64,000 nt of DNA from a bacterium (GTDB taxonomy: Bacteria > Electryoneota > RPQS01 > DYHQ01). Each line of letters opens with the position of its first letter. The stretch's first letter is position 1. The notes beneath the pieces are model-generated. The model worked only from the letters and a program-made list of their open reading frames with translations, ran no database searches and was not told the origin of the DNA. Where the stretch lies: positions 124,001-188,000 of the forward strand of contig JAUXGA010000001.1 of assembly GCA_030622545.1 (NCBI GenBank), read 5' to 3'. Both the position numbers and the translations under genes were made by a program. Shown here in pieces: positions 1 through 64,000 of this stretch.

Positions 1-434
1 AACCTATTGATGTAATGGAATCCGTGCTCATGCTTTGCCGACAGATTAAAGACCATCATGCAGATGTAGAAAACCAGTATCGGCGCGTGGTGCGCGATGG
101 CGGTAATCCGCAGGCGCGAGCGGTAATAGATGAAATGTTCGAGCCATGCGATATGCCGTGGCGCGGATTTGGCATCATTCCTGAAAGCGGACTCAAACTC
201 AGCCCGCAGTTTGCATTCTGGGATTCGGAGAATGTTACTGTAGAGGTAGAACCGCCCCAAGAGCATCGCGGCTGTCGATGTGGAGATGTGCTATGCGGGA
301 GGATTTACCCATCGGAGTGCTCTCTTTTTGGCACGGCTTGCACGCCCGAAACGCCCCGCGGCGCGTGCATGGTTTCTTCAGAGGGCGCGTGCGCGGCACT
401 TTATCATTTTGCGCCGGTCAATTATGACAGATAA
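1..434 (+). CDS. hypD: Hydrogenase maturation factor HypD, C-terminal part (cut by window edge)
   Basis: HypD is the Fe-S scaffold on which, with HypC, the Fe(CN)2CO group of [NiFe]-hydrogenases is assembled in the cytoplasm. The reading frame is open from base 3 to the TAA at 432-434, so the N-terminal part lies outside the window. The visible part carries the family's C-terminal cysteine signature, GCRCGDVLCGRIYPSEC, followed by CTPETPRGACMVSSEGAC. The ATG at 15 in the ORF track is internal, because coding continues upstream of it (PIDVMES). The stop overlaps the hypE start by 11 nt, so the two are translationally coupled. The identification is secure; full length cannot be judged. Confidence 0.95.
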   Translation, partial: PIDVMESVLMLCRQIKDHHADVENQYRRVVRDGGNPQARAVIDEMFEPCDMPWRGFGIIPESGLKLSPQFAFWDSENVTVEVEPPQEHRGCRCGDVLCGRIYPSECSLFGTACTPETPRGACMVSSEGACAALYHFAPVNYDR

Positions 435-1434
435 AATCGTTACTCTGAATCACGGTGCGGGTGGAACGGCCATGCGCCACCTTATCACCGAGCTCTTCGT
501 GAGCCATTTTGATAATCCTGCGCTATCAGAACTCGCTGACGCTGCTCTGCTTGAGGTAAACGGCAGTCGTCTCGCCTTCAGTACTGATTCGTATGTTATC
601 AAACCGGTGGAGTTTCCGGGAGGTAATATCGGCAAGCTCGCGGTGTGCGGCACGGTGAACGATCTCGCCGTAATGGGGGCGCGGCCTCTTTACCTTTCAA
701 TAGGTTTTATTCTTGAGGAAGGACTGAATCTTAATCTTCTCGAACGCGTCGTGGCATCTGCCGCTGATGTGGCGCGTGCAGCCGGCGTAGATATCGTGAC
801 CGGCGACACCAAAGTGGTGGCGCGGAGCGAGTGCGACGGCATCTTCATTAATACCTCGGGCATTGGTCTGCAGCCACTGGGAAATGGACTTTCAAGTAAT
901 CCCATTGCACCGGGAGATGTGATTATCGTCTCAGGCACTTTGGGCGACCACGGTATCGCTGTGTTGAGCGCGCGAGAAGGGCTGACCTTCCAGACGGACA
1001 TCGAAAGTGATTGCGCGCCGCTCAATGACATGCTCCACACCGTACTGAGCAAATCCGCCGGTGTAAAATGGATGCGCGATCCTACGCGCGGCGGCGCAGC
1101 GGCTGTGCTCACCGAGCTTGTGGAGCAGAAACCCTTTGGTGCTATCATCCGAGAGACCGCCATTCCGGTGCGCGAAGATGTTCATGCCGTGTGCGAACTG
1201 TTGGGATTTGACCCGCTCTACCTCGCCAACGAGGGGAAGGTGCTCATGGTGCTTGAAGCGAAGGATTCGGACCGTGTTTTAGAAATTCTTCGCGCACATC
1301 CGTTAGGACGGAACGCTGCCATCATCGGCAATATCACCTCTGATAGCCCGGGTCATGTCAGGATAGAAACGATGGTAGGAAGCGTTCGCCGTCTTCAGCG
1401 GCCAAGCGGCGAACTTTTACCACGTATTTGTTAG
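424..1434 (+). CDS. hypE: Hydrogenase maturation factor HypE
   Basis: HypE dehydrates the carbamoyl group donated by HypF to its C-terminal cysteine, producing the thiocyanate that supplies the cyanide ligands of the [NiFe] site. The protein is 336 residues, usual for the family, starts MTDKIVTLNHGAGG and ends in the diagnostic PRIC tail carrying the acceptor cysteine. I chose the ATG at 424 rather than the track start at 280, because the extra N-terminal residues are read from hypD in another frame and the family begins at this HGxGG region. It has the PurM/AIR-synthase-like fold by homology. It lies between hypD and hypA in a same-strand run. Confidence 0.96.
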   Translation: MTDKIVTLNHGAGGTAMRHLITELFVSHFDNPALSELADAALLEVNGSRLAFSTDSYVIKPVEFPGGNIGKLAVCGTVNDLAVMGARPLYLSIGFILEEGLNLNLLERVVASAADVARAAGVDIVTGDTKVVARSECDGIFINTSGIGLQPLGNGLSSNPIAPGDVIIVSGTLGDHGIAVLSAREGLTFQTDIESDCAPLNDMLHTVLSKSAGVKWMRDPTRGGAAAVLTELVEQKPFGAIIRETAIPVREDVHAVCELLGFDPLYLANEGKVLMVLEAKDSDRVLEILRAHPLGRNAAIIGNITSDSPGHVRIETMVGSVRRLQRPSGELLPRIC

Positions 1435-1451
1435 AAGCTATCCCAAAAAAC

Positions 1452-1487
1452 CGCCGTTGTGGGTCTCCAGACCCGCAATGGTGAGTT
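1452..1487. repeat. Dispersed palindromic repeat, copy A (hypE-hypA gap)
   Basis: The sequence centres on GGGTCTCCAGACCC, a 6-bp stem, inside a longer segment nearly identical to 38446-38481. It fills the 70-nt gap between hypE and hypA. It is not followed by a T-run, so it is a dispersed palindrome and not an obvious terminator. Confidence 0.75.
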
Positions 1488-1504
1488 TGCAGGAGTGAGT
1501 GGTC

Positions 1505-1888
1505 ATGCATGAGCTTTACATTGCTGAATGTATTGTGAAATCCGTAAACTCATCGCTTCCTCGCAATGTTGCGCCGACGCTGGTTACGCAGGTGCGCGTG
1601 CAAGTAGGACAACTTGATGCCGTTGTTCCCGAAACTCTGAAGTTCTCGTTTGATGCAATTAAACAGTCCTGCGGAATGCCGCGTGCTGAGCTTCTAATAA
1701 AAGAAATTGCGGTGCGGTGCCGGTGCCGCGACTGCGCCCACGAATTTGGAATAGACCTCCCGGTCTTTATCTGCCCGGCGTGCAATAGGGGGGATGTGGA
1801 AGTGTTACAGGGACGGGGAATCACACTTACCAGGATTATAGCCGACGAGCCTGAAGGAGAGACACATGGAAATACCAGTTATTCGTGA
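1505..1888 (+). CDS. hypA: Hydrogenase nickel insertion protein HypA
   Basis: HypA delivers nickel to the hydrogenase large subunit together with HypB. The start is placed at the ATG of MHELYIAE because His2 of the MHE motif is the nickel ligand; the track start (GTG at 1499) would bury it. A GGAGTGAG ribosome-binding site lies just upstream. The zinc-ribbon cysteines are present as CRCRDC and CPAC, at roughly residues 72-77 and 90-93. The length of about 127 residues is slightly longer than usual (113-119) because of a short C-terminal extension. The end of the gene overlaps hypB by 23 nt. Confidence 0.94.
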   Translation: MHELYIAECIVKSVNSSLPRNVAPTLVTQVRVQVGQLDAVVPETLKFSFDAIKQSCGMPRAELLIKEIAVRCRCRDCAHEFGIDLPVFICPACNRGDVEVLQGRGITLTRIIADEPEGETHGNTSYS

Positions 1889-2519
1889 TGTTTTAGAGGA
1901 ATCCAACGCACTCGCAAAAGAAAACCGCGCGGCCTTCGACCGTCACGGCGTATTCGTGGTGAACATCATGAGTTCACCCGGCTCGGGTAAAACCACCCTG
2001 CTCCAAAAAACCATTCCGATTCTCAAAGCGCGCGGTATCTCATGCGCAGTCATCGAGGGCGATGTCTCGTCCACTCTGGACAGCGAACGCCTCGCGCCTC
2101 TGGGAATTCCAGTGATTCAAGCCAACACGGAACCTTTCGGTGGTGACTGCCATTTGGGTTCTCACATGGTGCAGGCGGCGCTAAAGTATCTTGATCTTCC
2201 TTCTATCGAGATTCTGTTCATCGAAAACATCGGCAACCTTGTCTGTCCGGCGGAGTTCTATCTCGGTGAAAATCGCAAGGTGATGATGCTGTCGCTCACA
2301 GAAGGCGAAGACAAACCCACCAAATACCCGCTTATGTTCCGTGAGTGCCAAGTGTGCTTGCTCAGCAAGATGGATCTCGCGCCGCATCTTGACATTAATC
2401 TCGACCTTCTGGAATCCAACATTCAAAAGGTGAACAGCGCGATGCGTATCCTCCCAATCTCCGCAAAAACCGGCGAAGGATTGATGGCTTGGTTAGATTG
2501 GCTGGTAAATGAAAGATAA
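1866..2519 (+). CDS. hypB: Hydrogenase/urease nickel chaperone GTPase HypB
   Basis: HypB is a SIMIBI-class GTPase that drives nickel transfer to the hydrogenase precursor. Visible motifs are the P-loop SSPGSGKTTLL (about residues 36-46), the switch region with EGDVSS, the metal-site segment ENIGNLVCP with its cysteine, and SKMDL near the base-recognition site. The protein is short (217 aa). It lacks both the N-terminal CxxCGC motif and the His-rich stretch of many homologues, so only the G-domain metal site remains. It is the last gene of the hyp run; a strong hairpin follows the stop. Confidence 0.95.
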   Translation: MEIPVIRDVLEESNALAKENRAAFDRHGVFVVNIMSSPGSGKTTLLQKTIPILKARGISCAVIEGDVSSTLDSERLAPLGIPVIQANTEPFGGDCHLGSHMVQAALKYLDLPSIEILFIENIGNLVCPAEFYLGENRKVMMLSLTEGEDKPTKYPLMFRECQVCLLSKMDLAPHLDINLDLLESNIQKVNSAMRILPISAKTGEGLMAWLDWLVNER

Positions 2520-2540
2520 AATCATAGATAAAAATTGAGC

Positions 2541-2562
2541 GGGCGCACAGCATTGTGCGCCC
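2541..2562. repeat. Perfect 9-bp-stem palindrome after hypB
   Basis: GGGCGCACA and TGTGCGCCC form a perfect 9-bp stem around a GCAT loop, 22 nt after the hypB stop. No T-run follows, so it is more likely an mRNA 3'-stabilising hairpin or REP-like unit than a rho-independent terminator. Confidence 0.6.
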
Positions 2563-2624
2563 GTAATTGCAACCCACTGAACCAAATCCCATACTCCCGG
2601 AAACGGCTCGGCGCGGACTGGCTG

Positions 2625-2665
2625 AAGGATGGCTCTTTCAACGAAAGTTTTATTGAGCCATCCTT
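2625..2665. terminator. Bidirectional terminator between converging hypB and the SDR gene
   Basis: AAGGATGGCTC pairs with GAGCCATCCTT (11 bp). A smaller inner stem, CTTTC/GAAAG, is also visible. The hairpin sits between two convergent genes and is flanked by T-rich and A-rich sequence, so it could stop transcription from both sides. Confidence 0.75.
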
Positions 2666-2677
2666 TATCTATTTCAG

Positions 2678-4348
2678 TTATGGTTTATCGGAATCTCCTT
2701 CTCGATGATCAAGGTTGTCGATACTTAGACCGATATCGGGTGCATCGGTACAAATATCTTCCAACCGACGGACAATTCTTTTCAGGTCATCACTGTCGGC
2801 TGGAGAGCGCATCTCTTTTATTTTTTGAATAACCTCCGGTGATTGAGCTTGTAGAAGTGCATAGGAATCCTCAATTTCATCAGCCGCCAATTGAATCGTC
2901 AATAGAATATTGTCATAGACTCGTTCTTGCATATCTTTCAATTCAGGCTTGGCGAGTAGTTCGTTGCTGATTATATTCCCTATCGTGAGTATAAAATCGG
3001 TTACTTCTCTAACTGTAAATCCTTCTGCAAAGCGCCGAGCAGCGATAATTTCGGTGTAATCGCGCATGAACAGATGGTCCCTGCTTCTTACTGTGGCGGC
3101 AATCACCATATAGAATAAAGTCGTGTACCATTTCAGTAAATCCACATTCGCATGTTGATAGCGAGTAAACCGCTTATGGCGTCTCGGCGTTCGCGCAAAT
3201 GTCAGTATTTTATCAATCACTGCTTGACGAGATTCAACCATGACACGATAGATTATCGTATTGGGTCGTTGAGTAACCCGCCGGAGCAGCACTTCATTTC
3301 GTAGGTTCCATTCATCATGGTAATGCTTCATTTTTTCGACTAAGAAAAGTAATCGTCGCAATATGTGATAGCGTGGGATTGGTTCCCATGACAGTGTTTT
3401 ATGTGTAAAAGAGGCATCGACTTTGAGTTTCTTATCAATGAACTTCATCATCCAAAGTCGCTCAAAGGGTTCTTTCCCTGTGATTTTACTCAACAAAGTA
3501 CGTGCGGCTACTCCGAAGGTAGCCAAGAGTTTAGGTAGTAGAATCGGTTCAATATCTTGCCCATGATAATATCTTGTGGCCGTTCTGAAAAGATCCATAT
3601 GGGAAATCGTGCCACTGGGGCTGGCAATGTATGTACAAAATCCGGGCAAGGTCTTATCAATATCAATTATCCTGAGTAACAGCCTGATAAGATCTTGGAT
3701 GTGAATATAAGTAACGGAGGATTCGCCATAGCCACCGAGAATTCGAGCACTCCATCTGTTTGACAACCACGTATCGAGAAAAACATACATCGGTGGATAT
3801 TCGCACCAATCACTGTAAACCGCGGCCAGACGAATGATCGTACATGGGAATTTTTCGGAATACTCCTTCATCATGTCTTCCCCACGCCGCTTACTCTGAG
3901 CATAGGGGAATTTGGCATCGGCAGGGCTTTGCTCATTCAATACCCTGTCGGCAGATACGAAATCACATGCAGCCAGTGAGCTGGCAAAAAGAAAGCGTTT
4001 CGTTCCAATCAACTCGGCCAGTTTTAGAACATTGAGAGTTCCTGTTACATTGGTTCGCTCATATTCGGAATTATCCTTCCCACTGAAATCATAATAGCCC
4101 GCCAGGTGCAATACATAATCGGCACCTCCGTGATCCTTGATATATTGAGCCACTTCCTGTAATGCAGGCCAATTCTCAATGTCCAAGTGAATCCATCGCA
4201 TATTTTCATGTCTTTGAATCCCCACTTCTTCGGGCGAGCGCCGTGCCAGACAAAACAGGCGGAATTTACCTGCTACAGACTCTATGAAATTCCGGCCGAT
4301 GAAGCCTGAAGCTCCTGTAACGACAATTCCCGGTAATCCCTTATCCAT
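2678..4348 (-). CDS. NAD-dependent epimerase/dehydratase (extended SDR) fused to an unassigned helical domain
   Basis: The N-terminal 300 or so residues are an extended short-chain dehydrogenase. TGASGFIG near residue 11 is the NAD(P)-binding loop and YAQSK near residue 150 is the catalytic Tyr-Lys pair. The substrate cannot be told; family members act on nucleotide sugars, sterol-like compounds or flavonoids. At 556 aa it is far longer than a normal SDR. Residues from about 345 onward form a helical region (YTEIIAARRFAEGFTVREV) that resembles, to my eye only, RsbRD-type N-terminal sensor domains. It overlaps the upstream membrane-protein gene by 8 nt, so the two are cotranscribed. The SDR call is firm and the C-terminal assignment is tentative. 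Confidence 0.8.
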   Translation of the reverse strand: MDKGLPGIVVTGASGFIGRNFIESVAGKFRLFCLARRSPEEVGIQRHENMRWIHLDIENWPALQEVAQYIKDHGGADYVLHLAGYYDFSGKDNSEYERTNVTGTLNVLKLAELIGTKRFLFASSLAACDFVSADRVLNEQSPADAKFPYAQSKRRGEDMMKEYSEKFPCTIIRLAAVYSDWCEYPPMYVFLDTWLSNRWSARILGGYGESSVTYIHIQDLIRLLLRIIDIDKTLPGFCTYIASPSGTISHMDLFRTATRYYHGQDIEPILLPKLLATFGVAARTLLSKITGKEPFERLWMMKFIDKKLKVDASFTHKTLSWEPIPRYHILRRLLFLVEKMKHYHDEWNLRNEVLLRRVTQRPNTIIYRVMVESRQAVIDKILTFARTPRRHKRFTRYQHANVDLLKWYTTLFYMVIAATVRSRDHLFMRDYTEIIAARRFAEGFTVREVTDFILTIGNIISNELLAKPELKDMQERVYDNILLTIQLAADEIEDSYALLQAQSPEVIQKIKEMRSPADSDDLKRIVRRLEDICTDAPDIGLSIDNLDHREGDSDKP

Positions 4349-4841
4349 TTTTCTTTTCCCCAGACGGTACTGATTGATCCCAAGAGTAGTTCTTGCTACT
4401 CTCGGATTTTTTCATGTCACCGTTTGAATTCTCTTCGGATCTAATATAAGAAAGCAACGACACAAAGATGACCAATGCCATAAGTCCATCTCCGACCCCG
4501 GACGCCAGAATAATCCAGAGTGAATTTATGATGAAATAATAGATAAATAGATAGAGAGCCGCGATGCTTTTTACTATAATGGAAAAATGTATCAGACATC
4601 GATATTTATCAACTTTAAGTGCGGCCATAGTATAGCCAATTGCCATCGCGATATGAAAGACACCGCCCTGAGTCGGGAAGAAGCGTTCGTAACACAGTCC
4701 AAAACCAAGGAGCTTCATTAACATAGCCGGCCGGACAATCAAACCGACACCGACTAAGAATGAATGGATTGCAATTAAAAATAACACGAACGCTAGCCGT
4801 GATCGGGGATTTATCAGTGTTTGTAAAGATACTATCTTCAT
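4341..4841 (-). CDS. Four-helix integral membrane protein, unknown function
   Basis: This is a 166-residue protein with about four hydrophobic segments (FVLFLIAIHSFLVGVGLIV, then a pair around residues 60-75 and 85-105, then LMALVIFVSLLSYI) and a charged, Ser/Lys-rich cytoplasmic-looking tail. I do not recognise the family with confidence; the layout resembles small DUF4345-like membrane proteins. It lies between the zinc-tail membrane protein and the SDR fusion in a compact minus-strand run, overlapping the SDR gene by 8 nt. A shared function with the SDR is inference from this coupling only. Confidence 0.7.
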   Translation of the reverse strand: MKIVSLQTLINPRSRLAFVLFLIAIHSFLVGVGLIVRPAMLMKLLGFGLCYERFFPTQGGVFHIAMAIGYTMAALKVDKYRCLIHFSIIVKSIAALYLFIYYFIINSLWIILASGVGDGLMALVIFVSLLSYIRSEENSNGDMKKSESSKNYSWDQSVPSGEKKNG

Positions 4842-4922
4842 GCTGCTATTCTCATGCGGTTGATTATCGAACCGTATGCTTCTACCTCTTTTGGAACTCG
4901 GTATCGCAGAGCGGTTTTACTT

Positions 4923-5303
4923 CTACCCGAATCTTTCCTGCTCACATTCAGGACACAATCGGTGGAAAGCCCGCACTCCCGTTTGTTGATCGAGATACTG
5001 ATGGATTGGCATCCACACGCCATCTGCGCAAATGCGGTTGCAAAAAGAACAGACCGGCAGGAAACCTTCCAGATATCTAATTCGCCTTAGAGTTCGCTTA
5101 CTGCGTACAATAACAATCCAACCCAAGATGATTACAAAAAAGGTTTCAAGCAAACCCTCTGCCCAGTTAATTGGTGTCGCAGCTGTTCCTAATAGATTGT
5201 GAGGTAAATCGAGTATCTCGTCCAACCACAACAGCAGGACGACCGCTGCAAACCCGGTAATTTCCCAGAAAATGACCGTGAGTTTTGTAGATCGCTTATT
5301 CAT
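4923..5303 (-). CDS. Small membrane protein with a cysteine-rich LPxCSxC...CPxC tail
   Basis: The ATG at 5303 is chosen because an AGGAGG box lies about 10 nt upstream; the longer track ORF starts without one. Two membrane segments (about residues 10-28 and 50-70) are followed by a short tail, FLPVCSFCNRI...HRLCPEC. This matches the cysteine tail, usually written LPICSxCKKIRDDxGxW...CPxC, found at the ends of many bacterial sensor kinases and response regulators. The tail probably binds a metal and may sense or dock; its function is not established. Here it is attached to a bare two-helix membrane anchor with no kinase domain. It heads the minus-strand trio that includes the SDR fusion. Confidence 0.7.
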   Translation of the reverse strand: MNKRSTKLTVIFWEITGFAAVVLLLWLDEILDLPHNLLGTAATPINWAEGLLETFFVIILGWIVIVRSKRTLRRIRYLEGFLPVCSFCNRICADGVWMPIHQYLDQQTGVRAFHRLCPECEQERFG

Positions 5304-5622
5304 AATTGTATTTCCTCCTGTGTGTACCCCTTTCGCCAGATTAGAAACAGAATCCAATTGATAAGATAGCTTATCCGCGATAAGCGCTGGTAGTCATGGC
5401 GCACGAATAGCAGTTCACTCCAAATTCCCGTCATTTTATCCACCTTGAAAACAGACGAATTTGGCTGACTTATGGCGAGAAAGCGAAGTATAACAATTTA
5501 CAACATATTATTAATAAAATCAATAGAAAAAGTAAAAGAAAGTAATTGTTTTCACAATTCAAAATCAGTGCTAATTGCATGCCTGAATAGGATAGGGTTT
5601 TTACAGGAGTGATTATATCGAT
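5304..5622. other. Gene-free, AT-rich stretch
   Basis: I see no convincing gene here. The segment around 5500-5560 is strongly AT-rich and is the likely promoter zone of the minus-strand trio starting at 5303. No clear -35/-10 pair could be fixed by eye. Confidence 0.4.
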
Positions 5623-5748
5623 ATGGCTTTTCTTTCATATGTAAACTTGAAGTGCAGTCCGGGAACTCGGCGATCATCCAAGACGAGAAGAGCTTTCAAA
5701 GCTATTGCGAAAATCTTCACGCATGGCAAAGTAATCAATGCTACTTAG
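5623..5748 (+). CDS. Possible 41-residue basic peptide
   Basis: ATG to TAG gives 41 residues rich in Lys, Arg and Ser. An AGGAG box lies 13 nt upstream, farther than optimal, and the downstream terminator faces mainly the other strand. No family is recognised. It may be a chance ORF. Confidence 0.25.
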   Translation: MAFLSYVNLKCSPGTRRSSKTRRAFKAIAKIFTHGKVINAT

Positions 5749-5794
5749 AAACAACACGCTCAGAACTACACCACTAACCCTTCCCCATCTCACC

Positions 5795-5829
5795 TAAAAA
5801 GAAAGCCCACATACATCACGGGCTTTCTC
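5795..5829 (-). terminator. Rho-independent terminator of the small-ORF transcript
   Basis: Read on the minus strand, AGAAAGCCC pairs with GGGCTTTCT and is followed by TTTTTAGG. It lies just after the stop of the 28-residue ORF at 5847. Confidence 0.75.
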
Positions 5830-5846
5830 TCTATCTTCAACGATAA

Positions 5847-5933
5847 CTACTCATCATCAGAGATGCGATCGCAGACAGTTTTAGCACCATCACAGATCGC
5901 TTTGATGTAACTGCAAATGCTTTTTCCAGACAT
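5847..5933 (-). CDS. 28-residue small protein, unknown
   Basis: ATG to TAG encodes 28 residues (MSGKSICSYIKAICDGAK...DDE) with two-residue-type spacing of cysteines at positions 7, 14 and 21. An AGGAG ribosome-binding site stands 6 nt before the ATG, and a clear terminator follows 18 nt after the stop. The seven-residue periodicity of cysteines on a predicted helix would place them on one face. The combination of ribosome site, short ORF and terminator supports a real gene. No function is known. Confidence 0.5.
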   Translation of the reverse strand: MSGKSICSYIKAICDGAKTVCDRISDDE

Positions 5934-5961
5934 ACGAACTCCTAATGTTTGTTCTATGCTC

Positions 5962-6069
5962 TTATTCCACAATCACACTCCACGTCGCAAAATCAAGAAC
6001 AACACAATTGGGAATAATGTCATCGTTGACGTATCTTTTGACCAGGTTGCACAACACAGCGATAGCCAT
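5962..6069 (-). CDS. Possible 35-residue peptide
   Basis: The ORF MAIAVLCNLVKRYV...WSVIVE lies upstream of the 28-residue ORF on the same strand. It has a partly hydrophobic, helix-like composition, but there is no good ribosome-binding site. It could be part of a small polycistron with its neighbours, or a chance ORF. Confidence 0.25.
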   Translation of the reverse strand: MAIAVLCNLVKRYVNDDIIPNCVVLDFATWSVIVE

Positions 6070-6108
6070 CAATGGAATATAACACACACTTCTTCGTATC
6101 CGCTTTCC

Positions 6109-6156
6109 TTAGACCAACGGTTTATCGAGCACGTCTGGCATTTCGGGTTTTTTCAT
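6109..6156 (-). CDS. Possible 15-residue peptide with strong ribosome site
   Basis: GGAGG stands about 7 nt before the ATG of MKKPEMPDVLDKPLV. It is the first of three tiny ORFs running to the terminator at 5795, and could be a leader peptide or a microprotein. The track shows it only as the tail of a longer ORF that runs through the tRNA fragment. Confidence 0.35.
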   Translation of the reverse strand: MKKPEMPDVLDKPLV

Positions 6157-6178
6157 GGCACATCCTCCATATAATACA

Positions 6179-6213
6179 AAACCCACAAGCCGAAAAATCA
6201 GACTTGTGGGTTT
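6179..6213. terminator. Terminator next to the tRNA-Ser fragment
   Basis: AAACCCACAAG pairs with CTTGTGGGTTT (11 bp). On the minus strand it directly follows the 3' end of the tRNA-Ser fragment, so it is probably the original terminator of the disrupted tRNA gene. Confidence 0.7.
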
Positions 6214-6216
6214 GTC

Positions 6217-6295
<79 letters not shown>

Positions 6296-6349
6296 ATTGT
6301 ATTCATTGATGTTAGGGCATTAGAATCCACCATTTTTCCATAATCTGTC

Positions 6350-6369
6350 GGCGCAGTGTTGGCGCAGAA
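6350..6369. repeat. Left inner direct repeat (candidate integrase arm site)
   Basis: GGCGCAGTGTTGGCGCAGAA is identical to 27455-27474 and in the same orientation. It contains two copies of GGCGCAG spaced 11 nt apart. It lies 55 nt inside the left tRNA scar. Confidence 0.65.
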
Positions 6370-6395
6370 GGAGGGAGGTTACGGGAGAAGCCAGC

Positions 6396-6509
6396 TCAAT
6401 TCTGCGGGGAAATTGATGCAGGGATTGGAGATGGCAGAGTGGTTTCCCGCAGTGTAGTAGCTCCTTGGATAAGCACGGAGATCACCATTAGGGCGAAAAT
6501 GCGACTCAT
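6396..6509 (-). CDS. Possible 37-residue peptide with signal-like N-terminus
   Basis: ATG to TGA gives MSRIFALMVISVLIQG followed by a Thr/Pro-rich tail. The N-terminal half looks like a signal or anchor sequence. It starts 28 nt after the FabH-like gene on the same strand, so it could be the last cistron of the cargo operon. There is no strong ribosome site. Confidence 0.3.
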   Translation of the reverse strand: MSRIFALMVISVLIQGATTLRETTLPSPIPASISPQN

Positions 6510-6537
6510 GATCGTAATGTCCATTTGGCAATAATTG

Positions 6538-7527
6538 TCATAATGCTATGACTGAAATTCCCCACGCGAGTCCACCACCGAATCCAACAAGCATGAATAA
6601 ATCGCCAGGTTTCAATTTTCCAGCGTCAATGGCTTCATCCAATGCGATAGGAATTGAGGCTGCAGAAGTATTGCCATATCTCTCGATTGTCACTACGAAC
6701 CTATCCATCGGCAGATTCAGTTTCTCAGCAATAGCTGATATGATTCGCAGATTTGCTTGATGCGGAATAATCAACTTGATATCATCGGGCGAAATCTCGT
6801 ATTTTTCGAGATACCTTTGAATGGCCGAAGGCACCGTTTTGACGGCCCAACGGAATATTTCTCGACCATTCATCTGAAAAAGAGACCTATTATTATTGTT
6901 ATCAGATATTCCGTTTATAAATTCTGCACCGAGGGGAATTGTCAACCAATCAACCGGATACTGAGTATCCATTCCTAACATACACCCTTTTATTCCCGTG
7001 TTTTCTTCCCCAGGACATACCAATGCTGCACCGGCGCCGTCCCCGAACAAAACAGCATTCTTCGGATCTGCATGAGTCACAAAGCGTGTCAAAGTATCGG
7101 CAACGATGACAAGCACGTACCTGGCGGCACCCGTCTGAATGAATTGTTCCGCTATGTTCAGTGCGAATATGAAGCCGGAGCAGGCTGCATTCAGATCAAA
7201 AGCAGCGGCTTTAAATGCGCCTATCTTCTCTCGAACGATTGATGCCGTTGACGGCAGCAGGCGGTTAGGTGTGATCGTCGCCAGAATGATCAAATCAATA
7301 TCCAACGCTTTAACGCCTGATTTATCGAGCGCCGCTAACGCCGCATTTGCTGCCAAATCAGATGTGTTCTCATTTTCAGCAGCGATCCGTCGAGTTTCTA
7401 TACCCGTGCGGCTCAAAATCCAATCTTCATCGAAGTCAAGGACTTTGGCCAACTCAGCATTGGAGCGAACTCTTTGGGGAAGGTAACTTCCTGTACTGAG
7501 GATTTTCGCAGTCTTAAATGATTTCAT
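6538..7527 (-). CDS. 3-oxoacyl-ACP synthase III (FabH/KASIII-like)
   Basis: KASIII enzymes condense an acyl-CoA with malonyl-ACP to start fatty acid or polyketide-like chains. The catalytic triad is intact: Cys in NAACSGF (about residue 115), His in PHQANLRI (about 255) and Asn in YGNTSAAS (about 285), with the C-terminal GFGGGLAWG loop. The length of 329 residues is normal. As it lies at the end of a cargo operon with an exporter, patatin and outer-membrane proteins, and not with other fab genes, a dedicated role in a special lipid is likelier than housekeeping fatty acid initiation. That last point is inference. Confidence 0.92.
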   Translation of the reverse strand: MKSFKTAKILSTGSYLPQRVRSNAELAKVLDFDEDWILSRTGIETRRIAAENENTSDLAANAALAALDKSGVKALDIDLIILATITPNRLLPSTASIVREKIGAFKAAAFDLNAACSGFIFALNIAEQFIQTGAARYVLVIVADTLTRFVTHADPKNAVLFGDGAGAALVCPGEENTGIKGCMLGMDTQYPVDWLTIPLGAEFINGISDNNNNRSLFQMNGREIFRWAVKTVPSAIQRYLEKYEISPDDIKLIIPHQANLRIISAIAEKLNLPMDRFVVTIERYGNTSAASIPIALDEAIDAGKLKPGDLFMLVGFGGGLAWGISVIAL

Positions 7528-7563
7528 ATCTCGGCAGTAACTTTCTCTTTCCTTTATGACTAA

Positions 7564-7767
7564 TTATCGAACTCCGCCCGCAGGGTTCAAGGAAAAAAAC
7601 ATAAAGACCAATCCAACGAATCCCATAGCGTATCCTATATTGGACATCTTTGTTTCACTGACCCGTTCTGATAAATTGAGATGTTTGATAAAGAATTCCG
7701 GCCAGAAGGAAATGGTAATCCCTCCCAGAAACGTGACTATTCCAATAATCATCAGTGAAACAATCAT
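7564..7767 (-). CDS. Small two-helix membrane protein
   Basis: From the ATG at 7767 the product has 67 residues with two hydrophobic segments (IVSLMIIGIVTFLGGITI and IGYAMGFVGLVFMFF). The track start at 7839 is a TTG inside the end of the radical SAM gene, which I consider less likely. The gene lies between the radical SAM gene and the FabH-like gene, in the same direction and with short gaps, so it is probably cotranscribed. The family is not recognised. It may anchor or assist one of the neighbouring enzymes. Confidence 0.55.
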   Translation of the reverse strand: MIVSLMIIGIVTFLGGITISFWPEFFIKHLNLSERVSETKMSNIGYAMGFVGLVFMFFSLNPAGGVR

Positions 7768-7810
7768 CTCATCTATCCCAAGAATTGTAAAACCACTTCT
7801 GCACGGATTG

Positions 7811-9268
7811 TTACCCGTGATTTTTTCGTTCCTGCTCAAGGTAACGAGTTTCCCATATGGCGTCGGATAGGCGACTAAATTCTTTTCCGTACTCCATCAT
7901 TCCTTCGCCATACATCGAATCTTCCAAAGCAAGGCGTCCGTTTTCGTCAATGGGTTGGGCGTGAACCTTATCAATGATTGCCCGCATCTCCCGATGGTGA
8001 TCCCTGTACGGGCAAGGAGCGATTAAATTCCCCTTTTCGTGATTCGGTCTTTCATAGAAATAATCCTTTTGCCACTGCCTGATTTTCGTAAATAGAGGTG
8101 ACAGTACCACGGTGTTTATATCCCCACCGGCAGCATACACCTCCTTTATGTTGTGGATGGAAAAAGGATTGAAAACGCAAGGGGCGACCGAACCGTTCCA
8201 ATCAATGTAGAGGTATCCTTCGCCGTTTCCACCACCTGCTGAGATACACCCATTGGAAGCCGAACCCGTATTCCAGAAATCGGCTATGAAAAGCCTGCGC
8301 TTTCGTATCAACTCCCAAGTGCGTTCGTACATCTTTATCCGCTGTTCCGGAGTAACCATTGTTTCCAGTGTGAAACCTCGTCCAATCGGCATATATTGGA
8401 AGATCCATTCATACAATGCGCCTTGTTGTTCGAAAAAGAAATTGACGAATTCGTCATCGAGAATTCGGCTGAAATTGTCCCGTGTGGCGGTGGCCGAAAT
8501 ACCAAATGGGACACCGGCCTGACGCAAATTGTCAAAGGCATTCAGAATCCGTTTAAAAACTCCTTTACCGCGCCGTCCGTCCGTTTCCCGCTCCAGACCT
8601 TCAACGGATATTGCCAGTGTGACATTTCCCAACTCAGCCAGCCTCTTGGCAACATCGGCAGTGATCAAGGTGCCGTTTGTGTAAACGAGAAAATACTGAT
8701 CGGAATGCCGTTCAAACACATCCAACAGGGTATTCACGCCGTCACGGTAAAGAAACGGCTCCCCACCGGAAATAACCGTGAAATGGCTGCCCCAGAGCTC
8801 TACTTTCTCCTTTAATATTCTATCAAAGACTTCGAAGGGGAGAGTGGCCCTCTGTGCCGCATCGCTCGCGGCATAGCAGCCCTGACACTTAAGATTGCAG
8901 CAAGCCGTGGGGCTGATCGTGATAAATCCGGGGGGACTTATCGTGTGTTCTTCAATAAACCGCCGACGAGCTTCAACGGGTTTAAACATGATCTTTCCTA
9001 AGAAAACCTCCGCCAACTTGTGACGCGGACTCGCGCCAATAAGTCCCCTGGAAAGACCTCTTTCAATAGAATTGATAAGAGCCATCGTCATAGCTGCCTT
9101 ATCCCGCTGAACTTGTTCAGGATAATCGCAACTGTTCTCTTCGACTAGCTTATGATAGGCGAAGTGTTCCAGGATTTTCCCAATGGATGGCCGCAGGATC
9201 GGCGTTGATGAGGCAAAATCCAGTATACCGATTCCTGTCTGGATGGGAATTAGGTTTGCAATGTTCAT
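7811..9268 (-). CDS. Radical SAM protein with SPASM-like C-terminal region
   Basis: Radical SAM enzymes reduce S-adenosylmethionine with a 4Fe-4S cluster. The CxxxCxxC motif is visible as CNLKCQGCY near residue 128, followed by ISGGEPF. The C-terminal half has spaced cysteines (NGCISAGGG, VAPCVF, APCPYRDHH) typical of SPASM-type auxiliary cluster regions. The ATG at 9268 is chosen because AGGAG lies about 7 nt upstream; the track start is 15 nt earlier. At 485 residues it has about 115 residues before the barrel. SPASM proteins modify peptides or small substrates; with no obvious precursor peptide nearby except the tiny ORF at 6396, the substrate is unknown. Confidence 0.88.
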   Translation of the reverse strand: MNIANLIPIQTGIGILDFASSTPILRPSIGKILEHFAYHKLVEENSCDYPEQVQRDKAAMTMALINSIERGLSRGLIGASPRHKLAEVFLGKIMFKPVEARRRFIEEHTISPPGFITISPTACCNLKCQGCYAASDAAQRATLPFEVFDRILKEKVELWGSHFTVISGGEPFLYRDGVNTLLDVFERHSDQYFLVYTNGTLITADVAKRLAELGNVTLAISVEGLERETDGRRGKGVFKRILNAFDNLRQAGVPFGISATATRDNFSRILDDEFVNFFFEQQGALYEWIFQYMPIGRGFTLETMVTPEQRIKMYERTWELIRKRRLFIADFWNTGSASNGCISAGGGNGEGYLYIDWNGSVAPCVFNPFSIHNIKEVYAAGGDINTVVLSPLFTKIRQWQKDYFYERPNHEKGNLIAPCPYRDHHREMRAIIDKVHAQPIDENGRLALEDSMYGEGMMEYGKEFSRLSDAIWETRYLEQERKNHG

Positions 9269-9293
9269 ATCGGTCTCCTGCATCTCTATGTAG

Positions 9294-9351
9294 ATTAGAC
9301 TCAGAAAGAAAATGTTATTTGGAAATAGATTTCATCGTTCTTATTGCCGTA
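9294..9351 (-). pseudogene. Remnant: C-terminal tail of a DUF1302-like porin
   Basis: On the minus strand this reads NDEIYFQITFSF and stop, nearly the same as the last residues of the intact porin ending at 11780 (NDEIYFQMTFSF). The nucleotide match is to 11773-11826. Only the tail survives. Confidence 0.75.
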
Positions 9352-9380
9352 GATTAACCTGTCACATCCTCTGGAGGTAA

Positions 9381-9403
9381 ATCATTACCATTTGATCTTT
9401 AGA
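9381..9403 (-). pseudogene. Remnant: tail of the 10734-type envelope gene
   Basis: Twenty-one bases (9381-9401) are identical to 10730-10750, which encode the last residues (LKIKW, stop) of the intact gene at 10734. It is too short to be functional and is a scar of a lost paralogue. Confidence 0.65.
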
Positions 9404-9410
9404 ACCTATC

Positions 9411-9545
9411 TCAAAATACGCGTTGCCAGATCAAATTGGCGGCAGCAAAGCAGAGTAAAGCATAATGAGCCACAAGGGTTTTTTCGAAACGAACCAGCAG
9501 CTTACGATACCGGTTCAGCCAACTGTGGCTAGCCTCGTCCAATCG
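9411..9545 (-). pseudogene. Remnant: C-terminus of an IS5-type transposase
   Basis: The minus-strand translation EASHSWLNRYRKLLVRFEK...LLCFAAANLIWQRVF, stop, matches the well-known C-terminal region of IS5-family DDE transposases (HSWLNRFRKLLVRYEK-type). No upstream part and no inverted repeats are present. The longer track ORF 9411-9626 is this remnant joined to unrelated sequence. Confidence 0.78.
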
Positions 9546-9567
9546 GCATATATTGAAAAATCTATTC
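9533..9567 (-). pseudogene. Remnant: internal fragment of the radical SAM gene
   Basis: Twenty-three bases at 9533-9555 are identical to 8376-8398 inside the radical SAM gene, and weaker similarity continues for about 20 nt. In the matching frame it reads IFQYMPIGRG. It abuts the transposase remnant. Confidence 0.65.
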
Positions 9568-10650
9568 CTATAATTGGTGTTCGATGCCAAGTCCTGTTGA
9601 CCAACCGGAATAATCCTGCATGCCATCTACGGATTTAGAAAAATGTACTTCATGGTAACGCTCATCGAAGACCAATCGCATCGAGCGACTCAAATTGATT
9701 TTTAGTCCGGCTCCGGCTTGCATACCGAGTGTCGTGGTGATATGCGTGGAAAAGGAAATTTCTCCTTTATTCACCGTGCGGCTGATGCTGGTGTGGTAAA
9801 TGGCCGGACCGATTGCAACATAAGGTTGAAGCCACTTGAGTTTATATGGATATAGCTCCATAGAGAGCGTGTAAGAATCCAGATTCACACGAGGTGGATA
9901 ATCTTTATCTGTGGGTTCAGCGCAGCAAATGTCGCGAATCCAGTCGCCAAATGATAAATTCACGGTCAGGAAATCCTGCAGCTTATACAAAAGATGAATT
10001 CTTCTGAATGGCGAACCATTCTTGCCGGATGGCCATGTGTCTATGCCATGACGCAGTGCACCTTTACTGTCCCAATAGCCGAACGAATAACCCACACTGA
10101 AACGCGAACGAAAATCCTCATCCGAGAGCAAATCGTAGTGGATTGCAAGATATGCTGCACTATTCATAGCCAGATTCATCACGACGCCATGCCAGAATTT
10201 CTTCACCTTATAATGTGGTATTTCGCCGCTGTGCGTAGGATAGAGTTTACGTCCGAACGGTTCTATTTGGTCTATGTCAGGAGCGACGCCTCCGACAGAC
10301 CCCCAAAACAGACGTGGATCTTTGCGCCATTCCGGGATGAGTAACGCGCAGCCAAGGAGTCCTTCACCGATAAAATAGTAGTATTCCGGTTGGTCGCTAT
10401 GCGGTTCATAGTTGCCGATATGATCGGAAATTCCATGCGACAGTACACCGACGAAGAACGCGGAACTGTAGGTGAGCACGCGGCTGGTCTTTGTTTCCTT
10501 GGGAGGCTTTGTCAGGTACTTGGCGAACAATGCACCCTCTAAAAAGTGGCGTGCCCCAACACCGGCTTGGACTGTGGAAACAGCAGGCGTCAAGGAAAAT
10601 GTGATGACACCAATAAGAAAAATCCATAGACGATTTAGAGTGTTGAACAT
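9568..10650 (-). CDS. Exported protein: membrane-associated N-terminal region plus outer-membrane beta-barrel
   Basis: The N-terminus has a signal peptide (LWIFLIGVITFSLTPAVSTVQA). Residues about 30-160 contain SHGISDHI, further hydrophobic stretches and GGVAPDIDQIE, vaguely like YdjM-type metal-dependent membrane hydrolases. Residues about 190-360 show alternating amphipathic strands (YVAIGPAIYHTS, MQAGAGLKINLS, STGLGIEHQL) of a small outer-membrane barrel. A fusion of these two parts is unusual. It lies in the cargo operon beside other envelope proteins and just upstream of the fragment patch, so its 3' end may itself have been rebuilt. The function is unknown. Confidence 0.6.
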   Translation of the reverse strand: MFNTLNRLWIFLIGVITFSLTPAVSTVQAGVGARHFLEGALFAKYLTKPPKETKTSRVLTYSSAFFVGVLSHGISDHIGNYEPHSDQPEYYYFIGEGLLGCALLIPEWRKDPRLFWGSVGGVAPDIDQIEPFGRKLYPTHSGEIPHYKVKKFWHGVVMNLAMNSAAYLAIHYDLLSDEDFRSRFSVGYSFGYWDSKGALRHGIDTWPSGKNGSPFRRIHLLYKLQDFLTVNLSFGDWIRDICCAEPTDKDYPPRVNLDSYTLSMELYPYKLKWLQPYVAIGPAIYHTSISRTVNKGEISFSTHITTTLGMQAGAGLKINLSRSMRLVFDERYHEVHFSKSVDGMQDYSGWSTGLGIEHQL

Positions 10651-10733
10651 TTCTTATAACCTAAAAGTGTTCGCGACTGTCCCATCCGAAATCCGACACC
10701 TGCAGAATTCAAAAACCATCAGAGATACGATCA

Positions 10734-11561
10734 TTACCATTTGATCTTTAATCCTGCTTTGCCCCACTTCTTGGTTAGTCCATTGTAGTAGTCAACGTCA
10801 TTGCATCTTTCATATTGAATAAACAATATTACAAGGCCACTTTTTCCAGAGACATTACTTTCCATTCCCAATGCGTAATCCGTATTCAATGAACTTTGTA
10901 TTGTACCACTCCCTTTTGTAAAAACATGAATCTCCGGACTCAACGTGAACAATACGCCTCGATAATCGAATATATCAACCTTCAACAATAACCCGAAATC
11001 CCACTTGTAATCATTCTGTAGGTTGTGAAAATACCTACCAAACGAGACTTCATAATACGAATTTCCAAGAAACTGCAACCTATTTCCCTGGCCGGAATTC
11101 TTGACATGATTTCCGATGAATTTATCAATAACTTTGAATTCAATCATTTCCCATTTCAGGTTCGAAGCCCCACCCCTATCAACATCATGATGGCATCGGT
11201 GATGGAATAATAGAAGCGACTGTCGGTTCAGAAAAGGGAAACCAATGCCAGATACTATATGGTAGCGAATAAAAATCGGATCAAATCTTGTTATATCGTG
11301 CTTGTTCTCAATGATGCTTTCAATATGTGCATTCAGTGGAACGTAGTAGTTTCCATATCGCAATAAATCTATATCAGCACCGATGCTGCCGTTCCAGTTG
11401 AATCGGTCATCATCTGTCAAGTATTTGAACCACATCCCTTGTCCATGTACTGAAGGCAGAAGTTCAAGGGTATAACCAAAGGTAGAACTAAAACTAAGAA
11501 GAACGGCAGTAATAACAAGGATTATATGTGTAAATTGTTTTTCCCCCTTTAGCGCTGTCAT
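10734..11561 (-). CDS. Secreted/outer-membrane protein, unknown family
   Basis: It is 275 residues with an N-terminal signal segment (IILVITAVLLSFSSTFG). The rest is rich in aromatic residues and short alternating strands (YYEVSFGRYFHN, WDFGLLLKVDIFDYRG, LVILFIQYERC), consistent with a beta-barrel. It has an odd HHRCHHDVDR cluster near residue 122 that could bind metal. The overall pattern distantly recalls DUF1207-type outer-membrane proteins. It is cotranscribed with the DUF1302-like porin upstream and the fusion protein downstream. Its last 21 coding bases recur as a scar at 9381. Confidence 0.55.
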   Translation of the reverse strand: MTALKGEKQFTHIILVITAVLLSFSSTFGYTLELLPSVHGQGMWFKYLTDDDRFNWNGSIGADIDLLRYGNYYVPLNAHIESIIENKHDITRFDPIFIRYHIVSGIGFPFLNRQSLLLFHHRCHHDVDRGGASNLKWEMIEFKVIDKFIGNHVKNSGQGNRLQFLGNSYYEVSFGRYFHNLQNDYKWDFGLLLKVDIFDYRGVLFTLSPEIHVFTKGSGTIQSSLNTDYALGMESNVSGKSGLVILFIQYERCNDVDYYNGLTKKWGKAGLKIKW

Positions 11562-11779
11562 AGAGTATCCTGGTGGATATCGGATTGTTTCCTATTTCTC
11601 GATAGAGCTCTGTCCTTGAGGCAAATTCTGTAGTTCGTTTTGTCTTATTCTTGGCAAACATCGTCCACTGTCCAGCACAGGGCCTGGATGCCTTCATACT
11701 TCGCTTGCTTATTGAACTCGTGGATTTTGCGATGAGAGCTGAAGCAATTTACTCCTCGAGTTGGTGGAAATTATTAGAC

Positions 11780-13117
11780 TCAGAAGGAAAATGTCATTTG
11801 GAAGTAGATTTCGTCATTGTTGTTGAATTGTCCAAACTGAGTTGAAGCGTCACCCTCCAGCAGTAAACCACCTATCACAAACTCAAAATCATCTACGGGG
11901 GAATAGGTCAGCTCCGGCCCTCCAAAGTAAGCGGAGTTGTCTCCAGTATCTTCGAAATCTGCAATTTCAGCAGCCATTGTCATTCGTACCTTCAGCTCAT
12001 CACGGATGAATTTCTTTTCAAGAGCGATGAGAAAATAATCCTCCAGGTTGTCAACACCTCGATCAGTGAAGAAGCCGTGCATGTATTGAGCATTAACATA
12101 GAGTCCGTTTGTGAAAGTATAGTCACCTCCGACAACAAATTTGAAATAGGGTTCATCATCAAGAGCTAATTGACTCTGGGTGCCGGACGGGGAAATGACA
12201 TGCGTATAAATCTCTTCTTCAGGAAAGAACATCGCTCCTTCAGCCCATACTCCCACATCACCGATTGTCCCGGCCATGTCCGCTCCTATGATATGCTGTC
12301 TTGGATATTCCAAGGTCAGGTGGACATCTGTTGTGCCGAGAGTGTCAACAGGGAGAATTTCCGCACGAGTTGGAAGCGCCCATTCATCACGGCTATACAC
12401 ATAGGAAAGCGACCAATCATAGTTTAAGAACGGTTTTTGTATTCTGATGCCGAGGTTCGCAGCATCCCTGGGACGATTTTCAGGGAGATGCACGTTGTCA
12501 TCGAGGGTGCGCAATGCAAGTCCCTGTGGTAACGGGAACGCTGGAGTCACTTCCCAACTTGATGATAAGGAACGCGCTGGTGTGAACACCGGAATGATGA
12601 CCCCCGTAACCGTGAATTCACCGGGGTAGTAATCCATACGAAGACCCAGAGTCGGAATTTTCTCGGTGAAGTCGAGAATGTCTTCGAAATCGTCCGGATT
12701 CAAATTGTCAACGACATTCATCTTATCAGCCGTTCCCCATGCAATTCGTTGTTTCCCAACGCGCAAATCCACATTGTCAAGAAGAAAGCCGTAAACATCA
12801 GCATAGGCTTCGTACAACTCGTGGCGCCAAGGTTGAATCCAGTCAGTATCACGAAGCTGCGCCGAATTACTCACTTCCGGATAGGCAAAATACCGGAGGC
12901 GCGATTCAGCATGAAAGAAGGTTTTCGTTGACCGTGCGTCTAACTTAAGAGCAAGGCGGGTTTCGTTCCTTGTGTACCTTTCATCATCAGGACGCCAGCG
13001 ACTGTCTGCTTTAAGATTACCGCTCACATCCACTACGGCCCCAACAGGGTGTGTCCCAAGTAAGAGAGCAAGCCCTCCTAAAAGAAGTGCTGCAATCGAT
13101 GTTGATATGTGATTCAT
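11780..13117 (-). CDS. DUF1302-like outer-membrane beta-barrel protein
   Basis: It is 445 residues with a signal peptide (IAALLLGGLALLLGTHPVGA) and a beta-barrel ending in FQMTFSF, with the aromatic C-terminus expected for BAM-assembled outer-membrane proteins. The segment VGKQRIAWGTADKMNVVDN near residue 120 is typical of the DUF1302/alginate-porin-like family. In many proteobacteria such a protein is encoded with an MMPL/RND transporter and a LolA-like or DUF1329 protein, as here. This suggests an outer-membrane exit for a hydrophobic substrate. That role is inferred from context; no substrate is known. Confidence 0.82.
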   Translation of the reverse strand: MNHISTSIAALLLGGLALLLGTHPVGAVVDVSGNLKADSRWRPDDERYTRNETRLALKLDARSTKTFFHAESRLRYFAYPEVSNSAQLRDTDWIQPWRHELYEAYADVYGFLLDNVDLRVGKQRIAWGTADKMNVVDNLNPDDFEDILDFTEKIPTLGLRMDYYPGEFTVTGVIIPVFTPARSLSSSWEVTPAFPLPQGLALRTLDDNVHLPENRPRDAANLGIRIQKPFLNYDWSLSYVYSRDEWALPTRAEILPVDTLGTTDVHLTLEYPRQHIIGADMAGTIGDVGVWAEGAMFFPEEEIYTHVISPSGTQSQLALDDEPYFKFVVGGDYTFTNGLYVNAQYMHGFFTDRGVDNLEDYFLIALEKKFIRDELKVRMTMAAEIADFEDTGDNSAYFGGPELTYSPVDDFEFVIGGLLLEGDASTQFGQFNNNDEIYFQMTFSF

Positions 13118-13143
13118 AGATTTTCTTTCTAATCTTACATGAA

Positions 13144-13887
13144 TTAGAAACGCTTCAGATAACGTTGCGTGAAACGCTTATCAGGAATGTTCTGGTCATG
13201 CACAACATTTTTCAAATCCATAGTCGTCTTGTGGTTGTCCTGAACATCCTCCATTTCGATGTGCTGCGGAGTCAAGTAACCATCGATCCGCTTCGTATCG
13301 GTCTGGGTCATAACCTTCAGGAGCCGCCCGGAACGGTCGTAGAATTCGACTTTGTCAGGCAACCTGGTTTCTTTATTAACCCACATAACCAATTTGCTGT
13401 AGTCGATTTCTGAATCCGGCTTCGGCACAAGTTCCAGAATGTAATGCTGGTCCGTCTCCTCTTGAAGAGTGGGGGTGTAGTCTTCCACATAATCATTCTG
13501 TGCCATATCGTCATAGGTGAAGTCGGTTCCCATGAAGTTCTCGTTTTTCACATGGGATGCGATACGTCGCACCTTGGCGAATGCAGGCATATAGAGGTAC
13601 ATCATATCATCTTCCAAGACCAGAAATCCCACACCCTTAACATCAGCCGGTGATAGAAAGCGAATGAGCCGTTTATCCGGACCCTTTTGCAGGAGAGTAA
13701 GCTCACGGTTTTTTGTTTCTCCCTTTTTATCTATCAATTGCATGGTTAAAAGAGCTTCCCTGTCTTCGGGAGCGTTCAAAGTATCTTCGACCGACTGCAA
13801 TATCTGAACAGGGTCAACGGCAGATGCGACGCTGACGCTGCCGATAAGAATCAAGCAGGATAGAAGTTGTTTCAAACGATTGAACAT
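13144..13887 (-). CDS. LolA-like outer-membrane lipoprotein-sorting protein
   Basis: The start at 13887 (MFNRLKQLL) is preferred because GAAAGGA precedes it; the track start lies 15 nt earlier. A signal peptide ends near SVASA. The mature part has the pattern of the LolA-like family PF17131: strands with RFLSPADVKGVGFLV, MYLYMPAFAKVRRI and NFMGTDFTYDDM. Such periplasmic proteins form an open barrel that binds acyl chains and are commonly encoded beside MMPL exporters. It probably ferries the exporter's lipid-like substrate across the periplasm. It lies 11 nt from the patatin gene in one operon. Confidence 0.87.
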   Translation of the reverse strand: MFNRLKQLLSCLILIGSVSVASAVDPVQILQSVEDTLNAPEDREALLTMQLIDKKGETKNRELTLLQKGPDKRLIRFLSPADVKGVGFLVLEDDMMYLYMPAFAKVRRIASHVKNENFMGTDFTYDDMAQNDYVEDYTPTLQEETDQHYILELVPKPDSEIDYSKLVMWVNKETRLPDKVEFYDRSGRLLKVMTQTDTKRIDGYLTPQHIEMEDVQDNHKTTMDLKNVVHDQNIPDKRFTQRYLKRF

Positions 13888-13898
13888 GGTGAATCCTT

Positions 13899-14855
13899 TC
13901 AATTTGCTTGTTGAAGATTTTGCAAAGCCTCTTTCGTTGCTTCTTCTCCCATAGCAATTATATCGCGGGCTTTATGCAGCTCCCACATCTGAATCCAACT
14001 AACATTCGGACGGATAATCAGGTCGGGCGGGTTTGCTTCCAGGTGCAGGCGAGTCAATTCACTTTCCGTCACACTGAAGGTTTGCCACAGGGCGTCTAAC
14101 ATATTGAGATGACGTAGTGTTTCTTCTTTCGATGCATTCCTACTAGAAATTTTCTCTAATAGCTTATTCTCTACTAAGAACCGCGAAAAACGGCCTATAA
14201 TAGGATGTTTCTCTAAACGATATTTACTGTTTTCTCGACTCTTATCTTTTTCTGAAATCAAATGTGCAGGCGGCGTCTTTTCGTCTATACGTGGATTCGC
14301 AAGTGGCACGGCGATTGTGTAAGGAGCACCCATTTCGCACAGTGCTCCAACAGGCACCGGATCTACCAAAGCACCATCCGCGAATATTCGTCCTTCCCAT
14401 TCAAATGGACGCAATATCATAGGGATCGAAATGCTGGCGCGTATCGCATCCACCAGTTTCCCCTGCGAAATGACAATGCGCTCTCCAGTGGCGAAATCTA
14501 CGGAGACTGCCCGGAAAGGGATAGGCAGGTCTTCGATTCTTTTATTCCCATATAGGGATTCAAGGAATTTCATAATAGTATTATCTGCAAAGAGGGATTG
14601 CTTTGACAATTTAGGTGTAAAAAACTTAAGCTGTCTTTTCCTGTCAATCTGCAGGCCGATTTCTTCCATCTCTGCTGGGGATATTCCTATGGCGTATGCC
14701 GCGCCAATGAGTGCCCCCATGCTGGATCCCGCTATGCAGCCTACTCGGACTCCGGTAGCTTCCAGTACTTTTAAGACCCCAATGTGTGCCAGGCCGCGCG
14801 CAGCACCGCTGCCGAGAGCGATTCCTACAGGCTGACGAATATCGAACTTCTTCAT
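13899..14855 (-). CDS. Patatin-like phospholipase (RssA type)
   Basis: Patatin-family serine hydrolases cleave acyl chains from lipids with a Ser-Asp dyad. Visible are the oxyanion loop GSGAARG, the nucleophile elbow GSSMG and the DGA motif with the catalytic Asp in FADGALVDPVP. The start at 14855 gives MKKFDIRQPVGIALGSG and a four-base ATGA overlap with the upstream GNAT-like gene, so the track start is too early. The 318 residues include a C-terminal region of about 120 residues of unclear role. There is no signal peptide, so it probably acts at the inner face of the membrane, supplying or recycling lipid for the neighbouring exporter system (inference). Confidence 0.9.
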   Translation of the reverse strand: MKKFDIRQPVGIALGSGAARGLAHIGVLKVLEATGVRVGCIAGSSMGALIGAAYAIGISPAEMEEIGLQIDRKRQLKFFTPKLSKQSLFADNTIMKFLESLYGNKRIEDLPIPFRAVSVDFATGERIVISQGKLVDAIRASISIPMILRPFEWEGRIFADGALVDPVPVGALCEMGAPYTIAVPLANPRIDEKTPPAHLISEKDKSRENSKYRLEKHPIIGRFSRFLVENKLLEKISSRNASKEETLRHLNMLDALWQTFSVTESELTRLHLEANPPDLIIRPNVSWIQMWELHKARDIIAMGEEATKEALQNLQQAN

Positions 14856-15961
14856 AACTCTTTCTCGTAGATTCGGTATTTCTTGTAAATCTCTCCACCG
14901 AGCGCAGTGTCGAAGCTGTTGATTTCGTGGTTGTCTTCGAGGTTCCATGAAAGCTCGCAGTTCTGAAATCCGTGACGAGCCGCCGCTTTTTCGCTCTCGT
15001 AATAGAGCACTACGTGCAAACCAGCGTGGCGAAATTCTTTCAACACTCCAAAGACAAACGCGCGCAGTCCGGTAATTTTTCTACGGTAGTAGGCAAACTT
15101 GGCTAATCCAGCCACCCCAAGAGTTCCATTCAAGTGCTTCAGCACCTGGTTGTAATCGGGAATGGTGATACTGACTCCTACAGGTTGTCCATCAATTTCC
15201 GCAAAAAGGACCAGATCAGGAATAGCCAGTGGTTTCAAAAACTTGGCCATCTCATCCATTTCTGCATCAGTCATCGGAACGGCACCCCAATTCTTTTCCC
15301 ACGCCTCGTTATAGATTTTCTTTATAATCTGGACTTCATCATTTACCTTCTTCATATTGATAGAGCGCACGGTTACGCCTGTTCGTTTGCGAATCACCTC
15401 ACAGGCTCGTTCAAATCGATCAGGAATACCCTTTGTGTTATCCTTGTAAAACGCGTATAGGTCTTTCGCTTTGTGAAACCCAAGTGTTTCCATTAATTCC
15501 AAATAGTAGGGAGGATTGTAAGGCATCATAATCACGGGCGCAGAATCGAACCCCTCTAACAGAAACGCGCATTCGGCGTTTATAGAAGGATTCATGGGGC
15601 CGCGCAGCCGTTCCATCCCCTTTGCCTTCACCCAGTCCTTCACGGCGTCCATTAATATAGCCGCTACATTCACATCATGAACTGATTCAAAGAATCCGAA
15701 AAAGGCAGTCCTTTCGTTATGGAATTGGTTGTGGTTATCATCTATAATCGCTGCGATCCTTCCCAAGACTCGCGAGCCATCCGCGCATAGGAATCGTTCG
15801 ATAACCGCGTGTTCCAGAAACGGATTGCTCTGGCGATGGAAAACCTTCTCTATTTCTTTTCGCAATGGAGGAACCCAGTTTGAATCATTGCGATAGAGCT
15901 GAAATGGAAATTCCACGAAGTATTCGCTATCCTTCTTCGTTCTTACGGGCACAATCTTCAT
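14852..15961 (-). CDS. GNAT-superfamily N-acyltransferase-like protein
   Basis: It is 369 residues without a signal peptide. Two regions look like GNAT folds: an N-terminal one (about 40-140) and a C-terminal one (about 190-350) with FAEIDGQPVGVSITIPDYNQ and a final ELSWNLEDN segment. This ending is typical of a family of about 380 aa annotated only as GNAT or hypothetical, often found in lipid gene clusters. The exact acyl donor is unknown. The gene overlaps the patatin gene by four bases and ends one base from the exporter gene, so it is tightly coupled with both. Confidence 0.72.
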   Translation of the reverse strand: MKIVPVRTKKDSEYFVEFPFQLYRNDSNWVPPLRKEIEKVFHRQSNPFLEHAVIERFLCADGSRVLGRIAAIIDDNHNQFHNERTAFFGFFESVHDVNVAAILMDAVKDWVKAKGMERLRGPMNPSINAECAFLLEGFDSAPVIMMPYNPPYYLELMETLGFHKAKDLYAFYKDNTKGIPDRFERACEVIRKRTGVTVRSINMKKVNDEVQIIKKIYNEAWEKNWGAVPMTDAEMDEMAKFLKPLAIPDLVLFAEIDGQPVGVSITIPDYNQVLKHLNGTLGVAGLAKFAYYRRKITGLRAFVFGVLKEFRHAGLHVVLYYESEKAAARHGFQNCELSWNLEDNHEINSFDTALGGEIYKKYRIYEKEL

Positions 15962-15962
15962 G

Positions 15963-18944
15963 TTAGTCTTTGACGACTTCTCGTCGTTTATTCAGACCAA
16001 GGCTTCCCAGCTGCGAGGGCAACCCATTCATCCGGCGGTTCAATCGTTCGACCACTCGACCGAATTCACCGATGAATCGAGCTTTGGTTATTAGGATAAG
16101 CGCTGGTAGCAAAGTAATCGAGCCGAAAGCGCTGGTGACCATTGTTACAGCAATCAGGTAGCCAAATCTCTGCATAGGAACAATGTTTCCAAAAATCAGA
16201 ACTAAAAACCCCAGCATCACTGTAACAGCGTTAATGAGAATCGCTTTACCAGTCGTTTCCAATGTCACACGGAGCGCTTCCTGCTCTGACTTCCCAGCCT
16301 GAAATTCCACCTGAAAACGGGTCAAAAAATGAATGGTATAATCTATCCCAATGCCGATAGCAACACTCCCTATTAACACACTTACGACATCCAAAGGAAC
16401 ATTTAGAACCACCATCAGAATGAAGTTACCGAGGATGGTTACTGTTATAGGCACCAGAGAAATCAAACCACCAGTAAAGGAGCGGAAACGAAAAGCGAGG
16501 AGAAAGAAAACCAGTGTCATTGCCACAATCAGACTGAGCGCCTGACTTTTCAAGATGCTCAGATCGAGATTCTTAAAGATCATAGGCATACCGGTCTGCA
16601 AGGTGGTGAGCTCCACCCGGTCATCAGTAGGAAGTCCGTAAGCCGCCATTTGGAGGTTTTGCGGGAACGGCAAACCCGCATAGTCCTCCACGAGTAACCA
16701 GATGTCTCCTTGGACATCCTTCCGAAAAGATGATAATTCCATTTCTGGAATGTCGGAAGTGTTCTCCACTATTTTATCCGTCAGACCCTTAACGATGGTC
16801 TTTTGACGACCTTCGGCAATGATACTTCGCAAAGCGAAAGCTGCATACTCTACAGCTTCCGGATCATCAGCATACATTGATGCTGGAACTCGCTGTCGCA
16901 ACACGGAGTCTATCGCGGTTTCACTCGGCATAGAATCGAAAAACAGAGGCTTCAGGCTGGAGATCACATCTTGGATAATAAAGTCGGAATCAAGCGGTAG
17001 GTCCGCCGCATCACTCCGAAAATAGACGGCGATGGTTTGGCTGAGAGTGTCAACTTGTTGACTGCTAAGCTTTTGAACACCGTGAGAATCAACAGTTTTG
17101 AGCACAGATAAAACCCGATTTGAATCCAGTTGGTCAACTCCGAAATGCTTGGCGTCAAGAACGATCATTGCAGCAACTTCAGCTATGCGTTGCCTCTGAA
17201 CTTCCGTCCTTATGGATTCAGGTAAGGCAGCGAGTTCCAGTCTGAACAGTTCTCGCGGAACATTCGTTTCGAGATACCGGTTGATACTGTCAACCACCGC
17301 GATAATCCGAGTCGAGTTCACCGTACCAATCTTAGCCTGAATCAGAGCTCGCTCGTTATTGTCCGCGACCAACTGATCCATAACCTTGTTCCCATCGATA
17401 AAAACCCAGAGGTTTGCAACACCTTCGCGAGTGTCTGGAATCATTCGGCGTCCATTCATCTGCTCGTTCAGCTCAGCGATCAGATCGGCCACGGATTGGG
17501 GATCATTAACATCGGGGAGACTGCGAAGATATTTCTCAAAATTGAACATCTGCTTAAGAACAAGGGGATCTTTGATGTCACCGCTTACTAAGATCTGCAA
17601 TGGTATAGCCCCACCGAAGCTCTCTTCCATCATGTCTTCCGCTTGACGAATCTCACTCTCGTGCTTGAAGTACTCCACCATATTGACCTCTCGGTGCAAT
17701 TGCGGGATGGTGACTATGGCGGCAATTATCATCAGAATACCACCGGAGATGATCAGCTTTTCATGCGCTAAAATCAGTTCGGCAAGCCGATCCATGAGCC
17801 GGGTGACCCAGCTTTGCTGCTGACCCTTGGCGCTCATTCGTGGTTTCCAAGCAGGGAGGTATGAAAGAACGACTGGTATAAAAACCAGCGACAACGCCAT
17901 AGCAAAGAATACCCCCAAAGAGGCGAACACTCCAAAATTCTGAGTCATGGTCAGATAAGAAAAAAGAAACGACAGGAAACCCACTAAGGTCGTTACCCCG
18001 GTCAAGATAATGGGAAGTGCAATGTCGGCTGTGGACTGTCGGATGTGGTCGAACTTGTCTTTGCTTAATCCTCCTTTTTCGAAATACGTACTGAGCAGAT
18101 GTATGCCATAAGCGCTGCCAATCGCTATTAGAAGTATCGGGATTGCCGCTGTAACAATCGTAAGCTCAATCCCCATCCAATTCATCAACCCTAAAGTCCA
18201 GATTGTGCTTATCAGCACCGTTCCCAGAGGCAGGAGCACACCCCGAAAGCCATGGAAACTCAAATAAAGCACCAGAACAACCAGCAGGATGACCAGAGGA
18301 ATTAATCGCGTGAGATCCGCGGTGATGATATCAGTAAGAAAGATCATCTGAAAGGGAATCCCTGCGTAATAGGCTTTCTCATTTCCATCAGTGGATTCGA
18401 CAATCCCTCTCAGTTTCCCTGCAACTTCAGTCTTGCTCGTTCCTTCGCGAATTCTGGCAATTACCAGTGTAATACGCCCATCAGCAGAAACGAGGCTTCC
18501 ACGGTACATATCCTTCGAGATGGCATAATCACGAAGTTTTTCAAGTTCCTGTGAATCCTGGGGAATGCGGCCTCTTGGGATTAGTTTTCCGACTTCTATC
18601 CCGTCTGGTATTTTCTTAATGTCAAGAATATCGGTTAGGCTCAAAACCTGGCTGACTTCGGGAAGATCCTGAAATCCGGTCGTAATAGAATCGATCCTGG
18701 CCAAGGTATGAGGATTGAATACGTCGTCAGTTTCCAAAGCAACCATAGCCAGAGAATTTCCGCCAAACTTATCGCCCACCTCCCGAAACAACACCACTAC
18801 GGGATCGTCTTGAGGCAAGTAGTTTAGGATGTCGCTGTCTATTTTCAGTTTGGTCAGTTGATAGGTGAAGAAAATAGTTGATAACACTATCCCACAAAGG
18901 AGTGGGAATCGGAATCGCATGATCCAAGCAGCTAATCTATCCAA
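15963..18944 (-). CDS. RND superfamily exporter, MMPL/HpnN type
   Basis: It is 993 residues with the duplicated RND layout: a first membrane helix at about 10-30, a large periplasmic loop, a cluster of helices at about 205-370 (LIPLVILLVVLVLYLSF, ILLIAIGSAYGIHLL), a helix near 395, a second large loop, and a final cluster at about 800-960 including IGSVAIGIGIDYTIHFLTR. The SAYGIH and GIDYTIH segments match the MMPL/HpnN pattern. Members export hopanoids, mycolates, siderolipids or other hydrophobic molecules using the proton gradient. It is the first structural gene after the TetR regulator. Confidence 0.93.
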   Translation of the reverse strand: MDRLAAWIMRFRFPLLCGIVLSTIFFTYQLTKLKIDSDILNYLPQDDPVVVLFREVGDKFGGNSLAMVALETDDVFNPHTLARIDSITTGFQDLPEVSQVLSLTDILDIKKIPDGIEVGKLIPRGRIPQDSQELEKLRDYAISKDMYRGSLVSADGRITLVIARIREGTSKTEVAGKLRGIVESTDGNEKAYYAGIPFQMIFLTDIITADLTRLIPLVILLVVLVLYLSFHGFRGVLLPLGTVLISTIWTLGLMNWMGIELTIVTAAIPILLIAIGSAYGIHLLSTYFEKGGLSKDKFDHIRQSTADIALPIILTGVTTLVGFLSFLFSYLTMTQNFGVFASLGVFFAMALSLVFIPVVLSYLPAWKPRMSAKGQQQSWVTRLMDRLAELILAHEKLIISGGILMIIAAIVTIPQLHREVNMVEYFKHESEIRQAEDMMEESFGGAIPLQILVSGDIKDPLVLKQMFNFEKYLRSLPDVNDPQSVADLIAELNEQMNGRRMIPDTREGVANLWVFIDGNKVMDQLVADNNERALIQAKIGTVNSTRIIAVVDSINRYLETNVPRELFRLELAALPESIRTEVQRQRIAEVAAMIVLDAKHFGVDQLDSNRVLSVLKTVDSHGVQKLSSQQVDTLSQTIAVYFRSDAADLPLDSDFIIQDVISSLKPLFFDSMPSETAIDSVLRQRVPASMYADDPEAVEYAAFALRSIIAEGRQKTIVKGLTDKIVENTSDIPEMELSSFRKDVQGDIWLLVEDYAGLPFPQNLQMAAYGLPTDDRVELTTLQTGMPMIFKNLDLSILKSQALSLIVAMTLVFFLLAFRFRSFTGGLISLVPITVTILGNFILMVVLNVPLDVVSVLIGSVAIGIGIDYTIHFLTRFQVEFQAGKSEQEALRVTLETTGKAILINAVTVMLGFLVLIFGNIVPMQRFGYLIAVTMVTSAFGSITLLPALILITKARFIGEFGRVVERLNRRMNGLPSQLGSLGLNKRREVVKD

Positions 18945-19003
18945 TTGATGATCCTTTCCATATTGGACGAAATCAGTTTTATCGTCACTTTGGGTAAAAA
19001 AAT

Positions 19004-19588
19004 TTAAACTTTAAGTATTCCCTTGAACAACACATTAAGAAGAGCCTCAATCCCCTCTTCAAGTTCCAGAGGACTTTCTTCGATCATCCAAGTCGATTCA
19101 AGTCCTTTCACTGCTATGGTGATGGCAAAAGCAGTAAGTTCTGGAGCAGCCACATCTAATTCCCCGTTGGCCGTGCCGTCTTTAAGTATCTCACAAACTA
19201 ATTTCTGTTCCTCGGCCAGATACTTTTTCCTGACTTCTTCAATCTGGGGCCAATACTCATCTAGTGTCTCATGGGTTACTTTGTAAAAATTGACCAGCTT
19301 GGCAATATTGCGGATCTTGGTTAAAAGATACATTCGCATTTTTTCTTGTGATGTTGAAGCCTTGGCAACTTCCTCTCGAATCGTGGATACCAAGCTGGCG
19401 CTTTCCTTTTCCACAACTTCCAGAAATAAAGCTTCTTTGTCCGGAAAATATTTATAGAAAGTCCCTTTGGCGATCTTGGTCAGCCGGATGATCTCCTCCA
19501 CGGTCGTCTTTTTAAGACCAAAGCGAGAGAACAAGCGTTGCGCTGCCACAACGATCTTATCTCTTTTTGTGCTCAGTGGTTGATTCAT
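19004..19588 (-). CDS. TetR-family transcriptional regulator
   Basis: It has 194 residues. The N-terminal 60 form the TetR helix-turn-helix (KIVVAAQRLFSRFGLKKTTVEEI...AKGTFYKYFPDKEALF). The C-terminal helical domain would bind a ligand, perhaps the substrate of the exporter. It is transcribed ahead of the MMPL gene on the same strand with a 59-nt gap. A 9-bp inverted repeat overlapping a good promoter upstream is a likely autoregulatory operator. TetR proteins usually repress until ligand binds; that mode is assumed here. Confidence 0.93.
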   Translation of the reverse strand: MNQPLSTKRDKIVVAAQRLFSRFGLKKTTVEEIIRLTKIAKGTFYKYFPDKEALFLEVVEKESASLVSTIREEVAKASTSQEKMRMYLLTKIRNIAKLVNFYKVTHETLDEYWPQIEEVRKKYLAEEQKLVCEILKDGTANGELDVAAPELTAFAITIAVKGLESTWMIEESPLELEEGIEALLNVLFKGILKV

Positions 19589-19700
19589 TGTGAAATCCTT
19601 GTGATTATCACTATATTATACTTAAACCAGTGAAGAACAATGGAATTGCTTTACAGCACCTCGTATCCTCAATAGAAATATTGGATTGCAGGATGTCAAA

Positions 19701-19762
19701 TAGACGAAATAGACGATTATCCTGTTTTCGTCTAATGTACAGCTTTGTTTTGTAAAAGTCAA
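19701..19762 (-). promoter_or_regulatory. Promoter and candidate operator of the tetR-exporter operon
   Basis: On the minus strand TTGACT (19757-19762), a 17-nt spacer and TACATT (19734-19739) form a good sigma-70 promoter. TAGACGAAA (19701-19709) and TTTCGTCTA (19726-19734) are a 9-bp inverted repeat with a 16-nt gap, overlapping the -10 edge and the start region. A third half-like TAGACGA lies inside. A second possible -10 (TATAAT at 19615-19620) is closer to the gene. The operator role is inferred. Confidence 0.55.
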
Positions 19763-20045
19763 GAGAAATTTTTCCTTTTTGTCGTGCGCTAAAAGGAAAT
19801 GATAAGTGGGTGCGCATATCCCACCCTCTGATATTTGATGGTATTCCAGTGACTCGGAAGAGGAATCAGCTATCATATTTCTTAATGCAGCAAAGGCGGT
19901 GATTGTTTCACCGCCTTTGCATTTTACAGACTCCGTGTGAAGCTTACATGAAGTACAAGCCAATCCATCCCTATTGCATCTACCGGAACATTTGTCTAAA
20001 TTAGGATGATTTGTCTGATAAGAATATACGCGGCGACACCCTTTA
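19763..20045. other. Gap between tetR promoter and primase, with a strong terminator
   Basis: No gene is supported here. GCAAAGGCGGTG and CACCGCCTTTGC (19890-19920) form a 12-bp hairpin followed by ATTTT on the plus strand, which may insulate the primase gene from leftward-region transcription. The minus ORF 19622-20062 in the track crosses this hairpin and resembles no family. Confidence 0.5.
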
Positions 20046-23000
20046 ATGGAAAATCCTGTCACATATTACAAGAAATTCTGGGCGATTAGACGGCAGGGAC
20101 CGCAATTTCTTCCTTTACCAAAAGCCCATCAAGCTGTCAAGGACATTTCCTGCGATCCCGAACAAAGAATCGGCGCGGTATGGTCGATTCAAGATTACTG
20201 GGAACCACGGGATGGCCCAAGCGATATTGATATGGTGTTTGATATTGATTCACAGGATAGGATAGGTGATGCGCGACGGCTAGTTGATTTTCTGGCAGGA
20301 TATTTCCATCTGAATGAAGTGCAGATCCGGATCTATTTCACCGGCAGTAATGGCTTTCACATCTGCGTACCCCATCAGGTCATTGCGAATCCACTTGATC
20401 CGTACACCATGACCGATATAAGGGAAAGCGCGCATCGCATTGCCGGCATGGCTGGTATCATTCCTGATATGAAAATCTACAAGATGGGCGCGTCGGCTAT
20501 TGTACCACCACACGTCTGACATTTCAAAACTGGTTTGTACAAGATTCCTCTATCCATTGAAGAACTGTTTAGCCACGACTTAACCGTATTTAAAGAATGG
20601 GCAAAAGACGACCGACAGCTTGAAGATCAGGGAAGTCCAGGGCTGTGTGATGAACTGGCGCGTTTTGTGGCTGACGTGCATGAATCGTTACAGCGGACCG
20701 AAGCGCAAGAATCCCGCACTATCCGACCGGCACGTGTAGCCACTAGAAGGGATGAAGGCGACCGGGAAGCCGCTACCCCCATCATTTCTGAATATGGCGT
20801 TGACATCGAAGAATATCTTCAAGACAAAGTCGAAAATGCACAACGCAGTCGCGATGAACTTAATGCCAGCTGTCCTTTCCACCATCCAGACACAAATCCC
20901 AGTTGGTCGATCAACCTAAAGACCGGTCTGTCCCATTGCTTTTCCTGTGACGACAGGGATTACAATTTTGAACAACTGATTGAAGCAGCAGGATGGAATC
21001 CCCCAAACGGATTGCTACCCACTATTCAATGGGGATTGCTCAGGGCGAAGTGGCTCTACAAAGAATTGAAGGAATGCAGGCGTCCCGAAGAAAGATTTCA
21101 GGCTAACCTTGATGCGAATTCAGTCCGCATACTAGGTGAAGTGTATAAAGTAATACGCGACAGGCTCGAAGACCGCTACAAGGCAGTTGAACCTAGATAT
21201 CGATCTGACTGGACGTTAGTTGTCAAGGCTCTGTGCCGTAACCTTAATGATATTGCCATTGTGCCAGCAGCACCGGGGAATTTCAAAACCTCTATTTACC
21301 GTACATATCTCGAAGGACTTCGCCGCCTAGATCGATACTATGGCGCTATAGTGGTATTGCCTTTACAGGATGACGCTGAAGCCTTAGCTAGCGAAGCTGA
21401 CCGTTTCGTGCCGGGGGAACAGAATGTAAGTGGAAGAACCGTCTATCCCATGCTGGGCTATGCCAAAGAAATCTGCACGGCTTACTGTTACGTTAACTGT
21501 GACCGAAGTCCCAAGGGCGATGGAACCTTACCGGAATGCAACGGCTGTGAACACTATGAAGGCAGGGGATTCGAAAAATATAAGCCCTCGCAGTGCGCCA
21601 TGTGCCAGAATTATAACTGCCGTGTGAAATACAACAAGGAACGACAGCGTCATAGTCCCATCTTGGCGATTACCCATGCGCGTCTGGCCATGCAGGATAT
21701 ATCAGATTTGCTATTCTGGCAGGATTCAAGTGGGCATCGGCATCCCCGAAAAGAAATTATCATCGATGAAGTACCAAAATTCATTGACGTGAAGACGTCA
21801 AGATATGATGAACTGATCCACTTTCTGGATCGATTGCATGCCCACCATAAGAAGAATCCCCATGACGGTTTATACTTGCCCATTATGAACACACTGCGGC
21901 GGCAATTAGAACAACTACGGGCATCCGATGATGAACAAGACCAGGGATTCATTCCGCCCATAAGTCCGGACTACGGGATCGGTGATGCCTATATTAATAC
22001 CGTGCACAACGTCGTGGAAGACGATAATGATATTCTGCTACTAAGCTTGGGATTAATCAGAAAAGGCGGAACCTATCGAAGGGACAACTTGGGTTTGCAT
22101 ATCAACTACGGTTACAGGACACTGGATTTGTCTTTGGATGTGAAGACAACCATTTTAGATGGAACCGCACTGGGCAATGTCCACTACGATGTGCTTCTGA
22201 ACAGCCGGCCTGGCGTTCGCTTTCTGGGATCGTACCAGCCAAGGAATATCGATAAGCTTGTAATCCGATTGGACGCGGATAGAAGCATATCCAAGACTTC
22301 CCTTAGCAAGAATGACTGTGCGAATCTGAACATGTTTGCCCAGGAAATTAGCCGTCTAATGACCCATGTTCACCCCGAAGAAAGGGCTTTCGTCTTGACT
22401 TTCAAAGGATGGGAAGATAAGATTGAAGCGCACCTATCTGATGAAGTAAAGGCAAGGTGCCAGACAAGGCACTATGGCCAGACCCCCGGATCCAATGACT
22501 TCCGCGACGCTACGGTGATGTTCTTCGTAGGGAACTTACGATATCAGGAAGATCAGTACCTGGCCCAAGCAGCCGTCCTGTACGGAAGGGAAGTTCTAGA
22601 TGTACCTGATGCTGAATCAGGCCCTGATAAAGTGCGCAGGTTCTTGAATGGCCATGCGGAACATTACCGGGAACAGTCCTGGCTGGTGGATGTGGTGCAG
22701 CAGATATACCGAACACAACTGCGGGAATATGGGATCAAGGGTCACGTGACGGTGTACATGGGCAATAGGGACATGGAATTCATCCGGCGGTTAAGAGATT
22801 CACTGGAAGGGATAGAACCGGAACAGTGGCATTCGGTGCTAAGCGCACCTGATAGCAGCAGGCGCTTGGTAAATGCGTTGATAGAAGCTTTCTGTGACCC
22901 CGGTGTTGACAAAGTATCTAAGGGGCATATCCGGGAAGCGGCGGGGATGAACGACAAACGCCGACTGACTGATGCACTTGGGACACCGTACACCAAGTGG

Positions 23001-23078
23001 TGGATTGACCAGCTTGGGATTAAGGTGCAGCACCAGACTTTCGTCTGGGGCCAGCCATCACGGGGCATCCACAGCTAA
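20046..23078 (+). pseudogene. AEP-type primase with CHC2 zinc finger and helicase-like region, interrupted by one in-frame TGA
   Basis: Two ORFs (20046-20519 and 20535-23078) lie in the same frame, separated only by TGA at 20517-20519. Before it are AEP primase features: the DxD of VFDID (about residue 62) and the nucleotide-binding GSNGFHI (about 100). After it the frame continues HFKTGLYKIPLS, the conserved end of the AEP domain. Thus one gene of about 1010 codons was split. Further on come a DnaG-like zinc finger (CPFHH...CFSC), a degenerate P-loop APGNFKTS and a Walker-B-like IIIDEVP. It probably replicated the element. The rest of the frame is intact, so the stop may be recent, read through, or an error. 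The second ORF's TTG start is artificial. Confidence 0.8.
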
Positions 23079-23858
23079 GAAAGCCAAGGCCCAGGGCGGC
23101 CGGAAGCCCAGTCATCCCTGTGGTGACTTGTCTTGCTTTTGCAGCCCCAAAGTACCGGATCTTCTATGGCATATTTATAGGGAAACCGGTACTTTGACAA
23201 AGGTGCCGGGGCTAAAGGCAACAAGACCACAACAGGACTATGGGCACCTTACGGCCCTGGACTGCTTAGCCTGCCACCACCCATAAGGGCGTAAGCCCAA
23301 GCCAAGTACCACAGGGCAAAAGCTGTCCTTGCGGCCGGGATCCCCTTGCTTACCACCCCCCATGCGGGCATCCGCAATTAGATCCCTTGCCGAAGGCAGC
23401 CCACCTTAGTTTCCTACCCCTAAAAGGCCACATATCTTACACTGATATCCAGTCCCATCCAGCCATCCCCAGCGCCCTTCACACCGACTTCCCCCGGCTT
23501 CGTCCATCTGAAAGCAGCATATCCGAAACTTTCGCATCAGGCACGCAGTCACACAGCAGCCATTCAAGCTTTGTCCCATAAGAACAGCTATTTACATCAA
23601 TGCTGCTTGCTGCTGTTTTTGGCCGTTTACGTGACGGATTTACCGTGACTTGGCCGCCCTTGACCCCGAAAGCGAAGCCATCCTAAAGGCCTTTCGAACA
23701 CCAAGCAGCAAATCCCTTCCTTCTATAGAAATCCCACACACATATTTTTGCAGACCAGGTCCTTGCCAGACTTGGGACGAATCCCATAGAGGCCTGAATT
23801 TGGATTATATTTCCCAAGCCCTATTCTTGGGTGAGTCGACTTAATCCGAAACGTTCCG
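23079..23858. other. Gene-free, C-rich 780-nt stretch (possible origin or regulatory region)
   Basis: No convincing gene on either strand: the plus ORFs at 23387 and 23650 are low-complexity and have no ribosome sites. The plus strand is rich in C and poor in G compared with its neighbours. Small hairpins are present, for example CCCAAG/CTTGGG at 23813-23831 and AACAGC/GCTGTT followed by T5 near 23582-23622. Its position between the primase and recombination genes is where a replication origin would often lie; that is inference. Confidence 0.45.
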
Positions 23859-23888
23859 AGCCCCCCACCCCTTCGTGGAGGGCTTTTT
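23859..23888 (+). terminator. Terminator before the Rad52-like gene
   Basis: AGCCCCCCAC and GTGGAGGGCT form a stem with a short CCCTTC loop followed by TTTTT. It lies only 44 nt before the next ATG. Confidence 0.75.
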
Positions 23889-23931
23889 ACATTCACTGTT
23901 CAACCCATCAACCCAACAAAAGGAGACCATC

Positions 23932-24588
23932 ATGGAAACCACAGACACAACAAAAGCAACCGGTAACGGTAAGCTGAATCTTGAGGCCCTGACCAAGCCC
24001 TTCGAGAGCGAGGTGATTCAGCAGAGGAAAGGTCGCTTCGGCCAGATGCTTGATTACGTAGGAGCGCACTATGTCATCGAGCGTTTGAATCAAGCAATGG
24101 AAGGAGAATGGTCCTTCTGTATTCGGGAGCACGTGATCCTTGAGGATGAAGTGATCGTCATAGGAGAGCTATCTTCGCACGGAATCAGTCACCAGCAATT
24201 TGGGTCTTCGTCGATTACACGGGGCAAGCAGGACAATCAACCCATTTCCATTGGCGATGATTTGAAAGGAGCCGCATCGGACTGTCTGAAGAAGTGCGCC
24301 ACGCAATTCGGTGTGGGACTTCACCTTTATGGCCTTGAGATCAAGCCCAACGGGAACGGAGGCAAGGAACCCACTACACCGCATCTGGAGGAAGAAGAGC
24401 CCGAAGAGCAATCCCATCGCGTCACCAACGCCCAAATGAGCAAGATCTTCCAGATCGCAAAACAGAAGGGCATCCCCCAGAATCAGCTGATCAAGAAGAT
24501 CCGCAATCGCTTTTCCAAATCCCTGTATGCACTGACCACACACGAGGCAGACGAGCTACTGACAATCCTGGAGGACGTGCCGTTGTGA
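23932..24588 (+). CDS. Rad52/Rad22-family single-strand annealing protein
   Basis: These proteins coat single-stranded DNA and anneal complementary strands, the core step of phage-type recombination. The ATG at 23932 follows AGGAG by 6 nt; the track ORF starts 57 nt earlier in the leader. Residues about 15-140 show the Rad52-like pattern RKGRFGQMLDYVGAHYVIERLNQAM...WSF and GDDLKGAASDCLKKCATQFGVGLHLYG. A Glu-rich linker and a C-terminal helical tail follow; the 218-residue length is typical. It lies two genes before a RecB-like nuclease, recalling annealase plus exonuclease pairs such as Red beta and lambda exo. The leader contains CCATCAACCCAA, shared with the next gene. Confidence 0.85.
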   Translation: METTDTTKATGNGKLNLEALTKPFESEVIQQRKGRFGQMLDYVGAHYVIERLNQAMEGEWSFCIREHVILEDEVIVIGELSSHGISHQQFGSSSITRGKQDNQPISIGDDLKGAASDCLKKCATQFGVGLHLYGLEIKPNGNGGKEPTTPHLEEEEPEEQSHRVTNAQMSKIFQIAKQKGIPQNQLIKKIRNRFSKSLYALTTHEADELLTILEDVPL

Positions 24589-24615
24589 ATGTAACAAGAA
24601 TTATCGTATCGTAAG

Positions 24616-24649
24616 GCCCCGGCTTCATAAGAAAGTCGGGGCTTTTTTT
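24616..24649 (+). terminator. Terminator between the Rad52-like and DUF932 genes
   Basis: GCCCCGGCTT pairs with AAGTCGGGGC and is followed by seven T residues. It leaves only about 30 nt before the next ATG. Confidence 0.85.
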
Positions 24650-24678
24650 ATGCCATCAACCCAAGAAAGGAAACTATC

Positions 24679-25440
24679 ATGTCACAGAAAACAATCGAAT
24701 CCCTGGATCCCTTTGCCGCTGTGCAGAAGGTTCCCCTATTTACCGAGAACGGAGCGCAGTCTTCCCGTTATGCCGTGATACTTGATCCCTACTGTGAGAA
24801 CAGAGAGGTTGGTATCGTATCCGGTGACTATCAGCTGGTCGAGAACCACACAGTCTGTGAGATCGCAACCGAAGTTCTGGACAAGACTGGCTATGACTAT
24901 CAGTTAGCCAAACATCTATTTGACGGCAAGCGATTCCAGCAGCGGTGGATCATCCCGGAGATCAACTTCGAGCCGCAGAAGGACGACATCGTCCAGATAG
25001 CCGTAGATGTTTTCAATTCCTATGATGGAAGTACCACTTTTGGACTGGCCTTCAATGCGCAGAGGTTAGTGTGTTCCAACGGAATGGTCGTTGACTTCCG
25101 CTTAGGGAGTTTCCGTTTCAAGCATTATGGGAACGAAGGCTTCACTGAGGAGCTATCTGAGGCAGCCATCACCATCAGAGAGCTATCGAACAAGATGCTT
25201 GGATTAGTCACTTGTCTAAAGAGAATTGTGGACATCCCCATCGAGAGAGCCGATATCCAGAACACCTTCCGTGAGTTGAAGCTACCGAAGACGTACACTG
25301 CGGATGTATTCATGGCGTTAGACGGAGATAACCTGTGGAGCTTGTACAATGCCTTTACAGGCGTCTTCACAAAGCAGGAGTCCTTCCGCGCTGAGACTTG
25401 GAACAGACAAGTATCAAGACATTTCCTTAGTGCTAATTAA
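24679..25440 (+). CDS. DUF932 family phage/plasmid-like protein
   Basis: It is 253 residues. The pattern YAVILDPYCENREVGIVSGDYQLVEN...VCEIATEVLDKTG, then AFNAQRLVCSNGMVV and RFKHYG, matches the DUF932 (phage/plasmid-like, TIGR03299) family. Its molecular job is unknown, but members accompany recombination or replication genes of phages and plasmids. It has a ribosome site AAGGAAA and the same CCATCAACCCAA leader as the Rad52-like gene, and is flanked on both sides by terminators. It probably belongs to the element's recombination module. Confidence 0.85.
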   Translation: MSQKTIESLDPFAAVQKVPLFTENGAQSSRYAVILDPYCENREVGIVSGDYQLVENHTVCEIATEVLDKTGYDYQLAKHLFDGKRFQQRWIIPEINFEPQKDDIVQIAVDVFNSYDGSTTFGLAFNAQRLVCSNGMVVDFRLGSFRFKHYGNEGFTEELSEAAITIRELSNKMLGLVTCLKRIVDIPIERADIQNTFRELKLPKTYTADVFMALDGDNLWSLYNAFTGVFTKQESFRAETWNRQVSRHFLSAN

Positions 25441-25462
25441 TCGAACGAATCAACACAATGAG

Positions 25463-25503
25463 GCGGCGTGGTCGAATAACACCGGCCGCGCCGCTTCCCT
25501 TTT
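25463..25503 (+). terminator. Terminator between the DUF932 and RecB-like genes
   Basis: The GGCGGCG...CGCCGC stem with a mid-bulge is followed by TTCCCTTTT. The T-run is imperfect, so this is weaker than its neighbours. The next gene starts 18 nt further on. Confidence 0.6.
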
Positions 25504-25521
25504 CCCAGAAGGAGGAACATC

Positions 25522-26328
25522 ATGAACTATGAAAACATCCCCGATCACATCAGCTTCAGTCAGGTGAATACTTACTTAATCTGTCCGCTGAGATATCGCT
25601 TCCAGTACATCGATAAAGAGGAGTGGCAATTCAAGCCAGCCGCCCTTACACTTGGTTCGGCCATTCATGCGGCTATCGAGAAGTACTACACCAATCACTT
25701 AGAGAGTAAGAGAACATCCATCACGGACCTGCAGGACGTCTTTGATACGAGACTTTATCAGGACTGTGCCGAAGTCGAGATGAAATTCAAGACGGGGAAG
25801 GATCCGGTAGAGATACAACAACAAGGTCATGCGATGTTAGACTGCTTCATGAAGAACGTCACCCCCGGAGAAGTGCTTGGTGTGGAGGAAAAGTTCACCC
25901 TGGACGTCGTGGACGGAGCAACTGGCGAAACCCTGGATGTGCCTTTAGTCGGGAGAGTGGATCTGATCGAGCAGACCGAGGATGGCAATATCGTCTTTGT
26001 AGATTACAAGACATCAAGTTCACGCTACAATGAAGATTCCGTGCAACGAAACTTACAGCTGACAGCTTACAGCCTTTGGGCGCGGGAGGCCTATTCAACC
26101 GGGAAAAAGGAGACCGTTCACCTGCGCTTTGATGTGCTGTTGAAGAACAAAACACCCTTGTACCTGAAATACGAAACACAGCGCACTTATCAGGATGCCC
26201 AGCGATTTGTGCGAATGCTGCTGATGATAAGTGAAGCGATTAGAGAGGAGCTTTTTTACCCAAGCCCAGGATGGCAGTGCGTGGATTGCCCATTCAAGGT
26301 AAGCTGTGTCGCTGATCCACTGGCGTGA
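25522..26328 (+). CDS. PD-(D/E)XK nuclease, RecB/Cas4-like
   Basis: It is 268 residues of the PDDEXK_1 type. Motifs are FSQVNTYLICPLRYRF at the start, GSAIHAAIEKYY (His of motif I), GRVDLIE (Asp) with FVDYKTSS (Lys of the D-x-K core) and LQLTAYSLWA. The C-terminus has CVDCPFKVSC; with the first-motif Cys of LICPLRY this could form a 4Fe-4S site as in Cas4/AddB-type nucleases. It would resect DNA ends for the Rad52-like annealer. AGGAGG lies 7 nt before the ATG. There is no CRISPR array or cas gene in the window, so a Cas4 role is not indicated. Confidence 0.88.
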   Translation: MNYENIPDHISFSQVNTYLICPLRYRFQYIDKEEWQFKPAALTLGSAIHAAIEKYYTNHLESKRTSITDLQDVFDTRLYQDCAEVEMKFKTGKDPVEIQQQGHAMLDCFMKNVTPGEVLGVEEKFTLDVVDGATGETLDVPLVGRVDLIEQTEDGNIVFVDYKTSSSRYNEDSVQRNLQLTAYSLWAREAYSTGKKETVHLRFDVLLKNKTPLYLKYETQRTYQDAQRFVRMLLMISEAIREELFYPSPGWQCVDCPFKVSCVADPLA

Positions 26329-26357
26329 GACGATAGAAACATATCCATTAATCCAAG

Positions 26358-26395
26358 AGGCCCCGAGGTGACAATAATCGCCTTGGGGCTTTTTT
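26358..26395 (+). terminator. Terminator before the integrase gene
   Basis: AGGCCCCGAGG and CCTTGGGGCT form an imperfect stem followed by TTTTTTG. The integrase ribosome site begins about 6 nt later. Confidence 0.8.
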
Positions 26396-26414
26396 GTTTC
26401 AGGAGGGAAGAAAA

Positions 26415-27443
26415 GTGCCCAGTCTAAGAAAGCGAAAGTACCGAAGTGGAAAAGCGGCGTGGGTGATTTACTACCGTGTTGGAGGAAAGCTTTACCAGTA
26501 TACAATTGGGGATTTGAAAGCAAGCGAAGCTAGGAAAATCTATCATGATTTCTGTTCAAAGTACTTGCGGGGCATTGACCCCAGTGAAATTGAATCCATG
26601 AAATCCAAGTCACTATACCATGTCAGTGACCTTATGAACGAATATCTGCAATACAGTCAGACAAACAAAGCAGAAAACACGTGTCGAATTATACGTGAAG
26701 CCTTCAGGTATTTTCTTCGTTTCACAAGCGATATAGCGTTGGGAAGGGTGGACGTGCGTATCATAGAACGGTTCAAAGTGTGGAGGTTGGAATCGGTTAA
26801 ACCTACAACCTTGAACATCGCCTTTCGCGCCTTGAAAGCTGGTTTCCAATATGCTGTCAAGTTAGGTTGGCTTTCGAACAATCCATTCGCAGGTGTCAAA
26901 CAGGTTCCGGTACCCGAAGCAGACTATCCGGTGTACCTTTCACAAGAGGAAGTTCAAGAATTGTTGTCAGTGATTAACGACCAAGAATTCCGTCGGTTGA
27001 TTAGGTTCTACTTGCTGACAGGATGCCGTCGATCAGAAGTGGCGCTGTTGGATTGGATGGATATTGATATGGAGGGGAGAACTGTAGTGATCAGGTCACG
27101 GTCGGCAAAGAACAAGAGAAACCGAATCATTCAGGTGGGGGAGAAGCTATATGGACTATTGCTTGAACAAGGTCCGAAACCATCAGGAAAGGTGTTTCCC
27201 AGATGGAAGCCCTGTTCTATTACCAATATGTTCAGGCGGTACGTTGATAAGTGCGATTTCGGTCGCAAGATAACTGTTCATTCCTTGCGACACACAGCAA
27301 CAGTGCATTGGTTATTGGCAGGGGTTGATATTCACACGGTAAGTAAAATATTGGGGCACACATCCATTCGAATCACCGAGACAGTCTATGCGCATGTTCC
27401 TGCAGCGCGGAGGCAAGAGGCCATGGACAAATTGCCTTATTAG
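26415..27443 (+). CDS. Tyrosine recombinase (site-specific integrase)
   Basis: It is 342 residues from a GTG that follows AGGAGG by 8 nt; the track start is a TTG inside the preceding terminator. The N-terminus is a basic arm-binding region, then a SAM-like core-binding domain (about 75-165) and the catalytic domain. Catalytic residues are Arg in GCRRSE, Lys in the following beta-hairpin (SAKNKR), HSLRHT, GHTS and Tyr in ETVYAHV. It lies 88 nt from tRNA-Ser(GGA), its probable attachment gene, and would insert the element at the tRNA 3' half. No excisionase was recognised. Confidence 0.95.
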   Translation: MPSLRKRKYRSGKAAWVIYYRVGGKLYQYTIGDLKASEARKIYHDFCSKYLRGIDPSEIESMKSKSLYHVSDLMNEYLQYSQTNKAENTCRIIREAFRYFLRFTSDIALGRVDVRIIERFKVWRLESVKPTTLNIAFRALKAGFQYAVKLGWLSNNPFAGVKQVPVPEADYPVYLSQEEVQELLSVINDQEFRRLIRFYLLTGCRRSEVALLDWMDIDMEGRTVVIRSRSAKNKRNRIIQVGEKLYGLLLEQGPKPSGKVFPRWKPCSITNMFRRYVDKCDFGRKITVHSLRHTATVHWLLAGVDIHTVSKILGHTSIRITETVYAHVPAARRQEAMDKLPY

Positions 27444-27450
27444 ATGAAAG

Positions 27451-27474
27451 TGTTGGCGCAGTGTTGGCGCAGAA
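27451..27474. repeat. Right inner direct repeat (candidate integrase arm site)
   Basis: Two tandem copies of TGTTGGCGCAG lie between the integrase stop and tRNA-Ser. Twenty bases (27455-27474) are identical to 6350-6369 at the other end. The placement just inside both attachment sites suits arm-type binding sites. Confidence 0.65.
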
Positions 27475-27531
27475 TAAATTATGAGCACAAAGCCCCACTT
27501 CACGTGAGGCCTTAAGTTATTGATTATATTG

Positions 27532-27618
27532 CGGAGAGAGTGGGATTCGAACCCACGGTACGGTTGCCCGCACGCACGCCTTCCAAGCGTGTGCCTTCGA
27601 CCACTCGGCCATCTCTCC
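27532..27618 (-). tRNA. tRNA-Ser(GGA), intact; right attachment site
   Basis: It is 87 nt on the minus strand: 7-bp acceptor stem GGAGAGA/TCTCTCC, discriminator G, anticodon GGA in CTTGGAAG, long class-II variable arm and a TTCGAAT T-loop. CCA is not encoded. It is the intact partner of the fragment at 6218. The track ORF beginning MERWPSGRRHTLG is a translation of this tRNA. Confidence 0.96.
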
Positions 27619-27651
27619 AAAAGAACGTCTTATCAGAACAAGTATAAAAAA

Positions 27652-28014
27652 TCACGGGATCCGCGCAACCACAAAGATATATCGCAGGGGGGCGTCTCCG
27701 GAGTTGAATACATTGTGCCGCGTTTTAGGTGGAATGTAAACCATCTGGCCATGCTCGATTCTCTGTCGCGACATGCCTTCAGCTTCCACCTCGCCTGTGC
27801 CTTCGAGAATGACCAGCGCTTCTTCGTGTTGGCCGGTGGAATGCTCTCCCACGCTCTCTCCCGGATGGAGAGTAACCAGTCCGGATTTCATGCTGATGGT
27901 CTGAACACCATCAAGAATCGGGAAGAAATCGCTTCCATCTGTGGGAAGCGTGATTATAGCTGGAGCAAGGTCGCGGGTATCATCGGTCATAGTTGTAGCT
28001 TTCCCATGTGACAT
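27652..28014 (-). CDS. Single-domain cupin protein
   Basis: It is about 120 residues from ATG 28014 (or about 112 from ATG 27990, which has GGGAAAG 8 nt upstream). The cupin core is visible: GESVGEHSTGQHEEALVILEG with the metal-binding His and Glu residues, then YIPPKTRHNVFN with the second-motif His. Small cupins range from sugar isomerases to regulators and oxygenases; the substrate cannot be told. The track ORF wrongly extends through the upstream tRNA-Ser(CGA). The gene lies outside the mobile element and is probably transcribed after that tRNA. Confidence 0.82.
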   Translation of the reverse strand: MSHGKATTMTDDTRDLAPAIITLPTDGSDFFPILDGVQTISMKSGLVTLHPGESVGEHSTGQHEEALVILEGTGEVEAEGMSRQRIEHGQMVYIPPKTRHNVFNSGDAPLRYIFVVARIP

Positions 28015-28027
28015 GCGCCTGGAATTT

Positions 28028-28057
28028 CGTAGGGGCGGTGTCTGTAACCCGCCCGAG
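28028..28057. repeat. Dispersed palindrome of GGGCGG...CCGCCC type
   Basis: CGTAGGGGCGGTGTCTGTAACCCGCCCG is related to GCGTAGGGCTTGGCCTGTGACCCGCCCTC at 41876. It lies between the cupin gene and tRNA-Ser(CGA). Confidence 0.55.
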
Positions 28058-28062
28058 ATTAG

Positions 28063-28150
28063 CGGAGAGGGAGGGATTCGAACCCCCGGTACGAACAAGT
28101 CGTACAACGGCTTTCGAGGCCGCCGCATTCGACCACTCTGCCACCTCTCC
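28063..28150 (-). tRNA. tRNA-Ser(CGA)
   Basis: It is 88 nt on the minus strand with acceptor GGAGAGG/CCTCTCC, discriminator G, anticodon CGA in CCTCGAAAG, a long variable arm and a TTCGAAT T-loop. CCA is not encoded. The track ORF beginning MERWQSGRMRR is its translation. Confidence 0.95.
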
Positions 28151-28154
28151 AAAT

Positions 28155-28195
28155 CTCCCCCCGTTTACGGGGGGATGTCAGGGGGGTCACCTTAT
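28155..28195. repeat. G-run palindromic repeat, copy 1
   Basis: CCCCCCGTTTACGGGGGG is followed by ATGTCAGGGGGGTCACCTTAT. The same unit recurs at 54717-54756, and the hairpin part alone at 30107-30124. It lies 4 nt upstream of tRNA-Ser(CGA). Confidence 0.7.
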
Positions 28196-28215
28196 ACAGG
28201 GGGGGTAACCTTAAT

Positions 28216-28707
28216 CTAACAAGGCTTATTCAACCAGTCCTTTAACGACTTCCTGACTTTCTCTTCAATCTTGCGAGCGATTTCTTCCCAGTCTTCGTCT
28301 TTTTTCTGTTCGTTTTTGTCGAGCCAGTCCTTAATTCCGGTACGCACGCTTTCTTCGATATTGCTTCCGATTTGATTGCAGTCGTCGTCACTGAATCGAT
28401 GCGTCTTCTTTTTCTTTTTCCCAGAGCAAGTCGGAGCGCCGATGCTGCAACAGAGTCCGAGCAAGAAACCCAGATTATACGGCCAGCCCGTGTTGTTGAC
28501 TTCGTAGATGCTGACATCACCGTTGAACAGGCTGATAATAAAGGTAACGATAATAATCAATCCGTGCCACAGTCCCGCCCAGAATCCCGCTGTTTCTCCG
28601 GGATGAATGTCCTGAGCCCACCGTTCATTCCCCGGCGCGCACCCCATGAAAATCAGTGCCACGATTAAGAGCAGCGCCAGAATCAGATAACGTTTATCTA
28701 TCGACAT
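28216..28707 (-). CDS. Small lipoprotein with two membrane-associated segments
   Basis: From the ATG at 28707 (GAGGGGAATC upstream) there are 163 residues. The lipobox ALIFMGC places the acylated Cys near residue 22. The segment GFWAGLWHGLIIIVTFIISLF and then WPYNLGFLLGLC are typical of a widespread small family of unknown function. A lysine run and a charged helical tail with repeated DWLDKNEQKK/DWLNKPC follow. It is probably anchored in the inner membrane with the tail exposed. The function is unknown. Confidence 0.65.
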   Translation of the reverse strand: MSIDKRYLILALLLIVALIFMGCAPGNERWAQDIHPGETAGFWAGLWHGLIIIVTFIISLFNGDVSIYEVNNTGWPYNLGFLLGLCCSIGAPTCSGKKKKKTHRFSDDDCNQIGSNIEESVRTGIKDWLDKNEQKKDEDWEEIARKIEEKVRKSLKDWLNKPC

Positions 28708-28848
28708 GATTCCCCTCATTTTATATGATTCGCCGCGGTGTATGTATCATGCGCCCGCGAGAGCAAACCCGGTAGTGCCGCACGGCCGTGCGCTTGGGTC
28801 GGCTGCAAGCAGGGTATGTTCATGAACAAATATTTATCTCCCACCACT

Positions 28849-29505
28849 CTATATCGCAAAAAAGAGTTTTCCCGGTTTGTGTTGCGTATCACCATCTTCA
28901 TCAATTTGGAACTCTCTTTTCACCAAATAGACTCGCGCCTCGACATCACGATATACTAGGGCTATAAAAGATCTTTCTCCATGATCCAAATGTCTTATAA
29001 GTGAAGTCGCAGAATCTCCATATTCCCGCGTTAGGATATCAAATAATTGTCTCTTTTCACAGTATGGTTCATCTATAAACAAGGCTACTTTTTCTTGTGG
29101 CTCAACCCATTCGAGAGAAGCATCACATTCCAAATAACTCTTCGTCTGCGTGTCGTATATGTAAGCATTCACGTGATGTGCAATCTTATCAGTTGGATTA
29201 TTAACAGCAACAACGTACTTTAATGTTTTAGCTTTCTCATGATTCTCCAATTTCAGGTCGCGTTCCTTCTCCTCGAGATTTTTATCCGATGTTATCTTCG
29301 CCTTTTCTTCGTCCCGATCGAACACTTTTATTGAACCGAAGAGAAAAGGTGCGACACTTACTCTCATCTGGTGTTGAAGAAGCTCCATCTGACCAGCATT
29401 CTGCATGCGCATAAGACGAGTTTCACGTGTATAGGAGTAACCGACAATTACTAATGCAAGAGTTACAACAACTAATCCCAGATTTAACCAGTCGCCTATC
29501 CACAT
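28849..29505 (-). CDS. Membrane-anchored protein of unknown function
   Basis: AGGAGG lies just upstream of the ATG at 29505 (MWIGDWLNLGLVVV), so the track start 165 nt earlier is rejected. The 218 residues begin with one membrane helix (LVVVTLALVIVGYSY), then a coiled-coil-like basic stretch (TRETRLMRMQNAGQMELLQHQ) and a soluble domain with beta-rich segments (VAVNNPTDKIAHHVNAYIYD). The layout resembles small membrane-tethered proteins with an immunoglobulin-like domain. No family name can be given. It lies alone, between two other short envelope or cytosolic genes on the same strand. Confidence 0.6.
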   Translation of the reverse strand: MWIGDWLNLGLVVVTLALVIVGYSYTRETRLMRMQNAGQMELLQHQMRVSVAPFLFGSIKVFDRDEEKAKITSDKNLEEKERDLKLENHEKAKTLKYVVAVNNPTDKIAHHVNAYIYDTQTKSYLECDASLEWVEPQEKVALFIDEPYCEKRQLFDILTREYGDSATSLIRHLDHGERSFIALVYRDVEARVYLVKREFQIDEDGDTQHKPGKLFFAI

Positions 29506-29584
29506 TGGTAATCCTCCTCGATTGTTGATTGCCGAACTGACAGTAACTATTCTTATGATAATTGTGTTCTGTTGTACACTACTA

Positions 29585-29866
29585 CTACACCTCCCCCAAC
29601 CAAAACACGTCCGGGGGTTCGGGTTCCCATTCCTCGAAGGGGTCGTTTTTGATGGCTTCAAGGGTGACATCGTGGGCGGCTTCCCACTCTTCTTTGGAAT
29701 CCCAAATGGCCAGTCCCACCAGCGCGCCGGAACGCTCGTCTTTCAATTGATGTACCTGCTGTAAGCCCTTCTGCTTTTTCATCACCTCGCCGAAGCGCCG
29801 CATCGAATCGATGAGCAGCGATTCCTTATCCGGGTATGGCCGGTGGATACCGATGGATACGAACAT
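29585..29866 (-). CDS. ABM-domain (antibiotic biosynthesis monooxygenase-like) protein
   Basis: It is 93 residues with a ferredoxin-like dimeric alpha/beta fold. The pattern VSIGIHRPYPDKESLLIDSMRRFGEVMKKQKGLQQVHQL...ALVGLAIWDSKEEWEAAHD is typical of ABM/dimeric-barrel proteins, which include heme-degrading and quinone-modifying enzymes but also many without known activity. There is no heme-binding signature visible to me. It is monocistronic by position, with a 26-bp inverted repeat beginning 34 nt upstream. Confidence 0.7.
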   Translation of the reverse strand: MFVSIGIHRPYPDKESLLIDSMRRFGEVMKKQKGLQQVHQLKDERSGALVGLAIWDSKEEWEAAHDVTLEAIKNDPFEEWEPEPPDVFWLGEV

Positions 29867-29899
29867 GTTTGTACTCTTATTGAAGGATTCCCTTTAATT

Positions 29900-30047
29900 G
29901 TCATTCCCGCGAAAGCGGGAATCCACTCCCTCGGAAGTCATCATAGAAATCCAGCTATCAGCGATTGCTTTTTTATTTCTATGGTTATGCAGTTGGTCAC
30001 TCCCCGCGTAGGCGTCCCTTATGGATTCCCGCTTTCGCGGGAATGAC
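29900..30047. repeat. 148-nt MITE-like unit bounded by exact 26-bp inverted repeats
   Basis: GTCATTCCCGCGAAAGCGGG (26 nt to 29925) and its exact reverse complement at 30022-30047 flank 96 nt of non-coding sequence. Each end is itself a hairpin (ATTCCCGC/GCGGGAAT). It resembles REP doublets or a small MITE mobilised by a RAYT-type transposase. No RAYT gene is in the window. Confidence 0.75.
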
Positions 30048-30129
30048 ACTTTTAACTACCTTTATGCGAATGATACTTCGGATTTTTAAAAGGAAAACCC
30101 CTTTGTCCCCCCGAAGGTGGGGGGATATT

Positions 30130-30462
30130 CTATACAGTAATCACGCTATCCGATTCGGTCAGGTAGGTGACGATTTCCTGCATATTGCTTTTGCGGCCAA
30201 CGGCGATTTTATCATCCAACTTGAAATGTCCGATGCACGTGCCGCAGCCGATAAGTTCGACTCCTGACGCGGCGAGTTCCTCCAGCTCGAACAACACCGG
30301 CGAGCCTTCCACTAACAGTTTCACTCCCGCGTTATAAAAAATGATTCGAGCCGGTTTCTTCTCCGCGATGAGCAGCTTTCGCAGGAAAGGTGCCATCAAT
30401 TTCTTGCCGAGTTCATCATCGCCATGTCCGAGTGTTTCGCTGTGAATGACAATCGTTTTCAC
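30130..30462 (-). CDS. DsrE/YedF-type sulfur or selenium relay protein
   Basis: The GTG at 30462 follows GGAAGGAAAT; the track start lies inside tadA. The 110 residues match the C-terminal domain of YedF-type proteins: GHGDDELGKKLMAPFLRKL, FYNAGVKLLVEGS, ELIGCGTCIGHF and VGRKSNMQEIV. YedF normally has an N-terminal TusA domain, absent here. The CGTC cysteines could carry persulfide or selenium. The start overlaps no other gene but sits 5 nt after the tadA stop, so the two are cotranscribed, linking it loosely to tRNA modification. Confidence 0.83.
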   Translation of the reverse strand: MKTIVIHSETLGHGDDELGKKLMAPFLRKLLIAEKKPARIIFYNAGVKLLVEGSPVLFELEELAASGVELIGCGTCIGHFKLDDKIAVGRKSNMQEIVTYLTESDSVITV

Positions 30463-30467
30463 GTGTG

Positions 30468-30965
30468 TTAATTTCCTTCCGTCTTGCGGACTTTGCGGAA
30501 GAACGCGCTGAGTTTCTGCGATGCTTCGTCCGCCATCACGCCGGGAATCACCTCGCACCGGTGATTCAGTCGTTCATCTTCCAAAATGCGAAAAAGGGAG
30601 CCGGAAGCTCCCGCTTTGGGGTCCATCGCGCCGAAAACCACGACGGGAATTCTCGCCAGCACTATCGCGCCCGCGCACATCGGACACGGTTCGAGCGTGA
30701 CATACAGCACGCAGTCTTCGAGCCTGCGGCTGCCGAGGCTGGCCGCCGCCGCCGAAATCGCAATCATCTCGGCGTGGGCGGTGGGCTCCTGAAGAGTTTC
30801 GGTCTGATTGTGGCCTCGCCCGATAACGGACAGGCCGTGCACGACCACACAACCAATCGGCACCTCGCCGACGGCTTCGGCTTTTTCGGCTTCGGCGAGG
30901 GCTTCTCGCATCCAGCGTTCGTGGCTGCCGAAGAGAATTTCCGGTGGCGGGGTGCCGTTTTCCAT
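30468..30965 (-). CDS. tadA: tRNA-specific adenosine deaminase TadA
   Basis: TadA converts the wobble adenosine of tRNA-Arg(ACG) to inosine. The zinc/catalytic motifs HAEMIA (His and the proton-shuttling Glu) and PCPMCAG are intact, and the start region [16 protein letters not shown] aligns with Escherichia coli TadA. The ATG at 30965 is the only good start; the track ORF runs on through the tRNA. The protein is 165 residues, normal. The ATG lies 2 nt beyond the discriminator base of tRNA-Arg(ACG), its own substrate, with no ribosome site in between. Cotranscription and processing would leave a nearly leaderless mRNA (inference). Confidence 0.95.
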
Positions 30966-30966
30966 G

Positions 30967-31040
30967 TACGCCCGAAGGGATTCGAACCCCCAACCTTCTG
31001 GTCCGTAGCCAGACGCTCTATCCAGTTGAGCTACGGGCGC
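30967..31040 (-). tRNA. tRNA-Arg(ACG)
   Basis: It is 74 nt on the minus strand: acceptor GCGCCCG/CGGGCGT (one G-U pair), D-arm AGCTCAACTGGATAGAGC, anticodon loop CTACGGA with ACG, T-loop TTCGAAT, discriminator A. CCA is not encoded. A strong promoter precedes it and tadA follows immediately. Confidence 0.95.
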
Positions 31041-31056
31041 ATTTTTACGAACTTTA

Positions 31057-31085
31057 AATATACAAGAATTTCTTGTCATAGTCAA
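31057..31085 (-). promoter_or_regulatory. Promoter of tRNA-Arg(ACG)-tadA
   Basis: On the minus strand TTGACT, a 17-nt spacer and TATATT lie 16 nt before the tRNA 5' end. The spacer contains the perfect palindrome CAAGAA-A-TTCTTG, a possible operator or chance. Confidence 0.8.
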
Positions 31086-31176
31086 GCGTTTCTTTTCGAC
31101 TGCAATTCTTTTATAATTATTAGCTTATGTATCTATCCCTGCTATTAATGTTTCTATCGCACGTTTTGAATTCCTA

Positions 31177-31204
31177 TTGACAATATGGAAATAAATGCTA
31201 TATT
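31177..31204 (+). promoter_or_regulatory. Promoter of the ferredoxin/RDase-like operon
   Basis: TTGACA, a 16-nt spacer and TATATT, ending 36 nt before the chosen ATG of the NapH-like gene. It is divergent from the tRNA-Arg promoter about 90 nt away. Confidence 0.72.
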
Positions 31205-31240
31205 TTTAAGCTTATAATGAAAACTATCCTGAGGAGTCCC

Positions 31241-32317
31241 ATGCGTAAATCATTCCTATGTCTTTTCGCTCTGCTAACGATGACGTTCATAGCCCACGCC
31301 GAGCAACTCCAGAGTTCGGCGAGCGCCGACAGCGTGCCACCTGAAAGCACGGCTGCTGTTCAGGCGCAACCGGACAGTCAGATGACCGAAACCCACGGCG
31401 GGGCAGGCGCGGAAATACAGATGAAACCGGTTGAAAAGAAGCCGCTGGGTTTGGCCGATTTCCTATTCACCGGCAAATATCTCGCATTTCTGATTCTGAT
31501 GATTGTCGGTTTGGTGCTGTTGCTCACTCGCAAGGTGAATCTCTGGATTCGAATCGGCGTGATGGCGGTCGCGTTCGTGTTGTTTGGATTGGATTACATT
31601 TTCCCGCTGCATCCCAGCCCGATGTGTGCTTTAACGAAATTCTTCATGTTCAAATTCACGTGGGGTAAATTCTTCCCGGCGTTCACCGCGGTTGTGCTGG
31701 CGATGTTCATCCCGAGTCTCATCGGAAGAAAACTTTTCTGCGGCTGGGTTTGCCCGTTAGGTGCGCTTCAAGAGTTGGTCAATAAGATTCCTTTTAAATT
31801 CCGCTGGAAACAGTTCAATTTCACTGCTTTCAATTCAGTTCGGATGTCGCTCTTGGTGATGTTCATCCTGACGTTTTTCATGGCGCAAGAGCAAATACGA
31901 ATGCTCGCCGAAAGGGTGGACGCTGATTTTTCAAGCCGCATGTGGACCGCGTTTTCGGCGTATAATCTCTATGATCCGGTCAATTTTTTCGAGCTTCTGC
32001 ACTGGCATATCGACACGCTTTTTGTTATCATGTTTGCAGTTTTGATTATCTCGAGCCTGATTCTGTACCGGCCGTTCTGCTACCTTATCTGTCCCATTGG
32101 CGCGTTGACGTGGCTCTTTGAAATAATCGCACCGGGAAGAGTTCGCGTTGATCATAAAGTTTGCACGAAATGTCTGGAATGCGTTGACGCCAGTCCCTGT
32201 CCGACCATCGCGAAACTCGTCGATGAGAAAACGAAGTTCGCACCCGACTGCACTTCCTGCGGCGAATGTCTGAATGTCTGCAAGGAGAACGCGATTAAAT
32301 TCAGTTTCAAGCGCTGA
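31241..32317 (+). CDS. NapH/YccM-like membrane protein with two 4Fe-4S clusters
   Basis: The ATG at 31241 follows GAGGAG; the track start is 24 nt earlier. The 358 residues have a signal-like first helix ([17 protein letters not shown]), a periplasmic Ala/Ser/Pro-rich stretch, then membrane helices from about residue 75. Two CxxxCP motifs, [12 protein letters not shown] and [11 protein letters not shown], flank the central helices as in NapH/NosR-type proteins. The C-terminus carries two ferredoxin-type motifs ([14 protein letters not shown] and [12 protein letters not shown]). Such proteins pass electrons from the quinol pool or flavins. It is the first gene before the RDase-like protein and is a likely electron donor to it. 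Confidence 0.88.
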
Positions 32318-32333
32318 TTAGATCCGAGAATCA

Positions 32334-33656
32334 ATGAATTTTATTCAACTGATCTCCTTGCCTGTTGGAGGGATGGTAATAGGTTTCGTCGGTTTGTTCG
32401 CCATCAGCGCCATCCGCGAGAAAAAGCCCCGGGCAGTCTTGATCAGTATCGCTGGATTCCTGGTGCTCAGCATTGCATGGTTAGCGGTATACGTTTTCAA
32501 CTCACCGACCGATAATGTTTTGATTATTCCTTTGTTGGTCGCGGTTCTTTTTATATTACTCTTCTATTTGCCGAGTGGAGCCCGAAAATCCTTGCGCATA
32601 GATGACAATGGCGAGAGAGTCGACGAGCGCGATGTGATTTTCGCGCGCGAAGAATATCTTCCCGGCACCGAGAAGTATGAGAAATACTATGCGATGCATC
32701 CGGAATTTAAGGCAATCGATGACAGGATCCGAGCATTACCAAGTTTTTTAAAACCAGGCGGGCGTTACTATGACTCGTCTCGTTCTCAACACATTAAATC
32801 AGCATTTAAAATACTCGAGGATTTCGCTCGCACTGTCGACGGGAATGTGAGTTCAGACCGAATTCAAGTTGAATCTGCCGAGATGACGTTGAAAGTTAAG
32901 GAGTGGGTTCGACGAATGGGCGCGGGTGACGTCGGCATCGCCGAACTGAAATCACGCTATATCTATTCTCACGTTGGCCGCGGACCTGAATCTTGGGGCG
33001 CGCCGATTGAAAACAACCATCGGTTCGCTGTTGTTTTTGCTCTTGAGATGGATTATAATTCGGTTCGAGTTGCACCGAGACTCCCTATTACAGAAGAGAC
33101 AGTGTTGCAGTACTTCCGGGGAGCTCAAATATCAACTTTCTTGGCGCACCAGATTAGAACGTGGGGTTATTCGGCGCGCGCTCACGTTGCTAACAGCAAT
33201 TATCAGATCATGCTTCCTCCGGTAGCGCACGATGCTGGACTCGGAGAACTTGGGCGATTCGGCTTTCTGATTTCACCCAGATTCGGCGCCAGAATTCGCT
33301 TGGGCGCTGTGACAACCGATCTACCGCTCATACCGGATAAACCGATTACGTTTGGCGTTCAGGATTTTTGTGAGAAATGCTCAAAATGCGCAACGAATTG
33401 TCCCGCTGGCGCCATTGAAAAGGGAAACAAGGTACTGGTTCGCGGCGTGGAGAAGTGGAAACTGAATGTAGAGAAATGTCTTATGCATTGGCGAATACTT
33501 GGCACGGATTGCGGTTTGTGCATGAGGGTTTGCCCATTCAGCCATCCTCCAACGTTTGTGCATAACATAGTACGTACCAGCCTTCGTCACTCTTCATTTG
33601 CGCGTACTGTTTCTGTGTACGGTGATGATCTTTTTTATGGTCAGAAATTATCGTAA
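32334..33656 (+). CDS. Reductive-dehalogenase-like corrinoid/Fe-S protein with N-terminal membrane anchor
   Basis: Residues about 1-80 form two to three membrane helices. The rest resembles the catalytic part of reductive dehalogenases and QueG: ending HDAGLGELGRFGFLISP, RIRLGAVTTDLPLIPD, then CEKCSKCATNCPAGAI and CGLCMRVCPFSHP, two 4Fe-4S motifs. These folds bind cobalamin without a DxHxxG motif. Classical RdhA has a Tat signal and a separate RdhB anchor; here the anchor is fused and no Tat motif is seen, so the domain probably faces the cytoplasm. Dehalogenation is not proven. It follows the NapH-like gene by 16 nt, a possible electron-transfer pair. Confidence 0.85.
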   Translation: MNFIQLISLPVGGMVIGFVGLFAISAIREKKPRAVLISIAGFLVLSIAWLAVYVFNSPTDNVLIIPLLVAVLFILLFYLPSGARKSLRIDDNGERVDERDVIFAREEYLPGTEKYEKYYAMHPEFKAIDDRIRALPSFLKPGGRYYDSSRSQHIKSAFKILEDFARTVDGNVSSDRIQVESAEMTLKVKEWVRRMGAGDVGIAELKSRYIYSHVGRGPESWGAPIENNHRFAVVFALEMDYNSVRVAPRLPITEETVLQYFRGAQISTFLAHQIRTWGYSARAHVANSNYQIMLPPVAHDAGLGELGRFGFLISPRFGARIRLGAVTTDLPLIPDKPITFGVQDFCEKCSKCATNCPAGAIEKGNKVLVRGVEKWKLNVEKCLMHWRILGTDCGLCMRVCPFSHPPTFVHNIVRTSLRHSSFARTVSVYGDDLFYGQKLS

Positions 33657-33799
33657 GGATTCATAGTAAAAATGGTTTCACGGCGACGACTGTGCGACCT
33701 GAGAAATTCCTTTCGCTGATGAAAGATTTCCCCGTTGAATTTCGCATCGAGGAGGTGGACAAATCGAGTCTGTTCTGTGTGATGATTCCTCGCAAGTAA
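33656..33799 (+). pseudogene. Probable 3' remnant of a gene
   Basis: An open frame without a plausible start reads KNGFTATTVRPEKFLSLM then FPVEFRIEEVDKSSLFCVMIPRK and stop, 1 nt before the next gene. The sequence looks protein-like but short. No family is assigned. A short gene from the internal ATG (27 aa) is an alternative. Confidence 0.4.
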
Positions 33800-33800
33800 C

Positions 33801-34682
33801 ATGAAAAACGTCGTTGTCATTGGAGCAGGTCCCGCGGGAATCGCGACCGCGATTCAATTGAAGCGTCACAATATTGAGCCGGTGCTTTTCGAGCAAAATG
33901 ATGTCGGCGGTCTTTTAAGGAATGCGAATCTTGTCGAGAATTACCCCGGCTTCCCGGAAGGCATCACCGGCTCGGCTCTCGCAGGACTTTTTAAACAGCA
34001 ACTAAGAAATACCAACGTGCCGGTCATCAATGAAAAAGTTCTGGAATTGGAATTTCGAGAGGAAACATTTCTCACAAAAACAGAACGACGAACAGTCCAA
34101 TCTCCAATCGTCGTCATTGCTACTGGAACAGTACCGAAAACAACGTCGCACGTTATTCCGGAAAACATTAAGTCACGAATCCTATGCGAAGTCTATCCGA
34201 TACTCGGCTCGAGGAATAAGAAAATTGCTATCATTGGAGCAGGAGATGCCGCTTTCGATTATGCTCTTTCGCTGTCAGCCGAAAACGAAGTTCTCATTTT
34301 GAATAGAGGAGTGGGCACGAAATGTCTGCCGTTGCTTCGGGAACGATGCGAAGCGATTAAAAATATTGCTTGCATGGAGAATATCAACGTGCAGGAAATT
34401 AAAGAGAACGGCTCGGGTATTTTATTGGAATGCACAAGGAATAATTCGGAACGTGCTCGCATAACTGCGGACTATGTGATTTTCGCTGTCGGAAGAAATC
34501 CGTGTCTGAATTTTCTTGGCCCAATGCTGCAGCAGGACTCTGAGCGATTACAGCAAGAAAAAAAGCTTTATTTCGTGGGGGATGTTAAGAATGGTCTCTT
34601 CAGACAAACTGCGATTAGTGTGGGAGATGGCGTGAAAGCCGCGATGGAGATTGCTAAAACGATGGAGAGGGATGCTCAGTGA
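33801..34682 (+). CDS. Thioredoxin-reductase-like FAD/NAD(P)H oxidoreductase lacking the CxxC
   Basis: It is 293 residues of the two-dinucleotide-fold type: FAD-binding GAGPAGIATA at the N-terminus, VENYPGFPEGI, ATGTVPK, the NAD(P)H-binding GAGDAAFDYAL (about residue 140) and the FVGDVKNG FAD motif at the end. The redox-active CxxC expected just before the second fold is absent, so this is not a thioredoxin reductase. It is more like ferredoxin- or flavodoxin-NADP reductases of the same superfamily. It could feed electrons to the NapH/RDase-like pair upstream or the radical SAM protein, whose gene it overlaps by four bases. Confidence 0.85.
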   Translation: MKNVVVIGAGPAGIATAIQLKRHNIEPVLFEQNDVGGLLRNANLVENYPGFPEGITGSALAGLFKQQLRNTNVPVINEKVLELEFREETFLTKTERRTVQSPIVVIATGTVPKTTSHVIPENIKSRILCEVYPILGSRNKKIAIIGAGDAAFDYALSLSAENEVLILNRGVGTKCLPLLRERCEAIKNIACMENINVQEIKENGSGILLECTRNNSERARITADYVIFAVGRNPCLNFLGPMLQQDSERLQQEKKLYFVGDVKNGLFRQTAISVGDGVKAAMEIAKTMERDAQ

Positions 34683-35632
34683 AAATCCTTGCGAAAACCG
34701 GCGAGGAAAACATTGCGATGGTTTATATCGCACAACTTAAAAACGAACGGCTTATCGAATTTGTCGAATCCGTACAGCCGCCGCTCTCGCGCGAAGATAA
34801 ATGGGTGCTCATTATCTCAACGCTGTACGGGTGTCCTGTCGGTTGTCGTTTTTGCGATGCGGGGAATTTCTATCAAGGAAAGCTTTCGAAAGGAGAGTTA
34901 CTCGCGCAGATAGACTACATGGTCACAAGACGTTTTTCTAATAGAAGAATACCTGTCAAGAAATTCAAGATTCAGTTCGCGCGCATGGGGGATCCGGCTT
35001 TGAATCCCCATGTGCTCGAAGTGCTTGAAGCTCTGCCGGAGTTGTATGACGCTCCGGGGCTGCTGCCTTCGATTTCTTCCATCGCACCGGAATCGTGTGA
35101 CAAATTCTTCGAGCGCTTGCTGGATATCAAGAAGAAATACTACACGGAGAGATTTCAGCTTCAATTCTCGATTCATACCACGGATACAAAAAAGAGAGAT
35201 TGGCTGATACCCGTCAAGAAATGGAGTTTTGAAAGAATTGCCGACTACAGCAATGAATTTTTCGACAGTGGAAGCAAGAAAATCGCTCTGAATTTTGCAC
35301 TTGCGGAAGGAATGCCGGTCGAAGCGGATGTTCTATTGCGCCATTTCGACCCCGCTCAATTCTTGATAAAAATCACACCTGTGAATCCAACTTATCGAGC
35401 ACAGGAGAACGGAATAGCATCGCATATCCTTCCAGAGAGCGAGGATTATGAAATTGTTTCCGCATTGAGGAATTTGGGCTACGAAGTTATCCTGAGCATC
35501 GGCGAGCTGACCGAAAATAACATCGGCAGCAATTGCGGACAACATATCATGAACTATTTGCGAGAGAAAGACAGTGTTGCGGGAGCGTACTCGTATTCGC
35601 TCGAGAAGATTGAAGCACATACCTTAGCTTAA
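34679..35632 (+). CDS. Radical SAM protein related to RlmN/Cfr
   Basis: It is 317 residues from a GTG that overlaps the stop of the flavoprotein gene (GTGA). The cluster motif is GCPVGCRFCDAG near residue 50, as in RlmN (CxxxCxxC). Near the C-terminus IGSNCGQHIMN corresponds to the CGQL region holding the methyl-carrying cysteine of RlmN. The other RlmN cysteine (LCVSSQ region) is replaced: here it reads LIISTLYGC. So it may use part of the RlmN mechanism on another substrate. The flavoprotein next door is a plausible reductant. It is the last gene of the redox operon. Confidence 0.82.
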   Translation: MKILAKTGEENIAMVYIAQLKNERLIEFVESVQPPLSREDKWVLIISTLYGCPVGCRFCDAGNFYQGKLSKGELLAQIDYMVTRRFSNRRIPVKKFKIQFARMGDPALNPHVLEVLEALPELYDAPGLLPSISSIAPESCDKFFERLLDIKKKYYTERFQLQFSIHTTDTKKRDWLIPVKKWSFERIADYSNEFFDSGSKKIALNFALAEGMPVEADVLLRHFDPAQFLIKITPVNPTYRAQENGIASHILPESEDYEIVSALRNLGYEVILSIGELTENNIGSNCGQHIMNYLREKDSVAGAYSYSLEKIEAHTLA

Positions 35633-35644
35633 TAGGAGCAGACA

Positions 35645-36073
35645 ATGGCACAAGCGAAACAGGGTGATACCGTCAAGGTACATTACACAGGGAAATTGGA
35701 GGATGGAATGGTATTCGACAGCTCCTTGGACCGGGAACCGCTGCAATTTAAAATCGGTGAGATGGCGGTCATCGAGGGTTTTGAACAGATGGTTTCCGGT
35801 ATGAATCCGGGCGATAAAAAAACTCAGACAATTCCCGCGGAGCAGGCGTATGGTCCCCACAACGAGGAATTGCTCCTTGAAATCGAGCGACATGAACTTC
35901 CGAAGGATTTGGATCCTCAAGTGGGACAGATTTTGGAAGGCGGCAAACAAGATGGTGAGAGAGTTTCTTTTAAAGTAAAAGCCGTTTCGGAAAAGACCGT
36001 AACTCTGGACGCCAATCATCCTCTCGCCGGAGAAAATTTGATTTTCGAGATTGAGCTTGTAGAAATCGTTTAA
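35645..36073 (+). CDS. FKBP-type peptidyl-prolyl isomerase, SlyD-like
   Basis: It is 142 residues. The N-terminal FKBP core shows VKVHYTGKLEDGMVFDSS and GFEQMVSGM, the insert-in-flap domain spans about 68-120 (AYGPHNEELLLEIERHELP) and the core resumes with DANHPLAGENLIFEIELV. The His-rich metal-binding tail of E. coli SlyD is missing. It catalyses cis-trans proline isomerisation and acts as a chaperone in the cytoplasm. AGGAG-like AATAGGAGC lies upstream of the ATG. It starts 12 nt after the radical SAM stop and may be read from the same promoter. Confidence 0.93.
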   Translation: MAQAKQGDTVKVHYTGKLEDGMVFDSSLDREPLQFKIGEMAVIEGFEQMVSGMNPGDKKTQTIPAEQAYGPHNEELLLEIERHELPKDLDPQVGQILEGGKQDGERVSFKVKAVSEKTVTLDANHPLAGENLIFEIELVEIV

Positions 36074-36090
36074 TTATTTTCGGGAGCAAT

Positions 36091-36633
36091 GTGAAATTCC
36101 CTCCGTTCGTGCATTCGTTTCCCGCGCCTGCGGTTTTGATTGGTTGCGGGACGATTAACCATCCGAATATCATCACCTGCTCGTGGTTCGGAACCGTTTG
36201 TTCAGAGCCTCCGATGGTCAGCGTCTCGGTGAGAAAACCGCGCTTCAGCTATCATCTGATTCATGAAACCCGCGAGTTCACCGCAAACCTACCGCTCCGC
36301 TCGCAAATTGATATTATCGAATATTGCGGAACAAAATCCGGGCGCGATGTTGATAAATTCAAGAAGCTCGGTTTAACAGCAGTGCCGTGCCCGCCACTTG
36401 AGAACGCTCCCATGATTGCCGAGTGTTTTTTGGTTTTAGCGTGCAAGGTTACGCAGACGCTTGAGCTCGGTTCTCATGATATTTTCATCGCCGAAGTCGT
36501 CAGCATTCACGGCGATGAGAAAGCCATTCTCCCCAATGGACGACCCGATCCTTGTCCATCCGAACAGGTTGTTTATTTGAACGGCAAATACTGGAGCCTG
36601 ACCGAAATTCAAGATCGCGTTTATCAGAAATAA
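36091..36633 (+). CDS. Flavin reductase (flavoredoxin-type FMN-binding protein)
   Basis: It is 180 residues from a GTG preceded by GGGAGC. The split-barrel pattern [39 protein letters not shown] is typical of the FMN-binding flavin reductase/flavoredoxin family (PF01613), and [11 protein letters not shown] follows. It would bind FMN and pass electrons from NAD(P)H or ferredoxin. It lies between the FKBP gene and glnS with short gaps in both directions. Whether it belongs functionally to the redox operon upstream is unknown. Confidence 0.88.
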
Positions 36634-36646
36634 GGAAACAGTCATT

Positions 36647-38389
36647 GTGAAATCGCCGAAGAATCCGAATGAAGATAAACAAAATATGAACACAGAAAAA
36701 ATACCTCCGTCTCTTCATTTTATCCGAGCTATTGTCGCGGATGATTTGAAGACAGGCAAATATGGAGGCCGGGTTCACACGAGGTTTCCGCCGGAACCGA
36801 ATGGTTATCTGCATATCGGACATGCGAAATCCATCTGCTTGAATTTCGGAATTGCCGCCGAGAATGAAGGCGGACTCTGCAACCTGCGCTTCGACGACAC
36901 GAATCCAATCAAAGAAGAGCTTGAATACGTCAAATCAATTTTAGAGGATGTGCGATGGCTCGGCTTCGATTGGGAAGATAGACTGTACTACGCGTCCGAT
37001 TACTTCGAGCAGCTCTATGAATACGCCGTGCAGCTCATTAAAAAAGGCAAGGCGTATGTTTGCGATTTAAGCGCAGATGAAATCCGGGAATACCGCGGCA
37101 CGTTGACGAAACCGGGTAAGGAAAGCCCTTATCGAAATCGTCCTATCGAAGAGAATTTGAATCTTTTCGAGCGCATGCGCGCCGGAGAATTCGACGACGG
37201 TTCCCGCGTGCTCCGAGGGAAGATTGATATGGCATCCGGAAATTTAAATATGCGCGACCCGATTATCTATCGCGTTCTTCGTGCGACGCATCACCGGACG
37301 GGCGACAAATGGTACATCTATCCGATGTATGATTTCACCCATGGCCTTTCGGATTCCATCGAACGAATAACCCATTCGATTTGCACACTGGAATTTGAGG
37401 ATCACCGTCCGCTATATGACTGGGCACTTGATGAGTTGGACGTCTATCATCCGCAACAAATCGAATTCGCGCGGCTGAATCTCACCTACACCGTGATGAG
37501 CAAACGGAAGCTGTTGGAGCTGGTGCGGGAAGGATATGTTTCCGGGTGGGACGATCCGCGCATGCCGACCATTTCAGGTTTGCGTCGGCGCGGCTACACA
37601 CCGGAATCCATACGCGATTTTTCCAATCGTATCGGTGTGTCCAAGAAGGACAGCATGATTGAAATCGCGCAGCTCGAACACTGTATTCGCGAGGATTTGA
37701 ACCAGCGAGCACCGAGAGTCATGGCGGTGCTGCGTCCTCTGCGAGTGGTGATTGATAATTATCCCGAAGGTCAGGACGAAGAACTCGATGCTGTCAACAA
37801 TCCTGAAGATTCTTCTATGGGAACGCGGAAGGTTCCGTTTTCGCGTGTCATCTACATAGAGCAGGACGATTTCCGTGAAGACCCGCCGAAGAAATTCTTC
37901 CGGTTGGCTCCCGGTCGTGAAGTGAGATTGCGCTACGCGTATTTCATCACCTGCATCAGCGTCGTCAAAGATGAACAGACCGGCGAAATAATCGAGCTGC
38001 ACTGCACCTATGATCCGCAGACGAAGGGAGGGGATTCTCCGGATGGACGAAAAGTTAAAGCGACTTTACATTGGGTATCCGCCGCCCATGCCATCGAAGC
38101 CGAAGTTCGTCTGTATGCTCATCTGTTTGTGAAACGGAATCCAATGGAGGAGGAAGAGGGTTCTGATTTCAAATCTAATTTGAATCCGAAATCACTCGAG
38201 ATATTGAAATCATGTAAAGTTGAACCGAGTCTGGTTGGAGCAACACTGGGAAGTCGCTATCAATTCGAAAGAATGGGTTATTTCTGCGTCGATTCTGTCG
38301 ATTCAAAACCCAACGCCCTCGTCTTTAACCGAACCGTCACCTTGCGCGATGCCTGGGTGAAAATCGAGAAAGCGCAGAAGAAAAAATAA
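36647..38389 (+). CDS. glnS: Glutaminyl-tRNA synthetase
   Basis: GlnS charges tRNA-Gln with glutamine. The GTG at 36647 follows AGGAAA by about 8 nt; an ATG at 36686 is a less supported alternative. Class I motifs are [15 protein letters not shown] (HIGH) near residue 48 and VMSKRKL (KMSKR-like) near residue 283. The C-terminal half is the beta-barrel anticodon-binding domain. At 580 residues it is normal. Presence of GlnS means Gln-tRNA is made directly and not only through GatCAB. A tRNA-Gln(CTG) gene lies 300 nt downstream, convergent. Confidence 0.97.
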
Positions 38390-38400
38390 TCACCGTTTTC

Positions 38401-38481
38401 CACCGAGGTAAATCCCCTGATCTGCCCGGAATGTTAAAGTTGTCTCGCCGTTGTTGGTCTCCAGACCGGCAATGGCGAGTT
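38401..38481. repeat. Composite palindromic repeat, copy B
   Basis: The first unit (38401-38439, CCTGATCTGCCCGGAAT core) is related to 46616-46654. The second (38446-38481) is nearly the same as 1452-1487 and forms a long interrupted hairpin, CTCGCC...GGTCTCCAGACC...GGCGAG. A further GGACAAGG/CCTTGTCC palindrome follows at about 38533. Together they fill the gap between glnS and tRNA-Gln. Confidence 0.7.
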
Positions 38482-38646
38482 CCGGCCGGGTTACGCGCGA
38501 AAAGTTTATCGGCTGGCGTATAGCAACAAACGGACAAGGCAGGCCTTGTCCCTACGGCTCGGCGAGTTACCATTTCCCCGCAGCAATGTCACAATAAAAT
38601 GCAATAGTCCTTGATATTTCTATAAATACAACCTCGAAATAAAAAG

Positions 38647-38682
38647 AAAAAGGCCAATTCCTCAGATGGAATAGGCCTTTTT
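38647..38682 (-). terminator. Terminator of tRNA-Gln
   Basis: On the minus strand AAAAAGGCC pairs with GGCCTTTTT, with an inner ATTCC/GGAAT stem, followed by CTTTTT. It lies 6 nt after the tRNA 3' end. Confidence 0.88.
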
Positions 38683-38687
38683 ACGAG

Positions 38688-38759
38688 CTGGAGAGCAGGG
38701 ATTTGAACCCCGATTGGCGGATCCAGAGTCCGCTGTCTTGCCAATTAGACGACTCCCCA
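38688..38759 (-). tRNA. tRNA-Gln(CTG)
   Basis: It is 72 nt on the minus strand: acceptor TGGGGAG/CTCTCCA (one G-U pair), D-arm with AATTGG, anticodon loop CTCTGGA giving CTG, T-loop TTCAAAT, discriminator G. CCA is not encoded. The U1 start is typical for bacterial tRNA-Gln. Confidence 0.93.
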
Positions 38760-38905
38760 AAAAAGCGATAGAATCGCTTAAGCAGAAATATAATCATTGG
38801 ATTGCTTTTTCGCAAGCCCTTTTTTCGAGACTTACGGCTGGCCGGACTTTTGCAAGGAATTTCCCAGAAGTGTCGAATGTCGAACCAATTGTCTGGAGAA
38901 ACACC

Positions 38906-41281
38906 ATGCCCCCAAATCTCGATTACATACCACCGGATTCGTCGCGATGGAACTCGCCTCGCTTTGATGACATCCTCAATGCCCTGCCCGGAATCGCGTA
39001 TGTTGTTGATAATGAAATGCGTGTGCAGGCGGTAAACCATACTTGGGATGAAGCTGCCCGTCAATTCGCCGCCGATGGTATTTTAGGGGTACATATTATC
39101 GGCAAGCCTCTCCTCGACGCTGTGAGTGATGAGGCGCTACGCACATTTTACGAGCAGGTCATGCGCAATATTCTGCGAGGTGATGTGAAGGATTTCTCAC
39201 AGGTCATCGACACCAATTCCACTCCGGAGGGTCAGCAACATTTTCATCTCGATATTCGTCCGCTGAGAGGTCAGGGAGGCATTCAAGGACTTCTTTTTCA
39301 TGCGGTGGATTGCACCAAAGAATATCGTACCCGGCTCGAACTCATGGAAAAAGAGCGGAAGCTGGCGATTCTGCAGGAAAATATCGAGCAATACCACCGT
39401 GAAGATGTTCTCTTTGAGCGACTCTGGAAAATTCTGGCAAGTCATGGAGAAGCCGTGGATACGTCTCAACAGATTTTGGAGAATTTAGTCGAATCGCTGG
39501 AGGTTGAATATGGTGCGTTCTATACGCTTCAGGACGGCTGTTTTCGTCTAAAAGCATCTTGCGGTATCACGCCGGAACAGACAAATGAATTCAGGGAATT
39601 GAACGATACAGAAGCTGTGCATTCGATTCAACCGGGTATTTCTCGATTTCCTTTCGAGGGACAGTCAAGCCCGGTCGCTGAATTTGTCAAGACGTTAGGC
39701 GCGCAAGTGTTTGCGGCTACACCTATGATGTGTCAGGGAGAGAAACGAGGCTTGCTGCTATTGGCATCGGTCAATCAGGAGAAATTTCAGGAATCCGATT
39801 TGGGATTTATCAAGCTTATCGGGTGTATTCTGGTCGGCAAACATACCTTGCATACAACTATAGAAGCGCTGCAATCAGCGACGAATTATCACGAGCTCCT
39901 CACCCGCGACAGCGAACAGTTCTGGCTCCATCATACGAAACCAGAAGCACTGTATCAGCTCATTATCCAGCGATTTTCCGAAGAATCCTCTGCGATGTTT
40001 GCTACATTAAATCTTCTTGATAAATCACAGCAAAAGCTCTCGATTGTGAGTCACTGGAACGCGCCCGAGTTCTTCAAAAACGTGGTGGGAACCGATATTG
40101 GCTCGATGAAAATCGGGGAGCCTCCCAGCGGACTCAGCGCACTGGAACGAAGACCCCTGTACTTTGAGAATGTTCCTGAAAATGAAAACTATATCCCTTG
40201 GAATTATCTCGCCAGAGACATCGGATTCGGCAGCATCTGGTCCTTTCCCTTAATCGTAGGCGAAGAAGTACTCGCGGTTGCGAATCTTTATTTCTCGGAA
40301 ATTTCTCATCCCATGAGTCAGGAGTTTTTGAACCACTTTGAAGCATTGGCTGAACGCGCCGCCATTGTCGTTCACTGCGCTCAGGCCGAATCACATGAAT
40401 GCAGCTTGAAATCCACACGGGAAGAGAACGCTGAAAATCGAACATGGATACTGAGTGTGGAGCAGACGCCGAATGTGAAGCAAGAGACCGAAGACTCGAA
40501 ACCGGAACCGCGCAGCGAAAGCAAAGGCTTCGATATTTTGGAGAAGATGGCGTCCACTATCGGAAAGGACTTCAATAATTTACTCACCGGTATTATGGGG
40601 CGCGCATCTCTTCTTGCCGGAGAATTGGACTCGAACCACCCGTCTCAGACGGATATCGTGAGCCTGATTGAGGCGACTCAAAAAGCGTCGGCCTTGATTC
40701 AGAATCTCCTGAATTTCGGTGACAAACAAGAGCCCGTATTCCAGCCCCTGGATTTTCCCGACATCTTCCAGTCTCTTGAAGTATCGCTCCGAGAATGCAA
40801 ACCGGAAGCGGTTGAATTGAATTTCCACCACGATGTTGCGGAGTCAATTGTATCGGGAGATAAACCGCAAATTCAAAGATTGCTGGATTTGCTTGTGAAC
40901 AACACTTTCGCAGCGCTTCCTGAAGGCGGTCGGGTTGAAATATCGGCCAAGAAAGTTCATGTGGAAGAGCCGCCTGCGGGTGCGTGGCTGTCCGCGGCTT
41001 CCGGAGACTACGTGCGCCTTCGAGTTCAGGACAGCGGCATGGGGATTTCCGCTGAACAAAGGCCGCATCTTTTCGAACCGTTTTTCACTGGCTGGAAGCA
41101 GGGAAGTCATGCCGGTTTGGGACTCGCATCCGTCTGGGCAATCACCCAGAAGCACGGCGGCTGGATTCATCTCAACAGTTCGGAAGGGGAGGGAGCAGCG
41201 TTCGATATTTACTTGCCCGTTCAAAGCTCGGAAGTCGCACTTGATAAGAAGGACGATTCTGTCGTATATTATCCGGAGTAA
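38906..41281 (+). CDS. PAS-GAF-GAF sensor kinase-like protein lacking the phosphoacceptor histidine
   Basis: The ATG at 38906 follows GGAGAA; the track start lies in the tRNA. Of 791 residues, about 25-150 is a PAS domain (ILNALPGIAYVVDNEMRVQAVN), then a coiled coil, two GAF-like domains (about 190-325 and 345-500), a short linker and a kinase module. Where HisKA proteins have A-H-D-F-N-N, this one reads IGKDFNNLLTGIMGRASLL, so the histidine is a lysine. The ATP lid is intact: VNNTFAALPEGG, DSGMGI, FEPFFT and GLGLA. It may bind ATP without autophosphorylation, as a pseudokinase or a partner in a heterodimer. No receiver gene is adjacent. Confidence 0.88.
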   Translation: MPPNLDYIPPDSSRWNSPRFDDILNALPGIAYVVDNEMRVQAVNHTWDEAARQFAADGILGVHIIGKPLLDAVSDEALRTFYEQVMRNILRGDVKDFSQVIDTNSTPEGQQHFHLDIRPLRGQGGIQGLLFHAVDCTKEYRTRLELMEKERKLAILQENIEQYHREDVLFERLWKILASHGEAVDTSQQILENLVESLEVEYGAFYTLQDGCFRLKASCGITPEQTNEFRELNDTEAVHSIQPGISRFPFEGQSSPVAEFVKTLGAQVFAATPMMCQGEKRGLLLLASVNQEKFQESDLGFIKLIGCILVGKHTLHTTIEALQSATNYHELLTRDSEQFWLHHTKPEALYQLIIQRFSEESSAMFATLNLLDKSQQKLSIVSHWNAPEFFKNVVGTDIGSMKIGEPPSGLSALERRPLYFENVPENENYIPWNYLARDIGFGSIWSFPLIVGEEVLAVANLYFSEISHPMSQEFLNHFEALAERAAIVVHCAQAESHECSLKSTREENAENRTWILSVEQTPNVKQETEDSKPEPRSESKGFDILEKMASTIGKDFNNLLTGIMGRASLLAGELDSNHPSQTDIVSLIEATQKASALIQNLLNFGDKQEPVFQPLDFPDIFQSLEVSLRECKPEAVELNFHHDVAESIVSGDKPQIQRLLDLLVNNTFAALPEGGRVEISAKKVHVEEPPAGAWLSAASGDYVRLRVQDSGMGISAEQRPHLFEPFFTGWKQGSHAGLGLASVWAITQKHGGWIHLNSSEGEGAAFDIYLPVQSSEVALDKKDDSVVYYPE

Positions 41282-41430
41282 TGAATCGTCCATCGAAACT
41301 CTTAACCGCATGGGAAGTGGTTTTTGGAGCCGCTTTCCTGCTTGGGTTGGTTGTTTACATCGTCGCGACAGGCCATAAGGACTGGTGGGGACTTTCGGCG
41401 ATTTGCTATCTGTCGCCATGGATTATTTGA
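41281..41430 (+). CDS. Small single-span membrane protein, possibly truncated
   Basis: The ATG overlaps the kinase stop (TAATG) and reads 49 residues with one membrane helix (VVFGAAFLLGLVVYIVA) then WWGLSAICYLSPWII. It is too short for the ORF track. The coupling suggests a real gene. Its last residues run into the surface-protein pseudogene, so the original C-terminus may have been replaced. Confidence 0.5.
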   Translation: MNRPSKLLTAWEVVFGAAFLLGLVVYIVATGHKDWWGLSAICYLSPWII

Positions 41431-41433
41431 AAA

Positions 41434-41868
41434 ATCCCGACAGTGGATACGTTATCAGGCGGTTATCATCTCGCTGTTGGTTCACCCTGTATTGATGCTG
41501 GTGATCCGGAATTGCCCTATGATCCCGATACCACTATTTCAGACATGGGCGCCTTCTATAATCATCAGGTCGCTATCGAAGAATCCGATGCAATCTTGTC
41601 GTTTGCCTATGCCCTGCATCCGAACAGGCCCAATCCCTTTAACCCAACTACAAACATCTGCTATGACGGTGCGCAGACCAACCATATCACACTGACGATC
41701 TACAACCTCTCCTCGGCCAACAAATCACACGCCTCGTGGACAAGCAGCATCTGCCGGGTTCTTATACAATACTCTGGAACGCCGTCAACCTCCCCTCCGG
41801 GCTCTATCTCTGCCGCATGAAAGCAAGAGGATTTGTGCAGACGCGGAAGATGATATTGCTAAAATGAT
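41434..41868 (+). pseudogene. Decayed surface protein end with NPFNPTT-type sorting domain
   Basis: The first frame reads GSPCIDAGDPELPYDPDTTISDMGAFYN, typical of the last rungs of secreted beta-helix proteins, then HPNRPNPFNPTTNICYD, the start of a FlgD-like/T9SS-type C-terminal domain. Near 41707 a 2-nt insertion (CTCTCCTC) shifts the frame; the other frame continues LLGQQITRLVDKQ...LWNAVNLPSGLYLCRMKA...KMILLK, stop. The 5' part is missing. It shows that the genome encodes, or once encoded, cell-surface proteins with this sorting domain, in line with the PorV/PorQ-like gene at 53.7 kb. Confidence 0.85.
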
Positions 41869-41875
41869 TTGCGAG

Positions 41876-41905
41876 CGTAGGGCTTGGCCTGTGACCCGCC
41901 CTCAA
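41876..41905. repeat. Dispersed palindrome of GGGC...GCCC type, second copy
   Basis: GCGTAGGGCTTGGCCTGTGACCCGCCCTC is related to 28028-28057. It follows the pseudogene directly. Confidence 0.5.
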
Positions 41906-42138
41906 TAATGTTCTTTGGATACTCAAATTCCCACTTGATTTTCAAAGCTTTTTTTGCGAAATTAACAAGTTAGTGGAGGCAAGCCTCTCGCACAGATGAC
42001 GCTGAAGCCGTTCAAGTTCTAAATTGCTGTGGAATGGATGAAATCCCTGATTCTATTTCGTCATTATCCGTTTTTAAAGCGAGAACCTTGGGAATAGTGT
42101 TCTCCAAATTGTTGAACCAAATATTAAGGAGTAAAACC

Positions 42139-42576
42139 GTGGAAAAAGAAGAAAGCAAAGTAACTAAGGCTGTCAGAGAAGCTGTAGTCGAGGCGGTGAA
42201 AAAGGGTGGGGATATTGGAACTAAGGTAGCGGAAATTACCCGAGAGGCTATTAAGAAAGGATTGGAAAAGACCGAGCCTACACAAGAAAAAGTGGAAGTG
42301 TTGGCTCGGGATGCGATGAAAGGCATTGTGCGGGGTGCCAAAGAAGCGAAAGTAAAAGCCGCGGAACTGACGAAGCAGGCAACCGAGGGCATCGTTGAAG
42401 GAACAAAACAGGCTGGTGTAAAAACTTCCGACTTTGCCATAAATGCTGCTGAGGCTGCTTTCGAGGCTGCCGGTGAGGCAGGGGATAAAGCACTTGAAAT
42501 GGCAAAAGATGCTGCAAAAGGTCTTTTTGCAGGTGCCAAGGATGTGTTCAAGAAGAAAGGCGAAAGTGATAAATAG
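42139..42576 (+). CDS. LEA-like amphipathic-helix repeat protein
   Basis: The GTG at 42139 is chosen because AGGAG lies 8 nt upstream; the track ORF start at 42034 has none. The 145 residues are almost only Ala, Lys, Glu, Gly, Thr and Val, without Pro after residue 45 and without Cys. They form roughly 11-residue repeats such as TREAIKKGLEK, AKEAKVKAAEL and EAAGEAGDKAL. This pattern is shared by late-embryogenesis-abundant (group 3) and apolipoprotein-like proteins that fold on membranes or on drying. A desiccation or membrane-stress role is inference. It is probably monocistronic. Confidence 0.7.
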   Translation: MEKEESKVTKAVREAVVEAVKKGGDIGTKVAEITREAIKKGLEKTEPTQEKVEVLARDAMKGIVRGAKEAKVKAAELTKQATEGIVEGTKQAGVKTSDFAINAAEAAFEAAGEAGDKALEMAKDAAKGLFAGAKDVFKKKGESDK

Positions 42577-42638
42577 GATTTGGAACAGCCCATGATAAAA
42601 TATCTGCAATTTTCTGAAAAATCACCCCTGTTCGAACG

Positions 42639-43946
42639 ATGACCCAGCCGCGCACATTCCGCGGAACACGGGATTTCCTGCCGCCGGAGCTTATCGGTCG
42701 CCGTAAGATTCAGGAAATCATTGAATTAACCTACCGCCGCTACGGATTCCAGCCTCTCGAAACGCCCGCTATCGAGTATTTCGACGTGCTGACGGGCAAA
42801 TCCGATGAAACGGATAAGCTCATCTACAAGCTGGAACACAAAGGCGATGCGCTGGGGCTTCGTTATGACCTGACCGTGCCTCTGGCGCGGGTGGTGGCGC
42901 AGCACAAACAACTGCCCCGCCCGTTCAAACGCTATCAGATTCAACCTGTCTGGCGCGCTGACAGGCCGCAGCCGCGCCAAGGGCGCTTCCGCGAATTCGT
43001 GCAGTGCGACGCTGATATTATTGGAACAGCATCGCTCTTAGCCGACGCCGAAATCATCGCTCTGACGAACGAAATCCTCGCAAAATTAGGCTTCGAAGGC
43101 TTCATCATCCGGCTTTCATCGCGCAAACTGCTGCGCGGCATGGCATCTCTCATATGTGGCGATGAAGAAAAGGTCTTTCCTCTGTGCCGCTGTATTGACA
43201 AACTGGATAAAATCGGCTGGGACGGCGTGCAAAAAGAGCTTGCGGAATGCGGTTTCACCGATGACGTACGCGCGAAAGTTGAGAAATTTTGCGGCTTGTG
43301 GGATGAGAATCTCGACTGGTCTGCGGCAGAAAAAGTGTTGCAAAATGTCGAAATCGGTCTGGAGGGATTGAAAGAAGTTCGCGAAGTTTATGAGCGCGCC
43401 ATTCAGCTTGGTGTTCCTCCCGAGCGTTTGAAGCCGGATTTGACACTGGCGCGAGGGCTGGACTACTACACCGGGCCGATTTATGAAACTGTGCTGCCGG
43501 ACAAGCCGCATATCGGTTCGCTGTCAGGCGGCGGTCGCTACGACGGTCTCGTCGCAACTTTCTCGAAAGAAAACGTCCCGGCCACAGGCACGACACTCGG
43601 GCTCGACCGCATCCAAACCGCCATGAAGGAACTCGGCATCTTCACCGAAGTCCCCAGCGAAACCGACGTACTTATCGCTCAGTTTGACGAAGAGGGCCTT
43701 CCGGCGGTACTCGCCCTCGCAACGAAGCTTCGCAAAGCGGATTTCAATGTCGAAGTTTGGTATGAATCCGATAGACTGAAAAAACAGTTCACCTACGCCG
43801 ACAGGCAGCAAATCCCATTCGTCATCATCCTCGGTCCCGACGAACGTGCCGCAGGCAAAGTCACCGTCAAATCCCTCGCCACCGGCGAGCAAAAAACGAT
43901 TCCGGAGGCGGAACTTACTGCACTATTGGACTCGGCAAAGGGGTGA
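42639..43946 (+). CDS. hisS: Histidyl-tRNA synthetase
   Basis: HisRS charges tRNA-His. Class II motifs are present: RGTRDFLPPE at the start, motif 2 RADRPQPRQGRFREFVQCDADI, the HisA signature LARGLDYYTG and motif 3 around GGGRYDGL...GLDRI. The C-terminal anticodon-binding domain (about 330-425) has DVLIAQFDEEGLPAV and ILGPDERAAGKVTVK. At 435 residues it is normal. It is a housekeeping gene on the plus strand, 63 nt after the LEA-like gene and 74 nt before rmuC. No T-box was recognised upstream. Confidence 0.97.
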   Translation: MTQPRTFRGTRDFLPPELIGRRKIQEIIELTYRRYGFQPLETPAIEYFDVLTGKSDETDKLIYKLEHKGDALGLRYDLTVPLARVVAQHKQLPRPFKRYQIQPVWRADRPQPRQGRFREFVQCDADIIGTASLLADAEIIALTNEILAKLGFEGFIIRLSSRKLLRGMASLICGDEEKVFPLCRCIDKLDKIGWDGVQKELAECGFTDDVRAKVEKFCGLWDENLDWSAAEKVLQNVEIGLEGLKEVREVYERAIQLGVPPERLKPDLTLARGLDYYTGPIYETVLPDKPHIGSLSGGGRYDGLVATFSKENVPATGTTLGLDRIQTAMKELGIFTEVPSETDVLIAQFDEEGLPAVLALATKLRKADFNVEVWYESDRLKKQFTYADRQQIPFVIILGPDERAAGKVTVKSLATGEQKTIPEAELTALLDSAKG

Positions 43947-44019
43947 ATTGCCTAACGTCCATTTTTGATTAGTTCGGATTATCTCCTTTCAATATAAATA
44001 ACCCTAATGGAGGTTTCAC

Positions 44020-45180
44020 ATCGAATTATTAGCTTTCATAGTAGGCTTCGTTCTTGGAGCGATTATAGTTTTTATTATCAATAGAGCTCTTCAGAACAGA
44101 GTCAAGGAGTCTTTTGGAATGCTTTCGAGGGACGCTTTGTCCAAAAACACAGAGGATTTTCTTAAGCTTGCCAATGAAACCCTTTCAAAGCAAACACAAA
44201 GCGGCGAGAAAGACCTTGAAGGTAAGAAAGAGCTCATTAATCAGACACTTGATGCGATGAAAACAGACCTGCAAAATGTTCAGAAACTTGTGACAAATTT
44301 CGAGAGGGATAGAGAGCAGAAGTTCGGTGAACTTACTAATCAATTGAAAAACACAGCTATGCAGACGGGGAAACTGCAAGAAACCACTCATCAATTGCGT
44401 GAGGCGTTGGCGAGTACAAAAGCTCGTGGACAGTGGGGTGAACGGATGGCCGAAGATGTCTTGAGGTTCGCCGGATTTGTCGAAGGCATAAATTATCTGA
44501 AACAGAAAGCATTGGAAACAACAGGGACACGTCCGGATTACACGTTTCTCTTGCCCCAAGGTTTAAGGGTCAACATGGATGTGAAATTTTCTTTGGATAA
44601 TTACCGGCGTTACCTTGAAGAAGATGGAGAAACTGATAAAAGAAAATACAAGTCGCAATTTCTTCGAGATGTCCGAGGGAGAATCAAGGAAGTCACGACC
44701 CGTGATTATATCAACCCTGCAGAGAATACCGTGGATTATGTCATCATGTTCATTCCGAATGAACAGGTCTACGCTTTTATCAATGAAAACGACAGCAAAA
44801 TTCTCGATGTAGCTCTGAAGAATAAAGTCATCATCTGTTCACCGCTGACACTCTACGCCATCCTTGCGGTCATTCGGCAGGCTGTGGACAATTTCAACCT
44901 TGAAAAAACCGCCGCTCAGATGTTATCCCTATTTGGAACATTTCATAAACAATGGGAGTTGTTCATCGAGTCGTTTGAAAAAATAGGGAAGAGGCTCGAA
45001 GATACTCAGAAAGAATACAACAAGCTGACATCCACGCGCCGCAACCAACTCGAGCGTCCCTTGCGACAGATTGAAGATTTACGAAAACAAAAGGGAATCC
45101 CTGCCGAACAGCCTTTGATCGAGGGAAGCGCCGCTCCCGAAGAAACCACCGACGAAACACCAGTGCACGATACAGATTAA
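44020..45180 (+). CDS. rmuC: DNA recombination protein RmuC, apparent AUC start
   Basis: The ORF track begins at an internal ATG (44119). The frame upstream is open to 44008 and encodes ELLAFIVGFVLGAIIVFIINR, the membrane anchor expected at the RmuC N-terminus. GGAGG (44009-44013) stands 6 nt before ATC at 44020, and no ATG, GTG or TTG lies at that point. So translation probably starts at AUC, or an ATG was miscalled. A coiled coil (about 40-140) precedes the RmuC nuclease-like core (RGQWGERMAEDVLRFAGF...RPDYTFLLPQG...DVKFSLDNYRRY). It limits sequence inversions and rearrangements in E. coli. Confidence 0.85.
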   Translation: MELLAFIVGFVLGAIIVFIINRALQNRVKESFGMLSRDALSKNTEDFLKLANETLSKQTQSGEKDLEGKKELINQTLDAMKTDLQNVQKLVTNFERDREQKFGELTNQLKNTAMQTGKLQETTHQLREALASTKARGQWGERMAEDVLRFAGFVEGINYLKQKALETTGTRPDYTFLLPQGLRVNMDVKFSLDNYRRYLEEDGETDKRKYKSQFLRDVRGRIKEVTTRDYINPAENTVDYVIMFIPNEQVYAFINENDSKILDVALKNKVIICSPLTLYAILAVIRQAVDNFNLEKTAAQMLSLFGTFHKQWELFIESFEKIGKRLEDTQKEYNKLTSTRRNQLERPLRQIEDLRKQKGIPAEQPLIEGSAAPEETTDETPVHDTD

Positions 45181-45228
45181 AATGCAATTTATTTAAAACC
45201 CGTCCATTTCTATCATAGGAGTTTTGCA

Positions 45229-46599
45229 ATGAAAAAGTCAAAAATCACTTTTGCCATGCTAATCGCGCTGATGGCGATGGCGTTTTTCGTGTTCACGGGT
45301 TGTCCCAGCAGTGACGACGAAGAACTGCCTCCCGGTCCGAATCCGGAAGATTACTCAGCTTCGGGCTCTTTCACGTCTGAAACAAACGGTACCGTTGAGA
45401 CAACAAGCGGTGCTAATATTACCGTGCCCGTGGGAGCCGTTCCCCTGACAACCGATGGTGAAACCGGCACGATGGTTTTCTCTATCGAGCGTAATGCCGC
45501 TTTGCAGGTCAATCCTCCCGCAGGCGAAACGATGGTCTCGGATATCTATCGTTTCGGGCCGGACGGATTCGTTTTTGCACGGCCGGTGGAAATCGGAATT
45601 CCGTTTTTGGGAGAGGGAGATCCTCGGCAGTTGAAAATCTACCGAGTGAATCCCACGACCGGCGAGCCGGAACTCAAGGGCGGTGTCTATAATGAAACCA
45701 CCAACACGATTATCGTTCAAACCTACGAACTGTCCGATTGGTTTGGTGCAGAAGGAGATCCCGATGAAAGGGTCTGGGGTTGCATCCATGTACAAAATCA
45801 TTCTGGCGAGTGGCTGTATCTGTGTGTGGAGGAATATGAATTCGAATACCCGGAGCAAGATGGAAACAGCACGGAATTGAATTCCCTCTGGGCGCCTTCC
45901 GGCACCATCGGATGGGTTAATGAAGGTGATTGGTTCGTCCCACAGGGAAACTATACAATTTGTAAGTCGACACTAAAATCCAATGTATCCAATGACTGTA
46001 TGGCGGACTCGTGTTATGTACATGTATTCGAAAGTGTTCAGGTGCCTGACCCTTGGCTCTACAACAATCAACAATGTACATGGCTGTATGTCACTCCACT
46101 GAACGAAGACAATGAAGGCCCTTGCCCTTGCAACCCTACTCCTACACCTTCCGTTGGAACCGGCGATGTTCAAGTGACGCTGACGTGGCATAATTATCAA
46201 TCTATCGACCTCGATTTGTGGGTCACCGATCCCGATTCAGAGCGGTGCTGGTATGCGAACGAGACAACCGTTTCCGGAGGCGAACTCGACCGAGATAACC
46301 TGTGTGGGAATTATATTAATGGCCGACCGGAAAACATCTTCTGGAGTTCGGCGCCGGCCGGAGAGTATATTGTTCAAGTCGATTGGTATTCGGACTGTGG
46401 CAATGGGATGACATCTCAGGGATTTGACGTCCGTGTCGTTGCTAACGGTCAGACCCAAACGTACAACGGGACTATTACACCCGACCCGAGAACAATCGAA
46501 GTCACTCGTTTCACAGTTAATCCCACAATATTTGGTCCATACACTGGAACACCGGTGGATACCAAAGACATTTGCCGGCCAGAGAAAACGCGTCGCTGA
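45229..46599 (+). CDS. Secreted lipoprotein with ZU5-like and DUF2135-like domains
   Basis: It is 456 residues. The N-terminus has a lipoprotein signal (AFFVFTGCPSSDD, acylated Cys about 25) followed by an acidic linker. Residues about 40-155 resemble a ZU5-type beta domain (NITVPVGAVPLT...GTMVFSIERN). The C-terminal region, DVQVTLTWHNYQSIDLDLWVTDP...IFWSSAPAGEYIVQVDWYSDCG, matches the DUF2135/YfaP pattern of extracellular beta domains. Many paired cysteines suggest disulfides in the periplasm or outside. The function is unknown; surface binding is likely. AGGAG lies upstream of the ATG. Confidence 0.78.
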   Translation: MKKSKITFAMLIALMAMAFFVFTGCPSSDDEELPPGPNPEDYSASGSFTSETNGTVETTSGANITVPVGAVPLTTDGETGTMVFSIERNAALQVNPPAGETMVSDIYRFGPDGFVFARPVEIGIPFLGEGDPRQLKIYRVNPTTGEPELKGGVYNETTNTIIVQTYELSDWFGAEGDPDERVWGCIHVQNHSGEWLYLCVEEYEFEYPEQDGNSTELNSLWAPSGTIGWVNEGDWFVPQGNYTICKSTLKSNVSNDCMADSCYVHVFESVQVPDPWLYNNQQCTWLYVTPLNEDNEGPCPCNPTPTPSVGTGDVQVTLTWHNYQSIDLDLWVTDPDSERCWYANETTVSGGELDRDNLCGNYINGRPENIFWSSAPAGEYIVQVDWYSDCGNGMTSQGFDVRVVANGQTQTYNGTITPDPRTIEVTRFTVNPTIFGPYTGTPVDTKDICRPEKTRR

Positions 46600-46615
46600 T
46601 TCATTCGCTAATAAT

Positions 46616-46695
46616 CGCCGAGGCAGATCCTCTGATCTGCCCGGAATTTTCAAGAACCGCCGGAATCAGTCGCGGTGTTGGCTGTTTGCAGCCAA
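46616..46695. repeat. Composite palindromic repeat, copy C
   Basis: GAGGCAGATCCTCTGATCTGCCCGGAATTTT is related to 38403-38436. GTTGGCTGTTTGCAGCCAAC follows, a perfect 8-bp stem in the position the GGTCTCCAGACC unit takes at 38446. It fills the gap before hicB. Confidence 0.65.
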
Positions 46696-46764
46696 CGCAT
46701 GGATTTCTCCGTCATTTTGGATCTTATATGCCCGTAATGGTGCTGATAAACAGGAGAATAGAGC

Positions 46765-46980
46765 ATGATTTTTCACGTGACACTCGAGAAAGACGAAGAC
46801 GGCTGGATTGTTGCAGAATGTCCGGCGCTTCCGGGGTGTGTCTCTCAGGGCAAAGATGAAGAAGAAGCTCTGAAGAATATCAAGGAAGCCATCACGGCTT
46901 GGTTATGGGCCGAAGACCAGAAGGCAGCGGCTTTATTGCCACAGAAGCCGGGACAGCAGCCTATTGTCGTAGCGGTATAG
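46765..46980 (+). CDS. hicB: HicB-family antitoxin
   Basis: It is 71 residues with the partial RNase-H-like HicB fold: MIFHVTLEKDEDGWIVAECPALPGCVSQG followed by an EALKNIKEAITAWL helix. It neutralises HicA. There is no extra C-terminal DNA-binding domain, so autoregulation by this short form is uncertain. CAGGAG lies upstream of the ATG. The order hicB then hicA, 4 nt apart, is one of the two known arrangements. Confidence 0.92.
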   Translation: MIFHVTLEKDEDGWIVAECPALPGCVSQGKDEEEALKNIKEAITAWLWAEDQKAAALLPQKPGQQPIVVAV

Positions 46981-46984
46981 CGAC

Positions 46985-47206
46985 ATGGGTAAGCTAAGCA
47001 ACATCTCAGGAAAGGATACCGTCAAAGCCTTCCAAAAAGCTGGTTGGCAACCCCTTGGCCAGGTTGGTAGTCACTTCGTGATGGTCAAAGCAGGTATAAG
47101 AGTGAATCTCTCGGTTCCTTTGCACAAGGAATTAGCAGTTGGCACACTCCGTGCTTTGATTCGCCATTCCGGCCTTACGGTGGAAGAATTCTTGAATTTG
47201 CTTTGA
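46985..47206 (+). CDS. hicA: HicA-family mRNA interferase toxin
   Basis: HicA is a small double-stranded-RNA-binding-fold ribonuclease that cleaves mRNA when freed from HicB. The 73 residues have the typical start SGKDTVKAFQKAGW, the catalytic-histidine region GQVGSHFVMVKAG and the SVPLHKELAVGTLRALIRHSGLTVEEF ending. All key parts are present, so the toxin is probably active. It ends 22 nt before miaB. Confidence 0.93.
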   Translation: MGKLSNISGKDTVKAFQKAGWQPLGQVGSHFVMVKAGIRVNLSVPLHKELAVGTLRALIRHSGLTVEEFLNLL

Positions 47207-47228
47207 ATCTTACACAAAAGGAACAGCA

Positions 47229-48551
47229 TTGAGCGACAAGGCAACAACCGTTCACATCCAGACCTACGGCTGCCAGATGAATCTCGCCGACAGCCGCACT
47301 GTGGAAACCCTTCTCCGTAACGCCGGTTTTCACATAGCGGATGGGATTGAAAAAGCGGATGTCATTCTGGTCAACACGTGCGCCGTGCGTGATTCCGCCG
47401 AGCAGCGCGCCTTCGGAAAATTGAACAGTCTTTCCCGCTGGAAATCCGAAGGGCGCATCATCGGTATATTGGGCTGCATTCCGCAGGAGCTGAAGGAAGA
47501 TTTACGCTCGCGCATGCCGTTCCTCGATTTAATTGTCGGGCCGGATGATTACCGTGAGCTGCCGCGCTTAATCGACGAACGGCTCGGACTCGCATCCGAT
47601 GAACCCGCTTATGTGGCAACTCGTCTGAGCCGCAGCGAGCTTTATGACGAAATTCTTCCGCATGTCACGGGCGACGTCTCTGCGTTCGTGACGATTACGC
47701 GCGGCTGTGACAAATTCTGCACGTACTGCGTTGTTCCTTTTGTGCGCGGGCGAGAACGTTCGCGGCCCTTGTCGTCGATTACCGCTGAAGTGGAAGCGCT
47801 GGTCGCTCGCGGGACGCGCGAAGTGATGCTCTTGGGTCAGAATGTCGATGCGTATCGCTGGGAAAGCAAGTCTTTCGCCGACTGTCTGAGTGCTGTCGCG
47901 GAAGTGAAAGGACTCGAGCGAGTCCGTTTTCTGACATCGCATCCGCAGGATATTCATGTCAGTCTTTTCGAAGTGATGGCGGCGAATCCGAAAATCTGCC
48001 CGTATCTTCATCTACCGGTGCAATCGGGTTCCAACCGGATTCTCGGATTGATGAACCGCGGCTACACACGCGAACGCTACATCGACATCATCGAAGAAGC
48101 ACGGGCGCTCGTTTCGGGTATAGCGCTGTCAACTGATATCATCGTCGGTTTTCCTTCGGAGACCGAGCGCGAATTTGAAGAAACTCTCGAGCTCGCGGAG
48201 CAAATTCGTTTCGACAGCGCGTTTATGTTCAAATATTCAGTGCGTCCGAATACGAAAGCCGCAAAGATGCCGGACGATGTCCCCGAGCCTGAAAAAATCC
48301 GCCGTCTCGAAAAACTTATCGCGCAGCAAAACGGCATCTCCCGACAGCGGAACAAAGCGCAAATTGGGCGAGTAGATGAGGTATTGATTGAAGGGTTTTC
48401 ACCTAAAAATAACAAATGGCTTTTCGGGCGCACACCCGATTTCCGGCCGGTGGTTTTCTCGCCCAACGGTGAAGGGCCGGGTCAGGTGATAAAATTGCGG
48501 CTCACCGAACTGCGCGGGTTTACGTTCGTCGGTGAGCATATTATAAAATAA
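47229..48551 (+). CDS. miaB: tRNA-2-methylthio-N6-dimethylallyladenosine synthase MiaB
   Basis: MiaB adds the methylthio group at position 37 of tRNAs reading UNN codons. It has an N-terminal MTTase domain with three cysteines (TYGCQMN, NTCAVRD, GCIPQE), the radical SAM motif CDKFCTYCVVP and a C-terminal TRAM domain (about 375-440). Translation starts at TTG (AAAAGGAACAGCA upstream); no ATG precedes the conserved region. The 440 residues are usual. It is a single housekeeping gene after the HicBA pair. Confidence 0.95.
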   Translation: MSDKATTVHIQTYGCQMNLADSRTVETLLRNAGFHIADGIEKADVILVNTCAVRDSAEQRAFGKLNSLSRWKSEGRIIGILGCIPQELKEDLRSRMPFLDLIVGPDDYRELPRLIDERLGLASDEPAYVATRLSRSELYDEILPHVTGDVSAFVTITRGCDKFCTYCVVPFVRGRERSRPLSSITAEVEALVARGTREVMLLGQNVDAYRWESKSFADCLSAVAEVKGLERVRFLTSHPQDIHVSLFEVMAANPKICPYLHLPVQSGSNRILGLMNRGYTRERYIDIIEEARALVSGIALSTDIIVGFPSETEREFEETLELAEQIRFDSAFMFKYSVRPNTKAAKMPDDVPEPEKIRRLEKLIAQQNGISRQRNKAQIGRVDEVLIEGFSPKNNKWLFGRTPDFRPVVFSPNGEGPGQVIKLRLTELRGFTFVGEHIIK

Positions 48552-48587
48552 AATCGCGGCTCCTTCAAAAAAAGGAAGGAAGTATTT

Positions 48588-48941
48588 ATGCGGATTTTCC
48601 ATTGGATTATCCTGATTGTCGTTCTCGTTTTAGTCGTGGCGATTTTCACGCAGAACAACCAGACATTGGAGACGGCGGAGACGGTGAAGATTTTTAAATG
48701 GCAAACCTCCCCTGATTGGCCGATTTCCTACAGCCTCATACTGGCAGGTCTCGCAGGGTATCTGTTGTCTCTCCTCGGTGCGGTCATCAATCAGCTTCGT
48801 CTGCGCGCTCAAATCGGTCACCTCAAACGAGAGAACAGACAGGTGCGCGAAGAACTGGATCGCCTGCGAAATCTGGCGGTTGAAGAAGATATGACATCCC
48901 CCTCTTCGCCGGAAGAATCTCAAACCCAAGCTCAGGAGTAA
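48588..48941 (+). CDS. LapA-domain membrane protein
   Basis: It is 117 residues with two membrane helices (IILIVVLVLVVAIFTQN and ISYSLILAGLAGYLLSLLG) and a cytosolic coiled coil (LKRENRQVREELDRL), the LapA (DUF1049) layout. In E. coli LapA sits with LapB, the regulator of LpxC turnover and LPS assembly. The next gene is LapB-like, 3 nt away, which supports the call. AGGAAGG lies upstream of the ATG. Confidence 0.87.
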   Translation: MRIFHWIILIVVLVLVVAIFTQNNQTLETAETVKIFKWQTSPDWPISYSLILAGLAGYLLSLLGAVINQLRLRAQIGHLKRENRQVREELDRLRNLAVEEDMTSPSSPEESQTQAQE

Positions 48942-48944
48942 AAA

Positions 48945-50084
48945 ATGACGACGGGTTTTCTTCTCTTTCTCCTCGTTGTTGTCATCGGCGCGGTCTTTGT
49001 CTTTCTCTACCTACAGCGACGCGAACGCCGGAAATCGACTATCCAGTCGCCCTATACCGAAGCGCTGCATGCTCTACTCATAGGAGACCAGCCGCGTGCT
49101 TTGCAAAAACTCAGGCAGACGGTTCAAGGCGATACGAGCAACATCGACGCCTATATTCGTCTCGGAAATCTGCATATCGAGATGAGTGAACATGCGCGAG
49201 CGTTGAAAATTCATCGGATGCTGACTCTCCGCGTCGATTTAACGAAAGCTCAGCGAATCGAAGTCTATCGGGCATTGGCACGAGACTACACAGTGATGAA
49301 GGATTTCCCACGTGCTCTCGAGAGTCTTGACCAGATTCTTCAACTGTCTAAACAGGATGTCGAAGCCTTGAAAGCAAAACAGGCTCTGCTCGAAAAGCAA
49401 AAAAACTGGGCGGCGGCTTTCGAAACAGCGAAGAAACTCCAGTCTGTCGATGGCGCGATTTCTTACCGTCGTCTCGCGATTTTGAAAGTGCAGGAAGCAC
49501 TTGCGCTCGCCGAAAAAGGCAAGGAACGCGAAGGACGGCTGCGCCTGAGAGAAGCTGTCAAACTCGATGGAACGTGTCCGGCTCCTTTTCTGTATTGGGG
49601 CAATTCTTATATTCGCGAAGGCCGCATCGAAGACGCTGTGAACACATGGAAAAAGCTGCTCGACAAAAATCCTGCTCATTCCTATTTGGTCTTCCAGATG
49701 CTGGCTGACAATCTCTTCGAACTCGGTCGCTTCGGCGAAATCGAACAAATCTACCGCGAAGTTCTGCGCAGCCATCCGCAAAATGTCCACGCGTACGTAG
49801 CGCTTTCGAAATTCTTGGATAAGCGCGGGGACCAAGCCGAATCGATTGCCGTCCTGGAAGATGGACTCGATAAAAACCCGGAAAGTCTCTGGCTGCGACG
49901 GCGTCTGATACGTATCTACGGCGAATTAGGAAATCTGGATCGCTTGCGTACCTTGTCGCGGGATACTCTAAGTCGCGTCATGAAAGAAGCCTACGAATTC
50001 ACCTGTACAGAGTGCGGCTTCGTCACACGGGAAGCTCTCTGGCACTGTCCCAAGTGCGGAGCTCTGGACAGTTTTGGAGTCTAA
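48945..50084 (+). CDS. lapB: LapB/YciM-like TPR protein with rubredoxin-type zinc knuckle
   Basis: LapB tethers FtsH to LpxC and so sets LPS synthesis. The 379 residues have one N-terminal membrane helix, about seven TPR repeats (for example YIRLGNLHIEMSEHARALKIH and FLYWGNSYIREGRIEDAVNTW) and a C-terminal rubredoxin-like knuckle CTECGF...CPKCGALDSF. Anchor, TPR and knuckle are all needed in E. coli LapB and all are present. It lies directly after the LapA-like gene. It implies an LPS-type outer membrane, in agreement with the other envelope genes. Confidence 0.9.
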   Translation: MTTGFLLFLLVVVIGAVFVFLYLQRRERRKSTIQSPYTEALHALLIGDQPRALQKLRQTVQGDTSNIDAYIRLGNLHIEMSEHARALKIHRMLTLRVDLTKAQRIEVYRALARDYTVMKDFPRALESLDQILQLSKQDVEALKAKQALLEKQKNWAAAFETAKKLQSVDGAISYRRLAILKVQEALALAEKGKEREGRLRLREAVKLDGTCPAPFLYWGNSYIREGRIEDAVNTWKKLLDKNPAHSYLVFQMLADNLFELGRFGEIEQIYREVLRSHPQNVHAYVALSKFLDKRGDQAESIAVLEDGLDKNPESLWLRRRLIRIYGELGNLDRLRTLSRDTLSRVMKEAYEFTCTECGFVTREALWHCPKCGALDSFGV

Positions 50085-50085
50085 A

Positions 50086-50931
50086 ATGATTATCATTCTT
50101 TTAGCCTTGTTCGCGTTTGTCCTGCAGCCGCTCCACGCGGAAACCACTCTTGAACTGATTGAAGAAGGTCGGCTCAGTGAAGCCATCGCCAAGGTTCAGG
50201 ATGTTGACTCTCTGGCGAAATATCAGGACTACTTGGAAGCGCTGCTTGAAACAGATGCCGCGCGCGCCTGTTCTCTCTATCAATTGGTTTCGTGGCGGTA
50301 CCCAGAGACCGATGTTGACCGGTTAGCACAAGAGCGTCTCCTCGCTTTCCAGAAATGGGGACAAGGTCTGTCGCCGTTTATCGCACCCAGCCGTAAACTA
50401 AAAGCAGAGCTTGAGCCTGAAACTTTGGCCGTTGTCGAACAGCAGGTCACAGTGGACATCACCGAGCCTGTTCTCGAACCGGAAAAGGACGTAGCGGAGA
50501 AACTCTCTCTGAAACCCGAAAAGGTCGTCGAAAAAACGGTGCTTTCAGAACCCGTAAAAAAAGCGGAGATAGAACCGTTACCCAAGATTGTAGAGACGCC
50601 CGCACAAGCGCCGTCTCCTGAGCCGGAAATCAAAGAGCCCTCAGTCAAACCGATTCCTGAACAGCCCCTCGTGCCGCACGATGTGGAGCCCGCACCCGGC
50701 GGAAACGTCTGGGTTCAGGTCGGAGCTTTCGGTGTCCGTGAAAACGCCGACGCTCTGGTGAATAAATTGAAGGCAGCAGGTTTCCCTGCAACGGTTGTGT
50801 CTGAAAAGAGTACGAAATCCATACTGCATCATGTCCGCGTCGGTGCCTACTCATCATCCGAAGCCGCTCTGGCTGTCGGCAAGCAACTGAAGCAAAACTT
50901 CGAACTCAATTTTTATCTTGTCAAAAAGTAA
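50086..50931 (+). CDS. SPOR-domain protein with signal peptide
   Basis: The ATG at 50086 (MIIILLALFAFVLQPLHA) begins a signal peptide; the track start (TTG at 50074) lies within lapB. The 281 residues contain an N-terminal helical region (about 20-90), a long Glu/Pro/Val/Lys-rich linker (about 110-200) and a C-terminal SPOR domain (about 205-280: NVWVQVGAFGVRENADALVNKLKAAGF). SPOR domains bind denuded septal peptidoglycan, so the protein probably acts at the division site. It follows lapB by one base and ends before a terminator. Confidence 0.85.
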   Translation: MIIILLALFAFVLQPLHAETTLELIEEGRLSEAIAKVQDVDSLAKYQDYLEALLETDAARACSLYQLVSWRYPETDVDRLAQERLLAFQKWGQGLSPFIAPSRKLKAELEPETLAVVEQQVTVDITEPVLEPEKDVAEKLSLKPEKVVEKTVLSEPVKKAEIEPLPKIVETPAQAPSPEPEIKEPSVKPIPEQPLVPHDVEPAPGGNVWVQVGAFGVRENADALVNKLKAAGFPATVVSEKSTKSILHHVRVGAYSSSEAALAVGKQLKQNFELNFYLVKK

Positions 50932-50968
50932 AGGCTTGCTCGTATGCAGGCTTATCATAACATCTTTC

Positions 50969-50995
50969 CCGTCTCCCTCTTTGGAGACGGTTTTT
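50969..50995 (+). terminator. Terminator after the lapA-lapB-SPOR run
   Basis: CCGTCTCC and GGAGACGG form an 8-bp stem with a CTCTTT loop, followed by TTTTT. It separates this run from mutS. Confidence 0.88.
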
Positions 50996-51016
50996 GTCTA
51001 TTGAGACGAGGCGACC

Positions 51017-53638
51017 GTGAGTAAATCCACTCCAATGCTGAAACAGTACCACGAAATCAAAGCTCAATACCCCGATGTGGTGCTCTTTTACCGGATGGGA
51101 GATTTCTACGAGCTTTTCTACGACGACGCAAAGCTCGGCAGTAAAGTCCTCGGCCTGACACTCACATCGCGTGCGCACGGCAAAGCTTCGAGCGTTCCCT
51201 TGGCGGGATTTCCTCATCATCAGCTCGATAATTACCTCGCCAAAATGACTCGCGCAGGTTATCGTGTCGCGGTCTGCGATCAAATCGAAGATCCGAAACT
51301 CGCTCGCGGAATCGTCAAACGCGCGGTCACGGAAGTCGTCTCCGCCGGAACAACCTTTTCCGATAAAGTTCTTGAAGGCGGCAAGAATAATTATCTGGTC
51401 GCCATCTATCTAACGCAAGAGACAGCAGGTTTAGCCTATGCCGATGTAACCACAGGTGAATTTTTCACAGGAGTCTTGCCGCTGGAACAGCTTTCAGCAC
51501 GCGTAGCGGCGCTGGAACCCTCGGAGATTCTTTGCATGACCAGTCAGCGCGATGACTTGAGCAAGCTTTTGCCCAATTCCGATGCGACGCTAATGATTTT
51601 GCCCGACTGGCACTTCACAAAGGAGGCCGCTGAAGGCACCTTGCGCCGTCATTTTGATGTGGTGACGCTGAAAGGTTTCGGTATTCAAGGACTCGAAAGC
51701 GCCGCGCAAGCCGCCGGAGCGCTCGTGCATTATGCCCGCTCGAATTTGGGGGAAGAAACGCCGATTCTGCCGCACATGCAGGTCTTCAATTTGAGTCAGG
51801 AGCTCGTGCTGGATCCCGTCACACGCCGCAATCTTGAAATCGTGGAATCCTTCACCGGTGATGACCGCCGCGCGACTCTTTTCGCAGTTCTAAATCGCAC
51901 CCGCACTCCTCCCGGTAGCCGTCTGTTGCGGCGATGGCTGATGCAGCCTCTGGCTGACCCCGAACAAATCAACACGCGCCTGAATAAAGTGGAATTTCTT
52001 TTCTCGCAGGATAACCTGCGCAAAGGTCTCGTGGAAATCCTTTCAGGTATCGGTGACCTCGAACGACTCTTAGGACGGCTGGTCACAGGACGTGGAACTC
52101 CGCGTGACGCGGTAGCGCTCAAAACCGTGCTGGCGCGTCTACCTCAAATTCAAAAAGCTTTCGCAAAAGATTCCTCGTCACCGCTGAAAGACACGGTTGA
52201 AGCGCTTGCGCCCATGCCGGATTTGGTTGAATTTCTTGCGCGTGCGCTGGTGGACGATCCTCCGGCGCAGCTTTCGGCAGGTGGAGCAATTCGCAAGGGA
52301 TTTTCGAGTGACTTAGATGAGCTGAGCGAGCTTCAAAGCAACGCGCGCAACTGGATTCTGGAGCATCAGGAAGCGGAACGGACACGCACCGGCATCACCT
52401 CCCTAAAAATCTCGTACAACAAAGTCTTCGGGTATTACATCGAAGTCACCAACACCCACAAATCTCGCGTTCCATCGAATTATATCCGCAAACAAACCCT
52501 CGTTTCCAGCGAGCGCTATGTCACGCCCGAATTGAAAACATGGGAAGAAAAAATCCTGTCCGCCGAAGAAAAAGTCAAAGAACTCGAGGCGGAAATCTGG
52601 AGTCGTATTCGCTCGGAAATCGCGTCGCACTCGCCGCGTATTTTGGAAATAGCGAAAGCGCTCGCCGAGCTCGATGGCCTTGTCGCTTTGGCGCAGGTCG
52701 CTCGAGAAAAAGATTACGTGCGGCCTGAAATTCACGACGGTGAGGATTTGGAGCTCATCGGTTGCCGTCATCCGGTCGTGGAATCGCTGTTGCCGGCTGG
52801 AGAAGGCTTCGTTCCGAATGATTTAGCAATGGACGGTACACGCTTCCAAATCATGATTCTAACCGGCCCCAATATGGCGGGCAAATCGACCTTTCTGCGT
52901 CAGATTGCGCTCTGCGTGCTCATGGCGCAAGCCGGTTCCTTTGTGCCCGCCCAAAAGGCTCGCATCGGAGTCGTGGACCGGATTTTCACCCGCGTCGGAG
53001 CGGGGGATAATTTGGCGGGCGGGGAAAGCACTTTTTTGGTTGAGATGACCGAAGTGGCGAATATCCTGCGCAATGCGACACAGCGCAGCCTTGTTCTCCT
53101 CGATGAAGTCGGGCGAGGCACCTCCACTTATGACGGAATGGCGCTCGCTTGGGCGGTCACCGAATATCTTCACCAGACACCAGCACTGGCCGCCAAAACC
53201 CTTTTCGCCACGCATTATCATGAACTTAACCGCATGGAAGAGGTATTTGAACGAATCCAAAACTACCGGGTGGAAGTTGAAGAATGGGGGGATCGCGTCA
53301 TTTTCCTCCACCGCATTGCGCCGGGGAAATGCGATCGAAGTTATGGCATTGAAGTCGCCCGGCTCGCAGGGCTGCCTGGGGAAGTGACCACTCGTGCCCG
53401 GGAGCTGTTGCCGGAATTGGAAGCGGCAAAGAAGGAGAATATGCCGTCCGAAAATGACTCTAACCCTGACCTAACAATGCAGTTAACCATGTTCGAGCCT
53501 GCCTCCCAAAAGTTGGCTGATACCCTCCGAGAGTTGGATATAGACGAACTTAGCCCACGCGAAGCTCTCGATAAGTTGTTTAAATTAAAGAAGATAGTTC
53601 AAAGCGACCAAATTTCATCTTCTCCAAAAAAGCCTTGA
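51017..53638 (+). CDS. mutS: DNA mismatch repair ATPase MutS
   Basis: MutS recognises mismatches and recruits MutL. The GTG at 51017 begins SKSTPMLKQYHEIKAQYPD; the mismatch-binding FYELFYDDA (Phe-x-Glu, about residue 31) follows. The Walker A GPNMAGKST (about 622), the Walker B LLDEVGRGTSTYDG and the ATHYHEL signature are intact. The 873 residues are usual. A Pro/Ser-rich stretch near the C-terminus precedes the final helix-turn-helix segment. It is a single gene after the terminator at 50969. Confidence 0.97.
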   Translation: MSKSTPMLKQYHEIKAQYPDVVLFYRMGDFYELFYDDAKLGSKVLGLTLTSRAHGKASSVPLAGFPHHQLDNYLAKMTRAGYRVAVCDQIEDPKLARGIVKRAVTEVVSAGTTFSDKVLEGGKNNYLVAIYLTQETAGLAYADVTTGEFFTGVLPLEQLSARVAALEPSEILCMTSQRDDLSKLLPNSDATLMILPDWHFTKEAAEGTLRRHFDVVTLKGFGIQGLESAAQAAGALVHYARSNLGEETPILPHMQVFNLSQELVLDPVTRRNLEIVESFTGDDRRATLFAVLNRTRTPPGSRLLRRWLMQPLADPEQINTRLNKVEFLFSQDNLRKGLVEILSGIGDLERLLGRLVTGRGTPRDAVALKTVLARLPQIQKAFAKDSSSPLKDTVEALAPMPDLVEFLARALVDDPPAQLSAGGAIRKGFSSDLDELSELQSNARNWILEHQEAERTRTGITSLKISYNKVFGYYIEVTNTHKSRVPSNYIRKQTLVSSERYVTPELKTWEEKILSAEEKVKELEAEIWSRIRSEIASHSPRILEIAKALAELDGLVALAQVAREKDYVRPEIHDGEDLELIGCRHPVVESLLPAGEGFVPNDLAMDGTRFQIMILTGPNMAGKSTFLRQIALCVLMAQAGSFVPAQKARIGVVDRIFTRVGAGDNLAGGESTFLVEMTEVANILRNATQRSLVLLDEVGRGTSTYDGMALAWAVTEYLHQTPALAAKTLFATHYHELNRMEEVFERIQNYRVEVEEWGDRVIFLHRIAPGKCDRSYGIEVARLAGLPGEVTTRARELLPELEAAKKENMPSENDSNPDLTMQLTMFEPASQKLADTLRELDIDELSPREALDKLFKLKKIVQSDQISSSPKKP

Positions 53639-53663
53639 CTCTGATTATGCTTTTCCTTAAATT
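53635..53663 (+). promoter_or_regulatory. Promoter of the PorV/PorQ-like gene
   Basis: TTGACT, a 17-nt spacer and TAAATT; the -35 box overlaps the mutS stop codon. The start codon lies 28 nt further on. Confidence 0.65.
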
Positions 53664-53690
53664 TATTAAGATTAGAAAGAGGGAATTGTG

Positions 53691-54689
53691 ATGCAGCCAT
53701 TCGCCAAGCAACTTCGGATGCAATCTCTCATGTTTTCGCTTGCCTTTATTTTCTGTTGTGCCGGATTCGCAAACGCAGGCGCCATAACAGTCGGACGATT
53801 CGCCGGGGAATTCCTCGACCTGGGAGCGGGAGCTCGTTCTTTGGCGATGGGCGGAACCGGTGTAACCGTATCCTCAATACAAACAAGCGGATACCATAAT
53901 CCGGCGAGGTTGGCGTACGCCCGGAAGCATGCCGCCGAATTGATGCATGCCTCCTATTTCGACAATCTCTATACCTATGATTTCTTGGGGTTTGCAAAGC
54001 CAATCCGCAAGGGAGCCAGCGCCGGAATTACGCTGTTGTACGCTCGCGTCGGTGACATTCCGCTGACCGCTTTGCAGAATCCGTCGCAGCCTCTGGGAGA
54101 TGACAACCGCGTTCGGGTCACGGATATGACCAGCTCGAACGAGTTGGCTTTGATGGGCTCGATTGGAGCGCCGGGGCCTTGGGGTTGGAAATGGGGCGGC
54201 ACCGCGAAACTTCTGATGAAAAGCGTCGCGGGTAAATCCGCCTATGGCATCGGTTTCGACGTCGGACTTGCGCGCGAATTCTCTCATGTTGCGCTCGGAG
54301 TCGTTCTGCGTGATGTAACCGGTAGCGCACTCGTCTGGACAACCGGTCGCACGGAAATCATTCCTCCGTCCGTAGCTTTCGGTGGAGCGTGGGGAACGAA
54401 AATCCCGAATCTGCACGCGCGAGCTCGCATCGTAGCGGAAGCCGTCGGTCGCTTTGAAGACCGCGGCGACGCCGAAGCAATTAACGCTGGTATCTTGAGT
54501 CTTGATCCTCGTTTGGGTGCGGAGTATATCATCTCGGAAGTACTGGCTTTACGCGGTGGACTTTTAGGCAAGAACGTCACCGCAGGCGCAGGCATTCTCG
54601 TTTCATCCGTGACGCTCGATTACGCCTTTCAAGCCCACGAAGAATTAGGCAACACGCACCGCGTCTCCCTGGGTCTTAGCTGGAAATAG
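53691..54689 (+). CDS. PorV/PorQ-family outer-membrane protein
   Basis: I take the ATG at 53691 (a GTG at 53688 is equally possible; GAGGG lies upstream). A signal peptide ends near GFANAG. The mature start AGEFLDLGAGARSLAMGGTGVTVSS and the GYHNPARLAYA segment are the signature of PorV/PorQ/UPF0164 outer-membrane barrels, which in Bacteroidota work with the type IX secretion system. The 332 residues end in a barrel strand (HRVSLGLSWK). It supports an FCB-type envelope and fits the sorting-domain pseudogene at 41.4 kb, though no T9SS core genes are in the window. Confidence 0.88.
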   Translation: MQPFAKQLRMQSLMFSLAFIFCCAGFANAGAITVGRFAGEFLDLGAGARSLAMGGTGVTVSSIQTSGYHNPARLAYARKHAAELMHASYFDNLYTYDFLGFAKPIRKGASAGITLLYARVGDIPLTALQNPSQPLGDDNRVRVTDMTSSNELALMGSIGAPGPWGWKWGGTAKLLMKSVAGKSAYGIGFDVGLAREFSHVALGVVLRDVTGSALVWTTGRTEIIPPSVAFGGAWGTKIPNLHARARIVAEAVGRFEDRGDAEAINAGILSLDPRLGAEYIISEVLALRGGLLGKNVTAGAGILVSSVTLDYAFQAHEELGNTHRVSLGLSWK

Positions 54690-54716
54690 TCTAACACTGC
54701 TCGGCGATATTAATTT

Positions 54717-54756
54717 TCCCCCGCGTGCGGGGGGATGTCAGGGGGGTCTCCTTATT
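54717..54756. repeat. G-run palindromic repeat, copy 2
   Basis: CCCCCGCGTGCGGGGGG followed by ATGTCAGGGGGGTCTCCTTAT matches 28155-28195, including the non-palindromic tail. Confidence 0.7.
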
Positions 54757-54776
54757 AAAACAACGCAAGAAAAATT

Positions 54777-55676
54777 GTGAAAAAAACAAAGAACGCCATC
54801 TATTCCATGACCGGCTTCGGTCGCGGTGAAGCCGAAGAAAGCGGCATCCGACTGACCGCCGAAATTCGCTCCTTGAACAACCGTTACTTCGATTTCGGTT
54901 TCCGCGCGCCGCGCTCGCTGCAGAATTACGAAATAGAACTGCGCGAACTATGTCGCCGCCAAGTGGACCGGGGACGGTTGACACTGCTGCTGTCGGAATC
55001 GCGCTCGGCGGAAGCTCCTCCCTCACTGAACTACGATGAAAATCTCGCTTCCCACTATGTAGAGCTTCTTCGGCAACTGAACAATCAACTCGGATTAGCG
55101 GGGCAGGTCAAACTGGAGCATCTACTCTCTTTTTCCGATTTATTCGCACCCGCGGACTCAAGCGGTGACAACGGCGCGTTGCTGAAACTGGCGAAAGTCG
55201 CAACGGAAAAAGCGCTTGAGGATTTGCGGAGAATGCGCGCCGTGGAAGGCAAAGCTCTCGTCGATGATATGAAAGACCGCCTGAGTGCGATTCGTAAAGC
55301 TGCCGATGAAATCGAAGCGCAGCAACAAGACCTTCCTCAGCAAACGCTCGATAAATTAAAAACGCGGTTGAGCAGGTTACATCTGCCAGAAAACCTCGAC
55401 CCTTACCGGCTCGAATTGGAACTGGCGCTGCTGGTTGACCGCATGGACATCACGGAAGAATGTGTGCGGCTGCGCAGTCATGAAGCGCAATTCCTCGAGA
55501 CGCTCGAATCGCCTCCCGCCGGAGCGGGGAAGAGGTTGGGATTTTTGCTGCAGGAAATGAACCGCGAAGCGAACACGATTGCATCCAAAGCCGGCAGTCT
55601 GGATATTTCGCATCTGTCGGTTCGCGTCCGAGAAGAAATCGAAAAACTGCGCGAGCAGGTGCAGAATATTGAGTAA
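54777..55676 (+). CDS. yicC: YicC/YloC family endoribonuclease
   Basis: It is 299 residues from a GTG. The start YSMTGFGRGEAE and the SLNNRYFDFGFRAPRSL segment are the family signature (PF03755), and the C-terminus has FLLQEMNREANTIASKAG of the DUF1732 part. E. coli YicC and relatives cleave RNA and have been linked to sRNA turnover. It stands at its usual place just before gmk, overlapping it by 8 nt. Confidence 0.93.
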   Translation: MKKTKNAIYSMTGFGRGEAEESGIRLTAEIRSLNNRYFDFGFRAPRSLQNYEIELRELCRRQVDRGRLTLLLSESRSAEAPPSLNYDENLASHYVELLRQLNNQLGLAGQVKLEHLLSFSDLFAPADSSGDNGALLKLAKVATEKALEDLRRMRAVEGKALVDDMKDRLSAIRKAADEIEAQQQDLPQQTLDKLKTRLSRLHLPENLDPYRLELELALLVDRMDITEECVRLRSHEAQFLETLESPPAGAGKRLGFLLQEMNREANTIASKAGSLDISHLSVRVREEIEKLREQVQNIE

Positions 55677-56247
55677 GCGCGGGCGACTATTGGTTTTTTC
55701 GTCACCATCGGGCGGCGGCAAGAATACAATCATTAACGCCCTGCGCAAGCGCCATCCCGACTGGGGCTATTCGGTGTCGGTCACAACGCGCGCACCGCGT
55801 CTCGGCGAAGTGGACGGGCAGATTTACCATTTCGTTTCGCGCGAAGCATTCGAAAAGAAAATCGCCGACGGAGATTTCCTCGAACACGAAGAAGTTCATG
55901 GCTATCTCTACGGTACTCTGAAAAGCGAAACGTTGCGCCGCCTGAAAAACGGCGAGACACTCTGCTTCGATTTGGATGTCAAAGGCGCGCTGCACATCAA
56001 AGAACTGATTCCCGAAGCGCTGCTGATTTTCTTGAAGCCTCCATCGAAAGAGATTCTAATCGAGCGCCTGCGCGGCCGCCTGACCGACTCTCACGAGGAA
56101 ATGGAACGCCGCCTCGAACGCATGGACATGGAACTGAGTCTGGCACCCCAATTCGACATCTGCATCGTGAACGATTCGCTTGGCCGTGTCGTGGCCATAT
56201 TGAATGAGAAAATTGCACAAAACGCTCCGACGCCCACCTCGAGATAA
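55669..56247 (+). CDS. gmk: Guanylate kinase
   Basis: Gmk phosphorylates GMP to GDP. The TTG at 55669, inside the end of yicC, gives MSKRGRLLVFSSPSGGGKN; the track start 90 nt earlier is out of the family range. The P-loop reads SPSGGGKNT and not the common GPSGxGKGT/ST, a small variation. VTTRAPRLGEVDG, YHFVSREAFEKKI and DLDVKGALHIK are typical GMP- and lid-region segments. About 192 residues is normal. It is coupled to yicC; the normal next gene, rpoZ, is displaced by two inserted genes. Confidence 0.92.
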   Translation: MSKRGRLLVFSSPSGGGKNTIINALRKRHPDWGYSVSVTTRAPRLGEVDGQIYHFVSREAFEKKIADGDFLEHEEVHGYLYGTLKSETLRRLKNGETLCFDLDVKGALHIKELIPEALLIFLKPPSKEILIERLRGRLTDSHEEMERRLERMDMELSLAPQFDICIVNDSLGRVVAILNEKIAQNAPTPTSR

Positions 56248-56270
56248 GTGAATTAACTGGATCGCAGATT

Positions 56271-57407
56271 GTGGCATTGAATAGTGAACAGCAAAATGAG
56301 TCAAAGGACTTCGAAGACGGCCAATTTAGACCTTTTGTATTGGGAGATATAAATTTTATCTCTAATCTCTTACAGGAGATTGAAAACGGAAGAGAATTTA
56401 CGGTACGATTGCTTCAAAATCAGTCAACTTCTAGTAAGGAATCTTTTCAAGATTTCAGCGAATTTTCTGCAAACAAATTAAGGCAATTTGGAAGACAATT
56501 TATACGACAAGAGCAAAGCGTATTCGAGCATTTCAAAGAAACAAATGGCGTAGAGTTCTTTGACAATTTTAGGGCGGCAGTTGAAAAATATTATCAAGAG
56601 TGGACAGGAAAGCTCGGTGCTGCTATCAAGAAGGGGATTGAGCCATTTCAAAATTTACTTGAATCCCTGAAATTTCTCGCAGAAGCTTGGCAATCTTGGA
56701 TTGAAAAGAATAGCAGGTTATTCGATCCTTTTCGGAATCATCTACGGAGATTTGAACAACAATATAGAATTACTCAGGGAGTAGCCAACCAGATATTGCC
56801 AAAGCACGGGTGGTTTTTAACCCCTTCCTTACCGTTTAGTTTCGTTTATAGCGTGGTAGAGGCTGGCAGTCAAGGGCCCAATCAACAGCGTGCTATTGAC
56901 AAATTGTTTGTGGATTATTTCTATTCTAACAATTTCATGCACTTATCAATGATGGCGAAGAGTTGGGAATCAAATCAATTGTTTATGCCGAGAATGAAGA
57001 TTATCAGAGACTGCATTTCCATACTAGTACTAGCGACTGCAAGATCCCATATCAATGCCTCGAATTTGGTAATACCCACTTTAATTGCTCAGATCGACGG
57101 CATTCAAGGCGAATTCATGAAGCAAAAGGGATTGCAATGTCACTTGACCTATAAACCCCGAGGAAATATCAATACTGATCCTAAGGCATGGTTCATGTCA
57201 CTTACTTCAAATGACAGTCTCTTCAACGCAGCTAATGATATTTTCCTGAATATTCTTCTCCAAGAGGCTTATCCGTTTGTACCTTTGAAAGATCCTTTCA
57301 TTTTCAATCGTCATAAAATCTTACACGGTGAATTCCTGCGATACGGGAGGCGTGATAATACTATTCGAGCATTCTTAGTTCTTGATTTTCTTGCTTGGCT
57401 TAAGTGA
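56271..57407 (+). CDS. Unknown protein with HEPN-type RX4H motif, AT-rich insert
   Basis: It is 378 residues from a GTG, mostly helical, with no signal peptide and no recognised family over its first two thirds (long coiled, Gln/Phe/Lys-rich helices). Near the C-terminus FNRHKILHGEFLRYG contains R-x4-H, the catalytic motif of HEPN ribonucleases, followed by a TIRAFLVLDFLAWL helix. The same NRHxIxHG ending occurs in several uncharacterised proteins encoded near defence genes. Base composition is clearly more AT-rich than gmk and coaBC, and it splits a conserved gene cluster. A HEPN RNase, perhaps in defence, is my inference. No antitoxin partner is evident. Confidence 0.6.
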   Translation: MALNSEQQNESKDFEDGQFRPFVLGDINFISNLLQEIENGREFTVRLLQNQSTSSKESFQDFSEFSANKLRQFGRQFIRQEQSVFEHFKETNGVEFFDNFRAAVEKYYQEWTGKLGAAIKKGIEPFQNLLESLKFLAEAWQSWIEKNSRLFDPFRNHLRRFEQQYRITQGVANQILPKHGWFLTPSLPFSFVYSVVEAGSQGPNQQRAIDKLFVDYFYSNNFMHLSMMAKSWESNQLFMPRMKIIRDCISILVLATARSHINASNLVIPTLIAQIDGIQGEFMKQKGLQCHLTYKPRGNINTDPKAWFMSLTSNDSLFNAANDIFLNILLQEAYPFVPLKDPFIFNRHKILHGEFLRYGRRDNTIRAFLVLDFLAWLK

Positions 57408-57901
57408 TGAATATGTCATTAATAAGTTACACACCCATCGGTATCATCCATTCTCCCTTCCAACGACCGAAGGGGACGCCGATTCAGCCGAAAGGGGCAA
57501 AGGGAACGAAAGGAACCGTCGAGGTTTTTCCTGACTATGCGGAGGGTTTGAAAGACCTCGAAGGCTTTTCGCATATTATTCTGGTTTATCATTTTCATTT
57601 GGCGAAGGGATGCAAATTAAAAATTAAACCTTACATGGACGATAAGGAGCGCGGTGTTTTTGCCACGCGTGCGCCGTCGAGGCCGAATCCTATCGGCGTT
57701 TCTGTCGTGCGGCTTGACAAAATCGAAGGCAACGTGCTGCACATCCGCGATGTCGATATGATTGATGAAACGCCGCTGCTGGATGTCAAACCTTACGTTC
57801 CCGAATTCGATGCGAGCGACGTCGAAAGCATCGGCTGGCTCCAGGGCAAAGTCAAGAAACTTGAAACAGCTATCGACGACGGTCGCTTCGTAAGATGGTG
57901 A
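57407..57901 (+). CDS. trmO: tRNA (m6t6A37) methyltransferase TrmO (TsaA/YaeB)
   Basis: TrmO N6-methylates t6A37 of tRNA-Thr in E. coli. The 164 residues show the TsaA beta-barrel: IGIIHSPFQRPKGTPIQP, DLEGFSHIILVYHFH, GVFATRAPSRPNPIGVSVVRL (the SAM-binding PNPIG loop) and LLDVKPYVPEFD. It has no C-terminal extension, as in the short forms. The ATG overlaps the stop of the HEPN-like gene (TGATG), so translation is coupled. This pairing suggests they arrived or work together. Confidence 0.9.
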   Translation: MNMSLISYTPIGIIHSPFQRPKGTPIQPKGAKGTKGTVEVFPDYAEGLKDLEGFSHIILVYHFHLAKGCKLKIKPYMDDKERGVFATRAPSRPNPIGVSVVRLDKIEGNVLHIRDVDMIDETPLLDVKPYVPEFDASDVESIGWLQGKVKKLETAIDDGRFVRW

Positions 57902-57966
57902 GTAAAACCTGATAAAACGAAATCATAACCGACCAAGCAAACACAAGACAGGAGAAATAAATTCAC

Positions 57967-58266
57967 ATGGAAAAGAGTACATTCTTAGCTGAGGATTTCA
58001 GAGAAAAAGGTGAGAATATTTACGAAGTTATTCTCGTCGTCGCCAAGAGAGCCCGGCAAATCGGCGAACTGCAAAAACGAATGATCGACCGTGCTCTGGG
58101 GCAGACGGAAATGATGGAACAGCAGGCCGAGCAGGAGCTTGAGGGCGAAGAGATGGAGAGAATCTTCGAGCCTGAAGAGCGCCCGGAGCTCCATTTCGAA
58201 AAGCCGGCCATTCAGGCAATGCGCGAAATGGCGAACGACGAGGTAGACTGGAAACATGTTGAATAA
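57967..58266 (+). CDS. rpoZ: RNA polymerase omega subunit (RpoZ-like)
   Basis: It is 99 residues with the omega core ENIYEVILVVAKRARQIGEL (the conserved Ala-Arg-Gln-Ile segment) in the first 40, and a long acidic tail. It lies just before coaBC, overlapping its start by 11 nt, the usual place of rpoZ after gmk. Omega aids assembly of the beta' subunit and ppGpp binding. AGGAGAAATAA precedes the ATG. Confidence 0.85.
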   Translation: MEKSTFLAEDFREKGENIYEVILVVAKRARQIGELQKRMIDRALGQTEMMEQQAEQELEGEEMERIFEPEERPELHFEKPAIQAMREMANDEVDWKHVE

Positions 58267-59590
58267 TCCATCACAGGACTTGTCAAGCCGCCGGTTATTG
58301 CTCGGTGTAACAGGTGGTATCGCCGCTTACAAATCTGCCTACCTCTGCCGTCTGTTCATCAAAGCAGGCGCGGAGGTGCAGGTTGTCATGACAGCAGCGG
58401 GGACGAAATTTGTCGCGCCGCTGACGTTCGAAACCATCACCGCGCGCCCGGTCTATACGGAAATGTTTCCCGAGCGCCGCGAAGTTTCTCCGTGGCATAC
58501 CGAACTCGCGTCATGGGCGGAGCTGGCATTAATCGCTCCGGCGACCGCGAATCACATCGCGAAACTTGCCTGCGGTCTTGCCGATGATTTGCTCTCGACT
58601 ATCATGCTCACGTTTGACCGCGCCCGCGTGTTGGCGCCCGCGATGAATCATCGGATGTGGGCGAACGTCGCCACGCAGGAAAATTTGCGCACGGTGCGCG
58701 CTCGCGGCTTCACAATTTTGGAGCCGCCGAAGGGCGACATGGCGCGGCCGGGGGAAGATGCCGGATTTGGTAGGATGCAGGAACCAGAAGATATTTTCCA
58801 CGAAGTTGCGCATCTTTTAACAACGCCCCGCGACCTAAAGGGAATGCGCGTTCTCGTCACAGCCGGTCGCACGGAAGAAGCATGGGATCCGGTGCGCATT
58901 CTGACGAATCGTTCCACAGGCCGTATGGGATTTGCTTTAGCCGAGGAAGCTCGTGAACACGGAGCGGATGTTGTCCTCGTACACGGGCCCACGGAAGTCA
59001 TGCCGCCGGCGGGAGTCCGTGCACATGCGGTCGTTACAGCTGCGGAAATGTCGAACGCCGTTCGAAAAGAAGCTCCCGATGCCGATATTATTCTCATGGC
59101 CGCCGCCGTTTCCGACTATCGCTTTACGGACGTTTCATCGGAAAAAATTAAGAAGACTAAACACTCGCTTTCGGTGCCGATGAAACAGACTGAAGATATT
59201 TTAGCGAATCTTCCGCGAGTAAAACCGAAACAGATTATCGTTGGTTTCGCTCTGGAAACCGAGAATCTTCTGGAAAACGCTCTGAAGAAACTGCACAAGA
59301 AAAGACTTGATTTAGTCGTCGGAAATAATCCGCTTCAGGAAGGCTCCGGCTTCGGCACCGCCACCAATGAAGTGATGCTGATAAGCCGTGATGGCAGCGT
59401 GGAAGGATTGCCGCTGCTGTCGAAGCGAGAAGTCGCGCGCGAAATCCTCGGCGCTGTTGTCCGCCTCTGGCACGAGAAACAGCCGGAGATAGAAAAGCAA
59501 AAGAAACCTGCACCACCTCGGAGGAGAAGAACGACATCTTCGGCACGACGGAAATCCGCTAATACGAAACCAAAAAAGACGCGGGTATGA
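58256..59590 (+). CDS. coaBC: Bifunctional phosphopantothenoylcysteine decarboxylase/synthase CoaBC
   Basis: CoaBC joins cysteine to phosphopantothenate and decarboxylates the product in coenzyme A synthesis. The CoaC half (about 1-190) has GVTGGIAAYKS, ASWAELALIAPATANHIAK and PAMNHRMW. The CoaB half has VTAGRTEEAWDPVR, the NRSTGRMG motif and AAAVSDYRF with KIKK. In the flap of CoaC, family members carry LACGxxGxGRM with the catalytic Cys; here it reads MARPGEDAGFGRM, without a cysteine. A basic, Pro-rich C-terminal tail (KPAPPRRRRTTSS) is unusual. All else is normal. Confidence 0.94.
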   Translation: MLNNPSQDLSSRRLLLGVTGGIAAYKSAYLCRLFIKAGAEVQVVMTAAGTKFVAPLTFETITARPVYTEMFPERREVSPWHTELASWAELALIAPATANHIAKLACGLADDLLSTIMLTFDRARVLAPAMNHRMWANVATQENLRTVRARGFTILEPPKGDMARPGEDAGFGRMQEPEDIFHEVAHLLTTPRDLKGMRVLVTAGRTEEAWDPVRILTNRSTGRMGFALAEEAREHGADVVLVHGPTEVMPPAGVRAHAVVTAAEMSNAVRKEAPDADIILMAAAVSDYRFTDVSSEKIKKTKHSLSVPMKQTEDILANLPRVKPKQIIVGFALETENLLENALKKLHKKRLDLVVGNNPLQEGSGFGTATNEVMLISRDGSVEGLPLLSKREVAREILGAVVRLWHEKQPEIEKQKKPAPPRRRRTTSSARRKSANTKPKKTRV

Positions 59591-60300
59591 CGAAGGATTC
59601 ATCGTCAAGCGAGCAAGCGCGGGAACTTGCCGCTCTCTATTTTCGGCAGCAGTCTCTCTTTGAGGATGAAATCTATCTTCCCGCGCCGCCTGAAGTGAAA
59701 AGACTGCGCGTGCTTCGTGGAGCGCTGACGCCGCTGCCGCAAACACTCGCAGAATTTGAAGAACAGATACACGACTGTACGCGCTGCTCGCTGGGCAAAA
59801 CACGCACGAAATTTGTTTTCGGCGCAGGCAATCCAAATGCTGAAATCGTTTTCGTGGGCGAAGCGCCGGGACGCGATGAAGACTTGCAGGGGATTCCGTT
59901 CGTCGGGCGAGCGGGCAAACTGCTGGATCAGCTTCTGACGGAAATCGGATTCAGTCGAGACGATATCTACATCTGTAATGTCTTGAAATGCCGTCCGCCG
60001 AAAAACCGCGACCCGGAAGCGACGGAAATCGAAATCTGCAAACCGTATCTATTGACGCAGCTTTCGATTATGCGACCGAAAATTATCGTTTGTCTTGGGC
60101 GATTCGCGGTGCAGGTGCTGCTCGGTGTCAAAGACAGCATGAAGTCCATGCGTGGACGCATGTTCCCGTGGGAGGGAGCGCAAGTTTTAGTGACCTATCA
60201 TACGGCGTACTACTTGCGAAATCCGAATGGAATTTCCTTTGGGCAGGAGGATTTCGCGATGTTGCGCCGACTTTATGACGACATGAAACAGGCTTGGTGA
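59587..60300 (+). CDS. Family 4 uracil-DNA glycosylase (4Fe-4S)
   Basis: It removes uracil from DNA. The 237 residues carry two cysteines (CTRC, about 64 and 67) and two further ones in [21 protein letters not shown] that bind the 4Fe-4S cluster. The active-site motif [12 protein letters not shown] and the late [12 protein letters not shown] (HPAxxLR-type) are present; the Pro after His is Thr here. There is an N-terminal extension of about 60 residues as in UdgA/UdgB-like proteins of many bacteria. It overlaps coaBC by four bases (ATGA). Confidence 0.92.
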
Positions 60301-60301
60301 G

Positions 60302-61768
60302 ATGAGTACTCAGACGTTCGGAAGTGCGACTATGGAAGAAACAACCGGAAGAGTTCCGCCGCAAACCATCGAAATGGAAAAAGCCGTTTTGGGCGCGGTG
60401 ATGATTGACGCCGATAGTTTTGCCCGCGTGCGGGACCTGCTCGACGAGAAATGTTTCTACCGGCCGGCGCACGCGGTGCTCTTCACGGCGATGTCTCAGC
60501 TCGACAGCGCCCACAAGCCGATTGATCTGCTGACCATGACCGAAGAGCTGCGTGTGATGGATAAGCTCGAAGAAATCGGCGGCGAACTTTATCTGTCACA
60601 ATTGACCGAACTCGTTCCCAGTTCCGCGAGCATCGAGTACTACGCGCGTCAGGTGTTGGAAAAAGCAATCCTGCGCAGAATCATCTCGCTTTCCGCGACG
60701 ATTTCATCCGCCAGTTATGAGCCCGGAGCGGAATCGCAGGACTTACTGGAAAAACTCCAGACGCAGCTCATGCAGCTCATCGGTCAGCGACGCTTTTCGG
60801 GCGCTGAAGAGTTGCGCGCCGTCATGCATGAAACGCTCGACCAGATTGATAACATCAAGGCAAAAGGCGGCTATGTTACCGGTGTCGGGACGGGATTCGA
60901 CCGGCTGGACGATTTAACAACGGGCTTCCAAGACGGCGAACTTATCGTGATTGCTGCGCGCCCTTCCGTAGGAAAAACAGCACTCGCTCTGAATATCGCC
61001 CGCAACGCCGCGGCGATGTATAAGCGCGGTGTGGCGTTCTTCTCATTGGAGATGGACCGGCGTCAGCTCGCGATGCGACTGCTTTCAAGTGACGGGCGTA
61101 TCGACAGTCATCGGTTGCGCTCGAGCGCAAAACTCAGGGATGGAGAATATCAGGACCTTTCCAAAGCGGCGGCGCGTTTGTCCGAGCTTCCCTTTTTCAT
61201 CGATGATACGCCGGGTATCGGTATTGTCGATATTCGTGCACGTGCAAGGCAACTCTGGATGCAGCATCGGATTGGGCTTGTGGTTCTGGATTATTTGCAG
61301 CTCGTTCAGCCGCCGAAACCCACCGATAATCAGCAGCAGTGGATCGCTCATGTCAGCGCTTCAATGAAAGCTCTGGCGAAAGAACTCAAGGTTCCGGTCG
61401 TCGTGCTTTCGCAGCTTTCGCGAGCGCCTGAACAACGCGGCGGTGAACACAAACCCGTGCTTTCAGACTTGCGCGATTCCGGCGCGATTGAGCAGGATGC
61501 CGATATTGTAATTTTTATTTTCCGTCCGGAACTCTATCCGCAGATTTATAAGAATAAGAAATACAAATTCAAGAATGCGGAATACGATATCGAGGGCTTG
61601 GCGGAAGTGAATATCGCGAAGAATCGAAACGGCCCGACGGGAAATTTCCTGCTTAGTTTTGTTAAAAAATATACGAGTTTTGAATCACTGACTGAAGAAG
61701 CTCCTCCGGCGACAGAAGAAGAGGGAGAAGAGGAAGAAGTCCCCGACGACACCGAACACCCTTTTTAA
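60302..61768 (+). CDS. dnaB: Replicative DNA helicase DnaB
   Basis: DnaB unwinds DNA at the replication fork. The 488 residues contain the N-terminal domain (PPQTIEMEKAVLGAVMID) and the RecA-like C-terminal domain with Walker A ARPSVGKTALALN (about 215), LDYLQLV and the arginine region DLRDSGAIEQDADIV. There is no intein. The tail is acidic (EEEGEEEEVPDD) and longer than in E. coli. It starts 1 nt after the glycosylase stop. Confidence 0.97.
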   Translation: MSTQTFGSATMEETTGRVPPQTIEMEKAVLGAVMIDADSFARVRDLLDEKCFYRPAHAVLFTAMSQLDSAHKPIDLLTMTEELRVMDKLEEIGGELYLSQLTELVPSSASIEYYARQVLEKAILRRIISLSATISSASYEPGAESQDLLEKLQTQLMQLIGQRRFSGAEELRAVMHETLDQIDNIKAKGGYVTGVGTGFDRLDDLTTGFQDGELIVIAARPSVGKTALALNIARNAAAMYKRGVAFFSLEMDRRQLAMRLLSSDGRIDSHRLRSSAKLRDGEYQDLSKAAARLSELPFFIDDTPGIGIVDIRARARQLWMQHRIGLVVLDYLQLVQPPKPTDNQQQWIAHVSASMKALAKELKVPVVVLSQLSRAPEQRGGEHKPVLSDLRDSGAIEQDADIVIFIFRPELYPQIYKNKKYKFKNAEYDIEGLAEVNIAKNRNGPTGNFLLSFVKKYTSFESLTEEAPPATEEEGEEEEVPDDTEHPF

Positions 61769-61784
61769 ACGTAACAACGAACTC

Positions 61785-64000
61785 ATGAACGCGATTCCCG
61801 CTCATAATACGGATCGAATCGAGCAGGTGCTGGCACACCCGCTTTATCGCAAGGTGGAGCCGACACACGTGGAAGCGCTTCGGGAAATCGCCGGTCTGGT
61901 GCTGTCGAATCACCCGGGTTCCGACATTGCGATGTTGGATCGTGCGTTTCGTTTCACCTATGAAGCGCATCAAGGGCAGTTTCGCTTATCGGGAGAGCCG
62001 TACATTGTGCACCTGATCGAAGTGGGACGAATTCTGGCGGAAATCGGACTGGATGAGTTGACCATCGTTGCGGGGATTTTACACGATTCGGTGGAAGACA
62101 CGGCGGTGACGATTGAAACCCTCGATGCGGAATTTGGAGAAACCATCGCCATGCTCGTTGATGGCGTGACGAAAATCCCTGAATTGAAATATGAATCAAC
62201 CGAAGAGAAGCAGGCCTCGAATTTCCACAAGATGCTGCTTTCCATGTCGAAAGACCTCCGGGTGATTCTCATCAAATTCGCCGACCGCATTCATAACATG
62301 CGAACGATTTCGCACCTCCCGCGCAAGGCGCAGGAACGCATCGCTCTGGAAACACGTGATGTGTATGCTCCTCTGGCGCATCGCATGGGCGTCGGACGAT
62401 TGAAGTGGGAACTCGAGGATTTGGCTTTTAGAGTGCTCGAACCTCGTTCTTACCGAGAACTGGTTCGCAAAGTGTCTCTGAAACGCGAAGAACGGGAAGC
62501 GATTGTCGAAGAGGTGACCGAAAAAATCAGGAATGAACTCGATCGTCTGGGAATCAAAGGCCGCGTCTACGGGCGCGCGAAACACCTCTACAGCATCTAT
62601 AACAAGATTCGAATTCGCGGCTATGCTTTTGATGAAATCCTCGACCTGATTGCGCTGCGAATTATCGCTCAGCGCGTGGAGGATTGCTATTTCATTCTGG
62701 GGGTCGTTCATTCTCTGTTCACACCGATTCAGGATAAGTTCTCCGATTACATCGCGACGCCTAAATCGAATATGTACCAATCGCTGCACACGAAAGTTTT
62801 CGCACCGGATGGTCGCAAAGTCGAAGTTCAGATTCGCACCGAAGAAATGGATCGGACGGCGGAGTACGGCATCGCGTCACATTGGCGTTACAAAGAAGGA
62901 ACGCCCCGCCAGAATGATTTGGATCAGCAGATGGCATGGATACGCCAACTGCTGGATACCGGAAGTGACAGCACATCATCCGGGGAGTTCCTCGAGAATC
63001 TTAAGATCAACCTGTTTCAGGATGAGATTTTCGTTTTTACACCGCGCGGCAGATTGCTGACGCTTCCCCAGCAATCAACGCCTGTGGATTTCGCCTTCGC
63101 TGTCCATACGAACATCGGATTGCACGCGATGGCGGCGAAAGTCAACGGCAATATTTCTCCGCTTTCCCGGCCGTTAAAATCCGGCGACATGGTGGAAATT
63201 ATCACCTCGGCGGGGCAGAAACCCAATCCCGACTGGCTCAAATTCGTCGCCACATCCCGCGCGCGCGCAAAAATCAAACGGTGGCTCAAAGAGCAGCACT
63301 TCGACGAATCAATAACGCTCGGCAAAGAAATTATTCAGCGCGAATTGACGAAACTGCGCCTGAAAAGAACGGTGAAAGAACTCGAAGAACTTGCCCATTC
63401 TTTCGGTCGAAGCGATTTGCCCGCCTTTTACGCTGCTCTCGGAGCGGGAGATATTGGAGTACCCTCGGTCATTCGGAAATTGCTTCCTCCCGACCGGCCG
63501 GAAGTGGCGGAATCCGTTTTAACCAGAGTTATCCGCAAAGTCAAAGGCGTCGGAACGGGTGTGCGGATTCATGGTTTCGACAATATGGCCCTGCACTTCG
63601 GCAAATGCTGTCAGCCTTTGCCCGGCGACCGCATCACCGGTTTCATTACCACCGGTCAGGGTATTTCGATTCACCGTGAAGATTGTCCGAATATCTCCGA
63701 ACTCATGCGGCAGCCGCAGCGGAATATTCAGGTCGAATGGGATGTTGACCGGGATTCGCATTTCAATGTTCGCATCCGCTGCATGGCGGAGGAGCGCAAA
63801 AACCTGCTTCGCGATATGACCGAAGCCATCGCGTCGCAGGATGTAAATATTATCTACCTTGACATGAAAAGGGAAGATGCCATCGCCGTCGGCCACATGG
63901 TGCTGGAATTGAAATCCCTGCCGCACTTGACGCGCGTGATTAAGCGCATTATGGCCATCCGGGGAGTCTTTCACGTGGAAAGAATCGGCGAAGAGACTCC
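61785..64000 (+). CDS. RelA/SpoT-family (p)ppGpp synthetase/hydrolase (runs off the right edge)
   Basis: The ATG at 61785 begins MNAIPAHNTDR; no stop occurs before 64000, so it is missing from the ORF track. Domains in order: HD hydrolase (FRLSGEPYIVHLIEVG, GILHDSVEDT), about 45-195; synthetase (YGRAKHLYSIYNKI, SNMYQSLHTKV, VEVQIRTEEMDRTAEYGIASHW), about 245-370; TGS (FVFTPRGRLLTLPQQSTPVDFAF), about 405-465; and the start of ACT near 660-735. The HD metal residues are present, so it is probably bifunctional. It is 738 residues so far, close to full length. It controls the stringent response. Confidence 0.95.
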   Translation, partial: MNAIPAHNTDRIEQVLAHPLYRKVEPTHVEALREIAGLVLSNHPGSDIAMLDRAFRFTYEAHQGQFRLSGEPYIVHLIEVGRILAEIGLDELTIVAGILHDSVEDTAVTIETLDAEFGETIAMLVDGVTKIPELKYESTEEKQASNFHKMLLSMSKDLRVILIKFADRIHNMRTISHLPRKAQERIALETRDVYAPLAHRMGVGRLKWELEDLAFRVLEPRSYRELVRKVSLKREEREAIVEEVTEKIRNELDRLGIKGRVYGRAKHLYSIYNKIRIRGYAFDEILDLIALRIIAQRVEDCYFILGVVHSLFTPIQDKFSDYIATPKSNMYQSLHTKVFAPDGRKVEVQIRTEEMDRTAEYGIASHWRYKEGTPRQNDLDQQMAWIRQLLDTGSDSTSSGEFLENLKINLFQDEIFVFTPRGRLLTLPQQSTPVDFAFAVHTNIGLHAMAAKVNGNISPLSRPLKSGDMVEIITSAGQKPNPDWLKFVATSRARAKIKRWLKEQHFDESITLGKEIIQRELTKLRLKRTVKELEELAHSFGRSDLPAFYAALGAGDIGVPSVIRKLLPPDRPEVAESVLTRVIRKVKGVGTGVRIHGFDNMALHFGKCCQPLPGDRITGFITTGQGISIHREDCPNISELMRQPQRNIQVEWDVDRDSHFNVRIRCMAEERKNLLRDMTEAIASQDVNIIYLDMKREDAIAVGHMVLELKSLPHLTRVIKRIMAIRGVFHVERIGEET

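Follow-up and report, generated by a model that had tools for sequence, protein, structure and literature searches.

In a 64,000-nucleotide stretch of bacterial DNA (hereafter the window), the gene of tRNA-Arg(ACG) runs up to the start codon of tadA, the gene of the deaminase having this tRNA as its substrate, with one single base left between them. Taken as a whole, the proposal that both genes form one unit under the tRNA promoter, that tRNA 3' maturation frees a near-leaderless tadA mRNA and that this message is translated in leaderless fashion appears to us about equally likely to hold or to fail. The tRNA was called by Infernal on the minus strand at 31040..30967 (Rfam RF00005, 65.6 bits, E 1.1e-12), with the A at 30967 as discriminator, while the ARAGORN call extends to 30966, the encoded C74 being included. 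This C (30966, minus strand) is the sole base separating the discriminator from the tadA ATG (30965-30963), and the positions given in an initial annotation made from the sequence are thereby confirmed; that annotation also took CCA as not encoded, which is correct for the triplet and for C75-A76 but not for C74. The tadA open reading frame (ORF; 30468..30965, minus strand, 165 aa) starts where the mature tRNA 3' end falls, its ATG beginning at tRNA position 75. Past the other tRNA genes of this genome (44 in all), no long ORF starts within 10 nt, and the next-closest one lies 11 nt beyond an encoded CCA. The same ACATG junction is present in G001, a member of a second genus (TadA 86% identical) and the only other genome of the family that was compared; the two assemblies agree on the junction, which is therefore not an assembly error. 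Chance adjacency of the two genes is not a reasonable reading.

Regarding the identity of the protein, the ORF passes the curated NCBIfam equivalog NF008113 (169.6 bits, cut-off 150), matches PF14437 and PF00383, and exhibits the zinc-binding deaminase motifs HAE and PCxxC of TadA, namely as THAEM and EPCPMCAG. Deamination of A34 in tRNA-Arg(ACG) is an established activity of the TadA family and is predicted for this member. From the tRNA to the conserved SHERWM segment ((S/D)HxRWM), the ATG at 30965 is the sole in-frame ATG, GTG or TTG; it provides a 13-residue N-terminal extension, of a length close to that of relatives, and the N-terminus in G001 (MQNGTLPSEILFG) shows no indel relative to TadA of the window. 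An extension of the reading frame through the tRNA to a TTG at 31085 was rejected, as it begins in the -35 region and open frames running through tRNA genes are of the usual spurious kind. A ribosome-binding site ahead of tadA, reported initially as lacking, is indeed impossible since the acceptor strand of the tRNA occupies the place. A start codon further downstream with a ribosome site, named at the outset as contrary evidence, was not found in frame before the SHERW segment. When 300 genes of this genome were surveyed, with starts taken simply as the first ATG, Shine-Dalgarno (SD)-like sites preceded about 37% of them against 12% of internal ATGs; the missing SD at tadA is thus unremarkable in itself, whereas the missing of any leader is odd. 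The 16S match of this genome ends near a contig end, short of a readable anti-SD.

Upstream of the tRNA, the initial annotation had placed a promoter, TTGACT-17-TATATT, and this candidate sigma-70-type element (31057..31085, minus strand), with 10/12 consensus matches and 16 nt from its end at 31057 to the tRNA, is the sole promoter found. No consensus promoter was detected by consensus scans within the tRNA gene or between it and tadA, i.e., nothing resembling the separate tadA promoter that would have spoken for independent expression. The identical two hexamers with a 17-nt spacer precede tRNA-Arg in G001, and a TTGAC-type promoter is present before the tRNA in 9/9 linked genomes of the order (the window genome, G001 and seven further ones in which the element is similar). 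On the sequence, tRNA-Arg(ACG) and tadA are likely co-transcribed from the tRNA promoter; a one-promoter transcript and a near-leaderless product, as first put forward, would both fit the sequence and G001. Separate expression of tadA, either from a promoter hidden inside the tRNA gene or from a start at the ATT of codon 10 or at Met19, seems very unlikely. While codon 10 does have a GGA just upstream, ATT starts are very rare and relatives start at about the same N-terminal length; a start at Met19 would forfeit the conserved SHERW segment, and the hidden promoter finds no consensus match to stand on.

The 3' end of the tRNA follows a rule of the genome. With the register of each tRNA set by acceptor pairing, which matches Infernal for the four tRNAs of the window, each of the 44 tRNA genes read in this genome encodes C74, whereas the full CCA is present in just 7, and among the 37 genes devoid of CCA position 75 is a C in 2. 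In the order sample, C74 is found in 142/142 tRNAs and full CCA in 36, and the 12 tRNAs sampled from other families of the phylum all encode C74. The feature is not a general one, several tRNAs of Planctomycetes and Poribacteria having a T or an A at this position. Three Bacteroidota tRNAs, from two loci, likewise encode C74 and mostly not C75-A76. The universality of C74 suggests an end point of the tRNA after this base, and the genome harbours one nucleotidyltransferase gene. Alternatively, C74 may mark where exonuclease trimming halts, or may help RNase P to recognise the tRNA 3' end.

As for the nuclease, RNase Z (TIGR02651) gave no match above cut-off in 39 genomes of the phylum, and the Thermotoga-type RNase Z (TIGR02650) gave nothing convincing, with no match above cut-off in the order. 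The best TIGR02651 matches in the window genome reach 26 and 23 bits versus a cut-off of 293, and these two candidates were rejected as other, distant MBL-fold proteins. In other families of the phylum, most genomes encode a somewhat more RNase Z-like protein, scoring up to 113 bits. With no recognisable RNase Z in the order, a cut directly after the discriminator is left without a known enzyme here. The initial annotation had proposed precisely this cut, yielding a message that starts C-AUG; the universally encoded C74 suggests instead a message starting with AUG, although the near-leaderless character would be retained either way. In Propionibacterium acnes, without obvious RNase Z, an unidentified endonuclease cuts some tRNA precursors between both Cs (PMC3848588), and Streptomyces coelicolor likewise cuts tRNA between the two Cs of CCA (PMC4681348). 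By analogy with P. acnes, the cut could conceivably be made by an enzyme other than RNase Z. The likeness to both organisms lies in the end point after C74 and in a nucleotidyltransferase able to complete the end, and P. acnes additionally shares the missing RNase Z with the order of the window (PMC3848588); the difference is that the cut was mapped there by RNA-seq on CCA-encoding tRNAs, whereas here it is deduced from C74 in genes lacking C75-A76. Neither for C74-only tRNA genes nor for bacterial leaderless mRNAs made by tRNA processing was a direct precedent found in the literature beyond these papers on P. acnes and S. coelicolor.

The same lack of RNase Z in the order also fits another course of events, in which a downstream cut followed by exonuclease trimming to C74 would destroy the tadA start, so that each transcript would give either a tRNA or a message, the latter arising from uncut transcript or by another route. 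Such trimming is known for some tRNAs of E. coli and P. acnes (PMC4681348, PMC3848588), and the universal C74 could mark a trimming stop rather than a cut site. The uncut transcript, however, would offer ribosomes no leader, leaving tadA devoid of an obvious route to translation, and we regard such mutually exclusive products as quite unlikely.

Returning to release of the message by tRNA maturation, the steps that we infer, i.e., joint transcription, the cut with its exact position, leaderless initiation and any regulatory value, would follow one another in this way. The tRNA and tadA would be transcribed as a single unit from the tRNA promoter; before its release, the tRNA would fold into an acceptor stem that stops just before the AUG and leaves no leader for ribosome loading; tRNA 3' maturation would then cut between C74 and A75 (possibly after the discriminator instead), upon which nucleotidyltransferase would complete the freed tRNA by adding CA (or CCA). 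The released mRNA would start with AUG if cut after C74, or with C-AUG if cut after the discriminator, and leaderless initiation on it would make TadA, one substrate tRNA being born with each enzyme message. Folding predictions keep the acceptor stem paired right up to the AUG and leave ~16 nt at the 5' end of the leaderless mRNA mostly unpaired; an unpaired 5' end favours leaderless initiation. No excess of -10 boxes at leaderless distance was found among 214 operon-first genes of this genome, which gives no sign that leaderless translation is widespread in it. The fullest version of the proposal would be a bacterial tRNA punctuation with built-in feedback, in which, in a lineage lacking RNase Z and having mostly C74-only tRNA genes, a nuclease cutting after C74 frees a perfectly leaderless tadA mRNA and thereby couples enzyme synthesis one-to-one to substrate maturation; this version is in our opinion unlikely.

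How far the arrangement extends was considered across the order. Nine of the 10 genomes with a readable upstream region have tRNA-Arg(ACG) upstream of and co-oriented with tadA, one genome (G005) being the exception; three further genomes were left out owing to contig ends or the lack of a full tadA match. From discriminator to candidate start, the gap is 1 nt in both the window genome and G001, 2 nt in G002, which belongs to the second family of the order and reads A-CA-ATGATG at the junction, and 30-78 nt in the other six. The comparison of spacing in related genomes, suggested as a check from the beginning, thus upholds the junction in G001 but not a zero gap throughout the order; strict coupling is therefore no general requirement, and since most members of the order have longer gaps, expression of tadA does not depend on the zero gap. 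In four of the longer-gap genomes, GGATGAA-type repeats adjoin the tRNA end, and these repeats after tRNA-Arg may be insertions. Across several sister-family genera, GGATGAA heptamer repeats make up much of the longer tRNA-tadA gap, and similar repeats occur at two further loci. A further point against release of the message by tRNA maturation is a hairpin-T sequence, read by eye only, that follows the tRNA in one genome of another family (G023).

Linkage of the two genes also reaches beyond the phylum. Two Poribacteria show the gene order Ser-Ser-Arg(ACG)-tadA-Ser-Ala-Ser, in which 23-24 nt separate tRNA-Arg from a TTG start, and in two genomes of Firmicutes type a comparable cluster has tRNA-Arg(CCT) intervening between tRNA-Arg(ACG) and tadA; within the phylum, one family has tRNA-Ser genes directly after tadA at loci L097-L101. 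The window itself has tRNA-Ser(CGA) at 28062..28150 and tRNA-Ser(GGA) at 27531..27618 (ARAGORN, coordinates with C74), both on the same strand as tadA and ~2-3 kb 3' of it. As judged from gene order, the tRNA-Arg/tadA linkage is an old, ordinary synteny, and its special part is the zero gap, a local refinement.

These same observations nourish a rival account, namely inherited synteny plus compaction, according to which the gap shrank by drift and some near-leaderless message suffices, with no regulatory coupling. The nearby tRNA-Arg(ACG) in the two Poribacteria, its position one tRNA away from tadA in the two Firmicutes-type genomes, the tRNA-Ser(CGA)/(GGA) genes that lie downstream elsewhere and are both retained in the window, and the range from 1 to 78 nt within a single order are all in its favour; moreover, as far as the RNA goes it agrees with the preferred explanation, from which it departs solely in rejecting a regulatory value. 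It is less at ease with near-zero gaps in both families of the order and with a junction kept exactly across two genera despite a diverged tRNA 5' flank, even if the sequence on either side of that junction is under constraint in any case. Altogether, we view compaction devoid of regulation as possible but doubtful.

Among known systems, the arrangement set out above, with tadA message released by tRNA maturation, is best compared with the tRNA punctuation of mitochondria, where excision of tRNAs by RNase P and RNase Z frees leaderless or near-leaderless mRNAs. The likeness is that a tRNA directly abuts an ORF and that its excision would leave a leader of 0-1 nt. The differences are that tRNA-Arg/tadA is bacterial and concerns one gene under the unit's own promoter, that no RNase Z was recognised, that the tRNA is itself modified by the product of the adjoining gene, and that the cutting is here a proposed one. 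Bacterial tRNA-mRNA polycistrons exist as well, tRNA-tufB being one; to our knowledge, it has an ordinary spacer and ribosome-binding site, as does secG-leuU, in contrast to tRNA-Arg/tadA, which is without spacer. Like tRNA-Arg/tadA with its putative joint transcript, both combine a tRNA and a protein gene on one RNA, secG-leuU of E. coli being cited as such a polycistron in PMC3985628. In Bacillus subtilis, yaaJ is the tadA orthologue and is followed by scr-dnaX (PMC10454642), and a tRNA-Arg(ACG) gene is not reported to adjoin its start codon. While tRNA-mRNA dicistrons are already known, the zero-gap tRNA-Arg/tadA variant is new and resembles mitochondrial tRNA punctuation.

If tRNA maturation really makes the tadA message, bacteria would offer an instance of tRNA punctuation as known from mitochondria, and a modifying enzyme would be matched to its substrate in a simple way. 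A C74 that is always encoded, C75-A76 that usually are not and the failure to recognise an RNase Z together point to a tRNA 3' route by another nuclease; this combination is a more general lead than the tRNA-Arg/tadA junction, which itself would be a clean substrate for seeking the 3' maturation nuclease.

Some further observations concern the surroundings of tadA. The tRNA-Ser/tRNA-Arg/tadA/tRNA-Ser cluster, whole or partial, was seen in several phyla, at five loci besides L097-L101. Directly 3' of tadA in the window lies a YedF-like gene of the DsrE family (30130..30462, minus strand; TIGR03527, 123.3 bits, cut-off 110), which is not obvious at the corresponding place in G001. On the plus strand, the neighbouring pair at 31217-33656 consists of a gene for a NapH-like ferredoxin membrane protein and one for a putative protein of the reductive dehalogenase subfamily, the latter protein barely exceeding its cut-off (TIGR02486, 162.5 bits versus 160.35).
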